Part shown: piece after piece, positions 1 to 64,000 of the stretch | Layout: each line of letters begins with the position of its first letter | Numbering within the stretch: the first letter of the stretch is position 1 | Source of the DNA: Micromonosporaceae bacterium | GTDB taxonomy: Bacteria > Actinomycetota > Actinomycetes > Mycobacteriales > Micromonosporaceae | Assembly (NCBI GenBank): GCA_009377645.1 | Contig: WHTQ01000004.1 | Location: 1-64,000 of the forward strand | Direction: 5' to 3' | Length of the DNA stretch: 64,000 bases | Translations under genes and position numbers: made by a program | The notes under the pieces: generated by a model | Database searches by the model: none | Seen by the model: only the letters and a program-made list of their open reading frames with translations | Told to the model about the DNA's origin: nothing

Positions 1-491
1 TCCACCCGCTGCACCGCCGGGTCGATCAGCAGCTCGGCGCTGACGTGGTGGAACGCCGCACACACCCGGGAACCGGGCAGCAGGGCGGCGGCCTGCTCGG
101 CGGCGCTGCCCTCCGGCACCGGGAGCGGAAACGGGCCGCGCTGGTCGAACCCGAGCGGGTTGACACAGTCCACAACGATCCTGCCGACCAGCGGCTCGGC
201 CAGCGAGGCCAGCGTGTCACGGTGCCCGTCCCACGGGGTGGTGACGATCACCACATCACTGCCGGCCGCGGCCCGATTCTCCCCGCCCCGCACGGGGCCC
301 GTGACCCCGGGCATCCGGGTGAGCTCGGCCGCCGCGTCCCGGCCCCGCCGCTCGGTCCGGGACCCGATGTGGACGGCCTGACCGGCTCGGGCAAGCCGGT
401 ACGCCAGCCCCCGGCCCTGTTCGCCGGTGCCACCGAGGATGCCCACTGTGAGCGCAGACACATCGGGCAGGTTGCTGGCGTCGAAGGTCAT
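1..491 (-). CDS. npdG: NADPH-dependent F420 reductase, 3' end outside the window
   Basis: Reading the minus strand from ATG at 491 gives an open frame that runs off the left edge (about 163 residues seen). The N-terminus has a Rossmann motif, TVGILGGTGEQGRGLAYRLA at residues 14-33, followed by VHIGSRTERR, the pattern of the F420H2:NADP oxidoreductase family (COG2085), and then VVIVTTPWDGH and VVDCVNPLGF. These enzymes move hydride between NADPH and the deazaflavin F420 in the cytoplasm. An AGGA lies 8 nt before the ATG. F420 use fits an actinomycete. The C-terminal third cannot be seen, so a related F420-binding dehydrogenase is possible. Confidence 0.85.
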   Translation of the reverse strand, partial: MTFDASNLPDVSALTVGILGGTGEQGRGLAYRLARAGQAVHIGSRTERRGRDAAAELTRMPGVTGPVRGGENRAAAGSDVVIVTTPWDGHRDTLASLAEPLVGRIVVDCVNPLGFDQRGPFPLPVPEGSAAEQAAALLPGSRVCAAFHHVSAELLIDPAVQRV

Positions 492-545
492 GCCGCCATC
501 CTGGCAGACCGGTGCCGCGCTGCCGGGCGGGGTCGGCGGAGGGCT

Positions 546-770
546 TCACAGGGGCGGTCCGGGACCGTCCCGATAGTCCCGACGCTCGACCACTGAGCCG
601 GAACCGCGCCGGCGGCTCCACAGCAGCAGGGTCAGCAGCAGGCCCAGCACACCGACCACCATCAGAACCCAGCCGGCCACGGTGATGTCCAGCCACCACA
701 GCTGATAGTCCACAGCGAACGCCAGCAGCGCCCCGACGGCGATAAAGAAGATGCTCGCGCCAATGCCCAT
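546..770 (-). CDS. DUF6458 family small membrane protein
   Basis: A 74-residue protein beginning MGIGASIFFIAVGALLAF, with two hydrophobic helices (about residues 3-20 and 27-50) separated by a short loop with WWLDI, and a charged tail (WSRRRGSGSVVERRD). The two-helix layout and the opening GIGxSIFxIAVGA match DUF6458, a family seen in actinobacteria; function unknown. It lies between the F420 reductase and the histone-like gene on the same strand, separated by 54 bp and 81 bp, so it may be transcribed alone or with its neighbours. Confidence 0.75.
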   Translation of the reverse strand: MGIGASIFFIAVGALLAFAVDYQLWWLDITVAGWVLMVVGVLGLLLTLLLWSRRRGSGSVVERRDYRDGPGPPL

Positions 771-851
771 CTGCGGTCCACCTCCAAGCCGCTCCGGCCG
801 TGGCCGTCGGGATGGGAGCGGCGGTCGCCACTCCCATCCCGGTGCCGACTG

Positions 852-1535
852 TTATCTCCGGCGGGCCGTCGTACGGGTCGACTTGCGTGCCGCGGTGGAC
901 TTCGCCGGGGCCCGCTTCGCAACCTTCTTGGCGGTGCTCGTACGGGCGGCCGCCTTCGCCGGTGCGGCTCTGCGGGCCGGTGCCCGCTTGGCCGTCGACT
1001 TGCGAGCCGGCGCCTTCTTCGCGGTCGCCTTCCGAGTGGTCGCCTTCCGAGCCGTGGACTTCCGCGCGGTCGTCTTGCGCGCGGTCGTCTTGCGGGCGGT
1101 CGACTTACGCGCAGGAGCCTTCTTCGCCGTCGACTTACGCGCAGGAGCCTTCTTCGCCGTCGACTTACGAGCCGGTGCTCGCTTCGCCGTCGCCGTGCGC
1201 GTCGTGGACTTCCGTGCGGTCGTCTTCCGTGCGGTCGTCTTGCGCGCAGGAGCCTTCTTCGCCGTCGTCTTCTTGGCCGGCGCCCGCTTGGCCGGCGCCC
1301 GCTTGGCCGTCGACTTACGCGCTGTGGACGCACGCGCGGTTGTCGTGCGCTTCGTCGTCGCACGGCCGGCGGCCTTCTTCGTGGTCGCCCTCGCGGTGGT
1401 CTTCTTCGCCGCGGCGCGCTTCGCCGGTGCCCGGGTGGCAGTCACCCGTTTGGTAACACCGGTCCGTGTCGTGCTTCGCCTAGCGGCCGCGCGTGGGGCG
1501 GCCGTTCGGGTCGTGGCCTTCTTCGCAACGGCCAT
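852..1535 (-). CDS. Histone H1-like Lys/Ala/Arg/Thr-rich DNA-binding protein
   Basis: About 227 residues composed almost only of Ala, Lys, Arg, Thr and Ser, built from degenerate repeats such as KKAPARKSTA and RKTTARKTTA. The whole protein resembles the C-terminal tail of eukaryotic H1 and of actinobacterial HU-type proteins, but no folded HU domain precedes it. Such tails bind DNA non-specifically and help compact the nucleoid (family knowledge). AAGGAGG is 6 nt before ATG 1535, which I prefer to ATG 1538. The + strand shadow frames are long only because of the repeats. Specific role unknown. Confidence 0.7.
   Translation of the reverse strand: MAVAKKATTRTAAPRAAARRSTTRTGVTKRVTATRAPAKRAAAKKTTARATTKKAAGRATTKRTTTARASTARKSTAKRAPAKRAPAKKTTAKKAPARKTTARKTTARKSTTRTATAKRAPARKSTAKKAPARKSTAKKAPARKSTARKTTARKTTARKSTARKATTRKATAKKAPARKSTAKRAPARRAAPAKAAARTSTAKKVAKRAPAKSTAARKSTRTTARRR
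1099..1168. repeat. 30-bp tandem repeat inside the histone-like gene
   Basis: Two perfect 30-bp copies (1099-1128 and 1129-1158) followed by a 10-bp partial third copy, encoding the repeated KKAPARKSTA unit. Identical copies suggest recent expansion or slippage, so gene length may vary between strains. Confidence 0.85.
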
Positions 1536-1701
1536 CATGTTCCTCCTTACCGGAAGCTCGAGCGGAACCGACCACGGTCGTTCCCGCTACTGCTCATGTC
1601 ATTACTCTGCACGTTAAACCACTCATGCGCTACCGTTTCGGCGAAAATGACGCACGACCTCTACAGTAGATGCCCTGGCGACCGATCCAGAGTGGTTATC
1701 G

Positions 1702-1720
1702 ACAACTGCGCCAGAGTTGT
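1702..1720. promoter_or_regulatory. Inverted repeat, possible operator of the histone-like gene
   Basis: ACAACT (1702-1707) and AGTTGT (1715-1720) form a perfect 6-bp inverted repeat with a 7-nt spacer. It lies about 170 bp upstream of the histone-like start codon. The regulator is unknown. Confidence 0.3.
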
Positions 1721-1848
1721 TGTTCTACAACCATTTCCAACCCGATCCACGGAAGCCGGAATGGCTGCGAAACGGCTCCGGCTGGCCGAGAAAATTCTTT
1801 GGCTGTGAACCGGCGTGTCGCGCGCGCAGAGGGCTCCGAAGTGGTGAC

Positions 1849-1890
1849 GCGGGCGGGCCCGCTCCGGGAGTCCGAAGCGGGCCCGCCCGC
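1849..1890 (-). terminator. Terminator hairpin after mosA
   Basis: A perfect 14-bp GC stem (1849-1862 with 1877-1890) and a 14-nt loop begins 17 bp beyond the mosA stop codon. There is no clear T-run, as is usual for actinomycete terminators. It marks the end of the molybdenum operon. Confidence 0.8.
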
Positions 1891-1907
1891 GGCTAGGTCG
1901 TCGACGG

Positions 1908-2756
1908 TCAGTCCGCGTGCACGATGGTGCCCACCTTCTCGCCCGCGAAGGCGGCCCGCAGGTTGCCCGGCTGCAGGGCGTTGACGATCCGGAACTGCTT
2001 GAGCAGCCGTGCGTGCTCCAGCAGGTCCAGGATCACCGGGTCGAACGGCAGTGAGCGCAGCTTGCGGCGTCGCAGCTCGGCCACGCCGATCTCGGGGATG
2101 AACACCGCGTCCGGGTTCTGCCGGGGATCGTCGTCGTAGAGCCCGTTCACGTCCTTGAGCAGGATCAGCTCCTTGCTGCCGAAGCACTCGGCCAGCAGGA
2201 AGCAGCCGGCATCGGTGCGGTGCGGTGGGATCCGGCCGACCCGCGGCGGGTGCTCCCAGATGGAGTATGGCGGCAGGCCGTTGTAGATGACGCCCGGGAC
2301 GGCGTGTAGGAACAGCGGAAGCAGGTGCCCGAAGATCTCCGGCGGGATCGCCACCACCCCCTTCGGGGCCAGCAGCGTCCCGAGCATGTGGGCGGTGCCC
2401 AGCGCGTCGGCGGCGGCCAGCTGCGCCAGCACGCCGGTGGGCAGGCCCAGGTCGATGCCGATCGAGAACACGTGCCGGGTGCGGGCGCCGCCACCGGTGC
2501 CGAGGATCAGCTTGCGCCCATCGTCGAGCGCCGCCGACAGCTCCGCCACGACCGGGAAGACCACCTCCCGCCCCCGGTCGAAGATCGAGCGGCCGCCGAC
2601 CTTGATGACGTACGAGTCCGGGAGCATCCGGAACACCGGCGTCTCGGTGCTCCGCTCCACCGCCCGGTCGAGCAGGCTCTCCCGCATCAGGAACGACTCG
2701 AGGTGCGGTCGCTGGTCGCTCACCGCAGGTCCCATGCCGGTCTGGTGGTCAGTCAC
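1908..2756 (-). CDS. mosA: Molybdenum storage protein, alpha-type subunit
   Basis: 282 residues with the amino-acid-kinase fold of the MoSto subunits: VIKVGGRSIFDRG (about 50-62), then LGTGGGARTRHVFSIGIDLGLPTG, NGLPPYSIWE, GRIPPHRTDAGCFLLAE, LLKDVNGLYDDDP and a C-terminal VGTIV. In Azotobacter vinelandii the MosA/MosB hexamer stores about a hundred Mo atoms as polyoxomolybdate clusters in an ATP-dependent way. Uridylate kinase is the nearest alternative reading, but the RTRH/RARH, PPHRTD and LPPY motifs and the paired paralogue favour MoSto. The start overlaps the end of mosB by 8 bp, so the two are probably translated together. Last gene of the operon. Whether every cluster-binding residue is kept cannot be judged without a structural alignment. 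Confidence 0.85.
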   Translation of the reverse strand: MTDHQTGMGPAVSDQRPHLESFLMRESLLDRAVERSTETPVFRMLPDSYVIKVGGRSIFDRGREVVFPVVAELSAALDDGRKLILGTGGGARTRHVFSIGIDLGLPTGVLAQLAAADALGTAHMLGTLLAPKGVVAIPPEIFGHLLPLFLHAVPGVIYNGLPPYSIWEHPPRVGRIPPHRTDAGCFLLAECFGSKELILLKDVNGLYDDDPRQNPDAVFIPEIGVAELRRRKLRSLPFDPVILDLLEHARLLKQFRIVNALQPGNLRAAFAGEKVGTIVHAD

Positions 2757-3570
2757 TGGTGATCACCGTCCCTACCTGCTCGCCGTTCAGTGCCTTCGTG
2801 ATGGTGCCGGGCTCCAGCCCGTTGATGACCTGGATTCGCCGCCCGTGCTCGGCGGTCTCCATCAGGTCCAGCACCGCCCGCTCCACGACCACGTCCTGCA
2901 GGTCCAGCGCCTTCAGCTCGGAGACGGTGATCTCCGGGATGAAGGTGGCGCTGCGGTCCTTCTTCGGATCGGCCGTGTAGAGCCCCCGCTCGTCCTTGAT
3001 GAAGATCATGCTGCGGCTGCTGAACACCTCGGCGATCAGGTAGACCCCAGTGTCGGTACGGTGCGGCGGGATCCGGCCCATCCCGGTCTCCGGGTTGCGC
3101 TGCCAGAAGGTGTAGGGCGGCATCCCGAAGAAGACCACCCCCCGCCGCTCCTCCAGGTAGAGCGGCAGCTGGGCGAACTGTGCCGGCTCGATGAACGGGA
3201 TCCCGTGCCGCGCCACCAGGTAGTGGATCATCCGGGCGTTCTGGCTGCTGACGAACGTGCCGAGCACGCTGAGCACGCCGGTCGGCAGGCCGAGGTCGAG
3301 GCCGATGCTGTACGCGTGCCGGGCCCGAGTGCCGGCCCCGCAGCCGATGATCAGCTTGTGGTCGGGCAGGTTCGCCACCAGCTCCTCGATGACCGGGAAG
3401 ACCGCCGCCCGTCCCCGGTCGATCAGGCTCTGCCCGCCGATCTTGACAACATTGGCGTCCGGCAGGATCTGCACCGGCCGGGAGGTCCCGGTGTCGGCCA
3501 GCAGCTCCTCGTCGCTGAGCGAGCCGGTGACCAGCCGGGCGCCCAGGTCAGTGAGTAATGCCTCACTCAT
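2749..3570 (-). CDS. mosB: Molybdenum storage protein, beta-type subunit
   Basis: 273 residues, clearly paralogous to the next gene and closer to MosB: VVKIGGQSLIDRGRAAVFP (about 41-59), IIGCGAGTRARHAYSIGLDLGLP, FFGMPPYTFW, GRIPPHRTDTGVYLIAE, MIFIKDERGLYTADPK, ATFIPEITV and GTVIT. The KIGGQS-IDRGRAAV signature is the one found in the Azotobacter beta subunit. The start codon lies 8 bp inside the 3' end of the methyltransferase gene, and its own end overlaps mosA by 8 bp, so alpha and beta should be made in similar amounts, as expected for a mixed hexamer. Confidence 0.88.
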   Translation of the reverse strand: MSEALLTDLGARLVTGSLSDEELLADTGTSRPVQILPDANVVKIGGQSLIDRGRAAVFPVIEELVANLPDHKLIIGCGAGTRARHAYSIGLDLGLPTGVLSVLGTFVSSQNARMIHYLVARHGIPFIEPAQFAQLPLYLEERRGVVFFGMPPYTFWQRNPETGMGRIPPHRTDTGVYLIAEVFSSRSMIFIKDERGLYTADPKKDRSATFIPEITVSELKALDLQDVVVERAVLDLMETAEHGRRIQVINGLEPGTITKALNGEQVGTVITSD

Positions 3571-4408
3571 CTCTCTCCTTTGGGGGTTGGAGTTGTACGC
3601 CTTCCAGGACGAAGCTCTCCTCGGTCCAGACCGGCCCGGCCGGCTCGCCGAACCGGTCGGCGACCCACTCCGCGAGCTCGTCCAGGATCGCCGCCGACAC
3701 CTCGGCCGGCGGGGTGACGCCGCCCATCGAGTACTTCTGCCGCCACTCGTCCAGCACGTCGCCGGGCTTGACCTCGTGCGGCCAGCTGGCGGCGGTGACC
3801 GGCGGCAGCAGCGTCCCGCCCGCCTCGGCCGCCCGTTCCAGCAGCCGCTGCAGCAACCGGCCGGCCGGCCGAGGAGTCAGCCCATGCGCCCGCAGGCGCT
3901 CGTGCAGCGCCCGGCGAAGCAGCACCTTCGGGGAGTCCGGGTGGCGCTCCAGCCGGCCCTGCACCAGCACCGCCCGGTCCGGGCGAGCCACCCGGTTGGC
4001 CTCCCGGACCAGGTGCTCCGGGTCGAGCAGCTGGAAGACCCGGGAGCCGAACACCACCCGGGCGGTGCCGTCGGCGACCGGCCACGGCTGGTCGGCGTCG
4101 GCATGCACCAGACGGGCATGCCCACCTTCCGGCAGCCGGGTGGCGAACCCGGAAAGCATCGGCTGGGAGGCGTCCAGCCCGAGATAGCGGGCCGGCGGGC
4201 GGGCCAGCCAGGCTCCGATCAGGCCGGTGCCGGCACCGATCTCGACGATCAGGTCGCCGGCGTCCACCCCCGCGTACCGCACCACCGTGTCGGCGATCTG
4301 CTCGGCCACGCCGGCCGGGAACCCGGCCCGGGCGTCGAACACGCCGGCCGCCTGCTCGTCGAACGAAACCCGGTCCAACGGTAGTCCCCGGGGAAGCGGT
4401 GTGGTCAT
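3563..4408 (-). CDS. SAM-dependent class I methyltransferase in the molybdenum operon
   Basis: 281 residues. Motif I is LIVEIGAGTGLIGAWLA (about 53-69), followed by YLGLDASQPML (acidic residue at the end of strand 2), ADADQPWPVADGTARVVF and LVREANRVARPDRAVLVQGRL, so a Rossmann-fold SAM-binding domain of the methyltransferase 11/25 type. Substrate unknown. Its ATG overlaps the modC stop (ATGA) and its end overlaps mosB by 8 bp: it is fixed inside the molybdate import/storage operon. It could modify a cofactor, a storage-protein residue or a small molecule; nothing in the sequence chooses among these. Confidence 0.75.
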   Translation of the reverse strand: MTTPLPRGLPLDRVSFDEQAAGVFDARAGFPAGVAEQIADTVVRYAGVDAGDLIVEIGAGTGLIGAWLARPPARYLGLDASQPMLSGFATRLPEGGHARLVHADADQPWPVADGTARVVFGSRVFQLLDPEHLVREANRVARPDRAVLVQGRLERHPDSPKVLLRRALHERLRAHGLTPRPAGRLLQRLLERAAEAGGTLLPPVTAASWPHEVKPGDVLDEWRQKYSMGGVTPPAEVSAAILDELAEWVADRFGEPAGPVWTEESFVLEGVQLQPPKERDE

Positions 4409-5547
4409 GGTCTCTCCTGTTCGGACCCATCGGTGCCAGTTGGCTCAGCTGACGCGTACGCCCGGATCTCGGTTGCCTTGACCGCTGCCCAGACCGGCTC
4501 CCCCGCGGCCAGCCGCAGCTGCGCGGCCGCGTCCGGGGTGATGTCGGCCGCGGCCGGCAGCGGCCCCCCGAGCTGGACCCGCAGGTTGTCGCCGTGATGC
4601 TGGATGCCGGTGACGGTGGCCTGCCAGACGTTGCGCGGGCTGCCCTCCGGCTGGAACTGGTGCAGCGCGACCGCGGCCGGCCGGAACGCCACGAACACGC
4701 CGCCCTGGTGCCGGTCGTCGACGGTGAGCTTGAACCCGTTGTCCAACGCCACCGCGTGCCCGTCCGCGTGGCCCCGGTACAGGTTGAGCCCGACCAGCCG
4801 CGCCACGTAGTCGGTCTGCGGCTGGGCGGTGATGGTGACCGCGTCGCCGGCCTGCACGATCCGGCCGTCCTCGACCACGATCAGCCGGTCGGCCAGGATC
4901 GCCGCGTCCAGCGGGTCGTGGGTGACCACCAGTGCGCCCCCGGCGTGCGCGGCCAGGTGCCGGTGCAGCTCGGCCCGGGTGTCCACCCGGGTGCCGGCGT
5001 CCAGCGCCGCCAGCGGTTCGTCCAGCAGCAGCAGGGTCGGCTCGACCGCCAGCGCCCGGGCCAGCGCGACCCGCTGGGCCTGCCCGCCGGACAGCTGCCG
5101 GGGGCGGCGGCGGGCGCAGTGGCCCAGCGCCACCCGGTCCAGCCAGCCGGCGGCGACCGCCCGGGCGCGCTGCCGCGCGACCCCCCGGCTGCGCAGCCCG
5201 AACGCCACGTTGTCCAGCGCGCTCAGGTGCGGGAACAGCAGGTAGTCCTGGAACACCACCCCGATCCCGCGCCGCTCCGGCGGGACCCAGACCCGCTCGG
5301 TCGGATCGTCCACTGTCGTCCCGGCCAGCCGTACGTGCCCGGCGCTGAGGTGGACCAGCCCGGCCACCGCCCGCAGCGCGGTGGTCTTGCCGGCGCCGTT
5401 CGGCCCGAGCAGCGCCACCACCTCCCCCGGCGCGACGGTCAGCGCGATGTCGAGCCGGAACCCGGGCCGGTCGACGGTCAGCCGGGCGTCCAGCGCGGGA
5501 ACCGGTGCCGGGGTGGTCGATGCCGTCCGGTTCGCTCCTGCGCTCAC
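4405..5547 (-). CDS. modC: Molybdate ABC transporter ATP-binding protein
   Basis: 380 residues from GTG 5547, which overlaps the modB stop (GTGA). Walker A is LLGPNGAGKTT, the Q-loop VVFQDYLLFPHLS, the signature LSGGQAQRVALARALA, Walker B LLLLDEPLAALD and the H-loop VVTHD. The C-terminal third (VTGIQHHGDNLRVQL, GEPVWAAVKATEIRAY) is the Mop/TOBE-type molybdate-binding domain of ModC, which senses bound anion. It energises import by ModB with ModA. A longer in-frame extension upstream is a shadow of modB and is not used. Third gene of the operon. Confidence 0.9.
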   Translation of the reverse strand: MSAGANRTASTTPAPVPALDARLTVDRPGFRLDIALTVAPGEVVALLGPNGAGKTTALRAVAGLVHLSAGHVRLAGTTVDDPTERVWVPPERRGIGVVFQDYLLFPHLSALDNVAFGLRSRGVARQRARAVAAGWLDRVALGHCARRRPRQLSGGQAQRVALARALAVEPTLLLLDEPLAALDAGTRVDTRAELHRHLAAHAGGALVVTHDPLDAAILADRLIVVEDGRIVQAGDAVTITAQPQTDYVARLVGLNLYRGHADGHAVALDNGFKLTVDDRHQGGVFVAFRPAAVALHQFQPEGSPRNVWQATVTGIQHHGDNLRVQLGGPLPAAADITPDAAAQLRLAAGEPVWAAVKATEIRAYASAEPTGTDGSEQERP

Positions 5548-6413
5548 GCCGCGCTCCCTCCGGTCAGCCACTTGTCCCGCAGGCTGGCCAGGATCGCGAT
5601 CGACACCACCAGCAGCACCAGGCTCAGCACGATCGCCGCCTCCGGCTCGGTCTCCAGCGCCAGGTAGACCGCCACCGGCATGGTCTGGGTGCGGCCCGGG
5701 AAGTTGCCGGCGAACGTGATCGTGGCCCCGAACTCCCCCAGCGCCCGCGCCCAGCACAGCACCGCGCCGGCGGCCACCCCGGGCGCGACCAGCGGCAGCG
5801 TGACCCGCCGGAAGGTAGTCCAGCGCCCGGCGCCGAGGGTGGCGGCGGCCTCCTCGTACCGGGTATCCGCGCCGCGCAGCGCACCCTCCACCGCGATCAC
5901 CAGGAACGGCATCGCGACGAACGCCTGGGCCATCACCACCGCGGTGGTGGTGAACGGCAGCGTGACCCCGAACGTGCTGTCCAGCCAGCTCCCGACGACG
6001 CCGCGCCGGCCGAACACCAGCAGCAGGGCCACCCCGCCGACCACCGGCGGCAGCACCATCGGCACCGTCACCAGCGCCCGGACCAGCTGCCGGCCCGGGA
6101 ACCTGGTGCGAGCCAGCACCCACGCCAGCGGCACCCCCACCAGCAGGCAGGCCGCGGTGGCGGTGGTGGCGGTCTGCAGCGACAGCCGCAGCGCGGTGAG
6201 CACGCCGGGCTCGGCCAGCCGCTCCGGCAGGGTCGGCCAGGGTGCCCGGATCACCAGCCCCAGCAACGGGAGCACCAGGAACGCCAGGCCCAGCAGCGCG
6301 GGCACCACCGCCACCATCGGCGCCCGCCGGCGCACCGTGTCCGGCCCGGGACGGGGCGAGCGACCCGGCGATGGTCCCGGCGCCGGGCCGTCGGTCAGCG
6401 TCGACCTGGTCAT
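5544..6413 (-). CDS. modB: Molybdate ABC transporter permease
   Basis: 289 residues, starting at ATG 6413 which overlaps the modA stop (ATGA). There are about five to six membrane helices, the first near residues 33-55, and an EAA loop, EEAAATLGAGRWTTFRRVTLPL, that contacts the ATPase. VPMVLPPVVGGVALLLVFGRRG and CWARALGEFGATITFAGN are typical of ModB/CysT permeases. It forms the cytoplasmic membrane channel for molybdate. Tungstate or sulfate permease is the alternative, but the ModA and ModC partners and the linked storage genes favour molybdate. Confidence 0.9.
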   Translation of the reverse strand: MTRSTLTDGPAPGPSPGRSPRPGPDTVRRRAPMVAVVPALLGLAFLVLPLLGLVIRAPWPTLPERLAEPGVLTALRLSLQTATTATAACLLVGVPLAWVLARTRFPGRQLVRALVTVPMVLPPVVGGVALLLVFGRRGVVGSWLDSTFGVTLPFTTTAVVMAQAFVAMPFLVIAVEGALRGADTRYEEAAATLGAGRWTTFRRVTLPLVAPGVAAGAVLCWARALGEFGATITFAGNFPGRTQTMPVAVYLALETEPEAAIVLSLVLLVVSIAILASLRDKWLTGGSAA

Positions 6414-7198
6414 GACGGCCGGGCGAACCCTGCGTCGGCGAGGACCGCCTGTCCGGCCTCGGAGAGCACGAGCTCCACGAACGCCGCCGCCGCGGTCGGG
6501 TTCGGGGCGTCGTCGAGCACGCTGATCGGATAGTCGTTGACCGCCTCGGCCGACTCCGGGAACTCGACCCCGTCCACCTGCTCCGAGGCCCGGACGTCGG
6601 TGCGGTAGACCAGGGCGGCGTCGACCTCGCCCAGCTCGACCTTGGCCAGCGCGGCCTTGACGTCGCGCTCCAGCGTGGCCGGGGTGAGCGCGACCCCGGC
6701 GGCGGCCAGTGCCCGCTGCGCCGCCCGCCCGCACGGCACCTGCTCGGCGCACAGCGCCACCGTCAGCCCGGGCAGGTCGGCCAGCCCGGCGATGCCCAAC
6801 GGGTTGCCCGGCCCGACCGCGATCACCAGCTGGTTGCGGGCGAAGGTGGCCGGCGACACCCCGGTCCCGCCGCCGTCGGCCACCAGCTGCATGGAGGTGG
6901 GGTCGGCCGCCGCGAACACGTCCACCGGCGCCCCTTCGTTGATCTGTTGCGCCAGGGTGGCGCTGCCGGCGAAGTTGAGCACCACCGTGGCGCCCGGGTA
7001 CGCCGCCTCGAAGTCCTCCCCGAGCCGGCCGAACGGCTCGGTCAGCGAGGCGGCCGCGAAGATCGTGACGGTGCCGCCGACGCCTTCCTCCGGCGGGTCG
7101 GCATCGGCGGAGCCCCCGCAGCCGGCGACCGCGAGCGCGACCACGAGCGCCGTCGCCACCAGCCCGGCGGGCGGACCGGTCGCGCGCGAGCTACCCAT
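6410..7198 (-). CDS. modA: Molybdate-binding lipoprotein
   Basis: About 262 residues. An N-terminal hydrophobic segment ends in the lipobox LAVAGC, so the protein is exported and lipid-anchored. The mature part opens VTIFAAASLTEPFGRL and has NFAGSATLAQQI and PVDVFAAAD, the anion-binding loops of ModA, then RNQLVIAVGPGNP and DAALVYRTDV. It captures molybdate outside the cell for ModBC. First gene of the six-gene operon. GAGAGGGG sits just before the first ATG (7204) and 5-7 nt before the second (7198), so I prefer 7198. No tungstate-specific feature is visible. Confidence 0.9.
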   Translation of the reverse strand: MGSSRATGPPAGLVATALVVALAVAGCGGSADADPPEEGVGGTVTIFAAASLTEPFGRLGEDFEAAYPGATVVLNFAGSATLAQQINEGAPVDVFAAADPTSMQLVADGGGTGVSPATFARNQLVIAVGPGNPLGIAGLADLPGLTVALCAEQVPCGRAAQRALAAAGVALTPATLERDVKAALAKVELGEVDAALVYRTDVRASEQVDGVEFPESAEAVNDYPISVLDDAPNPTAAAAFVELVLSEAGQAVLADAGFARPS

Positions 7199-7214
7199 CC
7201 CCATCCCCTCTCAC

Positions 7215-7233
7215 GACCGTCACGAAGTCGGTC
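7215..7233. promoter_or_regulatory. Possible operator upstream of the molybdenum operon
   Basis: GACCG (7215-7219) and CGGTC (7229-7233) form a 5-bp inverted repeat with GTCAC half-sites around it, about 17-35 bp upstream of modA. A ModE-type box is not recognisable and no modE gene is in the window. Weak. Confidence 0.2.
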
Positions 7234-7323
7234 ACATTTGTGGAGATTGCCATGGTTGACCGGGTCGCACCAGAACGGGTTCCCCCTAGTGATCCCCGGC
7301 GCCGGCACTCGTACGCTGGCGCG

Positions 7324-8358
7324 GTGGACGACCACCACGACCTGATCTTTGTCGGCTCGCTCCCTCCCACCCCCGGCGGCGGGGAAGGGATCACCACGGT
7401 ACGCCGGGACCGGCGCTCCGGCGAGCTGACCGCGCCGCGGTTGGCGGCGGTCACCCCGGCGCCGTCGTTCCTGGCCCGGCACCCGGCCCGACCGGTGCTG
7501 TACGCGGTGAACGAGCTGCCGCAGGGTCGGCTGAGCGCCTGGCAGGTGGCCCCGGACGGGGAGCTGACCCCGCTCGGCAGCGCCCCGACCGGCGACGCCG
7601 GGCCGTGCCACGTGGCGGTGCACCCGTCCGGGCGGTACGCGGTGTGCGCCAACTACCTCGGCGGGTCGGTCTCGGTGCTGCGGCTCGACGACACCGGCTC
7701 CCCGACCGGCCGCACCGAGCTGGTCCGGCACACCGGCCACGGGCCGGACCCGGACCGGCAGGCCGGGCCGCACCCGCACATGGCGGCGGTCGCGCCGGAC
7801 GGCGGTACGGTCAGCGTGGTGGACCTGGGCGCGGACACGGTGGTCCACTACCGGCTCTCGGCGGCCGGCACCCTGGCGCCGGCCGGCACCACCCCGACCC
7901 GCCCGGGCACCGGGCCACGGCACGTCGCCGTCGGCGCCGGCCTCGCGTACCTGGTCGGGGAGCTGGACGGGACCATCACCTGCTTCCAGGTCGACGGCGC
8001 CGGCCGGTGGCGGGAGCGGGACCGGCTCCCGCTGCTCGGCGACGGCGCCGCCGGCTACCCCTCGGAGGTGGCGGTCTCACCGGACCGCCGGTTCGTCTAC
8101 GCGGCCAGCCGGGGGCCGGACCGGATCGCCGTGTTCGCCGAGCCGGGTCGGCGGCTGCGGCCGGTCGCCGAGGTGCCGTGCGGCGGCCACTGGCCGCGCC
8201 ACTTCGCGCTGGTCGACGGGCACCTGTACGTGGCCAACGAACGCTCCGGATCGGTACTGACCTTCCGGGTCGACCCGGACACCGGCCTGCCGACACCGAC
8301 CGGCAACCTGCTCGACCTCCACAGCCCGAGCTGCGTTCTGCGATTCGCCCGGCGCTGA
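7324..8358 (+). CDS. pgl: 6-phosphogluconolactonase, beta-propeller (YbhE/lactonase) type
   Basis: 344 residues from GTG 7324. TACGCT at 7312-7317 is 6 nt before this GTG, so the mRNA is probably leaderless; an upstream in-frame extension to 7240 would be unconserved. Repeated blades contain DLIFVGS, FLARHPARPVLYAVNE, PCHVAVHPSGRYAVCANYLGGS, GPHPHMAAVAPDG, PRHVAV, SEVAVSPDRRFVYAASRGPD, HWPRHFAL and YVANERSGSV, the pattern of the seven-bladed lactonase family (COG2706). It hydrolyses 6-phosphogluconolactone in the pentose phosphate pathway. Divergent from modA. Confidence 0.85.
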   Translation: MDDHHDLIFVGSLPPTPGGGEGITTVRRDRRSGELTAPRLAAVTPAPSFLARHPARPVLYAVNELPQGRLSAWQVAPDGELTPLGSAPTGDAGPCHVAVHPSGRYAVCANYLGGSVSVLRLDDTGSPTGRTELVRHTGHGPDPDRQAGPHPHMAAVAPDGGTVSVVDLGADTVVHYRLSAAGTLAPAGTTPTRPGTGPRHVAVGAGLAYLVGELDGTITCFQVDGAGRWRERDRLPLLGDGAAGYPSEVAVSPDRRFVYAASRGPDRIAVFAEPGRRLRPVAEVPCGGHWPRHFALVDGHLYVANERSGSVLTFRVDPDTGLPTPTGNLLDLHSPSCVLRFARR

Positions 8359-8431
8359 CGGGTTCCGGTCCGGCCGGCTGGCTGCTGTACTGGACCCACC
8401 GACCCCCAAGTACCGAACGGAGGCAGACGCG

Positions 8432-10288
8432 ATGATGCGATCTCGGTGGCGGAGTAGGCCCGGGCGGGTGCCCGCCCGGCTGCTGCTGGCCGGCGCCCTG
8501 GCCGGGGTGGTGGCGGTGCCACTGGCCGGCGCGCCGACCGCCGCGCAACCCGGGCAGCGGCCCGCGTTCACGCTGACCGTGCTGCACAACAACGACGGAG
8601 AGTCCAGGTTGGTCAATGCTCCGGGGAACCCCGACTTCGGTGGGGTGGCCCGGTTCGCGACCCTGGTCGACGCGCTGCGCCGCGAGGCCACCGCCGGCCC
8701 GCCCCCGGCCGGGCAGGCCGGCAACCGCGGCGCGCTGCTGGTCTCCTCCGGCGACAACTTCCTGGCCGGGCCGGAGTTCAACGCGAGCCTGGACAAGGGA
8801 GTGCCGTTCTACGACTCGCTGGCGCTGCGGGCGATCGGCTACGACGCGATGGCGATCGGCAACCACGAGTTCGACTTCGGACCGGACGTGCTGGCCGACT
8901 TCGTCGTCGGGTTCAGCCTGCGCGGGCCGCCGTTCGTCTCGGCCAACCTGGACTTCAGCGACGAGCCGCGGCTGGCCGCGCTGGCCCGGACCGGCACCAT
9001 CGTGGCCAGCACGGTGGTCCGCGAGCGGGGGGTGCCAGTCGGGATCGTCGGCGCCACCACCCCGGCGCTGGCCAGCATCTCCAGCCCGCGCAACGTGAAG
9101 GTGCTGCCGGACGTGGCCGGGATCGTGCAGGACGAGGTGGACGCGCTGACCGCGGACGGAGTCGACACGGTCGTCCTGATCAGCCACCTGCAGGGGCTGG
9201 GCGAGGACCGGGAGCTGATCCCGATGCTGCGCGACGTGGACGTCGCGATCGCCGGCGGCGGCGACGAGCTGCTGGCCTCCGACGACACACCGCTGGTGCC
9301 CGGGGACGCGATCTCGCTCGACCCGGTCACCGGTGAGCCGCTGCGCTACCCGCTGTTCGTGCCGGACGCCGACGGCGTGGACGTGCCGGTGGTGACGACC
9401 GCCGGGGACTACAAGTACGTCGGCCGGCTGGTGGTCAACTTCGACCGGGACGGCCGGGTGCTCGGCGTGGACGGCGCCAGTGGGCCGGTGCGGGTCTCCG
9501 GCGTGGCACCCGACGCGGTGGCGCCGGACCCGCGGCTGCAGGACACGGTGGTCGAGCCGGTGTCGGCGTTCGTCGAGGAGCTGGCGAACAACGTGGTCGC
9601 CGACTCGCAGGTGGCGCTGGAGGGGCGGCGGGACCCGGGGGTGCGGACCGAGGAGACCAACCTGGGCAACCTGGTCGCGGACGCGCTGCTGGCCACCGGG
9701 CAGCAGCGGGCCGGCGAGTTCGGGGTGGTACCGCCGGACGTGGCGCTGCAGAACGGCGGCGGGATCCGGAACAACTCGCTGATCCCGGCCGGGCCGCTGA
9801 CCGAGCTGGACACGTTCGCGATCGCGCCGTTCGGCAACTTCGTGTCCGTGGTGCCGGACGTGCCCCGGGCGCAGTTCAAGGAGATCCTGGAGAACGCGAT
9901 CTCCGCGGCGCCGGCCGCGGACGGCCGGTTCGCACAGGTCGCCGGGTTCCGGTTCGGGTACGACCCGACCCGGACCGCGCAGGTGGTCGACGACGCCGGC
10001 ACCGTGCTCACCCCGGGTGAGCGGGTCCGGTCGGTGGTGCTGGACGGCGGGACGGTGCTGGTCGAGGACGGCCAGGTGCTGGCCGGCGCCCCGGTGGCGG
10101 TGGCCACCAACGACTTCAGCGCCCGCGGCGGCGACCAGTACCCGTTCCGGGGACTGCCGTTCACCACCGTCGGCGCGACCTACCAGCAGGCGCTGGCCGA
10201 TTTCCTGGTCGACGACCTGGGCGGGCTGGTCAGCCAGGCCGACTACCCGGAGGGAGGCAGCGGCCGGATCACCGTCACCGGGTCCTGA
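8432..10288 (+). CDS. Secreted 5'-nucleotidase / 2',3'-cyclic phosphodiesterase family protein
   Basis: 618 residues. A Sec signal peptide spans about 1-38 (RRxR region, LLLAGALAGVVAVPLAGA, cleavage after APTAA). The N-terminal metallophosphatase domain shows LTVLHNNDGESRL in place of the usual LHTNDxHG, SSGDNFLAGPEFN, AIGNHEFDFG and VVLISHLQG; the C-terminal 5'-nucleotidase domain has TNLGNLVADALL and QNGGGIRNNS. It should dephosphorylate extracellular nucleotides at the cell surface or in the medium. The LHNND start differs from the canonical metal motif by having Asn and Glu where Thr and His are usual. GGAGG lies 8 nt before ATG. Ends at a strong hairpin. Confidence 0.85.
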   Translation: MMRSRWRSRPGRVPARLLLAGALAGVVAVPLAGAPTAAQPGQRPAFTLTVLHNNDGESRLVNAPGNPDFGGVARFATLVDALRREATAGPPPAGQAGNRGALLVSSGDNFLAGPEFNASLDKGVPFYDSLALRAIGYDAMAIGNHEFDFGPDVLADFVVGFSLRGPPFVSANLDFSDEPRLAALARTGTIVASTVVRERGVPVGIVGATTPALASISSPRNVKVLPDVAGIVQDEVDALTADGVDTVVLISHLQGLGEDRELIPMLRDVDVAIAGGGDELLASDDTPLVPGDAISLDPVTGEPLRYPLFVPDADGVDVPVVTTAGDYKYVGRLVVNFDRDGRVLGVDGASGPVRVSGVAPDAVAPDPRLQDTVVEPVSAFVEELANNVVADSQVALEGRRDPGVRTEETNLGNLVADALLATGQQRAGEFGVVPPDVALQNGGGIRNNSLIPAGPLTELDTFAIAPFGNFVSVVPDVPRAQFKEILENAISAAPAADGRFAQVAGFRFGYDPTRTAQVVDDAGTVLTPGERVRSVVLDGGTVLVEDGQVLAGAPVAVATNDFSARGGDQYPFRGLPFTTVGATYQQALADFLVDDLGGLVSQADYPEGGSGRITVTGS

Positions 10289-10294
10289 GGTTCC

Positions 10295-10342
10295 AGGAGG
10301 GGTCCCCTGCGCCCGCTCGGCCCGGCATAGGGGACCCTTCCT
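10295..10342 (+). terminator. Terminator after the 5'-nucleotidase gene
   Basis: A 14-bp stem (10295-10308 with 10329-10342), paired throughout apart from one G-T wobble, with a 20-nt loop, 6 bp after the stop codon. Confidence 0.85.
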
Positions 10343-10414
10343 GGGAGCCTGTCCTGGGGAGCCTGGCCGCCGCCGCTCACAGACCGCACACAGATCGCTG
10401 TTACCGTGACCGGC

Positions 10415-10825
10415 ATGAACTGGACGCTGGAGGTGGTGTGCGTTCCCGTCACGGATGTCGACCGGGCCAAGGCGTTCTACGCCGAGCAGCTCGGCTTCCA
10501 GGTGGACCACGACACGAGGGTCAGTGACGAGCTCCGGCTCGTCCAGCTGACCCCGCCCGGCTCCGGCTGCTCGATCGTAGTCGGCGCGCCGGTGGAGATG
10601 GCTCCGGGCTCGGTGCGGGGCCTGCAGCTGGTGGTCCGGGACCTGCGGGCGGCGCACGCCGAGCTGGTGGCGCGGGGGGTGGCCGTCGGCGAGGTGCAGG
10701 TGTACGGCGAGAGCGGCCCGCGCCCGGCCCAGCCAGGGGACGCGCTGAACAACGTCGGGTTCTGCTACTTCAGCGACCCGGACAGCAACGGCTGGGCGGT
10801 GCAGCAGATCGACGACCGCACCTGA
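10415..10825 (+). CDS. VOC superfamily (glyoxalase/bleomycin resistance type) protein
   Basis: 136 residues beginning MNWTLEVVCVPVTDVDRAKAFYAEQLGF, the classic first beta-alpha-beta module of the vicinal oxygen chelate fold; the second module ends NVGFCYFSDPDSNGWAVQQI. Members bind a metal and act as lyases, isomerases, dioxygenases or drug-binding proteins; the substrate here is unknown. TACCGT at 10402-10407 is 7 nt before ATG 10415, favouring a leaderless start there rather than at GTG 10406. Confidence 0.8.
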   Translation: MNWTLEVVCVPVTDVDRAKAFYAEQLGFQVDHDTRVSDELRLVQLTPPGSGCSIVVGAPVEMAPGSVRGLQLVVRDLRAAHAELVARGVAVGEVQVYGESGPRPAQPGDALNNVGFCYFSDPDSNGWAVQQIDDRT

Positions 10826-10887
10826 TCGCCGGCGGTCAGCGCTGCCGGACCGAACTCGCCTTCGAATCTCGACCTGAAAGGACACCG

Positions 10888-10968
10888 GTGAGCGACACCA
10901 CTCCCACGGAGTCGATGTTGAGGTTCCAGGGCATGGTTGCTACCCAGCGGGGGGTGGATGTGTCGTGA
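10888..10968 (+). CDS. 26-residue ORF translationally coupled to the AAA ATPase gene
   Basis: GTG 10888 follows a good ribosome site (GAAAGGA, about 6 nt upstream) and opens a 26-codon frame starting VSDTTPTESM and ending GVDVS. Its TGA overlaps the GTG start of the downstream ATPase (GTGA at 10965-10968). The peptide has no signal or membrane segment. It may be a leader peptide that sets ATPase translation, or the trimmed remnant of a longer partner. Not in any family I recognise. Confidence 0.5.
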   Translation: MSDTTPTESMLRFQGMVATQRGVDVS

Positions 10969-12170
10969 CGGAAGGAGCAACGGGACAGGCAGTGCCGTTC
11001 GTTCGCCGGGTGCGGGTACGGAACTTCCGGTCGCTCGCAGACTGCGACGTGAGCCTGGGACCGCTGACAGTCCTGTTAGGGTTCAACGCCTCCGGGAAGA
11101 CCAACTTCCTGGACGCGTTGCGGTTCGTCGCCGATGCACTGGCGAGCTCACCACAGCGGGCCGTCGAGGGCCGAGGTGGGCTGGAGGCGCTGCTGCACCG
11201 TGCACAGGCCGGCGCCGCCGAGTCGTTCGAGATCTGGGTAGATCTGGGGTTACGGCTGCCTGGGGTTGACTGCGACGTTGCGGCGAGCTACGGGTTCGAA
11301 ATCGGTCGGTATCCAGATACCCAGACGCCGCTGCTGGTGCTCCGGGAGGCCGGTGTGGTCCAGCTCTCCGGGGGCCCGCTCCAGCTTCCGCTCGATGTGG
11401 CCAGGCACTCTGCGCGGCTACGGCTGCCCGCGTCGACCATCGACGACGAGTCCCCACAGGCGGTTCTGGAGACCACCCTCCGGTCGATGAGGTTCTACGA
11501 ACTCGACTCCACTGTCCTGCGGGCGCTCGACGAGCAGGGCACCGGCAAGGCCAGCCTCGGTTCTTCCGGCGAGCACCTTGGTCGCGTACTCGGAGACTTG
11601 GCCCGGGTGGACGAGCTGGGCAAGGAGCGGCTGGATGCGTACCTCTCAGCGCTCGTACCGGGCGCGTTGGGGGTGGATGAGCGGCGTGAGGGACGCTACT
11701 CCACCGTGCAGGCGCGGTTCCAGGCCGGCGACGGCGGGGGCGTGGAGGTGTTCCTCCGCGAAGAGCTATCCGAGGGGACGCTACGGGCCGCCGGCGTGCT
11801 GGCTGCGCTCTTCCAGCCACCGGTCTCGGCCGGACGGGTCCCGCTGGTCGCGATCGAAGAGCCGGAGACCGCACTGCACCCCGCCGGAGTCGGGGCACTC
11901 TATGAGGCACTCGATGACGCCTCCGCGCGTACTCAGGTGATCGTCACGAGCCAGAGTTCGGATCTGCTTGACAACGAGCACGTGCGACTTGAACATCTCC
12001 GCGCGGTTGCCAACATTGATGGCGTGACCCGAATCGGTAAGGTGGACGCCGCTGGGCGGGCAGTCGTGGACAAGGGGTTGATGAGCATCAGCGAGCTGCA
12101 CCGCAGCGGGCAGATGCGCCCGGAGCTACCGGACGCCGTCCGGCAGTCTGCCGGGGGTCGGCACTGCTGA
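10965..12170 (+). CDS. AAA family ATPase (SMC/OLD-like, COG4637 type)
   Basis: 401 residues. The N-terminus has VRVRNFRSLADCDVSLGPLT and Walker A GFNASGKTNFLDAL (about 39-52); the C-terminal half has SEGTLRAAGVLAALF, Walker B VAIEEPETALHP and a following QVIVTSQSSDLLD. This is the split ABC-type ATPase seen in RecF/OLD/RloC-like proteins, several of which act in DNA repair or phage defence. The usual downstream DUF4276/TOPRIM-like partner is absent: the next gene is DUF899 on the other strand. No nuclease domain is visible in the protein itself. Translated from GTG by coupling to the 26-codon ORF. Confidence 0.75.
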   Translation: MTEGATGQAVPFVRRVRVRNFRSLADCDVSLGPLTVLLGFNASGKTNFLDALRFVADALASSPQRAVEGRGGLEALLHRAQAGAAESFEIWVDLGLRLPGVDCDVAASYGFEIGRYPDTQTPLLVLREAGVVQLSGGPLQLPLDVARHSARLRLPASTIDDESPQAVLETTLRSMRFYELDSTVLRALDEQGTGKASLGSSGEHLGRVLGDLARVDELGKERLDAYLSALVPGALGVDERREGRYSTVQARFQAGDGGGVEVFLREELSEGTLRAAGVLAALFQPPVSAGRVPLVAIEEPETALHPAGVGALYEALDDASARTQVIVTSQSSDLLDNEHVRLEHLRAVANIDGVTRIGKVDAAGRAVVDKGLMSISELHRSGQMRPELPDAVRQSAGGRHC

Positions 12171-12214
12171 GCCAGTACTGACCCGGTAGTGGTTGGCGAC
12201 GGCTGGCCACACCG

Positions 12215-13009
12215 TCATGTCTCGTACTCGTCGGGGAGGCGCATCGCGGGGCCGCCGACCTGCAGGCCGAGTGGGACGGCGCGTCCCTTCGGCTCCTCCC
12301 ACCCCTCCTGGCGGCCGAGCGCGGTGAGGTCGAGATGAGGGTCGCCGTTGTGGAACTCCTCGATGCCACGGCCGAACGTGGAGTAGGTGTGGAAGACCTC
12401 CTCGCCGACCCGGAGGAATGCACTGATGCCCGGGTAGTCGCCGCGCATGGTCTCCGACCACGGCTTACCGGCCTCGGCGAGCTCGGCCTCGGTGCGGAAG
12501 TCGAGCAGCACCGGCACGGCCCGGTCATCGACGGTCGCGTGGAAGTCATAGTTGAAGTCACTGCCCGCCGAGGAGTACCACGGGAACGTCCACCCCATGC
12601 GTTCGCGGTACGCGGCGAGCTTCTCGTACGGCGCCCGCGTCACCGCGACCAGCGTCGTGTTGCGGACGTGTAGCTGCCTCAGCTGGCCGATCCCATCGGC
12701 GGCGGAGGAACAGCTCGAGCAGCCAGTGTCGCGGGGATGCTCGGCGCCGTCGGCGTCGATGTCGTAGGCCAACATGAAGTGGTGCATGACCAGCTGCGGC
12801 CGCCCCTCGAACAGGCGGAGCAGGCCCACCGTCCCGTCCGGGCCTTCGAACGTGTACGGCTTGTCGATCCGAACCATCGGCAATCGCCGGCGGTCGGCAT
12901 TGACCCGGTCCCGCGCCCGGGTGAGCTCCTTCTCCTTGACCAGCAGCTCCTTGCGGGCGGCGAGCCACTCCTCGCGCGAGACCACCTCGGGCAGGTTTCC
13001 CATCGCCAT
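12215..13009 (-). CDS. DUF899 family thioredoxin-like protein
   Basis: 264 residues from ATG 13009, chosen because GGAG lies 6 nt upstream. Contains REEWLAARKELLVKEKELTRARDRV, LPMVRIDKPYTFEGPDG, LVMHHFMLAYDIDADGAEHP, the redox-type motif GCSSCSSAADG, and later GWTFPWYSSAGSDFNYDF and VFHTYSTFGRG, all typical of COG4312/DUF899. The fold is thioredoxin-like; the family is annotated as predicted dithiol-disulfide oxidoreductases but the substrate is unknown. Convergent with the AAA ATPase gene, 44 bp away. Confidence 0.85.
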   Translation of the reverse strand: MAMGNLPEVVSREEWLAARKELLVKEKELTRARDRVNADRRRLPMVRIDKPYTFEGPDGTVGLLRLFEGRPQLVMHHFMLAYDIDADGAEHPRDTGCSSCSSAADGIGQLRQLHVRNTTLVAVTRAPYEKLAAYRERMGWTFPWYSSAGSDFNYDFHATVDDRAVPVLLDFRTEAELAEAGKPWSETMRGDYPGISAFLRVGEEVFHTYSTFGRGIEEFHNGDPHLDLTALGRQEGWEEPKGRAVPLGLQVGGPAMRLPDEYET

Positions 13010-13163
13010 CACCATCTCCAGAACAACTCGGCTGAGCTGGGCCGATCTTCCCACCTGTACCCAGCATCGACACCTCTTGAACACCGTAGAGCGGGAACGC
13101 CGGCGGGCAGCCAAGGCGCGCGAGCGGGCCCGCGTACGGCTGGTCCCCGCAGCCGCCCGGTTC

Positions 13164-13691
13164 CTAGTAGTCATCCTCGTCGTACGCGTCGACGTCAAGG
13201 ATCTCCCGGATGCTGCTGGCGGCGTCCGACCCGTCGAACTCGCCGGCGGCGAGCGCCGCCTCGACCAGATCGTCCCGGGTCTGTGCCCGGGCCGCCTCCT
13301 GCCAGTGCTCCAGGGCCTGCTCGGAGGTGGTGACGAGCTCCTCCACGTGAGCGCGGACCCGCTCCGGCCAGCCGGTCGCGCGCAGCTGCCCGATCTCGGT
13401 CTCGAGCGCGTCGGCGGTCTCGCCGGCCATCCCGGTCAGTGTGGCTAGGTCCTCACCGCCGTTGATCGCTCGCTCGAACTGCTCCAGTGCTTCGTTGTAG
13501 GGCCGGACGATGTCCAGGTACTGCTTCGCGGCTTCCTCCCGCGACAGCGCTGGCGGTGTGGTCGGCTGCGTGGTGGCGCCGCCGCCGGTGGCGGCCGGTG
13601 ACGGGGGCACGAACGTGCCCGGGTCACTGCCGCAGCCCGCGACCGCGGTCACCGTCACGAACACCACCAGGGTCCTGATCGGACGGTGCAC
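13164..13691 (-). CDS. Putative lipoprotein, helical
   Basis: 175 residues. A short signal peptide ends in the lipobox TAVAGC (Cys about 20), followed by a Pro/Thr/Gly-rich spacer (PPSPAATGGGATTQPTTPP) and an alpha-helical domain with many charged residues. The C-terminus is acidic (DVDAYDEDDY). No family recognised. Probably anchored outside the membrane. Confidence 0.65.
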   Translation of the reverse strand: MHRPIRTLVVFVTVTAVAGCGSDPGTFVPPSPAATGGGATTQPTTPPALSREEAAKQYLDIVRPYNEALEQFERAINGGEDLATLTGMAGETADALETEIGQLRATGWPERVRAHVEELVTTSEQALEHWQEAARAQTRDDLVEAALAAGEFDGSDAASSIREILDVDAYDEDDY

Positions 13692-13792
13692 GGCGTCCTC
13701 CCGGAGTCGTCGTCAGTACGAGCGGGCTGGGCCCCAGCCGGGTCGACCGCCGGCGCCTGACCGCAGCCTGCGGAGACCTTACCGCCCCGGGC

Positions 13793-13808
13793 CGGGACAC
13801 TTGTCCCG
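13793..13808. promoter_or_regulatory. Palindrome upstream of decayed ABC/DesR genes
   Basis: CGGGACA, CT, TGTCCCG: a perfect 7-bp inverted repeat 58 bp before ATG 13867. Its position suits an operator of the former operon; it now precedes only gene fragments. Confidence 0.4.
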
Positions 13809-13866
13809 CCCGAGCGAGGATCGCTGGCTCTGCCGCACCCGGCGACCGGGCCCTAGCGTCGAGGTC

Positions 13867-13963
13867 ATGACCCGCAACCTGCCCGTGATCCATCCTGCTG
13901 GGCCTGACCCGGCCGGATACGGGTTCGGTGGCGCTGTTCGGCACCACCGCGGCGCAGGCTGAC
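13867..13963 (+). pseudogene. ABC transporter ATPase, remnant
   Basis: ATG 13867 (TAGCGT just upstream, leaderless pattern) starts MTRNLPVI, but one base later the coherent frame (13892-13963) reads ILLGLTRPDTGSVALFGTTAAQ, the segment that follows Walker A in drug/lipid exporter ATPases of the YvfR/CcmA type. Walker A itself, normally just before ILLGL, is missing and so is everything after. About 75 bp survive. Confidence 0.6.
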
Positions 13964-14175
13964 CGCGGCGATCCGGCGCACCCTGGCCGGCCAGCATGTG
14001 GTCGACCCCGCACTGGCCGCCTCGCTCGACGGCGCTACCCGTCGCCGACATCGCCGCCGGCCTGCACCTGTCCGAGAGCACCGTGCGGAACTACCTGTCC
14101 GCCGCAATCGGCAAGACCGGTGCCCGCAACCGGATCGAGGCCGCCCACACCGCCCACACCCACGGCTGGCTGTGA
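13959..14175 (+). pseudogene. DesR-type LuxR response regulator, remnant with internal deletion
   Basis: Two pieces remain. 13959 onward reads LTAAIRRTLAGQHVVDPALAASLDG, the linker between receiver and output domains of DesR-like regulators. From 14041 in another frame comes VADIAAGLHLSESTVRNYLSAAIGKTGARNRIEA and ...HGWL then TGA, the C-terminal LuxR helix-turn-helix. The segment between them (about the PLTxREREVL part) is gone and the frame is shifted, so no functional protein can be made. Confidence 0.7.
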
Positions 14176-14205
14176 CCCGGCCCCTGACCCAGGGGTGGTC
14201 TGTTG

Positions 14206-14253
14206 CGGCCTACATCCCGGGCGATGTGGGCTACATCGCCGGGGATGTGGCCG
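14206..14253. terminator. Long bidirectional hairpin
   Basis: The arms 14206-14227 and 14233-14253 pair over about 21 bp with one bulge and one mismatch, around a 5-nt loop. It lies between the + strand DesR remnant (ends 14175) and the minus strand kinase remnant (ends 14255), as expected of a terminator serving both. Confidence 0.75.
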
Positions 14254-14254
14254 G

Positions 14255-15021
14255 TTACAGGTCGGCCAGGATCCGGGCCTCCCGCATCATCGTCGCGCCG
14301 CCGGGTACGTCTCCGTGGTGGGCGGCCCAGAGCGCCGCCTCCACCCGCCGAGCCAACGACCAACGCGCGATCCGTTGCGGGTCCAGCGCCAGCTCGTCGG
14401 CCAGCAGGTCGACGCGGTCGCGCAACACCCGGGCGGGGTCCGGGTGGCCGAACGGGTCGTCGACCTGCTCCAGCAGCGGCCACGGATCGTAGGCCGGGTC
14501 ACCGATCAGCGGCTTGGGGTCGATCGCCAGCCAGCGCCCGTCACCAGCCGACAGGACGTTGCCCGGGTTGAAGTCGCCGTGCAGCACCGCCTCGCTGCCC
14601 GCCGACGCCGGCAGCTGCCGGAGCAGTCGCGCCCCTTCCGCCACCAGAGCCGGGTCATAGCCAGGCTTGATCCTGGTCATCCGCTCCGCCATCAGATCCG
14701 CCCATTCGCCCGCCACCGGGCGGAGCCCCTCGATGTCGCTGATCATGGGCGGTGGAACCTCCCACAGTCGTCGCGATGGGGCCAGCCGATCTTCACGATC
14801 ACCGGCGTCCCATCCGGAAGCGCCGCCGGTGCCACCCAGCTGCAGCTACCGGCGGGCAGCGGCGCCGACAGTCGCAGCCGGTACGCCGTGCGTACGTGCT
14901 CGATGAGCGACGGCAGCTCGGCGAGCCAGCGCCGGGCCGATGCCTGGCCCGCGAGCTGGGCCACCACCGGCAGGGTCGGCGGCACCAGCTCAGCGGCGTC
15001 CGAGCCGGGTGAGCGCCGCAT
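14255..15021 (-). pseudogene. Aminoglycoside/hydroxyurea 6-phosphotransferase family, split and internally deleted
   Basis: The first frame (15021-14743, 92 residues) carries the N-terminal lobe: LVPPTLPVVAQLAG, WLAELPSLIEH and ALPDGTPVIVKIGWPH with the ATP-contacting Lys. The second frame (14746-14255, 163 residues) carries AEWADLM-like GEWADLMAERM, the catalytic LHGDFNPGNVL, AIDPKPLIGDPAYD and the C-terminal helices. Together they match the streptomycin 6-kinase (APH_6_hur) family, but the hinge region between the lobes, roughly 60-90 residues, is absent and the parts are in different frames joined by an ATGA overlap. A functional two-chain enzyme is unlikely. Confidence 0.7.
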
Positions 15022-15554
15022 GGCGCCAACCTAGTCCGCCGGCACCGGGTGGACACGCCCCCGACCACTGAGCCGGTTCCGGTGCTGGTAGACACGGGTG
15101 GACGGCACAGGATCGGGTGTCGGCTTCTCGGCGGCGGCACCCGACTGTTCGCCGACGTGGGCAATGCCCGGATCAGGCTCGAGCGGACCAGGCTGATCGA
15201 GGCCCGACCACCACCCATCTGCGGTTCCGCGTGCTGCGATGACCCGTCGTCGCAGCGTGTGGCCCTGGTGTGAGTCCATGCTGGACCATCTCCCCGCTTG
15301 GTTTGAGCAGCTGGGGCGGTGCGGTAGCTGGGCGGAGCCTCGGGACCGCCGGCCATCGGAGCGGCCGCAGCCGCAGCCGCCGTGCCGTAGACTCACGTCG
15401 GTCGCTGCGAGTCGAAGCCGTTCAACTGGGATGCGTAACATCTTGCGTACTCACTGCGATCTTAGTAAGGTAGCGGGCGGGCAGTTTCGGCCCTCCAGCT
15501 ACCGGACGATGCGAACTCGACGTCGACCGGTAGTCGTTCGTGAGGGAGGTACCC
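15022..15554. other. Intergenic region without a recognisable gene
   Basis: 533 bp. Short frames on both strands have no recognisable domain or coding signature. The last 40 bp hold the GAGGGAGG ribosome site of the acyl-CoA dehydrogenase-like gene; an A/T-richer stretch near 15430-15475 may carry its promoter. Confidence 0.5.
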
Positions 15555-16769
15555 ATGGACGGCTACTTCGCTACGATGGGGCACCGGGAGCTGCGAGAGC
15601 GAGTTCGAGATTTCGCCGAGACGGTGGTCCGTCCGCACATCGCGGAGATGGAGGCCTCCCGCACAGTCCACTATGAGCTGTCTCGGTTGATCGCCGAGCA
15701 GGGTTGGATCGGCGTGACCATCGACCGTGAGTACGGCGGGATGGGCCTCGGGCACCTGGCCAAGACCATCATCATCGAGGAGCTGGCGCGGGTCAGCGGT
15801 GCGATGGGCGCGATGGTGCAGGCCTCCCAGCTCGGCGTGGCGAAAATCATCCATTTCGGCAACGAGGCGCAGCAGGCGACCTGGCTGCCGGCTATCGCGG
15901 CCGGTGAGTGCCTGCCCACTATCGCGGTGACCGAGCAGGAGTCCGGTGGCCACGTGCTCGGCATGTCCGCCACGGCGGTGCGCGACGGCGACGACTACCT
16001 CCTGAACGGCCGGAAGGTCTACGTGGGTAACAGCCACGTGGGTGACCTCCACGGTGTCGTAGTACGGACCGGGACGGGCTCAACGGGGCTGTCGGCCTAT
16101 CTGGTCGAGGCGGACCGGCCGGGTTTCTCGCTCGGCCCCCAGCGCCCCGCGATGGGCCTGCACGGGTTCAGCTTCGGTGAGCTGATCTTCAACAACTGCC
16201 GGGTGCCGGCGGCGAACATGCTGGGTGCGGAGGGTGACGGGCTGGCCGTGGCCTACTCTTCCAGCGTGCTGTACGGCCGGCCGAACCTGACCGCCGTCTC
16301 GCTCGGCATCCACCAGGCACTGGTGGATGAGACCACCACGCTCTCGGTGAAACGGCACCTGTACGGCAAACCAATGCACGAGCTGCCATCGATCAAGCTG
16401 AAGCTCGGGAAGATGCAGTCCCGGTTGATGACCGCCCGGCTTGCCGCCTATCACGCCGTGCACATGCTGGATCAGGGCCTACCCTGCGATGCGGAGCTGA
16501 TGAACGCCAAGCTCGTCAACGCCGAGTACGCGCTGGACTCGGCGCGCAACGCCATGGAGGTGCACGCCGCGTGTGGCCTGCTGACCGACCGGCCAGTCGA
16601 GCGCTACCTGCGCGACGCGTACCACATCTTCGCCCCGGCGGGTACCTCCGACATCCAGCTGCTCCGGCTCGGTGAGGTAGCGGTGGGCACCTCGAAGGGC
16701 CAGTGGTCGCAGCGTTTCTCCCACTACGTCAGGAACAAGCCGGCAGCCACGGCCGCCACCACCGGCTAG
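15555..16769 (+). CDS. Acyl-CoA dehydrogenase-like flavoprotein lacking the canonical catalytic Glu
   Basis: 404 residues from ATG 15555 (GAGGGAGG 6 nt upstream). Shows the three-part fold of the family: helical N-domain with LIAEQGWIGVTIDREYGGMGLG, beta domain with IAVTEQESGGHV and GRKVYVGNSHVGD, and C-terminal FAD domain ending AACGLLTDRPVERYLRDAYHIFAPAGTSDIQLLRLGE. At the base position of MCAD/SCAD (the E of YEGTS) it has Ala (PAGTS). Isovaleryl-type enzymes also have Ala there but supply Glu from helix G, where this protein appears to have Gly (VLYGRPNL). It may bind acyl thioesters without dehydrogenating them, or act in another reaction. Stands alone; convergent with the GAF gene. Confidence 0.75.
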   Translation: MDGYFATMGHRELRERVRDFAETVVRPHIAEMEASRTVHYELSRLIAEQGWIGVTIDREYGGMGLGHLAKTIIIEELARVSGAMGAMVQASQLGVAKIIHFGNEAQQATWLPAIAAGECLPTIAVTEQESGGHVLGMSATAVRDGDDYLLNGRKVYVGNSHVGDLHGVVVRTGTGSTGLSAYLVEADRPGFSLGPQRPAMGLHGFSFGELIFNNCRVPAANMLGAEGDGLAVAYSSSVLYGRPNLTAVSLGIHQALVDETTTLSVKRHLYGKPMHELPSIKLKLGKMQSRLMTARLAAYHAVHMLDQGLPCDAELMNAKLVNAEYALDSARNAMEVHAACGLLTDRPVERYLRDAYHIFAPAGTSDIQLLRLGEVAVGTSKGQWSQRFSHYVRNKPAATAATTG

Positions 16770-16791
16770 GGTGCCACCTGTGGGCTGCTGG

Positions 16792-17382
16792 CTAGCCGGC
16801 CCTCACCTGCAGCCGGCTCCGCTCGCGTTGCTGAATGCGTTCCACCACCTCGGCAGCCATCGACTTGATGGTCTCCAGCCCGGTCCGACCCCATGGGCGC
16901 GGCTCGATGTCGACGACGCAGACCGTGCCCAGGGCGGTGCCGGTGTGATCGATCAGCGGGGCACCGAGATAGGACCGGATCCCGATCTCGTCGACCACCG
17001 GATTCCCGGCGAACCGGGGGTAGTCGCAGACGTCCTCGAGCACCAGCGCCTTACGCCGGACCACCACGTGTGGGCAGTACCCGTGGTCGCGATCCATCAC
17101 CCGACCCGGCTGGGCCGATGCCGCCGCAGTGACCACCGCGTCGTTGCCGGCCGGTGGGCCCGCCGGCGTGTAGAGGCCAGCAAAGTACTGGCGATACTCG
17201 TCAATGAAGTTGACCATCGCGTACGGGGCGCCGGTGCGGCCGGCGAGCCGGCGCGCGAACTCGTCGAACTCAGGGTCAGGATGATCGCCGATTCCGAGGT
17301 CTTGCAGCCGTAGCACCCGGTGCGGGGCCTCCCGGTCCACCGGGGTCATCATCATCAGTCGTTCTTCTGGGTCGAAGTTCAT
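16792..17382 (-). CDS. GAF domain protein of the conservon
   Basis: 196 residues from ATG 17382 (GGAG 6 nt upstream; ATG 17388 is too close to it). One GAF domain fills most of the chain: EFDEFARRLAGRTGAPYAMVNFIDEYRQYFAGLY, GYCPHVVVRRKALVLEDVCDYPRFAGNPVV, IRSYLGAPLIDHTGTALGTVCVVDIEPRPWG. No kinase, cyclase or helix-turn-helix is attached. It follows the cvnD GTPase by 26 bp in the same direction and is probably a sensor or adaptor for that system. Ligand unknown. Confidence 0.75.
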   Translation of the reverse strand: MNFDPEERLMMMTPVDREAPHRVLRLQDLGIGDHPDPEFDEFARRLAGRTGAPYAMVNFIDEYRQYFAGLYTPAGPPAGNDAVVTAAASAQPGRVMDRDHGYCPHVVVRRKALVLEDVCDYPRFAGNPVVDEIGIRSYLGAPLIDHTGTALGTVCVVDIEPRPWGRTGLETIKSMAAEVVERIQQRERSRLQVRAG

Positions 17383-17408
17383 TGACATCTCCGCATCAGT
17401 TGGGTCTA

Positions 17409-17987
17409 TCAGGGATGGGACTGGATTGTCGAGAGCAGGTACTGAACCAGCCCGACCAGCACGCCGGTAGCTGAGCGACGCTGGCGGGCGTCACACAGCA
17501 CGACCGGAATATGCGGTTTGAGGTCGAGCGCCCCTCGCACCTCGTCGGGCTCGTAGCGATATGAGCCGTCGAACTCATTGACCGCCACGACGAAGCCGAT
17601 GTCGTGGCGTTCGAAGTAGTCGACGGCCGAGAAGCTGTCCTCCAGTCGTCGCGTGTCAGCCATGACCACCGCGCCGAGCGCACCGGCGGACAGCTCGTCC
17701 CACATGAACCAGAAGCGTTCCTGTCCGGGCGCGCCGAACAGGTAGAGCACGAGTCGCGGTTCGAGCGTGATCCGGCCGAAGTCCATCGCCACCGTGGTGG
17801 TGGACTTGTCGCCCAGACCGTCCAGGTCGTCGGCGCCGATGCTCGCGGAGGTGAGGATCTCTTCAGTGCTCAGCGGTCCGATCTCGCTCACCGAGCCGAC
17901 GAATGTGGTCTTGCCGACGCCGAACCCGCCCGCGATGACCAGCTTGATCGCGGTTGGGAACGGCTCAGAGCCGTCGCTGTAGGCCAT
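17409..17987 (-). CDS. cvnD: Conservon GTPase, CvnD type
   Basis: 192 residues of the MglA/Ras-like family found in actinobacterial conservons. G1 is IAGGFGVGKTTFVGSVSEI, switch region TTTVAMDFGRI, G3 region YLFGAPGQERFWFMWDEL, and G4 VVAVNEFDGS (NEFD in place of NKxD). In Streptomyces the Cvn proteins form a membrane-associated G-protein-like complex that controls development and secondary metabolism. Its start overlaps the end of cvnC by 23 bp. Confidence 0.85.
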   Translation of the reverse strand: MAYSDGSEPFPTAIKLVIAGGFGVGKTTFVGSVSEIGPLSTEEILTSASIGADDLDGLGDKSTTTVAMDFGRITLEPRLVLYLFGAPGQERFWFMWDELSAGALGAVVMADTRRLEDSFSAVDYFERHDIGFVVAVNEFDGSYRYEPDEVRGALDLKPHIPVVLCDARQRRSATGVLVGLVQYLLSTIQSHP

Positions 17988-18336
17988 CGAGCAACGCCTC
18001 CAGTAGGTTTCGGTTGGTCGGGTCGGCGGCCGGATCAGGGGAGTGCGCCGTTAGCGCTCCACAATCGACAAGATCGGACAGAAGCACCTTCGTTACCGTT
18101 ACGGGTAGCCGCAGGTGAGCCGACACCTCCACGACCGAGACCGGGTGGTGACACAGGCCCAGTGCCTGCGCATGGTCGAGGCTCAGCTGCGCCTGCCTGA
18201 TCTGGCCAGTGGCCGCAACGATCGACAGCAGGTCCAGGTGGAAGGAGGGCTTGGTCCGACCGTTGCTTACCGTGTACGGACGGACCAGCCGTCCGGCGTC
18301 GTCGTCGAACCACGTCTCGTCTTGTGCGAGCGACAT
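17965..18336 (-). CDS. cvnC: Conservon DUF742 protein, CvnC type
   Basis: 123 residues with the DUF742 pattern: RLVRPYTVSNGRTKPSFHLDLLSIV, LSLDHAQALGLCHHPVSVVEVSAHLRLPVTVTKVLLSDLVDCGAL and a C-terminal NRNLLEALLDGLQRRL. The middle resembles a winged helix, but in conservons the protein acts in complex with the roadblock and GTPase subunits. Starts 2 bp after the cvnB stop. Confidence 0.85.
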   Translation of the reverse strand: MSLAQDETWFDDDAGRLVRPYTVSNGRTKPSFHLDLLSIVAATGQIRQAQLSLDHAQALGLCHHPVSVVEVSAHLRLPVTVTKVLLSDLVDCGALTAHSPDPAADPTNRNLLEALLDGLQRRL

Positions 18337-18338
18337 GA

Positions 18339-18785
18339 TCAGGCAGCCGGATTACCGGAGATGGCCGTAGTCCGCCGCGCCGGAGTGACCAGGTAAGGAC
18401 GGACGCTCTTGACCAGTTGCGCCATCTCGTACCCGAGCACCCCGGCATCGGCGTCCCGACCGGCCAGCACCGCCAACACCGCCCCGGAGCCCGCCGCGGA
18501 CACGAACAGGAGGACGTCGTCCAGCTCGGCAACCACTTGCCGAACGCCACCCTTGCCGCCGAACCGGGTCCCGGCGCTTCGAGCCAGCGAGAACAGGCCG
18601 GAGGCGATCGCCGCCAGGTGATCGGCAGTGTCGACATCGAGCTCGCAGAAGGCCTTCTTCAGGCCGTCCGAGGACAGCAGGAGGGCGCTGCGGGTATGCG
18701 GAACTCGCTCGATCAGACCGCGGAGCAGCCAGCCCAGATCGGATGAGTTGGTATTCGACGCGTCGCTCATCATGGCAGAGGGCAC
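18339..18785 (-). CDS. cvnB: Conservon roadblock/LC7 protein, CvnB type
   Basis: Up to 148 residues; the roadblock fold begins DLGWLLRGLIERVPHTRSALLLSSDGL and continues HLAAIASGLFSLARSAGTRFGG, VRQVVAELDDVLLFVSAAGSGAVLAVLAGRDADAG. Such proteins regulate the Ras-like GTPase. The start is uncertain: AAAGGAG is very close to GTG 18785 and about 13-16 nt from ATG 18773/18770. Confidence 0.85.
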   Translation of the reverse strand: MPSAMMSDASNTNSSDLGWLLRGLIERVPHTRSALLLSSDGLKKAFCELDVDTADHLAAIASGLFSLARSAGTRFGGKGGVRQVVAELDDVLLFVSAAGSGAVLAVLAGRDADAGVLGYEMAQLVKSVRPYLVTPARRTTAISGNPAA

Positions 18786-18811
18786 TCTCCTTTGAAGACT
18801 GTGAGCGTTGA

Positions 18812-20470
18812 TCAGGTGGCACTCGAGCTGTGCTCCATGCCAGCGTCTGCTTCGCCAGGGTGGGCCTCGGCGCGGTTGAAGCCGCGCTGGAAGGCGGCGA
18901 TGAGGCCGGGGTCGGGACCGCCGGTCGGTTCGCTGCCGGTGGTCGCGTCGCGGGTCGGCGGTTCCACCTGGGTCTGCCTGCGGCGGTGCGGGAGCTGCGG
19001 GCGCGGATCAAGGTCGGAATGATCACGCGGTGATGCCGGATCACCGGCCATGGTTTCGGTGGTGGTCGCGACCGGCCGCACCGCCTCCGGCGTGGTGGGC
19101 ACAGGCTCTGTGGGCCCGGTCGCCGCCGCCACCATCGGTTGGCCGGAGGGACTCGACCCCGCCAGCGGCAGCTCGACGGAGTACGGAGCCGGCGACCGGG
19201 ACGGCAGGGCCGGCGCCGGCCGTGCGGCGACCGGTGCGGATGCCGCCAGCTGCCTGGCCGGTTCGGCCGGCTCGGGCTGGTCGCTCGCCGGGGTCCCCAG
19301 CAGCCCCGGCGGCAGAACCAGTACCGCCTGAATACCGCCGTAGATGTTGGTCTGCAGCTGCACGGCGAGACCGTGCCGGCTGCCCAGCACGGCCACCACG
19401 AACAGGCCGATCCGGCCATCCCGCAGCAGCTCGTCGAGGTCGATCTGCTCGGGTGCGGCGAGCATGCTGTTGATCCGGTGCCGCTCCACCGGCGGCATGC
19501 CCAGGCCGCGATCCTCCACCTCGACCGCCAGACCCGCGGTGACCCGCTGAGCGCGCAGCAGTACCTGGGTCTGCGGATTGGAGAACATGGTGGCGTTCTC
19601 GACCAGCTCGGCCAGGAGGTGGATGACGTCGGCGACGGCGTGGCCCTGCAGGGTGCCCTCGATGGGGCGCACCAGCTTCACCCTGGAGTACTGCTCGACC
19701 TCGGCGACGGCCGACCGCAGCACCTCGTAGAGGCTGATCGGCCTGCTCCACTGGCGCCTGGAGACGGCGCCGCCGAGCACGGCGAGGTTCTCAGCGTGCC
19801 GGCGGATGCGAGTGGCGAGGTGGTCAACGGAGAACAGCCCCTTGAGCAGGTCCGGATCTTCCACCTGGGCCTCAAGATCGTCGAGCAGCTGGATCTCGCG
19901 GTGGACGAGCGACTGCAGCCGGCGGGCGAGGTTGACGAACACGCCCACCCGGTAGTCCGGGGTGCTGAAGGTCCCGACGAACGGCGCCTCGACCAGGGCG
20001 GTCATCGCGGTGTGCCGCAACCGGTCGATGTCGTGGGCAAGCAGCTGCCACTGGTCACTGTCGAGCGCCGGCACCGCGGGGGTGTGCGGATACGCCCGCT
20101 CGCCGCGTCGCAGCTGCTCGGAGAGCAGCTGCATGTCCTGGTAGTGCTGGAGGGTCGCGAACCGCAGCTGCGCGACCCGACCCTGCACCACGCGGATGGT
20201 GACGATCGCGCCTATCAGCAGCACTGCCACCGACAGGACAGCGGCGGTGGCCATCACCGCGACGGTCATGGTCGGGGCCGGTTCGGCGGGGCCAACCAGC
20301 AGGTAGACGACGGCGGCGGCACCGACCAGCACGGTGCCGGTCGCGGCCAGCGCCATGATCCGCAGCAGTCGGGACCGCAGGTTGTCAGGAGGGTAGGGAG
20401 CACGGCTGGGCGGACGCTGTCGGTCCCCCTGCGCGAGGTGGCGTGCAGGATGTGAAATCACTTCAGGCAT
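18812..20470 (-). CDS. cvnA: Conservon sensor histidine kinase-like protein, CvnA type
   Basis: 552 residues. Two membrane helices near residues 38-60 and 68-93, a signalling helix region (VAQLRFATLQHYQDMQLLSEQLRRGE), then a nitrate-sensor-like kinase core with FVNLARRLQSLVHREIQLLDDLE, an N-box HLLAELVENATMFSNP, G1 VEDRGLGMP and G2 GLFVVAVLGSRHG. The last 150 residues are low-complexity, rich in Pro/Ala/Thr. It is the membrane input of the cvnA-B-C-D system; cvnB follows after 26 bp. No dedicated response regulator is nearby, as usual for conservons. Confidence 0.85.
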   Translation of the reverse strand: MPEVISHPARHLAQGDRQRPPSRAPYPPDNLRSRLLRIMALAATGTVLVGAAAVVYLLVGPAEPAPTMTVAVMATAAVLSVAVLLIGAIVTIRVVQGRVAQLRFATLQHYQDMQLLSEQLRRGERAYPHTPAVPALDSDQWQLLAHDIDRLRHTAMTALVEAPFVGTFSTPDYRVGVFVNLARRLQSLVHREIQLLDDLEAQVEDPDLLKGLFSVDHLATRIRRHAENLAVLGGAVSRRQWSRPISLYEVLRSAVAEVEQYSRVKLVRPIEGTLQGHAVADVIHLLAELVENATMFSNPQTQVLLRAQRVTAGLAVEVEDRGLGMPPVERHRINSMLAAPEQIDLDELLRDGRIGLFVVAVLGSRHGLAVQLQTNIYGGIQAVLVLPPGLLGTPASDQPEPAEPARQLAASAPVAARPAPALPSRSPAPYSVELPLAGSSPSGQPMVAAATGPTEPVPTTPEAVRPVATTTETMAGDPASPRDHSDLDPRPQLPHRRRQTQVEPPTRDATTGSEPTGGPDPGLIAAFQRGFNRAEAHPGEADAGMEHSSSAT

Positions 20471-21080
20471 TTGGGCGTCCCACGGTTCATGAGCTGGTTG
20501 GGCAAGAGGTCACAACGCGACACAGCACGCACCCGTTGATCGTTGGAGCACTTGCCTACGGGCAAGCCGACTCGTGCGAGGTTAGCAGCAACCCATCGAC
20601 TACAACACCCCCTGCGCCATCCCCGCTGACCGATACGACGCACTCTCTGTGCGACTCCGCCGGCCCGACGCCGGTCCCCCACCGACGGGGCGCGCCATGA
20701 CCTGGCCACCAGTCCCGGCTGGACCTGACCTGACAGCACCGACCCGGCGGGCTCAGGCTCTGACCGGCTGGTCGCGTACCCGCTGGCTCGGGCGTGCTCA
20801 CGCCGGCCGGTGGCGTAGACCCGGACGACCAGCGCTGCTCCGGGACAGCCAAGGACCTGTCGGCCCTGTCGCGCCGCTGTTCAGCGGCCCGATGCGTCCA
20901 GTGACGATGTCGCTGGTGTCGATCCGGCACCGTCGCGGTCGCGGTCGCCGTCGCCGCGTTCACGCCGCGAGGCAGTCCCATGTGGTCCCTCGCGCACCAG
21001 AGTCGATCGACCGGACCGTACCAACGTCCATGGCGCTCACTCCACCCCAGAAGGTTGCCATGCCGAGATCGTATGTGCGG
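20471..21080. other. Intergenic region upstream of the conservon
   Basis: 610 bp with no convincing gene on either strand; frames present lack domains and have simple-repeat stretches (GTCGCG-type near 20930-20955). It must contain the cvnA promoter and the 3' flank of the truncated dihydroorotase-like gene. CTTGCC (20551-20556) and GGCAAG (20561-20566) form a 6-bp inverted repeat about 80 bp upstream of cvnA. Confidence 0.5.
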
Positions 21081-21909
21081 TCATCCGTGCCCGAGGAACT
21101 GGCCGGACCCGGCCGCCGCGAGGACGCGGCCCTCCTCCGCGATGACAGTCCCCCGCCGCACGGTGACGGCGGGCCGACCACGGGTGAGCATGCCGTTGGC
21201 CGGTGTCCACCGGCATTTGTAGGGGCTGTTCTCGTTGCGGAGGACCTCCTCGTGATCCATGTCGACAATGACCAGGTCGGCGTCGGCGCCGACGGTAAGA
21301 ACGCCCTTGCGCCCGGACAGCCCGGCGAGCCGGGCCGGGGCCGTGCAGCACAGCTCGACCACCCGCTCCAGGCTGAGCCGGCCGTCGTTGACGGCGGTGA
21401 GCAGGAGCCGGAGGTAGTCAGCGATCATCGGGCTGCCGCTGGGGGCCGCGTACAGGTCGTCCCAACCAGCCTGCTTCTCCTGCGAGGTGTGCGGTGCATG
21501 GTCGCTGCCGACCACATCGATGGTCCCGTCGACGACGGTTTCCCACATGGCCTCGCTGTCCTGGTCCGGAACCCACTGACCGAGCACGTACGGTCCGCCC
21601 TGTTCGACGCGGTCCCACGAGTTCGTGATGAACATCGCGAACGGGTTGGCTTCCGCGGTGACCGGACGACCAGCGGCCTTGGCGGCCCGGATCATGCGGA
21701 TCGCCTCGCGGGACGAGACATGCAGCACGTGCAGGCGGGTGCCGGCCGAGCGCTGGAGCTCGAGCAGGGTCGCCACCGCGGTGTTCACCGCGACACTGTC
21801 GCCGTCCCGAAACGCCCGCGCGTACGACCGGAAGTCGGTGCCCCACCGGCGCTTGGCCCGGGCGGTCAGCAGGTTGTACAGCTCGTGGTCGGTCGGATGG
21901 ACGTAGAGC
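21081..21909 (-). pseudogene. Dihydroorotase/dihydropyrimidinase-like amidohydrolase, C-terminal part only
   Basis: From about 21909 downward the frame reads PLYVHPTDHELYNLLTARAKRRWGTDFRSYAR, TRLHVLHVSSREAIRMIRAAK, VTAEANPFAMF, DVVGSDHAPHTSQEKQAGWDD, SPMIADYLRLLLTAVNDGRLSLERVV and GVLTVGADADLVIVDMDHE. These are the second half of a cyclic amidohydrolase, including the metal His residues of HVLHVS and the SDHAPH Asp. The N-terminal half with the HxH metal motif and carbamylated Lys is missing; upstream sequence is dedA instead. Not expected to be active. Confidence 0.75.
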
Positions 21910-22392
21910 GGTCGCCCACACCACCGCGCCCAGCCCGGCCCAGAACGCGAACCGCCGCACCGGCATCCGGACCGTGCCGGCGACGACCGGCGCCACCGCG
22001 TGCAGCACCGACACGAACCGGATCGGTACCAGCACCGGGGCGCCCCGCCCGGCCAGGTACGCCTCGGTGCGCACCCACCGGTGCTCGCCGACGAATCGGC
22101 CGAACCGGCTGGTGCGCAACCGCGGACCGACCGCCCGGCCGATGCCGTAGCCGACCAGCTCACCGGTGTAGGTGCCGGTGGCCGCGGCGACCAGCACCAG
22201 CGCGAACCGGCCCGGCGAGTCGACGGTCGAGCCGGCCAGCAGCACGGCGGCGTCACCAGGCACCACCGTCCCGATCAGCGCGGTCGTCTCCAGCACCGTG
22301 AACAGCCACAGCGCCAGCGCCAGGGTGATCGGCTCCAGGTCGGTCAACAGTCCCAGCGCCCGATCCAGGACGTCGGTCACGGAGTCGATCAC
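21910..22392 (-). pseudogene. DedA family membrane protein, C-terminally truncated
   Basis: GTG 22392 (GGAG 6 nt upstream) starts about 160 residues of a DedA/SNARE-associated protein: LALWLFTVLETTALIGTVVPGDAAVLLAGS, GTYTGELVGYGIGRAVGPRLRTSRFGRFV, AYLAGRGAPVLVPIRFVSVLHAVAPVVAG, MPVRRFAFWAGLGAVVWA. At about 21905-21915 homology stops and the frame passes into dihydroorotase-like sequence read out of frame. The final membrane helices are lost. DedA proteins act in lipid transport and envelope homeostasis. Confidence 0.75.
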
Positions 22393-22625
22393 GGCACGCT
22401 CCGCGCCGCCGTCACCCGTACCCAGGTCTCCGGCTGCCCCCCGCCGGACCGTTCCATCCACACCACCCGTTCGGATCTTGGCCGGTACACGTCAGCGTGA
22501 CACGCCGTGACCGCGGCGCCAATGAGGGTTCTCCCGGAGGTGCCGCCTAAGGGGAACTGACCGGCCGGATCCAGCGGGGCGGGTGGCGTGGATGTGAGTG
22601 GAACCACAGCGGATAGCCTCGACCT

Positions 22626-23390
22626 GTGGGCGAGGTGCTGGTGATCGAGAACGACCCGGACGACCATCCCGGCCGGCTGGGGGAGTGGCTGGCCGCCGCC
22701 GGGCTGCGGCTGGCGGTGGTCCGCCCGCACGCCGGCGAGCGAGTGCCGAACGATCCGAGCCGGTACGCGGGGCTGGTGGTGCTCGGTGGCGAGCAGCACG
22801 CCTACCCGGACCCGTCGGGGGTGCCCGGCGCGCCGTGGTTCCCGGCCATCGAGTCGCTGCTGCGCGCGACCGTCCGGGACCGGCTGCCCACGCTCGCGGT
22901 CTGTCTCGGGGCGCAGTTGCTGGCCACCGCGCACGGAGGACGGGTGGCGCCGGCCGCCGCCGGTCCGGAGCTGGGTCCGGCACTGGTGGCGCGCCGCGAC
23001 GCGGCCGAGTCGGACCCGCTGTTCGGCGGGGTGCCGTTCACCCCCGATGTCCTGCAGTGGCACCGGGACGTGGTTACCGACCTACCGCCCGGCGCGGTGC
23101 TGCTGGCCGCCTCCACCCGGTATCCGCACCAGGCGTTCCGGATCGGGGCCGCCGCCTGGGGGCTGCAGTTCCACATCGAGCCCGACCTGGCGATGGTGGC
23201 CGGCTGGGCGGCCGGCAACCGGGACCTGCTGGAGCGGCTCGGGCTCGGAGAGCCGCAGCTGCTGGCCGCCACCGAGGCGGTGCTGGACGACCTGGCCGAG
23301 GTGTGGCAGCCGTTCGCGGCCCGGTTCGCCGCGCTCGCCCGCGGCGAGCTGGCCGGGGCCCGGCCGGGCCTGCCGATCCTGGGCTCGTGA
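22626..23390 (+). CDS. Class I glutamine amidotransferase-like protein
   Basis: 254 residues from GTG 22626 with TAGCCT at 22614-22619, a leaderless pattern. The GATase1 fold shows VLVIENDPDDHPGRLGEWL, GLVVLGGEQHAYPD, nucleophile loop LAVCLGAQLLA with the Cys, and WGLQFHIEPDLAMV with the His-x-Glu of the triad. Such stand-alone amidotransferases often sit beside glnE in actinobacteria. Acceptor substrate unknown. Ends 16 bp before glnE. Confidence 0.8.
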   Translation: MGEVLVIENDPDDHPGRLGEWLAAAGLRLAVVRPHAGERVPNDPSRYAGLVVLGGEQHAYPDPSGVPGAPWFPAIESLLRATVRDRLPTLAVCLGAQLLATAHGGRVAPAAAGPELGPALVARRDAAESDPLFGGVPFTPDVLQWHRDVVTDLPPGAVLLAASTRYPHQAFRIGAAAWGLQFHIEPDLAMVAGWAAGNRDLLERLGLGEPQLLAATEAVLDDLAEVWQPFAARFAALARGELAGARPGLPILGS

Positions 23391-23406
23391 GCGCTGGAGC
23401 GAACCG

Positions 23407-26280
23407 ATGGCTCCCAGCACGAGAGCGAGCGGGCGCGGGAGCGGGCCGGTGGCCGGCAGTGAGTCCCGGCCGGTGAGCCGCGGGCGGTACGAGCGGGTCG
23501 CCGGCGCGGCCGATCCGGAGCTGGCGCTGCGTCAGCTGGACCGGCTCACCGAAGCGGCCGGCGAGGACCCGTTGGCCAGCCCGCTCGCCGCCGACCCGGC
23601 GGTCCGGCGGCGGCTGGTGGCGGTCCTCGGTGCCTCGTCCGCCCTCGGGGACCACCTGGTCGCCAACCCGGCCGAGTGGCGCCACCTGGCCAACCCGCCG
23701 CCCGCGGGAGCCGCCGACCCGCCAGCTGACCTCTCCCGAGCCACCGACGTCGCCGGGCTGCGCACCAGCTACCGGCGGGCGCTGATGCAGATCGCCGCCG
23801 ACGACCTCACCGGCGGGTCCGACGTGGAGCAGACGATGGCCCGCCTGTCCGACCTCGCGGACGGCACCCTGGCCGCCGCGCACCAGCTGGCTGCGGCACC
23901 GTCGTCTCCGTCGTCGGCCCTTTCTGTGGTGGCGATGGGTAAGTGCGGCGGCCGCGAGCTCAACTACGTATCCGATGTGGACGTTATCTTCGTCGCGCCG
24001 GACGGCGCCGACCTGCCGGCCGCCACCGGCCTGGCCACCGGGCTGATGGCGATCTGCGGGCAGGTCGCCTGGCCGGTCGATGCCGGGCTGCGGCCGGAGG
24101 GCGGTCGGGGCCCGCTGGTGCGTACCCTCGCCAGCCACCTCGCCTACTACCGTGGCTGGGCACGCACCTGGGAGTTCCAGGCCCTGCTGAAGGCCCGTCC
24201 GGCCGCCGGCGATCCGGCCCTCGGCAGGCAGTGGCTGGCACAGCTGCAGCCGCTGGTCTGGTTGGCCGCCACCCGCCCGGACGCGGTCGAGGACATCCGG
24301 GCGATGCGCCGGCGGATCGTCGAGTCGGTCTCCCGGCAGCAGGCGGACCGGGAGATCAAGCGAGGGCCGGGCGGGCTGCGCGACATCGAGTTCGCGGTGC
24401 AGCTGCTGCAGCTGGTGCACGGCCGCGGGGACGAGTCGCTGCGCCGGGCCGGTACGCTGCCGGCGCTGCGGGCGCTGGTGGCCGGCGGTTACGTGGGTCG
24501 CTCCGACGGCGAGGCGCTGATCGCCGCGTACCGGTTCCTGCGCACAGTGGAGCACCGGCTGCAGCTGCAGCGGCTGCGCCGCACCCACCTGGTGCCGGAC
24601 GATCCGGCCGGGCTGCGCTGGCTGGCCTCGGCGCTCGGCTACCGCGGTGACGCGGTGGCCGCCTTCCGCGCCGACTGGCTCGCGCACGCCGGGCAGGTGC
24701 GGCGGCTGCACGTCAAGCTGCTCTACCGGCCGCTGCTGGCGGCGGTGGCGCGGGTCCCGACCGACTCGCTGCGGCTGACCCCGGAGGCGGCCCGGACCCG
24801 GCTGGAGGCGCTCGGGTTCGCCGACCCGCCCGGCGCCCTGCGCCACCTGCAGGCGCTGACCGCTGGCGTGTCCCGCACCGCGGCCATCCAACGCACGCTG
24901 CTGCCGGTGCTGCTGGAGCAGTTCGCCGACGCGCCGGAGCCGGACCGCGGGCTGCTCGCGTACCGGCAGGTCTCCGACGCCCTCGGCCCGGTGCCCTGGT
25001 ATCTGCGGCTGCTGCGCGACTCCGGCCCGGTGTCGCAACGGCTGGCCCGGGTGCTCGGGCTGTCCCGGTTCGTCGCGGACCTGCTGGCCCGGGACCCGGA
25101 GGCGGTGCGGCTGCTGGCCGACGACGGCGAGCTGTCGCTCCGACCGGGGCAGGTGCTCCGGGCCGGCTTCGCGGCCGCCGCCGCCCGGCACGCCGAGTCC
25201 GGCGGCGCCGACCGCCCGGCCGGGGTGACCGCGGTCCGGGCGGTCCGGGCGCTGCGCCGCCGGGAGCTGGTCCGGATCGCCTGCGCCGACGCGCTCGCGG
25301 GCGGCGGAGACCTGGCTCCCGAGCCGCCGGTCGACGTGGACCTGGTCGGCCAGGCGCTGGCCGACGTGACCGACGCCACGCTCGCGGCCACAGTGGAGGT
25401 TGCCGGCGCCGACGCCCCGGCGGGGCTGCGGTTCGCGGTGATCGGGATGGGCAGCCTGGGCGGCCAGGAGCTCACCTATCCGTCGGATGCGGACGTCCTG
25501 TTCGTCTACGACGCACCGACCGGCGTCGCCGAGGACCAGGCGGCCGCCGCCGCGCACGCGATCGCCGAGCGGCTGCGCTCGCTGCTGTCGGCGCCGGCAC
25601 CCGACCCGCCGCTCGGCGTCGACGCCGGCCTGCGCCCGGAGGGGCGGCAGGGGCCGCTGGTACGCAGCCTCGCCGCGTACGAGCAGTATTACGCCCGCTG
25701 GTCCGGAGTCTGGGAGGCGCAGGCCCTGCTGCGGGCCCGGCTCGTGGCCGGCGACACCGACCTGGGTGGACGGTTCCTGGCGCTCGCCGACCGGATCCGC
25801 TATCCGGCCGACGGGCTGAGCCGGGAACAGGTGGTGGAGATCCGGCGGATCAAGGCCCGGGTGGAGGCGGAACGGCTGCCGCGCGGGGCGGATCCGCGTA
25901 CCCACACCAAGCTCGGGCGGGGCGGCCTGGCCGATGTGGAGTGGACAGTCCAGTTGCTACAGTTGCGGCACGGCCATGCGGTGGCCGGGCTGCGCACCCC
26001 GCGTACGCTCCCGGCGCTGGCCGCCGCCCGGTCGGCCGGGCTGGTCACCGCGGCCGACGCGGAGGCCCTGTCGGCGGGCTGGACCCTGGCCGCCCAGGTC
26101 CGGAACGCGCTGACCCTGGTGCGCGGCCGGGCCACCGACGAGCTGCCCGCGCACGGCCCGGAGCTGGCCGGGGTGGTCCGGCTGCTCGGGCTGGACCAGG
26201 CGCCGGGCGAGTTCCACGACCACTACCTGCGGGTGGCGCGCCGGTCCCGGGCCGCCGTGGAGCGGGTCTTCCATGGCTGA
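23407..26280 (+). CDS. glnE: Bifunctional glutamine synthetase adenylyltransferase / adenylyl-removing enzyme
   Basis: 957 residues from ATG 23407 (GGAG 7 nt upstream). Two nucleotidyltransferase domains: the N-terminal de-adenylylase with VVAMGKCGGRELNYVSDVDVIFV and IKRGPGGLRDIEFAVQLLQL, and the C-terminal adenylylase with VIGMGSLGGQELTYPSDADVLFV and KLGRGGLADVEWTVQLLQL. It adds AMP to, and removes it from, a Tyr of GlnA to match activity to nitrogen supply. glnA and glnB/glnK are not in the window. A much longer upstream extension overlaps the amidotransferase out of frame and is not real. Overlaps the next gene by 8 bp. Confidence 0.95.
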   Translation: MAPSTRASGRGSGPVAGSESRPVSRGRYERVAGAADPELALRQLDRLTEAAGEDPLASPLAADPAVRRRLVAVLGASSALGDHLVANPAEWRHLANPPPAGAADPPADLSRATDVAGLRTSYRRALMQIAADDLTGGSDVEQTMARLSDLADGTLAAAHQLAAAPSSPSSALSVVAMGKCGGRELNYVSDVDVIFVAPDGADLPAATGLATGLMAICGQVAWPVDAGLRPEGGRGPLVRTLASHLAYYRGWARTWEFQALLKARPAAGDPALGRQWLAQLQPLVWLAATRPDAVEDIRAMRRRIVESVSRQQADREIKRGPGGLRDIEFAVQLLQLVHGRGDESLRRAGTLPALRALVAGGYVGRSDGEALIAAYRFLRTVEHRLQLQRLRRTHLVPDDPAGLRWLASALGYRGDAVAAFRADWLAHAGQVRRLHVKLLYRPLLAAVARVPTDSLRLTPEAARTRLEALGFADPPGALRHLQALTAGVSRTAAIQRTLLPVLLEQFADAPEPDRGLLAYRQVSDALGPVPWYLRLLRDSGPVSQRLARVLGLSRFVADLLARDPEAVRLLADDGELSLRPGQVLRAGFAAAAARHAESGGADRPAGVTAVRAVRALRRRELVRIACADALAGGGDLAPEPPVDVDLVGQALADVTDATLAATVEVAGADAPAGLRFAVIGMGSLGGQELTYPSDADVLFVYDAPTGVAEDQAAAAAHAIAERLRSLLSAPAPDPPLGVDAGLRPEGRQGPLVRSLAAYEQYYARWSGVWEAQALLRARLVAGDTDLGGRFLALADRIRYPADGLSREQVVEIRRIKARVEAERLPRGADPRTHTKLGRGGLADVEWTVQLLQLRHGHAVAGLRTPRTLPALAAARSAGLVTAADAEALSAGWTLAAQVRNALTLVRGRATDELPAHGPELAGVVRLLGLDQAPGEFHDHYLRVARRSRAAVERVFHG

Positions 26281-28021
26281 CGCCGCCCCACCGGTCGTCC
26301 TGGTCAGCGAGCGCCGGCTCGCAGCGCGCTCCCGGCGTTCGCCGCTGCCGGTGCTGGCCACCCTGGCGGTGGCGGTCGCGCTGACCGGTTGGTGGCTGGC
26401 GGTACCGCCGCTGGGAACCGACCTGTCCGCCCAGGTGGCACGGGCGGACTTCTTCGCCGCGCACGGCTGGACGCCGATCGACTTCCGGTGGTACGGAGGG
26501 GTGTCGCCGCACGGCTACAGCCTGCTGTCGCCGCCGCTGATGGCCTGGTTCGGACCCCGCCCGGTCGGCGCCGTGGCCGCGGTCGGGTCCGCGCTCGCAC
26601 TGGTCGCGCTGTTGCGCCGGACCGGCGCGGTCCGCCCGTTGCTGGGCGGGGTGCTCGGTGTCGTCTGCTTCACCGGCAACCTGGTCTCCGGCCGGGTAAC
26701 GTTCGCGCTCGGTATCGCCCTCGCCCTCCTCGCCCTCCTCGTGTTGATCATGGAGTGGGGGTCGGTCGGGCGGTGGGCGTCGGTCGGGCGATGGGCGCTG
26801 GCGGGGCTGCTGGCCGCGCTCGCGGCGGCCGCCAGCCCGGTCGCCGGGCTGTTCGTCGGGCTGGCCGGGGTGGCGATCGCGATCGACGCCCGGCTGCGCC
26901 GCTCGCGCGCCCCCGCCGACCCAGGGCTCCCGCGGGAGGCCACCTCGCCGGAGTACGCGGGCGGTGCGCCGGCACCGGGATTCGTCGGCGGGGCGGTGCT
27001 GGCGGCCGGGGCGGCCGTCCCGATCGCGGTGATGGCGGGCTGGTTCGGCTCCGGCGGCTGGATGAACATCAGCCGATCGGACCTGGTCCACGCGGCGGTG
27101 GCCAGCCTCGCCGTCGCCGCCCTGGTGCCCCGCCGGGTGGTCCGGATCGGCGCGCTGCTGTCCGCCGCCGGCGTGCTCACCGCGTACCTGGTGCAGACCC
27201 CGGTGGGGCTGAACGCCACCCGGCTCGCGACCCTGCTGGCGCTCCCGCTGGTGGCCGGGTACGTGACGGTACCCGGGTGGCTGCGCCGCCGCCTCGGGTC
27301 GCACTCGCCGGGCGCGTGGCGAGGCGCGGGGGTGGCGGCGCTGGTGGTGCTGCTGGCGGCGCTCGCCTGGTGGCAGCCGCCGGTGCTCCGGCAGGACCTG
27401 ACCAGCGGCGGTGACCCGACCGCCGCACCGGGCTACTTCGCGCCACTGGCCGCGGAACTGGCTGCCCGTTCTCCGGCCGGCCGGGTGGAAGTCGTTCCGA
27501 CGGCCCACTACTGGGAGTCGGCCTACCTGAACGCGCCGCCGCTCGCGCGGGGCTGGCTGCGCCAGGTCGACCTCGGCCAGAACCCGCTGTTCTTCGACGG
27601 CACGCTGGACGCAGAGAGCTACCGGCGGTGGCTGGTGGACACCGGCGTGTCCTATGTGGCGCTGGCCAACGCGCCGGAGTCGTGGGTCGGGCGGCCGGAG
27701 GCCGAGCTGGTCCGGCGCGGAGTGCCGTACCTCACGGTGGTGTGGAAGTCACCCGACTGGACACTGTACGCGGTGGCCGGCGAACCCGGGATCGTCCAGC
27801 CACCCGCCACCCTGCTCTCGGCGACCGCCGACCGGGTCGAGTTCGAGGCCACCGGCCCGGGCACGGTCGCCGTGAAGGTGCGGTGGTCTCGATGGCTGGC
27901 GATCTCCGGCCCCGGCCAGGCGTGCCTGGCGCAGGCCGGTGACTGGACCACGGTCCAGGTGACCGAGCCCGGACGGTTCCGGATCACCGGCTCCGTCACC
28001 GCACCCGGCCCGCGCTGCTGA
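26273..28021 (+). CDS. Polytopic membrane protein, GT-C-like, unknown function
   Basis: 582 residues overlapping glnE by 8 bp. About ten membrane helices in the first 370 residues (for example PVLATLAVAVALTGWWLAV, LGIALALLALLVLIM, GVAALVVLLAALAWW), then a soluble domain of about 200 residues with RVEVVPTAHYWESAYLNAPPLARGWLRQVD, SYRRWLVDTGVSYVALANA and RGVPYLTVVWKSPDWTLYAV. Layout and motifs recall integral-membrane glycosyltransferases or YfhO-like proteins, but no catalytic Asp pair was identified. An 18-bp direct repeat (26762-26797) encodes duplicated SVGRWA. Confidence 0.6.
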   Translation: MADAAPPVVLVSERRLAARSRRSPLPVLATLAVAVALTGWWLAVPPLGTDLSAQVARADFFAAHGWTPIDFRWYGGVSPHGYSLLSPPLMAWFGPRPVGAVAAVGSALALVALLRRTGAVRPLLGGVLGVVCFTGNLVSGRVTFALGIALALLALLVLIMEWGSVGRWASVGRWALAGLLAALAAAASPVAGLFVGLAGVAIAIDARLRRSRAPADPGLPREATSPEYAGGAPAPGFVGGAVLAAGAAVPIAVMAGWFGSGGWMNISRSDLVHAAVASLAVAALVPRRVVRIGALLSAAGVLTAYLVQTPVGLNATRLATLLALPLVAGYVTVPGWLRRRLGSHSPGAWRGAGVAALVVLLAALAWWQPPVLRQDLTSGGDPTAAPGYFAPLAAELAARSPAGRVEVVPTAHYWESAYLNAPPLARGWLRQVDLGQNPLFFDGTLDAESYRRWLVDTGVSYVALANAPESWVGRPEAELVRRGVPYLTVVWKSPDWTLYAVAGEPGIVQPPATLLSATADRVEFEATGPGTVAVKVRWSRWLAISGPGQACLAQAGDWTTVQVTEPGRFRITGSVTAPGPRC

Positions 28022-28041
28022 GTCGGGGCGGCGCGGTCGGT

Positions 28042-30636
28042 CTACGGGCGGAGGGCCAGGGTGTCGGTCGCCTCGGCCTCGATCGTGGGGCGGTGCCACC
28101 GCCACGGGAGCAGCTCGCCGGTCCGCCACGGTTCGAGCTGGTCCAGATAGTTCGGATGGTACGGGTGGCCGGAGTTACCGGTCATCTGCACCCAGCCCGC
28201 ACCGTCCAGATCGGACATGTCGATCACCATCCGCATCGAGGGGGTGGCCGTCACCTCGTACCCCTCGGCCGCGTTCCAGGCGTTCGCGTTGACGATCGCC
28301 GGCCCGCCCGCGGTCTGGACCGGGCCGCGGTTGAACAGCGCCTCGACCGGCCCGATCCCGGAGCTGCCGAACGTCGCGTCCCGCAGGGTCAGCGTGTGCA
28401 TCCGGCCCCACCGCCAGTCCCGCGGGTGGTCGCCCTGCGCGGCGGCCAGCTCCTTGTACCCCTCGGCCAGCGCCCGCGCCAGCACGTCGTCGCGGGTCTC
28501 CGGCGGTGGTGTCCCGGTCCGGTCCCACCACGGTGCGGCCGGCTCGTCCAGCAGCCCGGTCACCACCTGGAACCACCGTCCGCCGCCGATCGGCTGCTGG
28601 TCGTCGGGCAGCTCGTCGAAGGTCAGCGCCAGCAGCTGCCGCCACACCGCGTTGAAGTAGGCCGCGGCGGCCGAGCTGTCCGCCTGCGGCGTCCCCGGGT
28701 CCCCATCCGCCGGTTGCTGGAAGTCCCACCGCCGCAACAGGTCCAGCGCCGCCGCCTCGTCCCGGCTCGGGGCCGGGTCGGCCGCCGTGAGCAGGGCGGG
28801 TACGAGGGTCGGGGCGAGCCCGTTGCGGCTGTCGAACTGGATCCGTCGCATGTCGTCGACCGTCACCGGTCCGGTCACGAGCTGCTCGGCGAGCAGCTCG
28901 TGGATCCGGTCGCTGCGGTAGCCGTAGGCCCAGTCGTCGGTCAGGTGGGGCTGGTACTGCGGGCCGATCACCGGCTGGTTCGCCGTGACGACCAGCCCGT
29001 CCGGCGGGTTCAGGAGGCTCGGCAGCTGCTCGAACGGGACCGGGTCGCGCCAGTCGTACGCCGGGTCCCAGCCCGGTGCCGGGATCCGGCCGTCCCCGGT
29101 GCCGCGTACCGGCACCACTCCCGGCGCCTGGTAGCCGATGTTACCGTCCACATCGGCGTAGATCAGGTTCTGCGCGGGCACCTCGAACAGCTCCGCCGCC
29201 GCCCGGAAGTCGTCCCAGCCGGTGGCCTGGTTGAGCGCGAACAGCGCCTCGATCGTGCGCCCCGGTTGCAGCGCGGTCCAGGCCAGCGACAGCGCCTGCG
29301 TGGCCGGCGGCTGCTCCGGGTCGCCGGGGGAGCCGTCGGCCAGCTCCTGCAGCTCTTCGGAGGCGTCGGAGACCACCGGGCCGCGGTGGGTCTGGCGTAC
29401 CCGGATGGTTACGTCCTCCCCGCCGGCGACCCGGATCGTCTCCTCCCGCACCGTCAGGTCCCGCCACTGCCCGTCCACCTGGTAGCGGTCGCCGTCGATC
29501 CGTTCCAGGTAGAGGTCGGTGACGTCGGAGCCCAGGTTGGTGAACCCCCAGGCGATCCGCTCGTTGTGTCCGATCACGACCCCGGGTAGGCCGGAGAAGC
29601 TGAACCCGCTGACCCGGTACCCGCAGGTGCAGTGCAGCCCCACCTGGTGCCAGATCCCGGGCATGCTCACGCCCAGGTGCGGGTCGTTGGCCAGGATCGG
29701 GGCGCCGCTGGCGGTGTGCTCCCCGCCGACCACCCAGGAGTTGGAGCCGAGCCCGGCACCGGCGGTCCCGAGCAGCCGGGGGAGTTCTGCGAGCGACGAC
29801 TGGAGCGCGGCGAGCGGGCGGGCGGCGCCAGACAGCTCACCGGCTGCTGGCGGCTCACCGGTCGCGGCCTCGCCGGCCGGGGCGTCCGGGTCGAACCCGC
29901 CGTCCACGACCCGCCCGGCGGTGACGATCGGCGCCCGCTGTTCGTACGGGTAGGCGGGGTAGAGCTGGTCGACCTGGTCGGTGCCCAGCCCGGCGGCCAG
30001 CAGCCGCGCCCGCTCGATCTCGTCCTCCAGGTTGCCGCGCAGGTCCCAGGCCATCGCCTTGAGCCACGCCAGGCTGTCCACCGGGTCCCACGGCGCGATC
30101 TGGTAGCCGGAGCTCTGCACCCCCAGCAGCCGGTACTGGAGGGCCTTCCGGCCGGTGGCAGCCGGACCACCGGTCCCCGCCACCCAGGCGTTCACCCCTT
30201 CCGCGTACGCGGTCAGGTAGTCCCTGGTCTCGGGGGAGACCAGCGCCCACTCGGCCTCGGCCACCCGCCGCCAGCCCAGGGTGCGCAGGAACGCGTCGGT
30301 CTCCACCTGGTCGGGACCGAACCACTCGGCCAGCCGCCCGCTGGTGACGTGCCGGCGGAAGTCCATCTCCCAGAACCGGTCCTGCGCGTGCACGTACCCC
30401 TGCGCGCGGAACAGGTCCGGGATGGTCGCCGCGTAGATCTGCGGGATGCCGTGGGCGTCCCGATAGACCGTCACCGGGGCGGACAGCCCGGCCAGCGGCA
30501 GCTGCCCGTCGTAGGTCGGGAACGGCCGCCGCGCCGACCACACCGCGAGCAGCCCCACCACCTGGACCAGCACCAGCAACCCGGCGAGCGCCCCGAGTCC
30601 GTACCGCCCCAGCCTCTGCCACCGTCGCCGAGCCAT
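28042..30636 (-). CDS. Penicillin acylase family (S45) hydrolase
   Basis: 864 residues. An N-terminal hydrophobic segment (about 12-34) exports or anchors it. The alpha part includes VYRDAHGIPQIYA and YVHAQDRFWEMDFRRH; the Ntn-hydrolase nucleophile is in GLGSNSWVVGG (Ser about 298), where self-cleavage yields the beta chain, followed by ILANDPHLGVSMPGIWHQVGLHC, FSFSGLPGVVIGHNERIAWGFTN and the C-terminal TGNSGHPYHPNYLDQ. Family members cleave amide-linked acyl groups from beta-lactams, acyl-homoserine lactones or lipids; the substrate here is not deducible. Likely extracellular or membrane-bound. Convergent with the preceding gene, 20 bp apart. Confidence 0.85.
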   Translation of the reverse strand: MARRRWQRLGRYGLGALAGLLVLVQVVGLLAVWSARRPFPTYDGQLPLAGLSAPVTVYRDAHGIPQIYAATIPDLFRAQGYVHAQDRFWEMDFRRHVTSGRLAEWFGPDQVETDAFLRTLGWRRVAEAEWALVSPETRDYLTAYAEGVNAWVAGTGGPAATGRKALQYRLLGVQSSGYQIAPWDPVDSLAWLKAMAWDLRGNLEDEIERARLLAAGLGTDQVDQLYPAYPYEQRAPIVTAGRVVDGGFDPDAPAGEAATGEPPAAGELSGAARPLAALQSSLAELPRLLGTAGAGLGSNSWVVGGEHTASGAPILANDPHLGVSMPGIWHQVGLHCTCGYRVSGFSFSGLPGVVIGHNERIAWGFTNLGSDVTDLYLERIDGDRYQVDGQWRDLTVREETIRVAGGEDVTIRVRQTHRGPVVSDASEELQELADGSPGDPEQPPATQALSLAWTALQPGRTIEALFALNQATGWDDFRAAAELFEVPAQNLIYADVDGNIGYQAPGVVPVRGTGDGRIPAPGWDPAYDWRDPVPFEQLPSLLNPPDGLVVTANQPVIGPQYQPHLTDDWAYGYRSDRIHELLAEQLVTGPVTVDDMRRIQFDSRNGLAPTLVPALLTAADPAPSRDEAAALDLLRRWDFQQPADGDPGTPQADSSAAAAYFNAVWRQLLALTFDELPDDQQPIGGGRWFQVVTGLLDEPAAPWWDRTGTPPPETRDDVLARALAEGYKELAAAQGDHPRDWRWGRMHTLTLRDATFGSSGIGPVEALFNRGPVQTAGGPAIVNANAWNAAEGYEVTATPSMRMVIDMSDLDGAGWVQMTGNSGHPYHPNYLDQLEPWRTGELLPWRWHRPTIEAEATDTLALRP

Positions 30637-30732
30637 GGCCGGAGCCTAGCCGGTGGGCCGTACCGCCGGCCCCGGCTCACCTCTTCCGTCCAGGCTGAGC
30701 GGCTCATACGCTGTTGCCCGGGAGTGATCTTC

Positions 30733-30970
30733 ATGGCACGGGGTAGCGAGGCAGGTTGGCCGTCGCCGGTGCTGGTCGGCCGGGAGGTCGAGCTGGCGCG
30801 GCTGGTGGCGGCGGTGTCGGCGCCGCCCGCGGTGGTGGTGGTCGAAGGCGAGTCGGGGATCGGCAAGACCCGGCTGGTGAGCGAGCTGCGGGTGCATCCG
30901 GCGCTGGCAGGGCGGCGGTTCGGCTATGGCTGCTGCCGCCCGATTCGGGAGCCGTTCCCGCTGGGTGCGG
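30733..30970 (+). pseudogene. LAL-type AAA/LuxR regulator, N-terminal fragment
   Basis: ATG 30733 opens SPVLVGREVELARLVAAVS, Walker A VVVVEGESGIGKTRLVSEL, then HPALAGRR and CCRPIREPFPLG, the start of a large ATP-binding LuxR regulator. Homology ends after about 75 residues where frame and content change; the remaining 800 or so residues of such a protein are missing. Confidence 0.65.
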
Positions 30971-31381
30971 TTCGAGGTGTTCGACCGCCCGGTCCACATC
31001 CGGCAGCAGTGGCACGTGGCGCCGCTGACCCCTGGCGCGGTCACCGCCTCGGAAGCCCAGGCGATCCCGGACCCGCTTGCTCCCGAGCCGACGTTCCTGG
31101 CGACCTGCACTGTGTGCCGGACCAACGACATCCTCCTGCCGTACCTCCACGTGGTGACCGGAGGTCCGGACCGGGCTACGAATGTGCACAGTGGGGGATC
31201 ATCGGCCTACCGGAGGAGCCCTGCCAGCCTCAGCCAGTGGTGTTCGCCAGCCATGACCCGAGCGACAGCCTCGCATCGGACAACACGGTCGCCGCGCCCG
31301 GCGGGCACCGGTTCACCGTCCACGCGTACCACTCGCCCTCGACCCACCACATCCCGTCCGCGGTTTCTTGTGACGGCGTAG
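30970..31381 (+). pseudogene. Fragments of an unidentified protein with CxxC-type motifs
   Basis: One frame (about 30965-31170) reads WVRFEVFDRPVHIRQQWHV, PDPLAPEPTFLATCTVCRTNDILLPYLHVVTGGPD; the next coherent stretch, in another frame, reads GYECAQWGIIGLPEEPC, PVVFASHDPSDSLASDNT, GHRFTVHAYHSPSTHHIPS. Both look protein-like and may be one zinc-ribbon type gene broken by a frameshift near 31165. No family recognised. It directly follows the LAL fragment, so the junction is a scar. Confidence 0.35.
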
Positions 31382-31963
31382 TCAAGCCGGGGCAGCGGCG
31401 CCTGGACCACCTCGGCCCGACGCCGCGGTCCCGGCGGTGCGCCCCCGGGCTGGGGGTTGAACAGCGATCTCGCCGGAACCGGCTGGCCCCCTGAGGTGGC
31501 AGTGGCGGCACCGTTGAGCTGCGCCGATGCCGTACCCCCACTGGCCCCCACCCCCGAGCGCCCGGAACGCTCCCCACACCTTCGCAGCAATCCGGGGGTC
31601 CTTGGCTCCTCCTGGAGGTGGCTGGCGGCGGCATCCTGGGGGAAGCCACAGTCGATGGTGGCGGAGAACTGGTTGGGGGGACGGTGGAGGAGCGCCGACA
31701 GCGAGAGGAACCGGCCAAACCGGTGGTGCGTCCGCCTGGGTCGGTGCAGCAGGTGATCGACGTCCCTGGTTCGTGTGTCCCGAACGCGGTTCGGGACACA
31801 CGGTGGGCATGCCCGGCGAATGGTCGGGCGGCAGGGTTCACGTCGGTGCGTGCACCGCCACTGTGGAGATACGCGGTTCCCGTGGTGGATGGGGGGCGCC
31901 GGCCGCCAGCGATCGGACCCGGTGCCGCCGCACCCACACTACCGACACAGGGAGGGAACAGTG
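31382..31963. other. Long upstream region of the XRE/TPR regulator
   Basis: 582 bp without a gene I can support. It holds a 27-bp perfect palindrome (31774-31800) and, at the end, the GGGAGGG ribosome site of the short ORF at 31964. Confidence 0.5.
31774..31800. promoter_or_regulatory. 27-bp palindrome, probable operator
   Basis: Arms TGTGTCCCGAAC (31774-31785) and its exact complement (31789-31800) around a GCG spacer. With no T-run and no gene end nearby it looks like a protein-binding site rather than a terminator. It is 164 bp before the short ORF preceding the XRE regulator, which may bind it. Confidence 0.55.
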
Positions 31964-32017
31964 ATGTGGATGTTGCTCGTCGGGCACGGAAGCGGGTCGG
32001 AGGTGGCGGACCGGTGA
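31964..32017 (+). CDS. 17-residue ORF coupled to the XRE/TPR regulator
   Basis: ATG 31964 after a strong ribosome site (GGGAGGG, about 7 nt) encodes MWMLLVGHGSGSEVADR; its TGA overlaps the GTG start of the regulator (GTGA at 32014-32017). Probably a leader that allows translational coupling. Not a known family. Confidence 0.5.
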   Translation: MWMLLVGHGSGSEVADR

Positions 32018-33357
32018 CGAACCTGGACGGGCCGACGTTGCGGGCGGTGCGGGAGAGTATCGGGGTGCCGCTGCGACGGATCGCGCGGCAAGCGGGCATG
32101 TCGCACGGTCATTTGAGCAAGGTCGAACGGGGTGAGCATGGCCGGCCGGTGACGCCGGCGATCATGGCCGCGTACGAGCGGGTGACCGGGGTGAGGCTGG
32201 CCGAGGCGGCGGTGAGTGTGGCGCAGCGGCGGGATCGGGACACCGGCCGGCGGGGCAGGTCGTGGCGGCCGGGTCAGCTGACCGATATGCGGCGGCAGGC
32301 GTTCAACGCCGCGATCGGGGCGATCGCGATCGGTGGGCATCTGGGTGAGCCAACCGGCCGGTTGATCGACTCGACCGGTCGGCCGGTCACGCCGACGCCG
32401 CCGGAGCTGGTGGATGTGGCTCAGTTGGAGCAGGTGACCGACCTGCTTACCGGGTTGGACCTGCGGTACGGGGGTGGGCTGGTCTCGCAGCTGTCCAAGG
32501 CGTTGCTGCGGTGGGCGGTGGTGATGCTGGACGCGGCGGGGATGGTTGATCCGGTGCCGGTGCGGTTGTCCGCGGCGGTGAGTGGGTTGGCGGCCCGGGC
32601 CGGGTGGGCGGCGTTTGACACGGCGGCGCATGAGGCGGCGCGCAGCCTGTTCCGGTTGGCCTTGTACACGGCGGCCCGGGCGGGTGATCCGGACCTGCGG
32701 GCGCATGTGCTGGCGGATGTGGCGGCGCAGCACAACCAGCTCGGTTATCACTTGGACGCGCTGGAAGTGGTCCGGCTGGCCGAAGGCGACGAGCGAGTGC
32801 AGCCAGGCGTACGAATGGTGCTGCACGGCGTGAAAGCCAGAGCCTACGCCGCGGTGGGGGACGTCGCCGCCTGCCGGCACCACATCGGCCTGGCCGAGAA
32901 CGCCTACGAGCTGGCCCGCACCGGTGAGCGGGGAGCGCCCGGGTGGGTCGAGCGGCTGGCCCAGCCGGCGCACCTGGCCGCTGCCACCGGGCATGCGCTC
33001 GCCACGGCCGCGCACCACACCGGCGAGCCGGCCGACCTGCCGGAGGCCGAGCAGCGGCTGGCCGCCGCGGTAGCCGGGTTCGACCCGACCATCCACGCCC
33101 GGCCCCGGGCGCTGTGCCTGGCCCGGCTGGCCGGTCTCCACCTGGCCGCCCGAGATCTCGACCAGGGTGCCCAGCACACCCGGCAGGCGCTCGATGCCGT
33201 GGCCGGTGTCCGGTCGGCCCGGCTCATCCACGCGATCGCCCAGCTCCGCGCCACCGCCGCCGGCCACCCAGACCAGTCCGAGCTGCGGGGCCTGGTCGAG
33301 GAGATCGACGCGAGCATCGGGCCGCCCGACGCGGAGCCTGGTCCGGAGGAAGAATAG
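32014..33357 (+). CDS. XRE-family helix-turn-helix regulator with TPR-like C-terminal domain
   Basis: 447 residues from GTG 32014. N-terminal HTH: LRAVRESIGVPLRRIARQAGMSHGHLSKVERGEHGRPVTPAIMAAYERVTG (about 8-58). The rest is helical with repeating Ala/Leu-rich pairs, for example EAARSLFRLALYTAARAGDPDLRAHVLADVAAQHNQLGYHLDALEVVRLAE and LCLARLAGLHLAARDLDQGAQHTRQALDAVAGV, a TPR-like solenoid. Proteins of this build are numerous in actinomycetes and often respond to peptides or developmental signals; target unknown, possibly the palindrome upstream. Convergent with metE. Confidence 0.8.
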   Translation: MTNLDGPTLRAVRESIGVPLRRIARQAGMSHGHLSKVERGEHGRPVTPAIMAAYERVTGVRLAEAAVSVAQRRDRDTGRRGRSWRPGQLTDMRRQAFNAAIGAIAIGGHLGEPTGRLIDSTGRPVTPTPPELVDVAQLEQVTDLLTGLDLRYGGGLVSQLSKALLRWAVVMLDAAGMVDPVPVRLSAAVSGLAARAGWAAFDTAAHEAARSLFRLALYTAARAGDPDLRAHVLADVAAQHNQLGYHLDALEVVRLAEGDERVQPGVRMVLHGVKARAYAAVGDVAACRHHIGLAENAYELARTGERGAPGWVERLAQPAHLAAATGHALATAAHHTGEPADLPEAEQRLAAAVAGFDPTIHARPRALCLARLAGLHLAARDLDQGAQHTRQALDAVAGVRSARLIHAIAQLRATAAGHPDQSELRGLVEEIDASIGPPDAEPGPEEE

Positions 33358-33385
33358 GCAATCAGGTCACCCGTCCGGCCGCCGG

Positions 33386-35635
33386 TCAGTGCGCCGGGCT
33401 GGCCGGCTGAGCCCGGGCGTGGCGGGCGGCGGTCACCAGGTTGCCGAGCGCCGCCTCGACCTGGGCGTAGCTGCGGGTCTTCAGGCCGCAGTCCGGGTTC
33501 ACCCACACCCGGTCCCGGGGCAGCACCCGCAGCGCCGCCGCCAGCAGCTCGCCGACCTCGGCCGCGTCCGGGACCCGCGGGGAGTGGATGTCGTAGACCC
33601 CCGGCCCGAGCCCGCGCGGGAACCCGGCGACCGCCGGCTCGGCCAGCAGCCGCGCCCCGGACCGGGCCGACTCAACCGTGGTGACGTCCGCGTCCAGCCC
33701 GTCGATCGCGGCGACGATCTGGTCCGCGTCCGAATAGCACAGATGAGTGTGGATCTGGGTTCGGTCGCTGGCGCCCGACGTGGCCCGCCGGTAGGCGTCG
33801 ACCGCCCAGGCCAGGTACGCCGGCTGCTGGTCACCGCGCAGCGGCAGCAGCTCCCGCAGCGCCGGCTCGTCGACCTGGATGACCGAGATCCCGGCCGCCT
33901 CCAGATCGGCCACCTCCTCCCGTACCGCCTCCGCCACCTGGCCCACCACCTCCCGCAGCGGTAGGTCCGGGCGCACGAACGACCACGCCACGATGGTGAC
34001 CGGTCCGGTGAGCATGCCCTTGACCGGCTTGCGGGTCAGGGACTGGGCGTAGCGGGACCAGCGCACCGTGATCGGCGCCGGCCGGTGCACGTCGCCGTGC
34101 AGGATCGGCGGGCGGGTGCAGCGGGAGCCGTACGACTGCACCCAGCCGTGCCGGGTGGTGGCGAAGCCGGCCAGGTGCTCGGCGAAGTACTGCACCATGT
34201 CGTTGCGCTCCGGCTCACCGTGCACCAGCACGTCCAGCCCGAGCCGCTCCTGCAACCGCACCACCAGCTCGATCTCGGACTCCACCCGCGCCTCGTACCC
34301 GGCTTGGTCCAACTGTCCAGCCTGGAGCGCGGCCCGGGCGGCGCGCAGCTCGCCGGTCTGCGGGAACGAACCGATCGTGGTCACCGGCAGCGGCGGCAGC
34401 CGCAGGCGGGCGGCCTGGGCGGCGGCCCGCACCGGGTACGGGCTGCGACCGTTGCCGGCAGCCGGTGGGTGGACCGGCGTCGGGGCGGACATATCAACTG
34501 GTGCCGGAGCCGGAGCCGGGTGGGCCAGCCGGTCGGCCAGGGTCACCAGCTCGGCCACCTTCTGCTCGGCGAACGCGAGCCGCGACCGCAGCGCCGGGTC
34601 GAGCTCGGTCTCCCGGGCGAGGTCGTAGGGCACGTGCAGCAGTGGGCAGGAGCCGGCGACGACCAGCTCGCGGACCCGCGGCCGCAGCTCCCGCAGCAGC
34701 GCCAGCGCACCGTCCAGGTCGGTCCGCCAGACGTCCCGCCCCGACACCACGCCCGCCACCAGAACCTTGTCCCGCAACCGGTCCAGCTCCGGACGGGAGG
34801 CGGCCGCGCGGCCCCGGACCAGGTCCAGCCCGACCGCCTCGACCGGCGTACCGGCCAGCACCGGCAGTGCCGGCCCCAGCTCGCCGAAGTAGGTGGCGAC
34901 GCACAGCCGCGGCCGCTGCGGCAGCTCACCCAGCTCCCGGTACGCGGTCCGGACCGCCGCCAGCTCCGGGCCGGTGCGGTCGGCCACCAGCGCCGGCTCG
35001 TCCAGCTGCACCCAGTCCACCCCCTCGGCGGCCAGCGCGGCCAGCAGCTGCCCGTACACCGCCAGCAGGTCCGGCAGCCGGTCCAGCGGGGTGAAGCCGG
35101 ACGGGCTGCCCGGTGCCGGCTGCGCCAGCAGTAGGAAGGTGACCGGGCCCAGCAGCACCGGGCGGGTGGCGAGACCGAGCGCCCGCGCCTCGCGTACCTC
35201 CGCCACCGGCTGGTCCCCGGCCAGCCGGAACTGTGTCGACTCGCCGATCTCCGGCACCAGGTAGTGGTAGTTGGTGTCGAACCACTTCGTCATCCGCAGC
35301 GGGGCCAGCCGGTCGGTGCCCCGGGCCATCGCGAAGTAGGTGTCGAGTGGGTCCGCACCGGCGGCGCGGTAGCGGTCCGGCACCGCGCCCACCAGCTGCG
35401 CCGTGTCCAGCACGTGGTCGTAGAACGAGAACGTGCCGGACGGCAGCGCCGGCAGGCCGAGCGCGGCCAGCCGCTGCCAGCTGGCGGCGCGCAGCGCCTG
35501 CCCGGTGGCGAGCAGGTCGGGCCGGGTCGAGCGACCGTCCCAGTACGCCTCCAGGGCGCGCTTCAGCTCCCTTCGTGGTCCGATCCGGGGATATCCGAGC
35601 ACTGTGGACGGGCCGAGCGGCGGTGGGACAGTCAT
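33386..35635 (-). CDS. metE: Cobalamin-independent methionine synthase
   Basis: 749 residues, full length. N-terminal domain starts VLGYPRIGPRRELKRALEAYWDG; C-terminal catalytic barrel has VTTIGSFPQTGELR, LDVLVHGEPERNDMVQYFAE, GWVQSYGSRCTRPP, IQVDEPALRE, THLCYSDAD (zinc ligands His and Cys), and WVNPDCGLKTR (zinc ligand Cys). It transfers the methyl of 5-methyltetrahydropteroyl-polyglutamate to homocysteine in the cytoplasm. A 75-bp gap separates it from a divergent LysR gene that may control it. No cobalamin riboswitch fits in that gap. Confidence 0.97.
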   Translation of the reverse strand: MTVPPPLGPSTVLGYPRIGPRRELKRALEAYWDGRSTRPDLLATGQALRAASWQRLAALGLPALPSGTFSFYDHVLDTAQLVGAVPDRYRAAGADPLDTYFAMARGTDRLAPLRMTKWFDTNYHYLVPEIGESTQFRLAGDQPVAEVREARALGLATRPVLLGPVTFLLLAQPAPGSPSGFTPLDRLPDLLAVYGQLLAALAAEGVDWVQLDEPALVADRTGPELAAVRTAYRELGELPQRPRLCVATYFGELGPALPVLAGTPVEAVGLDLVRGRAAASRPELDRLRDKVLVAGVVSGRDVWRTDLDGALALLRELRPRVRELVVAGSCPLLHVPYDLARETELDPALRSRLAFAEQKVAELVTLADRLAHPAPAPAPVDMSAPTPVHPPAAGNGRSPYPVRAAAQAARLRLPPLPVTTIGSFPQTGELRAARAALQAGQLDQAGYEARVESEIELVVRLQERLGLDVLVHGEPERNDMVQYFAEHLAGFATTRHGWVQSYGSRCTRPPILHGDVHRPAPITVRWSRYAQSLTRKPVKGMLTGPVTIVAWSFVRPDLPLREVVGQVAEAVREEVADLEAAGISVIQVDEPALRELLPLRGDQQPAYLAWAVDAYRRATSGASDRTQIHTHLCYSDADQIVAAIDGLDADVTTVESARSGARLLAEPAVAGFPRGLGPGVYDIHSPRVPDAAEVGELLAAALRVLPRDRVWVNPDCGLKTRSYAQVEAALGNLVTAARHARAQPASPAH

Positions 35636-35678
35636 GCTTCCGGATCGTGCCTGCTGTCACGTCCGGGCGCCGGATCGA

Positions 35679-35711
35679 TTGGTACCGCTTATGGCTGGCT
35701 ATACTAAGGTG
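35679..35711 (+). promoter_or_regulatory. Leaderless promoter of the LysR gene
   Basis: TATACT at 35700-35705 is 5 nt before GTG 35711; TTGGTA at 35679-35684 is a possible -35 with a 15-nt spacer. One of the best -10 boxes in the window. Confidence 0.6.
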
Positions 35712-36616
35712 TGGATCTTGGTCCGTCGCTGCGCGAGGTCGGCTGCTTCGTGGTGGTCGCCGACCGGCTCAGCTTCTCCCGCGCCGCCGCCGAGCTGGGC
35801 ATGTCCCAACCGGCGGTGAGCCAGGCGATCGCCCGGCTGGAGCGGGCGCTGGAGCTCCGGCTGTTCGACCGCAACAGTCGCGGGGTGCAGCTCACCGAGG
35901 CCGGCAAGATGCTGCTGCCGCACGCCGAGGCGCTGCGGGAGGGTGCGTCCGCGTTCGCGGCGGAGGCGACCCGGCTGGCGGCTCCGGCCGGAGGCGGGGC
36001 TATCCGGCTGGCTTATTGCCCGATGGTGGGAACGCTGGCGGCGCGGGTGGTGCGGCGGCTGGCTCGGCGCGTGCCGGCGGTCGCGGTGGAGCTGCGGGCG
36101 GCCGGCTGGCGGGCCGCCTCCGAGGACCTGCTGCAGTCGACCGCGTCCGCCGCGCTGATGAGCCGGCCGTTCCCGGCCGGGTTCGCCAGCACCGCCCGGT
36201 TCCGGCTGCCGGTCCGGCACCTGGCCGTGCCGGCCGGCAGCCCGCTGGCCACCGCGGCCCGGCTGGGTCCCGAGCAGCTGGCCCGGCAGGACGTGCTGAT
36301 GCCCCGCCACCGGCCGCCGGGCAGCCTGTGGGCGCAGCTGGACGCCCGGCTGGCTGGCCGGGCCCGGTTCGTCGACGAGGACCTGGACGACCTGCCGGCC
36401 GCGCTGGACCTGGTTGCGGCCGGCCGCGGGGTGCTGCCGGCGCCGCAGCTGCTGGTGGAGACGGTCCGCCGGCCGGACCTGCGGTTCGTCCGGTTCGACG
36501 CGCCGGGGCTGGGGGTCGGCTACGGGCTGGTCTGGCGGCAGCAGGATGCCTCCGCCGAGCTGATGGCGCTGGTGCAGGCGGCTCAGGAGGTGCACCGGAA
36601 CCGGTCCAGCGGCTGA
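35711..36616 (+). CDS. LysR-type transcriptional regulator divergent from metE
   Basis: 301 residues. Winged-helix N-terminus LREVGCFVVVADRLSFSRAAAELGMSQPAVSQAIARLERALELRLFDRNSRGVQLTEAG, then a periplasmic-binding-like effector domain starting AIRLAYCPMVGTLAARVVRRL. The divergent layout with metE suggests a MetR-like role in methionine supply, but nothing in the effector domain identifies the ligand. GTG start without ribosome site, leaderless. Confidence 0.85.
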   Translation: MDLGPSLREVGCFVVVADRLSFSRAAAELGMSQPAVSQAIARLERALELRLFDRNSRGVQLTEAGKMLLPHAEALREGASAFAAEATRLAAPAGGGAIRLAYCPMVGTLAARVVRRLARRVPAVAVELRAAGWRAASEDLLQSTASAALMSRPFPAGFASTARFRLPVRHLAVPAGSPLATAARLGPEQLARQDVLMPRHRPPGSLWAQLDARLAGRARFVDEDLDDLPAALDLVAAGRGVLPAPQLLVETVRRPDLRFVRFDAPGLGVGYGLVWRQQDASAELMALVQAAQEVHRNRSSG

Positions 36617-36657
36617 CCGAGCGTCCACGACGCCGCTACCGGCGATGGTGCCACCGG

Positions 36658-37674
36658 CTACTGCCCGGGCGGCGGCGCGGATTGGCTCACCGGGTGCGGT
36701 TCGGCGGACGGCGTACGCGACCGGCGGCTGCCCGGTCTGCGTCGAGTGAGATACACCCCGACCAGGCACACGATACCGCCGGCCAGCGCGAGCACCGCCG
36801 GCCGCTCATCGAGCAGCGCCCAGCCCAGGAGGATCGCGATCGGCGGCGCGAGATAGGTTGCCGCACCGAGCCGGCCCGCGCTGGTCCGCGCCAGCGCGTA
36901 GGCCCAGGTGGTGAACGCCACGGCGCTCGGCAGAACCCCCAGATACACCACCCACCAGATCGTCGACGCCCGGGCCGAACCGAGGTCGCGGATCAGTGCC
37001 GGGGCGAACGGCAGGCAGGCCGCAGCGCCGACCAGGCCGGCCAGCCAGGTCACGTGCAGCGCGGAAACGCTGCGCAGCAGCGGCTTCTGGACGACCATCC
37101 CGACCGCGTAACTGGCCGCCGCGACCAAGCAGAGCAGCACTCCCCACGAGTCGGCACGACTGCCCGAGGAGGTCGCCATCCCGATCATCGCCACCCCGCC
37201 GAACGCGACCGTACAGCCGACGATCAGCTGCCGGGGGAACCCTTCCCGGAGCACCAGGCCGGCCAGGACCGCGATCAGGATCGGCCCGACGTTCACCAGC
37301 ATCGCCGCGGTTCCGGCGTCCACCCGCCGTTCGGCCGCGTTGAGCGCCACATTGTACAGACCGAACCAGACCACGCCGCAGAGCGCCAGCCGCAGCCACA
37401 TCGTGCCCCGGGGCCACACCACCGGAACCACCGGGGAGCCGCCCTGCCCGCCCCGGCCGCCCTGCCGGCCCTGGCGTACCAGCACGACGGCTCCGAGCAC
37501 GGCACTGGCGACCAGCAGCCGGCCCAGCGCCAGCCCGCCGGCCGACACTTCCTCTCCCACGTGCCGGATCGTCACGAACGCCGAAGCCCACAACACCACC
37601 GTGGCCAGCATCGCGGCCACCGGCAGCAGGGTGGCTCGCAGGCTGGTCGCATCCCGCGCGGCACCGTCCGACAT
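36658..37674 (-). CDS. EamA/DMT family exporter
   Basis: 338 residues from ATG 37674, ten membrane helices in two EamA repeats: LPVAAMLATVVLWASAFVTIRHVGEEVSAGGLALGRLL starts the first, SWGVLLCLVAAASYAVGMVVQKPLL the second, and AATYLAPPIAILLGWALLDERPAVLALAGGIVCLVGVYL is the typical end. Members export amino acids or other metabolites; substrate unknown. A Gly/Arg-rich insert (RQGRQGGRGGQGGS) lies between helices 2 and 3. Convergent with the LysR gene. Confidence 0.85.
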   Translation of the reverse strand: MSDGAARDATSLRATLLPVAAMLATVVLWASAFVTIRHVGEEVSAGGLALGRLLVASAVLGAVVLVRQGRQGGRGGQGGSPVVPVVWPRGTMWLRLALCGVVWFGLYNVALNAAERRVDAGTAAMLVNVGPILIAVLAGLVLREGFPRQLIVGCTVAFGGVAMIGMATSSGSRADSWGVLLCLVAAASYAVGMVVQKPLLRSVSALHVTWLAGLVGAAACLPFAPALIRDLGSARASTIWWVVYLGVLPSAVAFTTWAYALARTSAGRLGAATYLAPPIAILLGWALLDERPAVLALAGGIVCLVGVYLTRRRPGSRRSRTPSAEPHPVSQSAPPPGQ

Positions 37675-37805
37675 TCGGCAGACTGTACGGGAGCGACCCT
37701 TCGGTGGGCATCGAAGTTTCGCCGGCTTATCGTGGACTCGTGACCGATGTGGACCTGGCCGCCACCGGGCGGCCGCCCTGACGGCCATCTCCCTGACGAC
37801 CAGGC

Positions 37806-39020
37806 TCAGGTGGAGTAGCTGGCGTTGATCCGGATGTAGCCCTCGGTGAGGTCGCAGCCGTACGCGGTGAACGCCCCGCCGCCGATGCCGAGCGCCACCC
37901 GGATCACCACCTCGTCCCCGGCGAGCTCGGCGGTCAGCTGTTCGGCCAGCGCGGCGGTGCCGGCGGTGCCGGCGCCGTCCGGCCGGCGCGGGTAGACCTC
38001 CAGCTCCCCGAACGAGATCGTGATCCGTTCCGGCCGCAGGTCGAGGTCGTCCTGGCACTTGCCGATCGCCATCGCCACCCGGCCCCAGTTCGGGTCGCCG
38101 CCGTGCACCGCGGTTTTGACCAGCGGCGAGTCGACGATCGCCCGGGCCACCCGCTTGGCCTGAGCGTCGTCGCGGGCGCCGGTCACCCGCACCTTGATCA
38201 GCTTGGTGGCGCCCTCGCCGTCCCGGGCGACCTGCTTGGTGAGGTCCAGCGCCGCCGCGTGCAGCCGGTCGTGGAACTCGTCCGGGTCCACCCGGCCCGC
38301 CCGCCCGTTCGCGATGATCGCGGCGGTGTCGCTGGTGGAGGTGTCGGTGTCGATGCTGACCGCGTTGAAGGTGCGCGCGACCACCGCCCGGAACGTCGCG
38401 TCCAGCTGGGCCCGGGACAGCTGCGCGTCGGTGAAGAAGAACGTGAGCAGAGTGGCCATGTCCGGGGCGATCATCCCGACCCCCTTGGCGATCCCGAGGA
38501 TCGTCGCGCCGTCGCCGCACCGCACCCGGGCCAGCTTCGGGTGGGTGTCGGTGGTCATGATCGCGCGGGCGGCGGCGTCGAAGTCGGCGCCGCCGAACGG
38601 CCAGCGCAGCCGGTCCAGTGCCGCCCGGATGCGTCCCATCGGGTACGGGACACCGATGATCCCGGTCGACGCGATCAGCAGCTGGTCGGGGCTCAGCCCG
38701 ACCGTTCCGGCGACCCGCTGGCGGATCTCCGCCGCGTGCGCCGCGCCCGCCTCGCCGGTGGCGACGTTCGCGTTCCGGGCCAGCACCACCACCCCGCGCG
38801 CCGCCCCGTGGCCGGCCGCCTCCCGGCTGAGCACCACGCTCGGCCCGGCGAACCGGGACCGGGTGAACACCGCGCTGGACACGGCCGGGGACTCGGACAC
38901 GACCACGGTCAGGTCGTCTCGGCCGTCGTCGGCCAGCCCGGCACTGGCGGTGCGGACCTGGAACCCGGCCGGCGCTCCTACCCCGGTCTGCGGTGCTCTC
39001 CCGGTCTCCGGTGTGCTCAT
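37806..39020 (-). CDS. argJ: ArgJ family glutamate/ornithine N-acetyltransferase
   Basis: 404 residues from ATG 39020. It has ARNANVATG, LLIASTGIIGVPYPMGRI, IMTTDTHPKLA, and the self-cleavage region AKGVGMIAPDMATLLTFFFTD with Thr about 190 as nucleophile, then FNAVSIDTDTSTSDT and VHGGDPNWGRVAMAIG, EGYIRINASYST. ArgJ transfers acetyl between N-acetylornithine and glutamate in arginine synthesis. No other arg gene is near, so it may be a second copy serving another pathway, as with the ornithine acetyltransferases of clavam clusters, or an arginine gene outside the main cluster. In the cleavage motif MATLL replaces the commoner MATML. Confidence 0.88.
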   Translation of the reverse strand: MSTPETGRAPQTGVGAPAGFQVRTASAGLADDGRDDLTVVVSESPAVSSAVFTRSRFAGPSVVLSREAAGHGAARGVVVLARNANVATGEAGAAHAAEIRQRVAGTVGLSPDQLLIASTGIIGVPYPMGRIRAALDRLRWPFGGADFDAAARAIMTTDTHPKLARVRCGDGATILGIAKGVGMIAPDMATLLTFFFTDAQLSRAQLDATFRAVVARTFNAVSIDTDTSTSDTAAIIANGRAGRVDPDEFHDRLHAAALDLTKQVARDGEGATKLIKVRVTGARDDAQAKRVARAIVDSPLVKTAVHGGDPNWGRVAMAIGKCQDDLDLRPERITISFGELEVYPRRPDGAGTAGTAALAEQLTAELAGDEVVIRVALGIGGGAFTAYGCDLTEGYIRINASYST

Positions 39021-39031
39021 CGCCGGTGAGC

Positions 39032-39111
39032 CTATCGGCCCGCCCCGGGGGTAGTGTCCGGACCGCCTCACACTCTGCTTGCATGAATGGGACAGCTCGT
39101 GGGGCCGATAG
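39032..39111. promoter_or_regulatory. Inverted repeat and ARG-box-like sequence upstream of argJ
   Basis: CTATCGGCCC (39032-39041) and GGGCCGATAG (39102-39111) are exact complements separated by 60 bp, just upstream of argJ on its transcribed side. Between them, near 39078-39091, the minus strand reads CCATTCATGCAAG, resembling the first half of a Streptomyces ARG box. ArgR control is possible but unproven. Confidence 0.3.
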
Positions 39112-39136
39112 CGTGAACGGAGCAGAGAGGCAGCGT

Positions 39137-39160
39137 CCGGGAGATACCCCCCGCTCCCGG
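39137..39160 (-). terminator. Terminator hairpin after the sensor kinase gene
   Basis: CCGGGAG (39137-39143) pairs with CTCCCGG (39154-39160) around a 10-nt loop, 43 bp past the kinase stop codon. Confidence 0.5.
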
Positions 39161-39202
39161 CCAGACCGGACCCGAGGGCGGGACGTCGGTCCGCCCAGCC
39201 GG

Positions 39203-40483
39203 TCACGCCGGCGGTCCGAAGGTCAGCTCCACCCGGGCGCCGCCAAGCGGCCCGCTGCCCAGCCGGAGATCGCCGCCGGCCGCCACCGCGGTCCGCCGGG
39301 CGATGTCCAGGCCCAGCCCGGTGGACCCGCCGTCGCTGGCCCCGCGCCGGGCCGGCAACCCCGCCGGCAGCCCCGGCCCCCCGTCGTCCACGGTGAGCAT
39401 GCCCCCGCCTTCGGGGCGGGGGGTCACCGCCACCCGGGCCGGGGCTCCTTCCGGGGTGTGGGCGAAGACGTTCTCCAGCAGCCCGTCCAGCGCCACCACC
39501 AGGTCCTCCCGGGCGGCCCGGACCAGGACCGGCGGCCCGGGCGGCTGCCCGGTCAGCGAGCGGCCGGTCTCCTCGGCCAGCGCCGACCAGAACCCGACCC
39601 GTTCGCCGGCCACCTCGGCCAGGTCCGCCGCCGGCCGGGGACCCTCCCGGACCGGCCGCCGGGCGGTCCGGATCACCTCGTCCACCACCCGGCCGAGAGC
39701 GTCCACGTCGGCGGCCAGCCGGGCCCGGGACTCCGGGTCGGGCAGCGCCTCGACGTCCAACCGCAACGCGGTCACCGGGGTCCGGAGCCGGTGCGCGAGG
39801 TCGGCCACCTCCTCCCGCTCGGCGGCCAGCAGCTCCCGGATCCGGGCGGCCAGCAGGTTCAGCTCGGTGCCGACCCGGACCAGCTCCCGGGTCCCGCCGG
39901 GCGCGACCCGGACCGACAGGTCCCCGCGGGCCAGCCGGTCGGCGGTGCCGGCCAGCGCGGCCACCGAGCCGACCAGCCGGCGGCCGAGCCGGTCGGCCAG
40001 CAGCAGCCCGAGCCCGAACACCACCAGCCCCAGCCCGGCCAGCAGCGCCCAGGTGCGGGCGACGCCGCGGTGCAGCGCCGGCTCCGGTACGTACGCCCGG
40101 ATCACCGCGGCCCCGTCGGACAGCCCCTGCACCGGCACCAGCACCTCCACCCCGCCGCCGCTCTCCGCGTTGAACGCCCGCCCCCGCGCGGCCAGCTCGA
40201 TCGACGGGGTCCGGTCCGCCGCCGTCCCGAGCACCCGCCCGTCGGGCAGGAACACCGACATCCGCGGGCCGTCCGGAGTCCCGGGACCGAGCTCACCGGC
40301 CGCCTGCTCCGGGTCGAGCGCCACCACGGCGGCCAGCGCCTGCGCCTCCAGAGTGGCCGTGGCGATCGCGTGCTGCTCGGCCTCGCTGCGCAGCAACAGC
40401 CCCAGCGGCACCAGGAAAGCGAGCAGAACCACCGAGGTGGTGGCGGCCACCAGGGTGATCAGCTGCCCGCGTACGCCGGTCAC
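39203..40483 (-). CDS. Two-component sensor histidine kinase
   Basis: 426 residues from GTG 40483, overlapping the response regulator stop (GTGA). Helix 1 about 8-28, an extracytoplasmic domain with VFLPDGRVLGTAADRTPS, helix 2 about 140-160 (ARTWALLAGLGLVVFGLGLLLA), HAMP linker with VAALAGTADRLARGDLSVRV, H-box EVADLAHRLRTPVTALRLDVEAL, N-box LDGLLENVFAHTP, and G-box TVDDGGPGLP and GSTGLGLDIA. It should phosphorylate the cognate OmpR-type regulator; signal unknown. Confidence 0.88.
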   Translation of the reverse strand: MTGVRGQLITLVAATTSVVLLAFLVPLGLLLRSEAEQHAIATATLEAQALAAVVALDPEQAAGELGPGTPDGPRMSVFLPDGRVLGTAADRTPSIELAARGRAFNAESGGGVEVLVPVQGLSDGAAVIRAYVPEPALHRGVARTWALLAGLGLVVFGLGLLLADRLGRRLVGSVAALAGTADRLARGDLSVRVAPGGTRELVRVGTELNLLAARIRELLAAEREEVADLAHRLRTPVTALRLDVEALPDPESRARLAADVDALGRVVDEVIRTARRPVREGPRPAADLAEVAGERVGFWSALAEETGRSLTGQPPGPPVLVRAAREDLVVALDGLLENVFAHTPEGAPARVAVTPRPEGGGMLTVDDGGPGLPAGLPARRGASDGGSTGLGLDIARRTAVAAGGDLRLGSGPLGGARVELTFGPPA

Positions 40484-41169
40484 GGTTGGTCCGGGGCCGC
40501 CAGCCGGACCCCCACCCCACGGACCGTGCGCAGGTAGCGCGGCGCCTGCGCGGTCTCTCCGAGCTTGCGCCGCAGCCAGGACAGGTGCACGTCGACGGTC
40601 TTGTCGGCGCCGCCGTAGGGCAGGTGCCACACCTCGGCCAGCAGCTCCCGCTTGCCCACCACCTGGCCCGGGCGCTCGGCAAGGTAGCGCAGCAGCGCGA
40701 ACTCCCGCGGGGTCAGCTCCACCGGCCGCCCGTCCAGGGTGACGGTGCGGGCGGTGACGTCCAGCGTCAGCCCGCCGACCCGGATCGGCTCGGTCCGGCC
40801 GTGCGGATCGGCCGCCCGGCGCAGCACCGCCCGGATCCGCGCCGCCAGCTGGGCGGCGCTGAACGGCTTGACCAGGTAGTCGTCGGCGCCGCCGTCCAGC
40901 GCCCGGACGATCTCCGGCTCGTCGTCGCGGGCGGTGGCCACGATCACCGGGACCCGGCTGACCGCCCGGATCATCCGCAGCACCTGGTGCCCGTCCACGT
41001 CCGGCAGGCCGAGATCGAGGATCACCAGGTCGGGCCGGTCCCGCAGCGCCGCCTGCAGGCCGGGCATCCCGGCCCCGGCCGCGCTGGTCGCGTACCCGCG
41101 CTCGGATAGCGCCCGCAGCAGCGCCCCGCGTACCTGCGGGTCGTCCTCCAGCAGCAGGATGTGCGGCAT
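40480..41169 (-). CDS. OmpR family response regulator
   Basis: 229 residues from ATG 41169, preceded by TACCGT 7 nt upstream (leaderless pattern). Receiver domain with LLLEDD, phospho-acceptor Asp about 52 in LVILDLGLPD and Lys in YLVKPF; winged-helix domain with ELTPREFALLRYLAERPGQVVGKRELLAEVW and DKTVDVHLSWLRRKLG. Co-translated with its kinase. The divergent secreted-protein gene 88 bp away is a possible target. Confidence 0.9.
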   Translation of the reverse strand: MPHILLLEDDPQVRGALLRALSERGYATSAAGAGMPGLQAALRDRPDLVILDLGLPDVDGHQVLRMIRAVSRVPVIVATARDDEPEIVRALDGGADDYLVKPFSAAQLAARIRAVLRRAADPHGRTEPIRVGGLTLDVTARTVTLDGRPVELTPREFALLRYLAERPGQVVGKRELLAEVWHLPYGGADKTVDVHLSWLRRKLGETAQAPRYLRTVRGVGVRLAAPDQP

Positions 41170-41257
41170 GAGCGCGACGGTACCCGGGCCGGTCACTGGC
41201 GCAACGTTGTCGGTGGCTTAGCGTCGGGTTAACCGGACGGCGAGCACGGTGGGTGGC

Positions 41258-41782
41258 ATGAACAGATCCAGACTGATCCTGTGGGTGGTCGCGGCGGTGG
41301 CGGCGATCGGAGTCACCACCGCCGCGGTGACCGTGGCCAACGCAGGTGGCGGCCGGGACGATGTCCTCAGCCAGGATGAGGTCTCCCGCCAGCTGGGCGA
41401 GCAGACCGGGGCGCCGCCGGCGACCGGCGCCCCGGAGACGAGCGCCCCGGCGACCCCAGGTCCGTCCGGTGAGGGAGTGTCCAGGACCCTGCGCAGCCAG
41501 GCCGCCCAGCTGGTGGCCAGCTGTGCCGGGGCGGGCGCGTACCTGGAGACCTGGAGCCCGAACCCGGGCTACCGGGTGGACGAGGTGGTGCGCGGGCCGG
41601 CACCGCAGGCACTGCTGTGGGTGGAGAGCGACTCGTTCGAGGACGTCCAGATCCTGGTCCAGTGCGAGGGCGGTGAGCCGGTGATGACCGAGCTGGTCGA
41701 GCCCGACGACCACGGCGGCGACCGGGACGACGACGGCTACGACGACGGGGATGACCGCGGCGGGGACCGCGGTCGCGGGTAG
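41258..41782 (+). CDS. Exported protein with acidic tail, unknown function
   Basis: 174 residues from ATG 41258. A signal peptide (LILWVVAAVAAIGVTTAAVTVANA) is followed by a Pro/Ala/Thr spacer (GAPPATGAPETSAPATPGPS), a small domain with LVASCAGAGAYLETWSPNPGYRVDEVVRGPAPQALLWVES and ILVQCEGGEP (two Cys, probably a disulfide), and a 30-residue Asp/Gly-rich tail. Divergent from the two-component system, so likely regulated by it. No family recognised; the tail could bind Ca2+. Confidence 0.65.
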   Translation: MNRSRLILWVVAAVAAIGVTTAAVTVANAGGGRDDVLSQDEVSRQLGEQTGAPPATGAPETSAPATPGPSGEGVSRTLRSQAAQLVASCAGAGAYLETWSPNPGYRVDEVVRGPAPQALLWVESDSFEDVQILVQCEGGEPVMTELVEPDDHGGDRDDDGYDDGDDRGGDRGRG

Positions 41783-41824
41783 CCGTCGGGTAGGTGGTGC
41801 CGGGGCTTCCGGTAGCCTAGTATT

Positions 41825-41841
41825 CCTATCAGTCGGATAGG
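41825..41841 (+). promoter_or_regulatory. Possible operator upstream of the TauE/SafE gene
   Basis: CCTATC (41825-41830) and GATAGG (41836-41841) form a perfect 6-bp inverted repeat with a 5-nt spacer, 20 bp before the GTG and just upstream of the GGAGGAGG ribosome site. It overlaps the only A/T-rich stretch here, so a repressor bound to it would block transcription start. A sulfur-responsive Rrf2 or similar factor is a guess. Confidence 0.45.
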
Positions 41842-41861
41842 TTTACCAGGAGGAGGCCCCG

Positions 41862-42800
41862 GTGCCGACGTTGCTGCTGCTGGCCGTGGTCGGGTTCGGG
41901 GCGCAGGCGGTCAACAGCAGCCTCGGCATGGGGTACGGGGTGACGTCGACCTCGGCACTGCTGGCGCTGGGCACCAGCCCGGCGCTGGCTTCGGCGACCG
42001 TCAACCTGTCGCAGGTCGGCTCGCAGCTGGTCTCCGGGTTGGCGCACTGGCGGTTCGGCAACGTCGACTGGCGGATCGTGTGGCGGATCGGGCTGCCCGG
42101 AGCGGTCGGTGCGTTCGCCGGGGCGACCTTCCTGAGCGCGCTGAGCACCGCTCTGGCGGCCCCGCTGATGGCCGGGATCCTGCTGGTGCTGGGCAGCTAC
42201 CTGCTGGTGCGGTTCACCCTGCGCGGCACCCCCCGCGGGAACCTCGGCAAGCCGCTGCGCTCGCGGTTCCTGGCGCCGCTCGGGCTGGTCGGCGGGTTCC
42301 TGAACTCGACCGGCGGCGGCGGCTGGGGTCCGGTCGGCACCACCGCGCTGCTGGCCTCCGGGCGGGCTGAGCCGCGGACCGTGGTCGGGTCGATCAGCGC
42401 CGGCGAGTTCGCGGTGGTGACCGCCGGCAGCGCCGGGTTCCTGGTCGGGCTGGGGCTGACCGGCATCAACCTGTCCTGGGTGGCGGTGCTGCTGGCCGGC
42501 GGCGTGCTGGCCGCGCCGCTGGCGGCGTGGCTGGCCCGGCACGTCCCCGCCCGGCTGCTGGGCTCGCTGGTCGGGGGCCTGATTGTGGTCACCAATGCGC
42601 GGACCCTGCTGCACCTGGACCCGGTGTCGGTGTCGCCGGTGGCCGAGGTCGCCACGCTGTCCGGGCTCGGGCTGGTCTGGGCCGGCGCGATCGCCTGGTC
42701 GGCCCGTGCCCACCGGGCCGCCCGGCGGGCCGCCGCCGTACCGCCGGTGCCGGCGCCGCCGTCGGCCGAGGTCACGGAAGCAGCACCGCGGCGCCGGTGA
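41862..42800 (+). CDS. TauE/SafE family anion permease
   Basis: 312 residues with eight or so membrane helices. Begins [34 protein letters not shown] and repeats the pattern at [29 protein letters not shown], the two halves typical of the sulfite/organosulfonate exporter family. Likely moves sulfite, sulfonate or a related anion across the cytoplasmic membrane. GTG start with a strong AGGAGGAGG site. The last 29 bp overlap the convergent alcohol dehydrogenase gene. Confidence 0.85.
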
Positions 42801-43785
42801 GCCGGTCGGCGGCGAGGTCGGCCAGCGCCCGGTCCGCCCGGTCGAGCGGGTACGGCGTGGCGGCCACCCGCAGCCGGTGGGTGGCCGCGTGCGCGAGCAG
42901 CGCTCGCCCGTCCTCCCGGGTGTTCGCGGTGACGCTGCGCAGCGTCCGTTCCTGGAACAGGTGCCGCTGGTAGTCCAGCGACGGGACGCCGGACAGGTGG
43001 ATGCCGGCGATCGCCAGCGTGCCGCCCCGGTCCAGCGCGGCCAGCGCCACCGGCACCAGGTCCCCGGCCGGGGCGAACAGGATCGCCGCGTCGAGCGGCT
43101 CCGGGGGCGGGTCGGAGGCGTCCCGGGCCGAGGCGGCGCCCAGCGACAGCGCCAGCTCCCGGGCCGCCGGCGAGCGGGTGAGCACGTGCACCCGGGCGCC
43201 CTGCCCGATCGCCACCTGCGCGGTCAGATGGGCCGAGGCGCCGAAGCCGTAGATGCCGAGCACCCCGCCGGGTGGCGGCTCGGCCCGGCGCAGCGCCCGG
43301 TATCCGATGATGCCGGCGCACAGCAGCGGTGCCAGCTCAGCGTCCGGATACCCGTCCGGCAGGTGGTACGCGTACGCCGCCGGCGCGACGGCCCACTCCG
43401 CGTACCCGCCGTCGGCGTCCCACCCGGTGTAGCGCGAGTGGGGGCACAGGTTCTCGCTGCCCCGGCGGCAGTACCGGCAGACCCCGCAGGTGTGGCGCAG
43501 CCAGGCGATGCCGGCCCGGTCGCCGACCCGCCAGCCGGTGACCTGGTCAGCGAGCGCAGCGACCTCGCCGACCACCTCGTGGCCGGGCACGGTACCGGGC
43601 CGGCGCGGCGGCAGGTCGCCCTCGGCCAGGTGCAGGTCGGTGCGGCAGACCGCGGAGGCGGTTATCCGCACCAGCAGCTCGCCGGCCGCGGGCTCCGGCA
43701 CCGGCCGCTCAACCGCCCGCAGCGGGCCGGTCGCGATCGGGCCGGGCACCCCAATCTCCCAGGCCCGCATCGTCCCGGTCGTCAC
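42772..43785 (-). CDS. Zinc-dependent alcohol dehydrogenase (MDR family)
   Basis: About 337 residues from GTG 43785 (GGAG 9 nt upstream), or 332 from ATG 43770. Catalytic zinc ligands [12 protein letters not shown] (Cys) and [10 protein letters not shown] (His-Glu); structural zinc loop [15 protein letters not shown]; nucleotide site [19 protein letters not shown]; substrate region [15 protein letters not shown](P)-linked oxidation of an alcohol or reduction of an aldehyde; GYGFG-type dinucleotide loop is AdhP-like. Overlaps the TauE/SafE gene tail to tail by 29 bp. Confidence 0.9.
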
Positions 43786-43856
43786 CACCTCATTCTCCGT
43801 CGGGTCGGCCCGCGAGCGGACCAGTTTCCCGCTGGACGGGCGTGGATACTGAAGCC

Positions 43857-44375
43857 GTGCCCGCCGAGACATGTTCCATCTGTGACCGCGCGCTGGACCT
43901 GCACAACCGACATGTCCGCTTCACCCTGCCGGACCCGGTCGTGGACACGCCGGCGAACGAGCTCGCCGCCGGCAGCTGGATGAGCCACGCGAGCGCCCGC
44001 GAGTCGGTGATGATGCAGGTGCCGAACCTCGGCGCGTTCGTCCGGGCGTTGTTACCGGTCGCGCTGCAGGATGGTTACCGCGTCACGTTCGGAGTCTGGG
44101 TGGGTATCCACCCGGCCGAGCTGCGGTCGGTGTTCGACGCGTGGTGGCGGCCGGAGTACCGCGACCTCCGGCTGACCGGCCGGCTTGCCAACGCGATCCC
44201 GCCATGGGGTCTGCTCGCGTCACCGGTCGACGCAGAGGTCCACGACGACCAACACACTCCCTACTGCCACCGTTCCGACGATCCGCTGCTCGACCGCGTT
44301 CTCCATGACGAGTGGCCACACACCCTGGTGCTCGATGCGCTCACCGGTTCCGGGCGGCCAGGGTGTGGCGAGTGA
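43857..44375 (+). CDS. DUF2199 family protein
   Basis: 172 residues from GTG 43857, with GATACT 6 nt upstream (leaderless). Opens [25 protein letters not shown], has [32 protein letters not shown] and ends [19 protein letters not shown], the DUF2199 layout with an N-terminal CxxC. Function unknown; seen widely in actinobacteria as single genes. Confidence 0.75.
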
Positions 44376-44376
44376 C

Positions 44377-44408
44377 ATACCACAGAGGAATGCTCATACC
44401 ACAGGTAT
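44377..44408. repeat. Copy 1 of a duplicated 32-34 bp element
   Basis: Reads ATACC, ACAGAG, GAATGCTCATACC, ACAGGTAT. The inner part is an ATACC/GGTAT inverted repeat (44396-44408). The same element, with two extra C in the spacer and four substitutions, occurs at 62268-62301. It lies 34 bp before the ABM monooxygenase start, in a position suited to an operator. Confidence 0.6.
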
Positions 44409-44441
44409 ACCGGACGACCGTGAATGTACGAGGAGGTGACC

Positions 44442-44783
44442 ATGACCGGCGATGCAGCGGCCCCTGGCTCGGCCCACGCGCTGATCAACCGGCTCACCAC
44501 CAAGCCCGGGCAGCGCGGGCGGGTGGTCGAGATCCTGATCGAGTCGGGCCGGCGGTTCGACGACAACCCGGCGTGCCTGCTTTATCTGGTCACCGAGGCG
44601 GCTGACGACCCGGACGTGATCTGGGTTACCGACCTCTGGACCAGCCGGCAGGAGCACCAGACGGCGCTGGCGGACCCCGCGCTGCGGCCGTACATCGAGC
44701 AGGCCATGCCGCTGCTGGTGGGCATGCCGGAGCAGATCCCGGTCCGTCCGGTCGGTGGCAAGACCCCGCTCGCCGGTATGTAG
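44442..44783 (+). CDS. Antibiotic biosynthesis monooxygenase (ABM) domain protein
   Basis: 113 residues from ATG 44442, preceded by GAGGAGGTGACC. One ferredoxin-like ABM domain: HALINRLTTKPGQRGRVVEILIESGRRFDDNPACLLYLVTEAADDPDVIWVTDLWTSRQEHQTALADPALRPYIEQAMPLL. Such small dimeric proteins include cofactor-free quinol oxygenases, haem-degrading enzymes and stress proteins. Substrate unknown. The duplicated element lies directly upstream. Confidence 0.8.
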   Translation: MTGDAAAPGSAHALINRLTTKPGQRGRVVEILIESGRRFDDNPACLLYLVTEAADDPDVIWVTDLWTSRQEHQTALADPALRPYIEQAMPLLVGMPEQIPVRPVGGKTPLAGM

Positions 44784-44851
44784 GCGCTCCGGCTCCTCTC
44801 GGGCGTCGTCCGGAGGGCCCATCCGCCCGCCCCGGGCCGGGACTTCGGCGG

Positions 44852-46060
44852 CTACCGCCAGCTGGGAATCTGGGTGCGCACCAGGATCGCCTCCTGGCGG
44901 TCGGCGTCAGGACGGCTCAGCTGGCCCACCAGATACAGCGACTCACCGTCCACAGCCGCGGCCCGCACATGCGCAGCGGCGGTTGTGGCGCGACCCTCCT
45001 CCACGAGCAAGGCGACCGAGCCGTACTGCTCGGGCCCGCCTTCGGAACCGCTGCCGGACGCCATCAACTGGTCGACGGTCCGCTGTTGCTGTGAGGTGAA
45101 GTCGCCAGACCAGCTGAAGTCGCCGCCGTCATCGTTGTCGTTCTCGAAGGCGTGATCGACGACCACCAGCCGCCCGCTGTCGACCGAGATGCCGGAAAGC
45201 TCGTTCGTGGCGATCTCCACCTCCCCGGCGGCACCTTCATCCGTGAACGGGCCGTCGGGAAGGTCGCGTTCCTCGCCACCGAGCACCCTCGACAGGGAGC
45301 CGTCCGGCGCGACCCGCAGCACGTAGCCGATCCCCATCAGATAGATACCGCTGGAATCGGCGGCCAACCCCAACTCCGGACCTACGCCGATCATGGCGAA
45401 CTCGGTCGCCTGTGTGCCTTCGGGTGGGTTCTCCTGGCGCTCGCGCAGCTCCTCCTGCTCGAGGTCGGAGGGTGACCGCTCGATGCCCGCCACCGTGCTG
45501 ACCTGGCCGCCCTGCTGGCGGCGTACGACGATCGGATGCCGGAAGACCATGGGTTCCTCCGGCGGCTCAGTGAGCAGGGCGGTCCACAGCAGGCGGTCCT
45601 CGTCATCGACTGCGATCGCGGTGATGTCTCCGGCCTCGGCTCGGGGCGGCTGCGCCTCTCGATCGCCCACCTCGAGCCTTGCCTCGGAGCCGGTGATGCG
45701 CCAGATCCCGGAGCTGTCGAGCGCGAAGACCGAGCCGTCAGGAGCGAGTGCGACGTCACCGATGAACTCCATCGCGGGGACCGCGATCTCGTCGACCTCG
45801 CCGTCGGTTACGCGCCAGAGCGTGGGCGTGTCGTCGACCTGGCCGCCGAGCACGACGTCGCCATCCCGGACGTCGATCTCCGGCGCGGCACCCGGCAGAC
45901 GGCTCTCGTCGCTCCCGCCGGCGATCACCTTCATCTCAGGCTGGGCTTCATCTGAGTCAGTGCCGCCCGCCTCGCAGCTCGCACACCCGGTGACTGCGAC
46001 CATGAAGGCGGTCGCCACGGCTGCAACGTGTGTCATCCGGTGACTCATATTGGGCCACAT
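44852..46060 (-). CDS. Lipoprotein with beta-propeller-like repeats
   Basis: About 402 residues; ATG 46060 is chosen because it is 17 bp after the upstream gene, but 46048 and 46036 are possible. Signal peptide with lipobox AVTGC, an acidic linker, then blades such as GDVVLGGQVDDTPTLWRVTDGEV, FIGDVALAPDGSVFALDSSGIWRITG, ITAIAVDDEDRLLWTAL, GLAADSSGIYLMGIGYVLRVAPDGSL and AAAVDGESLYLVGQLSRPD, resembling NHL/PQQ propellers. Probably a surface-anchored binding protein; ligand unknown. Confidence 0.6.
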   Translation of the reverse strand: MWPNMSHRMTHVAAVATAFMVAVTGCASCEAGGTDSDEAQPEMKVIAGGSDESRLPGAAPEIDVRDGDVVLGGQVDDTPTLWRVTDGEVDEIAVPAMEFIGDVALAPDGSVFALDSSGIWRITGSEARLEVGDREAQPPRAEAGDITAIAVDDEDRLLWTALLTEPPEEPMVFRHPIVVRRQQGGQVSTVAGIERSPSDLEQEELRERQENPPEGTQATEFAMIGVGPELGLAADSSGIYLMGIGYVLRVAPDGSLSRVLGGEERDLPDGPFTDEGAAGEVEIATNELSGISVDSGRLVVVDHAFENDNDDGGDFSWSGDFTSQQQRTVDQLMASGSGSEGGPEQYGSVALLVEEGRATTAAAHVRAAAVDGESLYLVGQLSRPDADRQEAILVRTQIPSWR

Positions 46061-46077
46061 GCTACCCAGCGTTCGGT

Positions 46078-46755
46078 TCAGATTGTCGAGTCCCGCCGCG
46101 GTGGCGTACTCGCCAGCCTGGCGGCTGCCAGGGCAAGTGCTTCCGCCATCGAGCAACTCAGCTCTTCGGCTCGCCAGTCCTCGGCCATGCACTCGAGGGT
46201 CTCGTCGTGGAAGCAGAGCACGTAGTGGTGGTAGCGCTGGTGCCATCCGCCGCGGTGGGACGGATGCACGGAGTTGGCCCGTTCGGCTGCGGTGATCCAG
46301 GTCGAGTCCGGGACCACGTGCGCACAGTAGAAGTCCAGGCCGCGTCCGTAGAGCGGGTGACCACCCATCGCCTCGTCGTTGAGGCCGCCGAAGCTGGTCA
46401 GGTAGGCGCCGGTGAACTCCACCAGACCCAACGCGGCCGGACCCGGCTGCCCGGCATCCACGACGTTGACGTACCTGCCGTCCCAGTTCGGGTCCGGGTC
46501 CGGCCGGTAGAAGATCACGATGGTGCGGTGCGAGTCGCTGATCACGTGCGGTAGGGGCGATCCGGCGTCCCAGCTGACCCCGAGATCGATCGGCTGTGCG
46601 TACTGCTCCCCCCTCGCTCGAGCAAGCTGCCGTTCGGCGTCGAGCAACTCCGTGTGTGCCGCCCGAGCGGCCTCCCAGCCCTCACCCTGGCGCGCGGCAC
46701 CGAGCGCCCGCTTCGCCCGTGCGAGCCGTTGCTGCGCGGCGATGACCTGATCCAT
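46078..46755 (-). CDS. Unknown protein with coiled-coil N-terminus
   Basis: 225 residues. Residues 1-50 are a likely coiled coil (VIAAQQRLARAKRALGAARQGEGWEAARAAHTELLDAERQLARARGE). The remainder has IVIFYRPDPDPNWDGRYVNVVDAGQPGPAALGLVEFTGAYLTSFGGLNDEAMGGHPLYGRGL and HHYVLCFHDETLECMAEDWRAEEL; the end resembles a HDETLECxA motif seen in uncharacterised actinobacterial proteins. No signal peptide. It is followed after 17 bp by the lipoprotein gene and may be co-transcribed with it. Confidence 0.55.
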   Translation of the reverse strand: MDQVIAAQQRLARAKRALGAARQGEGWEAARAAHTELLDAERQLARARGEQYAQPIDLGVSWDAGSPLPHVISDSHRTIVIFYRPDPDPNWDGRYVNVVDAGQPGPAALGLVEFTGAYLTSFGGLNDEAMGGHPLYGRGLDFYCAHVVPDSTWITAAERANSVHPSHRGGWHQRYHHYVLCFHDETLECMAEDWRAEELSCSMAEALALAAARLASTPPRRDSTI

Positions 46756-47015
46756 GCCGGGAGCCTGCCACGTCCCGCAGTGAGGACGGTAGGCGCCCGG
46801 GCACCGGTCGGGCGGGGTCGGCGGCCGGTCCGGTGGAGCGCCCCAAGGCTCGGATCAAGGCGGGTGGAGATCCTCACCGTGGGGCGTGGAGCAGGACGGT
46901 GGGGCCGGTATCGTCGGGCCACGCGCCCCCAGGTCCGGATCTTCGTCGCGCATGATCGCGGGCGGGGGGCTCGGTGCCTGACTCCGGGACGGCGGTAGTG
47001 GCGGGCGGTCGCCTG

Positions 47016-47834
47016 TCACGGTGCGCCGGCCAGCCAGTGGGCGGGGCGGGTGAGTGACGGGGGGAGCCGGGTGGTGGCGTCGCCGTTCCCGGCGTCGAGC
47101 TGAGCCTGGGTGAGGAAGATGCTGGTGGTGAGGTCGGCCCCGGCCAACTCGGCTCCCCGCAGGTCGGCGCCGGTGAGGTCGGCCAGCCGCAGGTCGGCAT
47201 CGCGCAGGTCGGCACCGATCAGGTGCGCACCGCGCAGGCAGGCACCGGCCAGGTCGGCGGCCCGGAGATCTCTGCCGACCAGGTCGGCGCCGGCGAGATC
47301 GGGTGCCGGGTCGGCGCCGGCCCGGGCCAGCGCGCTGGCGCGCCGCAGCAGGTCGGTGACCGGTCGCCGGTGCGTGGCCAGGTCCAGCGCGAGCAGCTGG
47401 TCCGGCGGCAGGTCGGTGAACCGGAGGGTCTGCTGGTACGCCCGCCGGAGCGCATCGTGCAGCGGGGTGGCCGGCGGCAACGACAGCGCCTCGGTGAGGT
47501 GCCAGAGCAGCTCGTGCAGCTGCCGCATCACCGGCAGCGCCCGGAACATCCGGCCGGCGAGCGCCGGGCTGCTGCGCCAGTCCCGCCCGCCGAACGTGAC
47601 CTGGCTGACCTGCTGGCCGGCGCCGAAGCAGTCGTAGGCGGCGCAGCCCGGGAAGCTGCGGGGCCGGAGCCGGTCGTGGATCGCGCACCGGAAGTCGGTG
47701 CGCAGATGCGGGCACGGCTGCCCGGCCGGCTTGTCGATGGCGAAGTCGGCCGAGGCCGAGAAGCCCGGCGCGACGCAGCACAGCCCGAAGCAGCGGGAGC
47801 AGTCCGCCCGCAGCTCGGTTGAGCCGGCGGTCAT
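47016..47834 (-). CDS. Cys-rich pentapeptide-repeat protein
   Basis: 272 residues from ATG 47834, overlapping the ClpP-like stop (ATGA). The N-terminus has CSRCFGLCC, then PCPHLRTDFRCAIHDRLRPRSFPGC and AAYDCFGAGQQVSQVTFGG, a cluster of Cys/His that could bind metal, as in YkgJ-type (CxxCxxxC) proteins. A helical middle follows, then pentapeptide repeats ADLVGRDLRAADLAGACLRGAHLIGADLRDADLRLADLTGADLRGAELAGADL (about 186-240) forming a short right-handed beta-helix. Pentapeptide proteins often mimic DNA or mediate protein contacts; role here unknown. Confidence 0.75.
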   Translation of the reverse strand: MTAGSTELRADCSRCFGLCCVAPGFSASADFAIDKPAGQPCPHLRTDFRCAIHDRLRPRSFPGCAAYDCFGAGQQVSQVTFGGRDWRSSPALAGRMFRALPVMRQLHELLWHLTEALSLPPATPLHDALRRAYQQTLRFTDLPPDQLLALDLATHRRPVTDLLRRASALARAGADPAPDLAGADLVGRDLRAADLAGACLRGAHLIGADLRDADLRLADLTGADLRGAELAGADLTTSIFLTQAQLDAGNGDATTRLPPSLTRPAHWLAGAP

Positions 47835-48433
47835 TGGCGGATCTCGTGCACCAGGCCGTAGTCGCGGGCCTGCACGGCGTCCAGCAGCCGGCGATCGCTG
47901 AAGTCGGTCTCCACCCGGCTGCGCGGCTGGCCGGTCGCCTCGGCCACCCGGACCAGCAGATCCTCCAGCGCGCGCAGGTGGTGGCCGGCGGCGGAGGCGA
48001 CGTCGTCGGCGGTGCCGGCGATCCCCGCCACCTTCGGCTCGGCCAGCCGGAACCGGGCGTGCGGCAGCGCCAACCGGTGCTTGGCCACCGCATACACCCC
48101 GACCGCGGCGCCACCCACCCCGGACGTGGCCACCGCGTGCACCGGCACCTGCAGGCTGTCGATGGTGTCGACGAGGGTAAACACCGCGTCCAGGTCGCCG
48201 TCCGGCGTCGCCAGGTGCAGCTGCACCGGCTCGCCGTCCGGCCCGTCCAGCGACAGCAGAGTGGCCGCGGCGGTGCCGGCCGAGCCGGCGGTCAGATGCC
48301 CGTGCACGAACACGATCCGCCGCTGGTGCAGCTGCTCGGCCAGCCACGGCGCCAGCTCCGGCTCCGGCTCGGCGCCGGCCGGCACCCGCTCTGGCGGCTG
48401 CCACGGCAGCCGGGCGTGGGTCGCTGCCATCAT
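47831..48433 (-). CDS. ClpP-like protein lacking catalytic Ser and His
   Basis: 200 residues from ATG 48433 with TACGGT 7 nt upstream (leaderless). The ClpP/crotonase-like core is visible: [90 protein letters not shown], and RRLLDAVQARDYGLVHEI. In ClpP the nucleophile is the Ser of GxAAS and the His is in LPNARIMIHQP; here these positions read GGAA and LPHARFRLAEP, so both residues are absent. Probably a pseudo-protease or scaffold. Coupled to the Cys-rich pentapeptide protein by an ATGA overlap. Confidence 0.7.
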   Translation of the reverse strand: MMAATHARLPWQPPERVPAGAEPEPELAPWLAEQLHQRRIVFVHGHLTAGSAGTAAATLLSLDGPDGEPVQLHLATPDGDLDAVFTLVDTIDSLQVPVHAVATSGVGGAAVGVYAVAKHRLALPHARFRLAEPKVAGIAGTADDVASAAGHHLRALEDLLVRVAEATGQPRSRVETDFSDRRLLDAVQARDYGLVHEIRQ

Positions 48434-48475
48434 GTCTGCCACCGTACGCCGGACCGGCCGGGCACAATCGAAACC

Positions 48476-49240
48476 ATGGCAGAAGCAGTGACGCTGACCG
48501 GCGGGGTGGCGATGCCGCTGATCGGGTTCGGGACCTGGCCGTTGCGCGGCCGGGCCGCGTACGAGGCGGTCCGGTACGCGCTGTCGGTGGGCTACCGGCA
48601 CCTCGACACCGCGACCATGTACCGCAACGAGGCGGAGGTGGGCCGGGCGGTACGCGACAGCGGGCTACCCCGCCAGGAGGTGTTCCTCACCACCAAGCTG
48701 CAGCGGGGCGACGCCGGCCGGGAGCGGGCGATGATCGGGGCGAGCCTGCGGGCGCTGGGCACCGACTACCTGGATCTGTGGCTGATCCACGCCCCGCCGG
48801 GCCGGGACGCCGGGCGGTCCACCTGGCAGGAGTTCCGGGCGGTGCGGGACGAGGGGCTGACCCGGGCGATCGGGGTCAGCAACTACGGCCTGGACCAGCT
48901 CGACCTGCTGGCCCGGGAGACCGGTGAGATGCCGGCGGTCAACCAGATCCGGTGGAGCCCACCGCTGCACGACCCGGACACGCTAGCCGGGCACCGGCAG
49001 CGCGGGGTGGTGCTGGAGGGCTACAGCCCGCTGAAGGCGACCCGGCTGGGTGACCCGGTGCTGACCGGGATCGCGCAGCGGCACGGGGTGACCGCCGCGC
49101 AGGTGGTGCTGCGGTGGCACCTGGAGCACCAGATCCCGGTGATCCCGAAGTCGGGCAACCGGGACCGGATCGCGGCCAACCTAGACCTGTTCGGGTTCAC
49201 GCTCGACGCCGGCGAGCTGGCCCGGATCGACGCCCTCTGA
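48476..49240 (+). CDS. Aldo/keto reductase
   Basis: 254 residues from ATG 48476, with CACAAT 7 nt upstream (leaderless). TIM-barrel signature: IGFGTWPLRGRAAYEAVRYALSVGYRHLDTATMYRNEAEVGRAV carries catalytic Asp and Tyr, FLTTKLQRG the Lys, LDLWLIHAPPG the His; NADPH site VIPKSGNRDRIAANLDLFGFTL. Belongs to the DkgA/B-like branch that reduces aldehydes and ketones such as 2,5-diketogluconate or methylglyoxal. Divergent from the ClpP-like gene with only 42 bp between. Confidence 0.9.
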   Translation: MAEAVTLTGGVAMPLIGFGTWPLRGRAAYEAVRYALSVGYRHLDTATMYRNEAEVGRAVRDSGLPRQEVFLTTKLQRGDAGRERAMIGASLRALGTDYLDLWLIHAPPGRDAGRSTWQEFRAVRDEGLTRAIGVSNYGLDQLDLLARETGEMPAVNQIRWSPPLHDPDTLAGHRQRGVVLEGYSPLKATRLGDPVLTGIAQRHGVTAAQVVLRWHLEHQIPVIPKSGNRDRIAANLDLFGFTLDAGELARIDAL

Positions 49241-49256
49241 ACCGGTAGGAGCGGTC

Positions 49257-50573
49257 GTGGACGGTCGGTCGGACGTCGTGATCGATCTCGGGGCACCGGA
49301 ACCGGGCCGGCCCGGCGCCAAGCAGCGGCTGCGCGGGTGGTGGTGGCGGCGCCGCCGGGTGGTGCTCCCGAGCCTGGCCGGCGGGCTGGTCCTGGCCCTC
49401 GTGTCCGGCTCGGCGGCACCGCTGCCGGACCGGGTGAGCATCCCGCTGCCGACCGGCGACGACAGCAGGTTCGACATTATCGGGAACCTGGCGTTCGTGG
49501 CCGAGTCACGGACCCGGTGGGGCGCCTACGACCTGGCCACCGGAGCCCGCCGGTGGTCGCTGGAGCGGCCGGACGCGGACCGGGTCGGCCTGGTCGCCAT
49601 CGGCGGCGTGCTGGTCGACCACCGGTCCGGGTTCGGTCGCGGGCTGGACCCGGACACCGGGGACGGGCTCTGGTCCGGCGCCGCCCAGGACCGGGCCGGG
49701 TCCAGCTCCTGGTCGATCTTCCAGGCGGTCGCCGGGGCCGGTGTCGGGGTGGTCACCGGACACCACTGGTCCACTCCGGACGGCCTGGCGCACCGGTTCT
49801 ACGGCGTCGACCTGGTCACCGGGCAGGTGCGCTGGGAAGCGGTGCCGGACGCGGCGGTGCGGGTGCGGCTGGTGGGCCAGCCGCCGCTGGTGGTCAGCGT
49901 CGCGACCGACGGGTGGGTACAGCTGCGCTCGCTGCGGACCGGGGCGGTGCGCGCCGGCCGCCGGCTGCCGGCCGGGACCGGGGACCAGCTGACCGTCGCC
50001 GGCGACCGGCTGGTGCTGGCTACCGAGGGACCGGCCGGGATGGTGCTGCGCGGGTACCCGCTGGGTACGCTCGCGGACGGCTGGGAACGGGTGGTGCCGC
50101 CACCACCGACCGGTGGGCGGTGGCAGCCGGTGCAGCGGTGCGGGTCGATGGTGTGCGTCGGCGCTCTGGACCGGGTGGTGGTCGACCCGATGACCGGGCG
50201 GGTGGCGTGGACGATCGATGCCGGACGGCGGCGGCTGGTGCAGCCGGTCGGGGACCGGTTCCTGGCCTTCGACCGGCGGGGCGAGCTGAGCGGGCTGCTG
50301 GACGCCCGGACCGGCCGGCTGATCCGGTCGCTGGCTGGCTGGCGGGCGGCGTTGCCGGGGGAGGCGGCGGGTCCTGGAGCGGCCCGGGACCGGCTGGTGC
50401 TGACCCGTCCCGCCCCGGGCCCGCGTACCCGGGTGGTGGCGCTCGACCTGACCAGCGCGACCCTCGCCGACCTGGGCGAGCTGCCGGGGCGGCCGGAGCG
50501 CTGCCAGCCCTACGACGGTGGCCTGGTCTGCCAGCAGCATGACCGGCTCTGGGTGTGGAGCCTGCCGCGCTGA
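49257..50573 (+). CDS. Membrane-anchored PQQ-like beta-propeller protein
   Basis: 438 residues. A basic stretch (RLRGWWWRRRRV) and one helix (VLPSLAGGLVLALVSGSAAPL, about 36-56) place the rest outside the membrane. Blades: AFVAESRTRWGAYDLATGARRWSLERPDADRVGLVAIGGVLVD, FYGVDLVTGQVRWEAVPD, LVLATEGPAGMVLRGYPLG, VVVDPMTGRVAWTIDAG, LSGLLDARTGRLIRSLAG. No PQQ-enzyme active-site residues identified; likely a binding or assembly protein. 16 bp after the aldo/keto reductase gene. Confidence 0.65.
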   Translation: MDGRSDVVIDLGAPEPGRPGAKQRLRGWWWRRRRVVLPSLAGGLVLALVSGSAAPLPDRVSIPLPTGDDSRFDIIGNLAFVAESRTRWGAYDLATGARRWSLERPDADRVGLVAIGGVLVDHRSGFGRGLDPDTGDGLWSGAAQDRAGSSSWSIFQAVAGAGVGVVTGHHWSTPDGLAHRFYGVDLVTGQVRWEAVPDAAVRVRLVGQPPLVVSVATDGWVQLRSLRTGAVRAGRRLPAGTGDQLTVAGDRLVLATEGPAGMVLRGYPLGTLADGWERVVPPPPTGGRWQPVQRCGSMVCVGALDRVVVDPMTGRVAWTIDAGRRRLVQPVGDRFLAFDRRGELSGLLDARTGRLIRSLAGWRAALPGEAAGPGAARDRLVLTRPAPGPRTRVVALDLTSATLADLGELPGRPERCQPYDGGLVCQQHDRLWVWSLPR

Positions 50574-50598
50574 CCCGGACGGGCGCTAGGTTGGGCGG

Positions 50599-51291
50599 AT
50601 GCGGGTGCTGGTCGTGGAGGACGAGCGCAACCTCGCGGACGCGATCGCGCGCGGGCTGCGCCGGCAGGGGATGGCGGTGGACGTCGCGTACGACGGCGAC
50701 ACCGGTCATGAAATGTCGTACGTGACCCGGTATGACGTGGTGGTGCTGGACCGGGACCTGCCCGGGGTGCACGGTGACCAGATCTGCGCCGACCTGGCCG
50801 CCTCCGGGGCGCTCACCCGGGTGCTGATGCTCACCGCGTCGGCCAGCGTGGACGACCGGGTGGAGGGGCTGCAGCTGGGCGCGGACGACTACCTGCCCAA
50901 GCCGTTCGCCTTCAACGAGCTGGCGGCCCGGGTCCGCGCGCTGGGGCGGCGGGCCACCCCAGCGGCGCCGCCGGTGTTCGAGGTCGCCGGGCTGGTGCTC
51001 GACCCGGCCAAGCGCTCGGTGACCCGGGGCGGTGTCCCGGTCGACCTGACCCGGAAGGAGTTCGGCGTGCTGGAGGCGCTGCTGTCCGCCCGCGGGGCGG
51101 TGGTGTCCAGTGAGGAGCTGCTGGAGCGGGTCTGGGACGCGAACGCGGATCCGTTCACCACGACGGTACGGGTGACGGTGCGCTCGCTGCGTCGCAAGCT
51201 CGGCGACCCGCCGCTGATCGAGACCGTGGTCGGCTCCGGCTACCGGGTCCCGGTGCCGGAGGCAGACGAGCCGGCCGACGACTCGCCGTGA
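50599..51291 (+). CDS. OmpR family response regulator (second system)
   Basis: 230 residues; TAGGTT is 6 nt before ATG 50599 (leaderless). Receiver MRVLVVEDERNLADAIARGLRRQG with phospho-Asp 51 in VVVLDRDLPG and Lys in YLPKPF; winged helix VDLTRKEFGVLEALLSARGAVVSSEELLERVWD and TVRVTVRSLRRKLGDPPLIETVVGSGYRV. The stop overlaps the kinase GTG start (GTGA). Similar in layout to actinobacterial CutR/VanR-like pairs. Confidence 0.92.
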   Translation: MRVLVVEDERNLADAIARGLRRQGMAVDVAYDGDTGHEMSYVTRYDVVVLDRDLPGVHGDQICADLAASGALTRVLMLTASASVDDRVEGLQLGADDYLPKPFAFNELAARVRALGRRATPAAPPVFEVAGLVLDPAKRSVTRGGVPVDLTRKEFGVLEALLSARGAVVSSEELLERVWDANADPFTTTVRVTVRSLRRKLGDPPLIETVVGSGYRVPVPEADEPADDSP

Positions 51292-52388
51292 CCGTCTACC
51301 GGACCGGCCGTCCCCGGCTGCGGCCCACGCTGCGGCTGCGGCTGGCCCTGCTCAACGGGGGTCTGCTGGTCGGGCTCGGGACGGTGCTGATCGCGCTGGA
51401 CTGGCTGCTGTGGGGCGGCTCGGCCCCGCTGGCCGGCTACGGCGCGTTGACCATGCTGGCGGTCGTCGCGGTCGGCGTGGCCGGGGCGTGGGTGCTGGCC
51501 GGGCGGGCGCTGCGGCGGCTGCACCAGGTCACCGCGACCGCCCGGCGGCTCGGGGAGGAGACGCTGGACCAGCGGATCCGGTACGAGGGCGCGAACGACG
51601 AGGTGGCCGAGCTGGCCGGCACCTTCGACGCGATGCTGGACCGGCTGGCCGAGGCGTTCGAGGCGCAGAAGCGGTTCGTCGCCAACGCCTCGCACGAGCT
51701 GCGGACTCCGCTGGCGGTGATGCGCACCGAGGTGGACGTGACGCTGGACGACCCGGAGGCGGACCTGGCGGAGTACCGGCGGATGGCCCGGGTGGTCCGC
51801 GACGCTTCCGAGCGGGCGAACACGCTGGTCGACGCGTTGCTGGTGCTGGCCCGCAGCGAGGCCCAGTCTGGCCGGCGGCTGGTCCGCAAGGTCGCCGCCG
51901 ACCTGGCCGCCGGTGCCGCGGCGGCGGCGACCGCGGCCGAGAAGGAGGCCGGCCGGCTCAGCCTGCAGGTGACCCGCCGGCTCGACCCGGCGCCGGTGGT
52001 CGGCGACCCGAGCCTGCTGGAGCGGCTGGCCGGCAACCTGGTCGAGAACGCGGTGCGCTACAACCACCTGCACGGACAGCTCTGGGTCACCACCTCGACC
52101 CACGGCGGGCAGGCCCGGCTGGTGGTGTCGAACACCGGGTTCGAAGTGGACCCGGCGGACGTACCGGGCCTGTTCGAGCCGTTCCGCCGGGGCGGGCGGG
52201 ACCGCACCGGGGTGCGCGGCGCCGGGCTTGGTCTGGCGATCGTCCGGGCGGTCTGCGACGCGCACGGCGGCTCGGTGACCGCCCGGGCGCGCTCCGGCGG
52301 TGGGCTGGAGGTCACGGTCAGCCTGCCGGCCGCCGAGACCACGCCGGTGCTGGCCGGCACCGCCGCCGTCCGCCCGGTCGAGGGCTAA
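51288..52388 (+). CDS. Two-component sensor histidine kinase (second system)
   Basis: 366 residues. Two close membrane helices (about 19-41 and 49-71) with almost no extracellular loop, HAMP (LRRLHQVTATARRLGEETLDQRIRYEGANDEVAELAGTFDAMLDRL), H-box FVANASHELRTPLAVMRTEVDV, N-box LAGNLVENAVRYNH, G-boxes VSNTGFEVDP and GAGLGLAIVRAVCDAHGGS. The short sensor region suggests it detects a membrane-linked signal or partner. Overlaps its regulator by 4 bp. Confidence 0.92.
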   Translation: MTVYRTGRPRLRPTLRLRLALLNGGLLVGLGTVLIALDWLLWGGSAPLAGYGALTMLAVVAVGVAGAWVLAGRALRRLHQVTATARRLGEETLDQRIRYEGANDEVAELAGTFDAMLDRLAEAFEAQKRFVANASHELRTPLAVMRTEVDVTLDDPEADLAEYRRMARVVRDASERANTLVDALLVLARSEAQSGRRLVRKVAADLAAGAAAAATAAEKEAGRLSLQVTRRLDPAPVVGDPSLLERLAGNLVENAVRYNHLHGQLWVTTSTHGGQARLVVSNTGFEVDPADVPGLFEPFRRGGRDRTGVRGAGLGLAIVRAVCDAHGGSVTARARSGGGLEVTVSLPAAETTPVLAGTAAVRPVEG

Positions 52389-52481
52389 GTCTCGCTCAAG
52401 TGGTGCCCGGACTCCGGGAGGCACTGGCGGCCACGAAGTACTGTGCGAGCACGCGCGCGTGTGGAGGGAGGGGCTCCGCGG

Positions 52482-53825
52482 ATGTCGTTCCAGGACGAGC
52501 TGGAGCCGAAGGTCGCCGAGATCGACCGGCTGGCGAGGGAGATGTACGACCTCTACCTCGGGGTCTTCGGGCTCAAGGGTGGCGAGGACGGCCAGCTGGT
52601 GGAGGACCCGGACGAGTTCGCGGCGGTCGCGGACTTCAGCATGGAGGAGGAGCAGGAGAAGTACGCCGAGTTCCTATCGTTCCTGGACGACGTGAAGGCC
52701 CGGTTCGAGAAGTACTACGACCTCGACCCGCTCGACCTCACGATCCTGACCTACAGCCTGGGCGGGCATGGCGGCGGGGCGGTCGCCAGCCCGGTGCCGA
52801 GCACCGTCCACGGCCGGATCCAGTACGCCGACGACACCTGGATGCGCCCGGTGCTGGAGATGATCACCGAGGAGGACTGGTCGGGCGGCGCCGCACTGAC
52901 GTTCCGGGACGACTTCGTCGCCCCGTTCCACCGGGCGGCGCTGCAGCAGATGGCGTGCACCAGCATCCTCGCGATGGGCGCGCAGGCGTTCCACGACGCG
53001 GTGACCAGCATCCAGGACGACCTGCTGGAGATCGCCGACGCCGGGATCGCCCGGCTCAGCGGAGACTACGGTGGTGGCGGCAGCGGGGGGTTCTTCACCG
53101 TCGTGTCCTTCATCGCCGGGGCGGTCGGCCTGTTCCTGCCGACCGGCGCCTCGCAGGTCGCGGGCGTCATCTCGCTCGGGTCCGGGGTCGCCTCGGTGTT
53201 CGCGGGCATCGACGACTCGGACGAGCGGCGGGAGTGGACGATCAGCGGCGTCAACGCCCCGATGATCCTGGAGTCGATCTGGGACAACCTGCTTGAGCTG
53301 GACGAGATCATTGCCGGCAAGGACGAGCAGATGGCCGACGGGCTGGAGCAGGACCTGGACAGCCCGACCGCCTTCTCGAGCGCCGACCTCCGGCTGCCGG
53401 AGCCGACCGGCCTCGACTCGGACGGGTTCGGGGACCTGACGGTCGACACGGTGGTGGCCGGCGTCCCGATCTCCGAGAACAAGGTGGTCGTGTCGATCGT
53501 CTCGCTCTACGAGGCCGGCTACCGCAACCTGCCGTACGCGGCCTACCAGTACGAGCAGGCGGTCGCGGAGCTGGTCGAGCCGCTGCCCGGCACCCTCTCC
53601 CGGCACTTCTACCGGTCGAGGCTGGCCTTCCAGCTGGCCCGGGCGCGGCTGCGGGTGGCGGTGAGCGGCATCCGCTGGCACCTGACCAACTCCGGCGAGG
53701 CGCTGGTGCAGATCGCCACCGACTACGAGCTGACCGACGAGCGGGGCGCCGAGGTGTTGCGGCAGATCGGGGAGATCCACCCGCCGATCCTGTCGGACCC
53801 GGTGGGGCCGGGGGGGTACTACTGA
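52482..53825 (+). CDS. Unknown helical protein with central membrane segment and C-terminal YxxxD motif
   Basis: 447 residues from ATG 52482 (GGAGGGAGGGG upstream). N-terminal helical part (FQDELEPKVAEIDRLAREMYDLYLGV), a Gly-rich loop (GDYGGGGSGGFF) leading to a hydrophobic stretch of about 40 residues (VVSFIAGAVGLFLPTGASQVAGVISLGSGVASVFAG), and a C-terminal helical domain ending IRWHLTNSGEALVQIATDYELTDERGAEVLRQIGE. The last part resembles a WXG100-type helix with the YxxxD/E signal used by type VII secretion, so an ESX-exported protein is possible. No ESX machinery in the window; family not recognised. Confidence 0.5.
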   Translation: MSFQDELEPKVAEIDRLAREMYDLYLGVFGLKGGEDGQLVEDPDEFAAVADFSMEEEQEKYAEFLSFLDDVKARFEKYYDLDPLDLTILTYSLGGHGGGAVASPVPSTVHGRIQYADDTWMRPVLEMITEEDWSGGAALTFRDDFVAPFHRAALQQMACTSILAMGAQAFHDAVTSIQDDLLEIADAGIARLSGDYGGGGSGGFFTVVSFIAGAVGLFLPTGASQVAGVISLGSGVASVFAGIDDSDERREWTISGVNAPMILESIWDNLLELDEIIAGKDEQMADGLEQDLDSPTAFSSADLRLPEPTGLDSDGFGDLTVDTVVAGVPISENKVVVSIVSLYEAGYRNLPYAAYQYEQAVAELVEPLPGTLSRHFYRSRLAFQLARARLRVAVSGIRWHLTNSGEALVQIATDYELTDERGAEVLRQIGEIHPPILSDPVGPGGYY

Positions 53826-53837
53826 CAGGCGGCGGGG

Positions 53838-55895
53838 TCAGGCGGGCGGGCCGAACCGGGCACCGGTGACCCGCTCGGCGACCCCGGACTGGTCCAGGTA
53901 GGGGGTGATCCCGCCCAGGTGGAACGGCCAGCCCGCCCCGAGGATCAGGCACAGGTCGAGGTCGCGCCGGTCGGCGACCACCCGCTCGTCGAGCATCCGA
54001 GCGATCTCGTCCGCGAGCGCCGCCAGCGCCCGATCCCGCACCTGGTCGCCGGTCAGCGGTGAGTCGCCGGTCTTCAGCAGCGCCACCAGCTCCGGGTCCA
54101 GCTCACCCTCCTCGGTGAGCAGCGTGCGCTGCCCGGACTCCGCGATCCGGCCCAGGTTCTCGCTGACCCCGAACCGGTCCGGGAACGCGTCGTGCAGGAT
54201 CTGGGCGATGTGGTGGGTGACCGGGGCGCCGACCAGGTTCAGCAGCGCCAGCGGCCGCATCGGCAGCCCCAGCGGGTCCAGCGCCGAGTCGGCAACCGCC
54301 ACCGGGGTGCCGGCGTCGATCGCCGCGAACACCTCGCTCAGGAACCGGAACAGCAGCCGGTTCACCACGAACGCCGGCGCGTCGGCCACCAGCACGCAGG
54401 ACTTCTTCAGCTGCTTGCCGACCGCGAACGCGGTGGCCAGGGTCGGGTCGTCGGTGCACTCCGCCCGCACCACCTCGACCAGCGGCATCACCGCCACCGG
54501 GTTGAAGAAGTGCAGCCCGACCACCCGCTCCGGGTGCGCCAGACCAGCCGCCATCGCGGTCACCGACAGCGAGGAGGTGTTGGTGGCCAGCACGCACTGC
54601 GGCCCGACGACCTGCTCCAGCTCCGCGAACACCCGCTGCTTGACGACCAGGTCCTCGAAGACCGCCTCGATGACCAGGTCGGCGTCGGCGAAGCCGGCCG
54701 CCTTGTCGGTGCTACCCGTGACGAGAGCGCGGACCTTGGCCGCCTTGCCTTCGCTGAGCCGACCCTTGCCGGCCAGCTTCTCGACCTCCTTGTGTACATA
54801 GGAGACCCCGGCGTCCACCCGCGGCTGGTCCAGGTCGGTGAGCACCACCGGCACCTCCAGCCGGCGGGCGAACAGCAGCGCCAGCTGGGAGGCCATCAGG
54901 CCGGCCCCGACGATGCCGACCTTGCCGACCTCCCGGGCCAGCCCGGCGTCCGGAGCACCGGCCGGCCGCTTCGCCCGCCGCTGCACCAGGTCGAACGCGT
55001 ACAGCCCGTTCCGGAGCTGGTCGCCGAGCAGCAGCTCGGCCAGCGCCTCCTGCTCGGCCGCCGCCGCCTCGGACAGCGGTGCGTCCTTCGCCAGGGCCAG
55101 CAGGTCCAGCGCCCGGTACGCGGACCGGACCGCACCGTGCAGCCGCTGGTCGAGCTGCTGCCGGGCGAAGAACAGCACGCCCTCCCACAGCTCCCGGTCG
55201 ACCTCCGGCCGGTCCACAGTGACCTCCCCGCGGACCACCCCCGCGGCCCATTCCAGCGAACGCTCCAGGAAGTCGGCCGGCTCCAGCAGCAGGTCGACCA
55301 GGCCCAGCTCGGCGGCCTGCTCCGGGCGCAGCATCCGGTTCTGCTGCAACGGGTTCTGGATGATGACCTGGGCCGCGGCGGCGATCCCGACCAGGTTCGG
55401 CAGCAGCCAGGTGCCACCCCACGCCGGCACCAGCCCGAGCATCACCTCCGGCAGCGCCAGCGCCCGGGCCCCGCCGGACAGGGTGCGGTAGTGGCAGTGC
55501 AGCGCCAGCTCCAGCCCGCCGCCCATCGCCGCCCCGTTGACGAACCCGAACGTCGGCACCGGCGCGTCCCGCAGCATCCCGAACACCTGGTGCCCGCGCC
55601 GGCCCAGCTCCCGCGCCTGCTCCGGGTCGCGTACCGCGGGCATGCCGGTGAGGTCCGCGCCGACGCTGAACACGTATGGCTTGCCGGTGACCGCCAGGAA
55701 CGCCGGCTCGGCCGCCAGCGCCTCGGTGACCGCCTGCTCCAGACTGGCCAGCCCGGCCGGCCCGAACGTGTTCGGCTTGCGGTGGTCGTGCCCGTTGTCC
55801 AGTGTGATCAGTGCGGCCGGGCGGTCCAGCCCGGGCACCGGCACCATCCGCAGCAGCGACCGGGTGACCACCTCGTCCGGGTACGCAGTGCTCAT
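53838..55895 (-). CDS. fadB: Fatty-acid oxidation enzyme: enoyl-CoA hydratase / 3-hydroxyacyl-CoA dehydrogenase
   Basis: 685 residues from ATG 55895, overlapping the fadA stop (ATGA). Crotonase domain first: FLAVTGKPYVFSVGADLTGM (oxyanion hole), NGAAMGGGLELALHCHYR and LPEVMLGLVPAWGGTWLLP (catalytic Glu pair). Then the NAD-binding domain KVGIVGAGLMASQLALLFARR, TNTSSLS, GLHFFNPVAVMPLVEVV with the catalytic His, and DAPAFVVNRLLFRFLSEVFA. It hydrates and oxidises enoyl-CoA in beta-oxidation. In the NAD motif GxGxMG the third Gly is Ala, which may be tolerated. Confidence 0.92.
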   Translation of the reverse strand: MSTAYPDEVVTRSLLRMVPVPGLDRPAALITLDNGHDHRKPNTFGPAGLASLEQAVTEALAAEPAFLAVTGKPYVFSVGADLTGMPAVRDPEQARELGRRGHQVFGMLRDAPVPTFGFVNGAAMGGGLELALHCHYRTLSGGARALALPEVMLGLVPAWGGTWLLPNLVGIAAAAQVIIQNPLQQNRMLRPEQAAELGLVDLLLEPADFLERSLEWAAGVVRGEVTVDRPEVDRELWEGVLFFARQQLDQRLHGAVRSAYRALDLLALAKDAPLSEAAAAEQEALAELLLGDQLRNGLYAFDLVQRRAKRPAGAPDAGLAREVGKVGIVGAGLMASQLALLFARRLEVPVVLTDLDQPRVDAGVSYVHKEVEKLAGKGRLSEGKAAKVRALVTGSTDKAAGFADADLVIEAVFEDLVVKQRVFAELEQVVGPQCVLATNTSSLSVTAMAAGLAHPERVVGLHFFNPVAVMPLVEVVRAECTDDPTLATAFAVGKQLKKSCVLVADAPAFVVNRLLFRFLSEVFAAIDAGTPVAVADSALDPLGLPMRPLALLNLVGAPVTHHIAQILHDAFPDRFGVSENLGRIAESGQRTLLTEEGELDPELVALLKTGDSPLTGDQVRDRALAALADEIARMLDERVVADRRDLDLCLILGAGWPFHLGGITPYLDQSGVAERVTGARFGPPA

Positions 55896-57085
55896 CGTGC
55901 TCCTTCCCAGTGGGGGTTCTCCCAGATCACGGTGCCGCCCATCCCGATCCCGACGCACATCGCGGTCAGCCCATACCGCACCTGCGGCGCCTCGGCGAAC
56001 TGCCGGGCGAGCTGGGTCATCAGCCGCACCCCGGAGGCGGCCAGCGGGTGCCCGACCGCGATCGCGCCGCCCCACGGGTTCACGCGCGGGTCGTCGTCGG
56101 TGATCCCGAAGTGATCCAGGAACGCCAGCACCTGCACCGCGAACGCCTCGTTCAGCTCGAACCGCCCGATCTCCTCGATGGACAGCCCGGCCAGCCGGAG
56201 CGCGCGCTCGGTGGACGGGATCGGACCGAGCCCCATCACCTCCGGCGCCACCCCGGCGAACGCGTACGACACCAGCCGCATCGCCGCCGCCAGCCCCAGC
56301 TCGGCGGCGGTGTCGGCGGCCGCGAGCACGGCGGCGGTGGCCCCGTCGGTCAGCCCGGCCGCGTTGCCGGCGGTCACCTTCCCGTGCGGGCGGAACGGGG
56401 TCCGCAGCCCGGCTAGCGCCGCCAGCGACGTCTCCCGGGGTGCCTCGTCGACGGTCGCCAGCCCCCAGGCGCCCGCCTCGTCCCGGACCGCCACCGACAC
56501 CAGGTCCGGCTGGAGCTTCCCGTCCGCGTACGCCTTGGCGGTCTTCTCCTGCGAGGCCAGCGCGAACGCGTCCGCCCGCTCCCGGGTGACCGCAGGCCAC
56601 CGGTCGTGCAGGTTCTCGGCGGTGGCGCCCATCACCAGCGCGGACGGGTCGACCAGCTGCTCGGCCAGGATCCGCGGGTTCGGGTCCACGCCCTCGCCCA
56701 TCGGGTGCCGGCCCATGTGCTCCACCCCGCCGGCGATCGCCAGGTCGGTCGCGCCGACCGCGATCCCGGCGCCGAGCGTGGTGACCGCGGTCATCGCCCC
56801 GGCGCACATCCGGTCGACCGCGTAGCCAGGCACGGTGGCCGGCAGTCCGGCCAGCAGCGCGGCGGTGCGGCCGATGGTCAGGCCCTGGTCGCCGGTCTGG
56901 GTGGTGGCGGCCACCGCCACGTCGTCGACCCGCTCCGGCGGCAGGGTCGGGTTGCGGCGCAGCAGCTCCCGGATGCAGCGGATCACGAGATCGTCCGCGC
57001 GGGTGCTCGCGTACACCCCGTTGGCCTTGCCGAACGGGGTGCGGACGCCGTCGACGAACACGACTTCTCTGACTGCTCGGGCCAC
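55892..57085 (-). CDS. fadA: Acetyl-CoA acyltransferase (thiolase)
   Basis: 397 residues from GTG 57085 (GAGGAGGAG upstream). Opens REVVFVDGVRTPFGKANGVYA; nucleophile in YAVDRMCAGAMTAVTTLGAGI (Cys about 90), then GGVEHMGRHPMGEG, VTAGNAAGLTDGATAAVL, FELNEAFAVQVLAFL, NPWGGAIAVGHPLAASGVRLMTQL (His) and LTAMCVGIGMGGTVIWE (second Cys). It releases acetyl-CoA in the last step of beta-oxidation and is coupled to fadB. Confidence 0.95.
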   Translation of the reverse strand: MARAVREVVFVDGVRTPFGKANGVYASTRADDLVIRCIRELLRRNPTLPPERVDDVAVAATTQTGDQGLTIGRTAALLAGLPATVPGYAVDRMCAGAMTAVTTLGAGIAVGATDLAIAGGVEHMGRHPMGEGVDPNPRILAEQLVDPSALVMGATAENLHDRWPAVTRERADAFALASQEKTAKAYADGKLQPDLVSVAVRDEAGAWGLATVDEAPRETSLAALAGLRTPFRPHGKVTAGNAAGLTDGATAAVLAAADTAAELGLAAAMRLVSYAFAGVAPEVMGLGPIPSTERALRLAGLSIEEIGRFELNEAFAVQVLAFLDHFGITDDDPRVNPWGGAIAVGHPLAASGVRLMTQLARQFAEAPQVRYGLTAMCVGIGMGGTVIWENPHWEGAR

Positions 57086-57119
57086 GGCACTCCTCCTCGG
57101 GTCGACCGCCAAGCTGATG

Positions 57120-58622
57120 CTACCCGGCGGTAACTTGTGCCGTCTCGATAGGTGGCCCGTCGACCGCGCAGTGGACCTTCCGGTCCAGGGCGGAGGCCGG
57201 GCAGCCGGGCACCCCGGGCGCCAGCTCGTTGCGCACCAGCGCGGCCGCCAGCAGCCCACCCACCGCCACCACCACGGCAGTGATGATCATCGCGGTCTGG
57301 AACCCGTCGGCGAACCGGACCGGGTCCTGGTAGCTGGCCCCGGTGATCCCGGCCGCCACCGGCAGCATCGCCACCGCCAGCAGCCCGGCGCCGCGGGACA
57401 GCGCGTTGTTGACTGCCGAGGCGACCCCGCTGTGCCGGTCCGGGACCCCGGCCAGCACGGTCGCGGTCAGCGGCGCCACAGTCAGCGTCAGCCCGGCCCC
57501 GAAGACCAGCATCGCCGGCAGGACGGTGGTCCAGTACGAGCCGTCCGGGGTGAGCCGCAGCAGCAGCAGCATCCCGCCGGCCATCACCAGTGGACCGACG
57601 GTCATCGGCCAGCGGGGCCCGATCCGCTCCGCCAGGTGCCCGGCCCGGGCCGAGAACACCAGCATCAGCGCGGTCACCGGCAGCAGCGCGGCGCCGGCGC
57701 CGATCGCCGAGTAGCCCGACACCTGCTGCAGGTAGATCACCACCAGGAACATCATTCCGCTCAATGCCGCGTACACCGCCAGCGTGGCGGCGTTGGCCGC
57801 GGTGAACTGGCGGCTGCGGAACAGGCTCAGCGGCACCATCGGGTGCCGGCTGCGCGCCTGCACCGCCACGAACCCGGCCAGCGCCGCCACCCCGGCCGCC
57901 AGCAGCGCCACCTGCCCGAAACCGAACCCCGCGTCGCCGGCGCTGATCAGGCCCCAGGACAGGCTGCCCAGGCCGGCGGCGACCAGCACCGCTCCGGGCA
58001 CGTCGAAGCCGCGCGGCGCCTCCGCGTCCCGGCTCTCTGGCACATGCCGGGCGACCACCGCCACTACCACCGCCGCCAGCGGCAGGTTGACCAAGAAGAT
58101 CCACCGCCAGGACAGCGCGTCGATCAGCCACCCGCCGAACAGCGGGCCGACCGCGGCGGCCAGCCCGGACAGGCCGGACCAGGCGCCGATCGCCCGAGCC
58201 CGGTCGCCGCGCGCGAACGAGGCCTGCAGGATCGCCAGGCTGCCCGGCGTCAGCAGCGCCCCGCCCACCCCCTGCAGGCCGCGGGTCAGCGCCAGCAGCT
58301 CACCGGTCGGGGCCACCGCGCACAACAGCGAGGCGAGGGCGAACCAGACCACCCCGAGCTGGTAGATCCGGCGCCGGCCGAACCGGTCGGCCAGCGCCCC
58401 GCCCAGCGGGATCAGCGCCGCCAGCGCCAGCGTGTACGCGTTCAGCACCCACTGCAGCCCGCCGATCTCGGTGCCCAGGTCGGTGCCGATCGCCGGCAGC
58501 GCGACGTTGACCGTGGTCGCGTCCAGGAACGCCAGGCCGGAGCCGGTGACGGTGGCCAGTAGCACCCAGCGGGCTTCCGGCGTCCCCCAGGTGATCGGGC
58601 CACTGCTCGGTTCGGTACGCAT
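57120..58622 (-). CDS. DHA2 family (EmrB/QacA) multidrug MFS transporter
   Basis: 500 residues from ATG 58622, fourteen membrane helices. Motifs: GLAFLDATTVNVALPAIGTDLG (motif D1), GALADRFGRRRIYQLG (motif A), LTRGLQGVGGALLTPGSLAIL (motif B), WSGLSGLAAAVGPLFGGWLID (motif C), WRWIFLVNLPLA. Proton-driven drug efflux is the usual role. Divergent from mscL. No regulator adjoins it directly. Confidence 0.9.
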   Translation of the reverse strand: MRTEPSSGPITWGTPEARWVLLATVTGSGLAFLDATTVNVALPAIGTDLGTEIGGLQWVLNAYTLALAALIPLGGALADRFGRRRIYQLGVVWFALASLLCAVAPTGELLALTRGLQGVGGALLTPGSLAILQASFARGDRARAIGAWSGLSGLAAAVGPLFGGWLIDALSWRWIFLVNLPLAAVVVAVVARHVPESRDAEAPRGFDVPGAVLVAAGLGSLSWGLISAGDAGFGFGQVALLAAGVAALAGFVAVQARSRHPMVPLSLFRSRQFTAANAATLAVYAALSGMMFLVVIYLQQVSGYSAIGAGAALLPVTALMLVFSARAGHLAERIGPRWPMTVGPLVMAGGMLLLLRLTPDGSYWTTVLPAMLVFGAGLTLTVAPLTATVLAGVPDRHSGVASAVNNALSRGAGLLAVAMLPVAAGITGASYQDPVRFADGFQTAMIITAVVVAVGGLLAAALVRNELAPGVPGCPASALDRKVHCAVDGPPIETAQVTAG

Positions 58623-58671
58623 GCGGTCTACCCTCTCACCACCGACGGACATGTGAGGTGAGGGAGCGGAG

Positions 58672-59052
58672 ATGCTCAAGGGATTCAGAGACTTCATCGT
58701 TCGAGGCAACGTGGTTGACCTGGCGGTCGGGTTCGTGATGGGGGTCGCCTTCAGCACGTTGGTGACCCAGTTCACGGTCTCGTTCCTGGACCCGCTGATC
58801 CGGGTGCTCTTCGGAGGCCGGGGCGCCGCCGGCACCTGGACGATCCGGGGCGAGGTGTTCGACTGGGCCGCGTTCCTGAACGCGGTGATCGCCTTCCTGC
58901 TCACCGCGGCCACCCTGTACTTCCTGGTGGTGCTGCCGATGAACAAGCTGGCCGAGCGGCGCCGCCGGGGTGAGCAGCCGGCGGCGGAGGAGCAGGGCGA
59001 GGAGGTCCGGCTGCTCACCGAGATCCGGGACTCGCTGGCCGTCCGCCGCTAG
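58672..59052 (+). CDS. mscL: Large-conductance mechanosensitive channel
   Basis: 126 residues: MLKGFRDFIVRGNVVDLAVGFVMGVAFSTLVTQFTVSFLDPLI (amphipathic helix and TM1), a periplasmic loop, then FDWAAFLNAVIAFLLTAATLYFLVVLPMNKL (TM2) and the cytoplasmic helix VRLLTEIRDSLAVRR. A homopentameric safety valve opened by membrane tension during hypo-osmotic shock. GAGGTGAGGGAGCGGAG precedes the ATG. Confidence 0.95.
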   Translation: MLKGFRDFIVRGNVVDLAVGFVMGVAFSTLVTQFTVSFLDPLIRVLFGGRGAAGTWTIRGEVFDWAAFLNAVIAFLLTAATLYFLVVLPMNKLAERRRRGEQPAAEEQGEEVRLLTEIRDSLAVRR

Positions 59053-59057
59053 CCCCG

Positions 59058-60695
59058 TCAGCCTGCTGGTCCCGGCTCCCGGGCGAGGACCGGCTCACTG
59101 TCGGGCGGCTCACTGCCGGGTGGGGCGCTGTCGGGTGGGGCGCTGTCGGGCGGGGCGTCGCCGGCCTGCCGGAGCTCCCGCTCGGGGATGAAGAACGCCA
59201 GGACGAAGGCGGCCACCGCGAACGGCAGCGCGACCAGGAACACATCGTGCACCGCACTGACCCAGGCGTCCAGGACGACTTCCTTGAGCTGGGGCGGCAG
59301 CGCCTGGATGGCCTGCACGTTGTTGGCCAGATCAGACTCGCCGCCCCGGGCGGACAGGTCCGCGCCGGCCCCCGACTGGGACAGGTAGTGGCCGAGCCGG
59401 TTGGTCAGGACCGCGCCGAAGACGGCGGTGCCGAACGCACCCCCCATGGTCCGGAAGAACGTCACGCTGGAGGTCGCCGAACCCATGTCACGCCGCTCGA
59501 CCGCGTTCTGGACGGCGGTCACCACGATCTGCATGGTGAAGCCGAGGCCGGCGCCGAGCACGAAGATGAACACCGCGATCTGCCAGTACGGTGTGTCGGT
59601 GTCGAGCGTCGTGAGCAGGAGGAAGCCGATCGACGTGACCGCCGCGCCGATGATCGGGTAGATCTTGTAGCGGCCGGTACGGGTCATCAGCTGCCCGGAA
59701 CCGATCGAGGTGGTGAACAGGCCGGCCACCATCGGCACCATTGCGAGCCCGGACGCGGTGGGCGACATGCCCTGCACGACCTGGAAGTAGACCGGCAGGA
59801 AGATGATCCCCCCGAACATCGCCAGGCCCATGATCGCGGTGAAGGTGACGGTCGGCGTGAACACCCGGTTCCGGAACAGCCGGAGCGGGATGATCGGCTC
59901 CTCCGCCCGCGACTCGACCCAGACGAACCCACCGACCAGCGCGACCCCCCCGATGAGCAGGGCGAGCGAGAACGGGTCTGCCCAGCCGAACTCGCCGCCG
60001 GCCCAGGCGGTGTACAGCAGGATCGAGGTCACCGACGCGACGATCACGGCCGCGCCGAGGTAGTCGATCCTGTGATCTCGCCGGACCTTCGGCATCTTCA
60101 GTGCGAGCGAGGTGATCACGAGTGCGGCCAGGCCGATCGGAACGTTGATCCAGAAGATCCACTCCCACCCCGGCCCGTCGGTGAACCAGCCGCCGAGCAG
60201 CGGGCCGCTGACCGTGGAGACACCGAACACCGCACCGAAGTAGCCCTGGTAGCGGCCGCGTTCCCGGGGCGGGATGACGTCCCCGATCACGGACAGCGCC
60301 AACGCCATCAGCCCGCCCGCGCCCAGACCCTGCACGGCCCGGCCACCGATCAGGACCGGCATGTCCTGGGCGAGGGCCGACACCAGCGAGCCCGCGATGA
60401 ACACCACAATGGCCGTCTGGAAGGTCGGGCGCCGCCCGTACAGGTCGGAGATCTTTCCCCACAGCGGAGTCGACGCCGTCGACGTGAGCAGGTAGGCGGT
60501 GACGACCCAGGACAGGTGGTTGAGGCCGCCTAGGTCACTGACGATCCGCGGCAGGGCCGTTCCCACGATGCTCATGTCGAGGGCGGCCAGGAACATGCCC
60601 GCCATCAGTCCGGTGAGCACCACCAGGATCTGCCGATGCGACAGGTAGCCGTGGTCGGCGGTGGTCGACGGCTGGGTGGGGTTGCGGTCGGTCAC
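59058..60695 (-). CDS. DHA2 family (EmrB/QacA) MFS transporter controlled by MarR
   Basis: 545 residues, fourteen helices: LTGLMAGMFLAALDMSIVGTALPRIVSDLGG, WGKISDLYGRRPTFQTAI, GGRAVQGLGAGGLMALALSVIGDVIPPRERGRYQG, VFGVSTVSGPLLGGWFTDGPGWEWIFWINVPIG. The ATG overlaps the stop of the marR gene (ATGA), so exporter and repressor are co-translated. Ends in a 60-bp tandem repeat coding PPDSA/PPGSE units. Likely drug or toxin efflux. Convergent with mscL, 5 bp apart. Confidence 0.9.
   Translation of the reverse strand: MTDRNPTQPSTTADHGYLSHRQILVVLTGLMAGMFLAALDMSIVGTALPRIVSDLGGLNHLSWVVTAYLLTSTASTPLWGKISDLYGRRPTFQTAIVVFIAGSLVSALAQDMPVLIGGRAVQGLGAGGLMALALSVIGDVIPPRERGRYQGYFGAVFGVSTVSGPLLGGWFTDGPGWEWIFWINVPIGLAALVITSLALKMPKVRRDHRIDYLGAAVIVASVTSILLYTAWAGGEFGWADPFSLALLIGGVALVGGFVWVESRAEEPIIPLRLFRNRVFTPTVTFTAIMGLAMFGGIIFLPVYFQVVQGMSPTASGLAMVPMVAGLFTTSIGSGQLMTRTGRYKIYPIIGAAVTSIGFLLLTTLDTDTPYWQIAVFIFVLGAGLGFTMQIVVTAVQNAVERRDMGSATSSVTFFRTMGGAFGTAVFGAVLTNRLGHYLSQSGAGADLSARGGESDLANNVQAIQALPPQLKEVVLDAWVSAVHDVFLVALPFAVAAFVLAFFIPERELRQAGDAPPDSAPPDSAPPGSEPPDSEPVLAREPGPAG
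59098..59157. repeat. Four 15-bp tandem repeats in the exporter tail
   Basis: Units 59098-59112, 59113-59127, 59128-59142 and 59143-59157 differ at one to three bases and code for a Pro/Asp/Ser-rich cytoplasmic tail. Copy number is likely variable. Confidence 0.8.
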
Positions 60696-61183
60696 GAGGC
60701 CTCTCCATTGTCGACTATCGCGCCGAGGTCGTCGGCGAGCCGGTTGAGCAAGGTGGTGAGGGTCGGCAGGTCAGATCCGGGCCAGGCCGTGGTCGCGGCG
60801 CGCAGCACCCGGGAGCGCCGAGCCATGCCCTGCCGCAGGAACTCGATGCCTTCCGGAGTCAGGGTGAGCAGGGTGGCGCGAAGGTCGACGGGATCGGGCT
60901 TGCGGGTGAGCAGGTTGGCCGTCTCGAGGTGACTGACGTGCCGGCTCGCCGTCGAGATGTCGAGCACGAGCGCCTCGGCGAGGGCGGAGATCCGGATCGG
61001 TCCGAGCCGCATGACCGTGCCCAGGCACGCCATCGCCGGATCGGTGCCGTGCAACGACTTGAGCAGCCGGATCAGCCGCACGACCGCGGCCGCCAGCTCG
61101 TCCTCGGGCGTCTCGGGCACCCATCGCAGCGGCGGCTCCGGCCCCCCATCCACGGGTGTCGAGCCCGACCTGGTTACTTGCAT
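60692..61183 (-). CDS. MarR family regulator, autoregulated with the exporter
   Basis: 163 residues from ATG 61183. Winged helix: PAMACLGTVMRLGPIRISALAEALVLDISTASRHVSHLETANLLTRKPDPVDLRATLLTLTPEGIEFL. The promoter is excellent: -35 TTGCAT, 17-nt spacer, -10 GATACT, then 6 nt to the ATG, so the mRNA is leaderless. A palindrome covers the -10 and the start codon. Ligand-released repression of the coupled DHA2 exporter is the expected mode. Confidence 0.88.
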   Translation of the reverse strand: MQVTRSGSTPVDGGPEPPLRWVPETPEDELAAAVVRLIRLLKSLHGTDPAMACLGTVMRLGPIRISALAEALVLDISTASRHVSHLETANLLTRKPDPVDLRATLLTLTPEGIEFLRQGMARRSRVLRAATTAWPGSDLPTLTTLLNRLADDLGAIVDNGEAS

Positions 61184-61218
61184 TAGGCAAGTATCGACAA
61201 AATGGTTGTAGCATGCAA
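61176..61218 (-). promoter_or_regulatory. MarR promoter and operator overlapping the start codon
   Basis: ACTTGC (61176-61181) and GCAAGT (61187-61192) form a 6-bp inverted repeat with spacer ATTAG; on the coding strand its centre includes the ATG. A further GCAAGT half-site at 61215-61220 overlaps the -35 (ATGCAA at 61213-61218 on the + strand); the -10 is at 61190-61195. Confidence 0.7.
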
Positions 61219-61268
61219 GTCAGGTCGACGCCTCGTGACACATCACACACCCGGCTGGGCAGAGCCGG

Positions 61269-62138
61269 TTACCGGATCCGCGGGCGGACCTCGGTGGCCA
61301 CGAACCGCACGAAGGCCTCCGGGTCGGGGTCATGCCGGGTGGGCTGGAGAACCACCGTGTCCGCGCCGGCCTGCGCCCAGCGATGGACCGCCTCCGCCAC
61401 GGCGTCCGCTTCGCCGGCCACCGCCGCGTCCGCAGCCGGGTCTATGCCGGCGTTGCGCCGCTCCGCCTCGATCCGGTCGGCGGCGCCCGGCCCGGTCGCC
61501 GCGAGCAGGTAGCAGACCACCGGGTGCGGCTCGATCCGGCCGCCGGCCGCCCGCCCCTGGTCGATGAGCTCCCGGGCCCGGCGCACCCCATCTGGTGAGG
61601 TCCCCGCCGTGAGGATGGTCCCGTCTGCGAGCTCGCCGGACAGCCGCAGCGTCCGCGGGCCGATCGCACCCACGTACACGGTCGCCGAGGGCGCCGGCCA
61701 TTCGAGCGCGACCCGGTCGAGCGAGACGCCGTCGCCGGCGAGCGTGACCTGCTCGCCCCGCAGCAGCGCACGCAACGTCGAGACGTACGCCCGCAGCAGC
61801 TTCATCGGTGATGGGTGGCGTGCCCCGACCTGCGCCATCCACTCCTGGACGCCGTGGCCGACGCCGACCAGGACCCGACCCGGGAACATCCGGTGCAGTG
61901 TGGACACCTCCATCGCGGTCAGCGCCACGTTCCGTAGCGGCGCCGGGAGCAGGCCCACGCCGATCCGTAGCCGCTCGGTCCACCCCAGCACGGCGGCCGC
62001 GCTGGCGATGCCGCTCTCGAAGAAACAGTCCTCCCACAGCCACAGCTCCTCCAGTCCCGCCTCCTCGGCGGCGCGCGCCACGGGGCGCAGCCGTTCTGGC
62101 GGGAGCTGAGGCAGGAACACCGCGCCCAGTGTCGTCAT
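61269..62138 (-). CDS. LLM class (luciferase-like) flavin or F420-dependent oxidoreductase
   Basis: 289 residues from ATG 62138 (GGGAGGG about 7 nt upstream). TIM-barrel bacterial luciferase fold: LPPERLRPVARAAEEAGLEELWLWEDCFFESGIASAAAVLGWTERLRIGVGLLPAPLRNVALTAMEVSTLHRMFPGRVLVGVGHG, then LRAYVSTLRALLRGE, VYVGAIGPRTLRLSGELADGTIL and ADTVVLQPTRHDPDPEAFVRFV. In actinomycetes many such proteins use F420 rather than FMN; substrate unknown. Same strand as marR, 85 bp upstream of it. Confidence 0.85.
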   Translation of the reverse strand: MTTLGAVFLPQLPPERLRPVARAAEEAGLEELWLWEDCFFESGIASAAAVLGWTERLRIGVGLLPAPLRNVALTAMEVSTLHRMFPGRVLVGVGHGVQEWMAQVGARHPSPMKLLRAYVSTLRALLRGEQVTLAGDGVSLDRVALEWPAPSATVYVGAIGPRTLRLSGELADGTILTAGTSPDGVRRARELIDQGRAAGGRIEPHPVVCYLLAATGPGAADRIEAERRNAGIDPAADAAVAGEADAVAEAVHRWAQAGADTVVLQPTRHDPDPEAFVRFVATEVRPRIR

Positions 62139-62243
62139 CCGCACACCCTCCCAGCGATCGGTCGGGGTCGGGTCAGGTCTGGGAGGTTTCGTGGACGATC
62201 CCACGCAGCGTGGTGTGCCCGGCCTGCAGCCCGGGCACTTTGC

Positions 62244-62288
62244 CTAGTGCTCCTTCGGTTGGTCCGCATACCTCCAGGGAATACTCAT
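62244..62288 (-). CDS. Possible 14-residue ORF across element copy 2
   Basis: On the minus strand ATG 62288 opens MSIPWRYADQPKEH then TAG, 106 bp before the LLM start. The minus strand of element copy 1 also begins MSIP (ATG 44397), because the element contains the same bases there. I see no good ribosome site, and at copy 1 no gene follows on that strand, so coding is doubtful. Confidence 0.2.
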   Translation of the reverse strand: MSIPWRYADQPKEH

Positions 62289-62301
62289 ACCCCACAGGTA
62301 T
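62268..62301. repeat. Copy 2 of the duplicated 32-34 bp element
   Basis: Reads ATACC, TCCAGG, GAATACTCATACC, CC, ACAGGTAT. Inner inverted repeat ATACC (62287-62291) / GGTAT (62297-62301). Lies 130 bp upstream of the LLM gene and 25 bp past the end of the preceding unknown gene on the same strand. Confidence 0.6.
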
Positions 62302-62325
62302 CTGGTACGGCCAGGTGGGGACACC

Positions 62326-63819
62326 TCACCCAGCTGGGCGAGGGACGGCGAGCTGGTGGATGATCTCGTGGTCAGGGGTACCGGCGTCGGCGCGCCGGCG
62401 GGCCTCGCGCCACACCTGCGGCGGATCGTCGTGCCAGAGCTGCTCGCAGACCCGTACCGCGGCGGCCAGGAACTCGGCACCGCTGGCACCGTCCCGCGGC
62501 TCGCAGTCGCGGAACTCGTGCTCCACCAGCGTGCGCCGCGCCGCCGGGTCGGCGACGTCCAGCCGTCGCAGCTGGCGGTCGTCGCTGGGCAGGGGCACCG
62601 CCAGCAGCCGCCGCTGCAGGGCTTCGGCCAGCACCGCCGCGTCGGTGGTGGTGGCCGACAGGTCGGCCAGGTAGCCGCGCAGCCGGGAGTTGTCCGGGTC
62701 GTCGTACGCCGCATCGAAGCCGGCCAGCACCTGCGGCAGCCGCTCCCGCAGGGCGGCCTGGGCCGGTTCCGGCAGGCCTTGCCGCTGCGCCGCCCAGGCG
62801 GTCCAGGCGGTCACCGCGGCCGGCAGCCCCCGCCGCTGCTCGGCGGTCAGCGCGAAGCTGTTCGGCACGTACGACAGCAGCAGGTGGGGCAGCTTCAGCG
62901 GGCCGATCCGGGCGGGCGGGTCGCCGGGCACCGACGCGCTGTACCCGGCGACCACCTCCGCCCAGAACCGGGCGGTCTTCTCGTCCCCGGCCTCGGCCGC
63001 GTACGGGCTGGCCAGGAACTCCGCCACCGCGGCCGCCCGGTCCGCGGCCTGGTAGCCGGGTGGCGCCGGCCGGTCCGCGGCCGGCAGCCGGCGCAGCCGG
63101 GCGCGGGCCACCGGCAGGCCGAGCAGCAGCGGGTCGGCCGGTTCGCCGGTCGCGGCGTCCAGATCCACGTCCAGATCCGGGTCCGGGTCGTGGGCCAGCG
63201 CCGGCGCCAACCGCGCCCGGGCGTCCGCCAGCTCGATCGGTTCGGTACGCAGCAACGGGTCCCCGCCCGGGTCCAGCGCCGCTGGCACCTGGTCCACATC
63301 GGTGAGCACCCCCACCCGCAGCACCGCCGGATGCCGGCACCGGTCGACCTGCACCACCACCGCGTGCGCGGCCGGCCCGTACCAGAAGGTCATCGCGACC
63401 GTCTCGGCGTCCCCGAACACGTCGAAGCTGCGCCATGCCTCGCCCGGCCGGGCCCGGCCGATCAGCTCCGCCCACTCCGGCGGGTAGTGCCCGGCGGCGG
63501 TCACCTGACCGAGCGCGGCGACCGCGACCCGCCGCTGGTGCGGCGGCACCACCGCGACCAGCCCGCGCAGCAGCGCCGCCGACTCCGGGGACGGCTGCTC
63601 ACCGGCGACCTCGCACAGCGCATCGACGAACAGCTCGCCCAGCTCCGGCCCGACCCCTTCCCGGTGCGGCAGCGCCAGCACCGCCGCGGCCAGCAACTCA
63701 GCCTCCAGCGCATCGGTGGCCGTCAGCATCCGGGCGCCGAAGCTGGCCACCAGGTCGGCGGCGGCCGGGTGGGCACCGGCGCGGGCGGCGGCCCGGCGGA
63801 CGCGGTGCTTGGCGCTCAT
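62326..63819 (-). CDS. Conserved unknown cytoplasmic protein
   Basis: 497 residues from ATG 63819, with TACGAT 7 nt upstream (leaderless; the earlier ATG 63828 lies in that hexamer). Basic N-terminus (SAKHRVRRAAARAG), mostly helical, with LPHREGVGPELGELFVDALCEVAG, PPEWAELIGRARPGEAWRSFDVFGDAETVAMTFWYGPAAHAVVVQVDRCRHPAVLRVGVLTD and KLPHLLLSYVPNSFALTAEQR. No signal, membrane segment or catalytic motif recognised. Possibly a conserved actinobacterial family near rnd. Confidence 0.55.
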   Translation of the reverse strand: MSAKHRVRRAAARAGAHPAAADLVASFGARMLTATDALEAELLAAAVLALPHREGVGPELGELFVDALCEVAGEQPSPESAALLRGLVAVVPPHQRRVAVAALGQVTAAGHYPPEWAELIGRARPGEAWRSFDVFGDAETVAMTFWYGPAAHAVVVQVDRCRHPAVLRVGVLTDVDQVPAALDPGGDPLLRTEPIELADARARLAPALAHDPDPDLDVDLDAATGEPADPLLLGLPVARARLRRLPAADRPAPPGYQAADRAAAVAEFLASPYAAEAGDEKTARFWAEVVAGYSASVPGDPPARIGPLKLPHLLLSYVPNSFALTAEQRRGLPAAVTAWTAWAAQRQGLPEPAQAALRERLPQVLAGFDAAYDDPDNSRLRGYLADLSATTTDAAVLAEALQRRLLAVPLPSDDRQLRRLDVADPAARRTLVEHEFRDCEPRDGASGAEFLAAAVRVCEQLWHDDPPQVWREARRRADAGTPDHEIIHQLAVPRPAG

Positions 63820-63851
63820 CCGGCCCATCGTACGGGCACCGGGTCGGCGGC

Positions 63852-64000
63852 TCAGGTCTCGGTCGCGGCGCTGAGTGCGGCGGCCAGCTCGCCGGCGAGC
63901 AGGGCGGTCTGCCAGCCGCGTGCCCCGAAGCCGGCCAGCACCTGGGTCACCGACTCGGTGCTGGCCGGCTCGGGCGGGTCCCAGGCCAGGCGCCGCACGT
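63852..64000 (-). CDS. rnd: Ribonuclease D (HRDC type), C-terminal end only
   Basis: The last 49 codons are seen: RRLAWDPPEPASTESVTQVLAGFGARGWQTALLAGELAAAL. The pattern RLxWxPP, then LxxxGARxWQ, matches the C-terminus of actinobacterial HRDC-containing RNase D, a 3'-5' exonuclease that trims tRNA and other stable RNA. The catalytic domain lies beyond the right edge, so the call rests on this tail alone. Confidence 0.55.
   Translation of the reverse strand, partial: VRRLAWDPPEPASTESVTQVLAGFGARGWQTALLAGELAAALSAATET

Follow-up and report, generated by a model that had tools for sequence, protein, structure and literature searches.

Molybdate importer, methyltransferase and MoSto-like subunit genes in one overlapping run of an actinomycete

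The molybdenum storage protein (MoSto) of Azotobacter vinelandii (PDB: 2ogx, 4f6t, 6rkd) consists of two homologous kinase-fold subunits, MoSto being a hetero-hexameric cage in which Mo or W is stored with ATP; the title of one PDB entry refers to a Kb42S variant. Further MosAB pairs occur on an Azospirillum plasmid and in Solirubrobacteraceae, and the ModABC molybdate importers constitute another described system to which the present locus can be compared. The window, i.e. the whole 64-kb stretch of DNA analyzed here, belongs to a Micromonosporaceae genome (G000, 95.2% complete) and contains on its minus strand, from 7204 to 1908, the genes modA-modB-modC-methyltransferase (MT)-mosB-mosA (Table 1). 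The six open frames were recovered in the order given by the initial annotation, which began modA at an alternative in-frame ATG at 7198. Below, mos1 denotes the β-like (mosB-like) and mos2 the α-like (mosA-like) subunit.

Table 1. Features of the gene run and its downstream flank
Feature	Positions	Strand	Evidence
modA, molybdate-binding protein	6410-7204	minus	264 aa; TIGR01256 116.1 bits vs cut-off 62.5
modB, molybdate ABC permease	5544-6413	minus	289 aa; TIGR02141 239.6 bits vs cut-off 182.6
modC, ABC ATPase with C-terminal TOBE domain	4405-5547	minus	380 aa; PF00005 + PF03459
MT, class I SAM methyltransferase, cage-associated family	3563-4408	minus	281 aa; PF08241
mosB-like (β) subunit	2749-3570	minus	273 aa; AvMosB identity 54%, E 3.6e-90; tree
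mosA-like (α) subunit	1908-2756	minus	282 aa; AvMosB 47%, AvMosA 41% identity; MosA side of tree
GC-rich hairpin after mosA, possible transcript end	1848-1891	minus	predicted fold

All five junctions overlap as previously described, by 4, 4, 4, 8 and 8 bp from modA to mosA, the overlapping letters reading ATGA, GTGA, ATGA, ATGAGTGA and GTGACTGA. This arrangement looks like that of a single transcription unit, and to that extent the earlier proposal of one transcript is borne out by the gene layout. Scans of positions 1600-7500 yielded neither sigma-70-like promoters nor classical terminators, and no Rfam element reached its gathering score in the window. The 14-bp terminator reported after mosA corresponds to a slightly larger hairpin, with a perfect outer stem of 16 bp and a fold of 20 pairs including one G-U (stretch 1830-1915: -53.4 kcal/mol, z -4.5), and is not followed by a T-run.

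The six frames show a third-position GC of 0.90-0.96 and no inner stops, and each protein matches either a family model or relatives of solved structure. The occurrence of the cassette in just 2 of 300 family genomes, its location 1.9 kb from a contig end and the GC content of mos1 (0.676 vs 0.730 for the window) might suggest that the cassette arose through faulty binning or assembly, or that it is foreign DNA with no function in the host. However, besides the intactness of all six frames, a second genome of the genus (G102) contains MT-mos-mos (mos1 87% and MT 50% identical), the window modB is 83% identical to that of a third genome of the same genus (G071), the flanking DNA also has matches within the genus, and the contig (C119) extends over 112 kb, all of which render such an origin very improbable. 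G102 has no modABC within the 17 kb fetched around its MT-mos-mos genes, and G071 has modABC without Mos, so that the two modules are separable.

Both Mos subunits match MoSto chains much more strongly than they match any UMP kinase, and the AF2 fold of the α-like subunit matches these chains with Z-scores of 30.9-31.9. A tree of 97 rows places one subunit on the β side and the other on the α side, in agreement with the original naming of mosB and mosA. The initial annotation had raised clustering with PyrH-type uridylate kinases as the contrary outcome; a branch with 100/100 support separates 26 of 26 Mos rows from five UMP-kinase-like proteins, this outgroup being named by similarity rather than by a PyrH model. 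A PyrH-type identity is likewise rejected by the scores of the two proteins, namely 51.0 and 52.2 bits for TIGR02076 (cut-off 158.05) and 27.1 and 32.4 bits for TIGR02075 (cut-off 243.9). Judged by sequence, the two kinase-fold proteins are the β-like and α-like subunits of a MoSto lineage apart from the Azotobacter type. The grouping with A. vinelandii was examined in a smaller tree that took every fourth of the other loci, and one locus (L054) is of unsure placement on account of long branches.

The proposed MoSto site comparison gave a divided result. The positions of β Lys42, in the ATP site, and of Met149, the gate residue, are retained in 47 of 47 mos1 proteins. By contrast, the α residues that hold the Mo8 cluster in A. 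vinelandii are absent from the mos2 lineage: the position of Glu129 is Pro in 44/44 proteins, that of His140 is Phe in 42/44 and that of His156 is Ser in 38/44 (these counts of 47 mos1 and 44 mos2 take in L050, without which the rows number 46 and 43; the alpha alignment A2 holds 34 of 45 α-like proteins). The sites that bind the cluster in A. vinelandii are thus not conserved and, given also the separate lineage, identical cluster chemistry cannot be assumed. Within the classical branch, too, two of five α subunits (L052 and L159) are without Glu129 and His156.

A single scan recovered 48 loci in many phyla, a lower bound since the search started from one protein with exact peptide patterns; titles within the lineage name Actinobacteria, Planctomycetota, Acidobacteria, Gemmatimonadetes, Cyanobacteria, Gammaproteobacteria and others. 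A separate second Mos gene is present in 45 of the 48 loci (the masked >100-bit count of 48/48 for mos1 and mos2 reflects cross-matching between the two); of the exceptions, L048 and L049 are cut by contig ends, and L051 lacks mos2 beside mos1 although its contig continues. With masking and a threshold of >100 bits, MT was found in 29/48 loci against 0/60 control windows, Mod genes in the fetched DNA of 20/48 against 0/60, a multicopper oxidase in 15/48 against 1/60 and an ABC-2 exporter in 13/48 against 0/60. The remaining 28 loci have no Mod gene in the DNA covered, some of these stretches being short. These figures depend on the threshold, since at E 1e-8 without masking MT rises to 33/48 (one a 77-residue fragment) and Mod genes appear in a few more loci; furthermore, many loci end at contig ends and are not independent samples, and the control windows begin at contig starts, some spanning just 2-7 kb. 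The gene order noted in the window is not peculiar to this organism, as an earlier suggestion of an actinobacterial survey had left to be seen: two more actinobacterial loci (L016 and L021) have modABC preceding MT-mos-mos in the same orientation, with a multicopper oxidase between the two modules in L021.

This neighborhood could also be viewed as a biosynthetic cluster, in which the two proteins would be true small-molecule kinases merely sharing the MoSto fold, and tailoring would fall to the methyltransferase, exporter and oxidase. In line with this, mos2 has a Lys (44/44) where the A. vinelandii α subunit carries Glu190, so both subunits could be catalytic; methyltransferases, ABC-2 exporters and oxidases are usual tailoring and export parts; and L051 has a single Mos gene. 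Against it, no small-molecule kinase comes as near in sequence and fold as MoSto does, the β/α pair is present in 43 of 46 loci (L052 and L054 set aside; L048 and L049 being those cut by contig ends), and Mod genes are linked to the pair, so that we consider such a role quite unlikely.

MT, which the initial annotation had passed over, is the commonest cage partner after the second Mos gene across the 48 loci and occurs with such cage genes in many distantly related bacterial groups. Its AF2 model (pLDDT 91.3) has as nearest solved fold TTHA0223 (PDB: 2yqz), a hypothetical methyltransferase which aligns over nearly the full length but with 25% identity. No specific name could be assigned to MT: it scores far below the cut-offs of all nine NCBIfam matches, and by fold TTHA0223 alone stands out, itself of no known function. 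The other members of the MT alignment A1 (32 members; 31 of 33 MT matches entered, without the 77-residue fragment and without L026, in which the reading frame continued beyond a stop) have their best E-values to broad methyltransferase families. In a search scoring at most 16 candidates per genome, MT occurred in 2 of 150 family genomes, exactly the two with Mos. MT and Mos distances correlate over 29 loci (Mantel test; r 0.70 for mos2 and 0.53 for mos1), a result that fits shared descent as well as coupling. An open-access literature search returned, among the matches listed, no paper on this Mos lineage or its MT.

On the import side, modA and modB exceed their curated cut-offs, while modC falls under the molybdate equivalog cut-off (TIGR02142, 211.6 vs 285.05 bits) with its ABC and TOBE domains present. 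The sole PF03459 match of the host genome lies inside this modC, consistent with the earlier statement that the window lacks a ModE-type regulator. An operon of G071 related to that of the window includes an HTH-TOBE regulator gene, for which a search of G000 found no counterpart, a search run without a positive control, whose empty result by itself shows nothing.

The earlier suggestion that Mo may be banked for enzymes other than nitrogenase is in line with the gene content of the host genome. PF00148, the nif family, has no match in G000, which argues against service to nitrogenase in this host, although at the above completeness this falls short of proof. Among 49 genomes, the family is matched in all nine of the cyanobacterial ones and in none of the other 40; as PF00148 also covers the light-independent chlorophyll reductase, the nif-bearing genomes number at most nine. 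G000 has moaA over its cut-off, together with three PF02738, four PF00384 and one PF00174 matches. As PF00384 also covers NuoG, its presence in 48 of 50 genomes is not a tally of Mo enzymes. Among the matches listed for the five families searched (three of the four for PF00384 with their contig), all sit on contigs other than that of the window, in keeping with the claim that the window holds no nitrogenase or Mo-cofactor gene.

The best reading of these observations, and one we regard as probable, is a bank of molybdenum (or tungsten) for Mo-cofactor enzymes. A single transcript would encode a ModABC molybdate/tungstate importer together with a dedicated MT and a MoSto-type cage of two subunits. 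ModABC would bring molybdate in, and the β-like subunit would spend ATP to push it through the wall of the assembled cage, within which it would condense to polyoxomolybdate. The store might later supply molybdenum hydroxylases, a candidate formate dehydrogenase and a sulfite-oxidase-type protein, and the cage might also damp swings of molybdate in the cell. Within this reading, the likeliest task of MT would be to modify one of the cage subunits or else a small ligand governing loading or release, though this is a guess of rather low likelihood. The Mos kinship, β Lys42 and Met149, the Mod linkage, the order shared with L016 and L021, the Mo enzymes of G000, the lone TOBE domain and the MT-mos distances support banking; the replaced α cluster residues, the modC score, the separable modules, the 28 loci without Mod genes and the single mos1 of L051 count against it.

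Alternatively, the cage could mainly buffer an excess or wrong oxyanion, such as tungstate or the high molybdate of alkaline water, rather than provide an enzyme reserve. For L007, a close relative represented by a MAG, the name CSSed165cm suggests a soda-lake origin, as other CSSed data sets are from soda-lake sediments (PMC6146748), and A. vinelandii without mosAB is more tungsten-sensitive (PMC6448029). The ABC-2 exporters and multicopper oxidases noted above would also suit this function. Yet importer and cage are encoded in a single run of genes, an arrangement that favors collection over defence, and the loci stem from many named groups; hence, buffering as the main role appears unlikely, and banking for Mo-cofactor enzymes is preferred. 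More tentatively, and with somewhat less than even confidence, the sequences may point to a second, multi-phylum kind of MoSto, namely a Mo/W-mineralizing cage found mostly in bacteria without nitrogenase, with the kinase Lys in both subunits and MT as a working part. The chemistry of its inner cluster would differ, α Glu129 and His156 being replaced, for example, by an invariant Glu that the β-like subunit has at the same position, and according to lineage the system would be joined to an ABC-2 exporter, a multicopper oxidase or the importer. The spread of the lineage across phyla, mostly in genomes without a nif match, makes general Mo banking for Mo-cofactor enzymes testable and also opens the question of the part played by MT.

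Compared with known ModABC importers, the window has modA and modB genes above the curated cut-offs and a modC below its own, and it differs from the mod operon of G071 by the HTH-TOBE regulator found in the latter alone. The Azospirillum plasmid and Solirubrobacteraceae MosAB (L157, L158, L052) share the β-α gene pair but group with A. vinelandii in the tree; they have no MT match in the stretches covered, and Mod genes occur near L052 and not in the Azospirillum stretches covered. The A. vinelandii MoSto and the window lineage have in common the β Lys42 and Met149 positions and, over most of the length of the α-like subunit, the fold. The window lineage differs in lying on a separate branch, in lacking α Glu129, His140 and His156, in a host without a nif match and in loci that often include MT and Mod genes.

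The two proteins encoded by the adjoining genes mos1 (MosB-like, beta) and mos2 (MosA-like, alpha) find their best matches among solved structures in the molybdenum storage protein (MoSto). The mos1 protein matches MoSto beta with an E-value of 3.6e-90 and alpha with 2.4e-60, the best kinase other than MoSto reaching only 1.6e-8, and the mos2 protein matches beta with 2.5e-72 and alpha with 3.7e-54, with the top uridylate kinase at 2.6e-9. The PyrH-type clustering that the initial annotation had raised against its own reading of joint molybdate import and storage did not occur: with five UMP-kinase-like proteins from the same bacterial family as outgroup, 26/26 Mos rows fell together on one side (100/100). 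A UMP kinase identity was also rejected by the NCBIfam UMP-kinase cut-offs, which the Mos proteins miss. Comparison of the AF2 model of the mos2 protein (pLDDT 84.8) ranks MoSto chains first (Z 30.9-31.9), with UMP kinases at 25.1 or below. In a tree of 97 rows mos1 falls on the MosB side and mos2 on the MosA side, the latter despite a better score of its protein against MosB.

One scan of the species-genome collection supplied 48 loci, most of which form a lineage with the window. For mos1, the window and 45 loci group in a starred clade of 46 rows (100/99); for mos2, the window and 42 loci do so in one of 43 rows (100/99). The Bacillota locus L050 belongs to the lineage on the mos1 side only, unstarred (99/78), and lies outside it on the mos2 side. 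The classical branch, typified by Azotobacter vinelandii, is sister to the lineage, starred on the beta side (99/90) and unstarred on the alpha side (95/67); L052, the Azospirillum plasmid pairs and genome G439 group with A. vinelandii. L054 stands apart from the other loci on long branches, and L161 and L162 fall outside both groups. For loci other than L052 and L054, identity to the window over the best tblastn segment is 63-86% for mos1 and 55-88% for mos2. Mos matches occur in 2 of 300 family genomes, namely that of the window and G102, the rest scoring at most 30 bits with the listed matches partial, and phylum-wide in 5/396 genomes at 1e-20.

All six frames of the initially annotated operon are intact at their assigned positions, and the junction overlaps read from the window sequence are ATGA, GTGA, ATGA, ATGAGTGA and GTGACTGA. 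A 35-bp gap separates modA from a divergent frame, and a 20-pair hairpin (z -4.5) that lacks a T-run lies 3' of mosA. Partner genes were counted at E 1e-10, masked, within the DNA retrieved for the 48 loci (723 kb in total) and in control windows from the same genomes (798 kb in total). The methyltransferase, a class I SAM enzyme by domain match, is present in 29/48 loci vs 0/60 controls, modA or modB in 20/48 vs 0/60, a multicopper oxidase in 15/48 vs 1/60 and an ABC-2 exporter in 13/48 vs 0/60. In 25 of 29 cases the methyltransferase gene is co-oriented with the Mos genes and no more than 400 bp upstream of them; modB shares the strand of the Mos genes in 13/20 and the ABC-2 exporter in 12/13. 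The fold model of the methyltransferase (pLDDT 91.3) comes closest to TTHA0223, itself without assigned function, and the gene occurs in 2 of 150 family genomes, exactly the two with Mos. Ten Pseudomonadota loci (L019, L020, L023, L028-L031, L033, L037, L040) gave no methyltransferase match, and seven of these have a multicopper oxidase within 240 bp of the Mos pair; L025 of the same phylum does have the methyltransferase. The second Mos gene is found in 45/48 loci, L048 and L049 both being cut by a contig end.

Coordinates of features in the window and in other loci and genomes
Feature	Location	Observation
mos1	2749-3570, minus	MosB-like
mos2	1908-2756, minus	MosA-like
228-aa frame	852-1538, minus	repetitive, Lys/Ala/Thr/Arg-rich; histone-H1-like by eye
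Divergent frame	starts at 7240	lactonase-like by eye
Candidate selenocysteine formate dehydrogenase	G000 (window's genome):C37:16701-17729, outside window	molybdopterin-oxidoreductase match, one in-frame TGA; similar matches in G071, G102
Single mos1	L051:8057-8869	methyltransferase upstream; no adjoining mos2 though contig continues
SelD-like gene, SelU-like frame	L031:4488-6594	directly upstream of mos1; SelD and SelU named by eye; AIR synthase domains tested in this locus
SelD-like gene, SelU-like frame	L023	named by eye; directly upstream of Mos pair; related to L031
Cluster c9	L027:8525-8878	small gene near Mos genes, 9 cyanobacterial loci; tested member without Pfam match at 0.001
Cluster c16	L019:9627-9941	small gene near Mos genes, 5 Pseudomonadota loci; tested member without Pfam match at 0.001
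Mos-like pair	L054:9121-10795	gammaproteobacterial; both on beta side, long branches
modABC and Mos pair	L161 548-4774	Actinomycetota contig; convergent; Mos pair outside both main lineages

Importer and predicted cage genes are joined in the window, L016 and L021. They are nevertheless separable modules, because G071, a single-contig genome of the same genus, carries an HTH-TOBE gene and modABC without Mos, and in G102 no modABC was found in the 17 kb retrieved around methyltransferase-mos-mos, a different modBC lying on another contig. With ModABC and the predicted cage encoded in one gene run in the window, import and storage would rise and fall together. The clients of the stored metal are probably Mo-cofactor enzymes of the host genome, which has moaA above its cut-off, four PF00384 matches (an in-frame TGA in one of them), three PF02738 matches and one PF00174 match. 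Its one PF03459 match is the operon modC. A whole-genome profile search of the host gave no PF00148 match; among 49 genomes this family is found in 9, the nine cyanobacterial ones. The stored metal could be Mo or W, the sequence data fitting either alike.

MoSto homologs as such are already familiar to annotators, since some classical-branch Azospirillum genes are annotated as molybdenum storage protein, others being labeled uridine or uridine monophosphate kinase. The literature matches listed, which covered few subscription papers, include no account of the lineage or its methyltransferase.

In the MoSto model molybdate is pumped through the cage wall, with a Met as gate. By kinship, the predicted cage of the window should work like that of A. 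vinelandii, for which PMC6448029 includes the statements that ATP hydrolysis is required for metal binding, that pH governs release, and that loss of mosAB lowers Mo accumulation and tungsten tolerance. The beta42 position is Lys and the beta149 position Met in 47/47 mos1 proteins, and the position of A. vinelandii alpha Glu190 is Lys in 44/44 mos2 proteins. His140, a further cluster ligand in A. vinelandii alpha, is replaced by Phe in 42/44 mos2 proteins. Nor are the cluster anchors general among classical-side alphas, which have Glu129 and His156 in 3/5 and His140 in 4/5. Position 129 of mos1 is Glu in 46/47. The lineage thus has MoSto ancestry, but with the alpha anchor residues replaced in mos2 it falls outside the A. 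vinelandii cluster type, and the predicted cluster chemistry of the window's cage must differ at the alpha-held sites. In A. vinelandii, Glu129 and His156, a numbering that fits only the alpha chain, bind an octamolybdate according to a statement in PMC4504029, whereas mos2 of this lineage has Pro (44/44) and Ser (38/44) at the respective positions.
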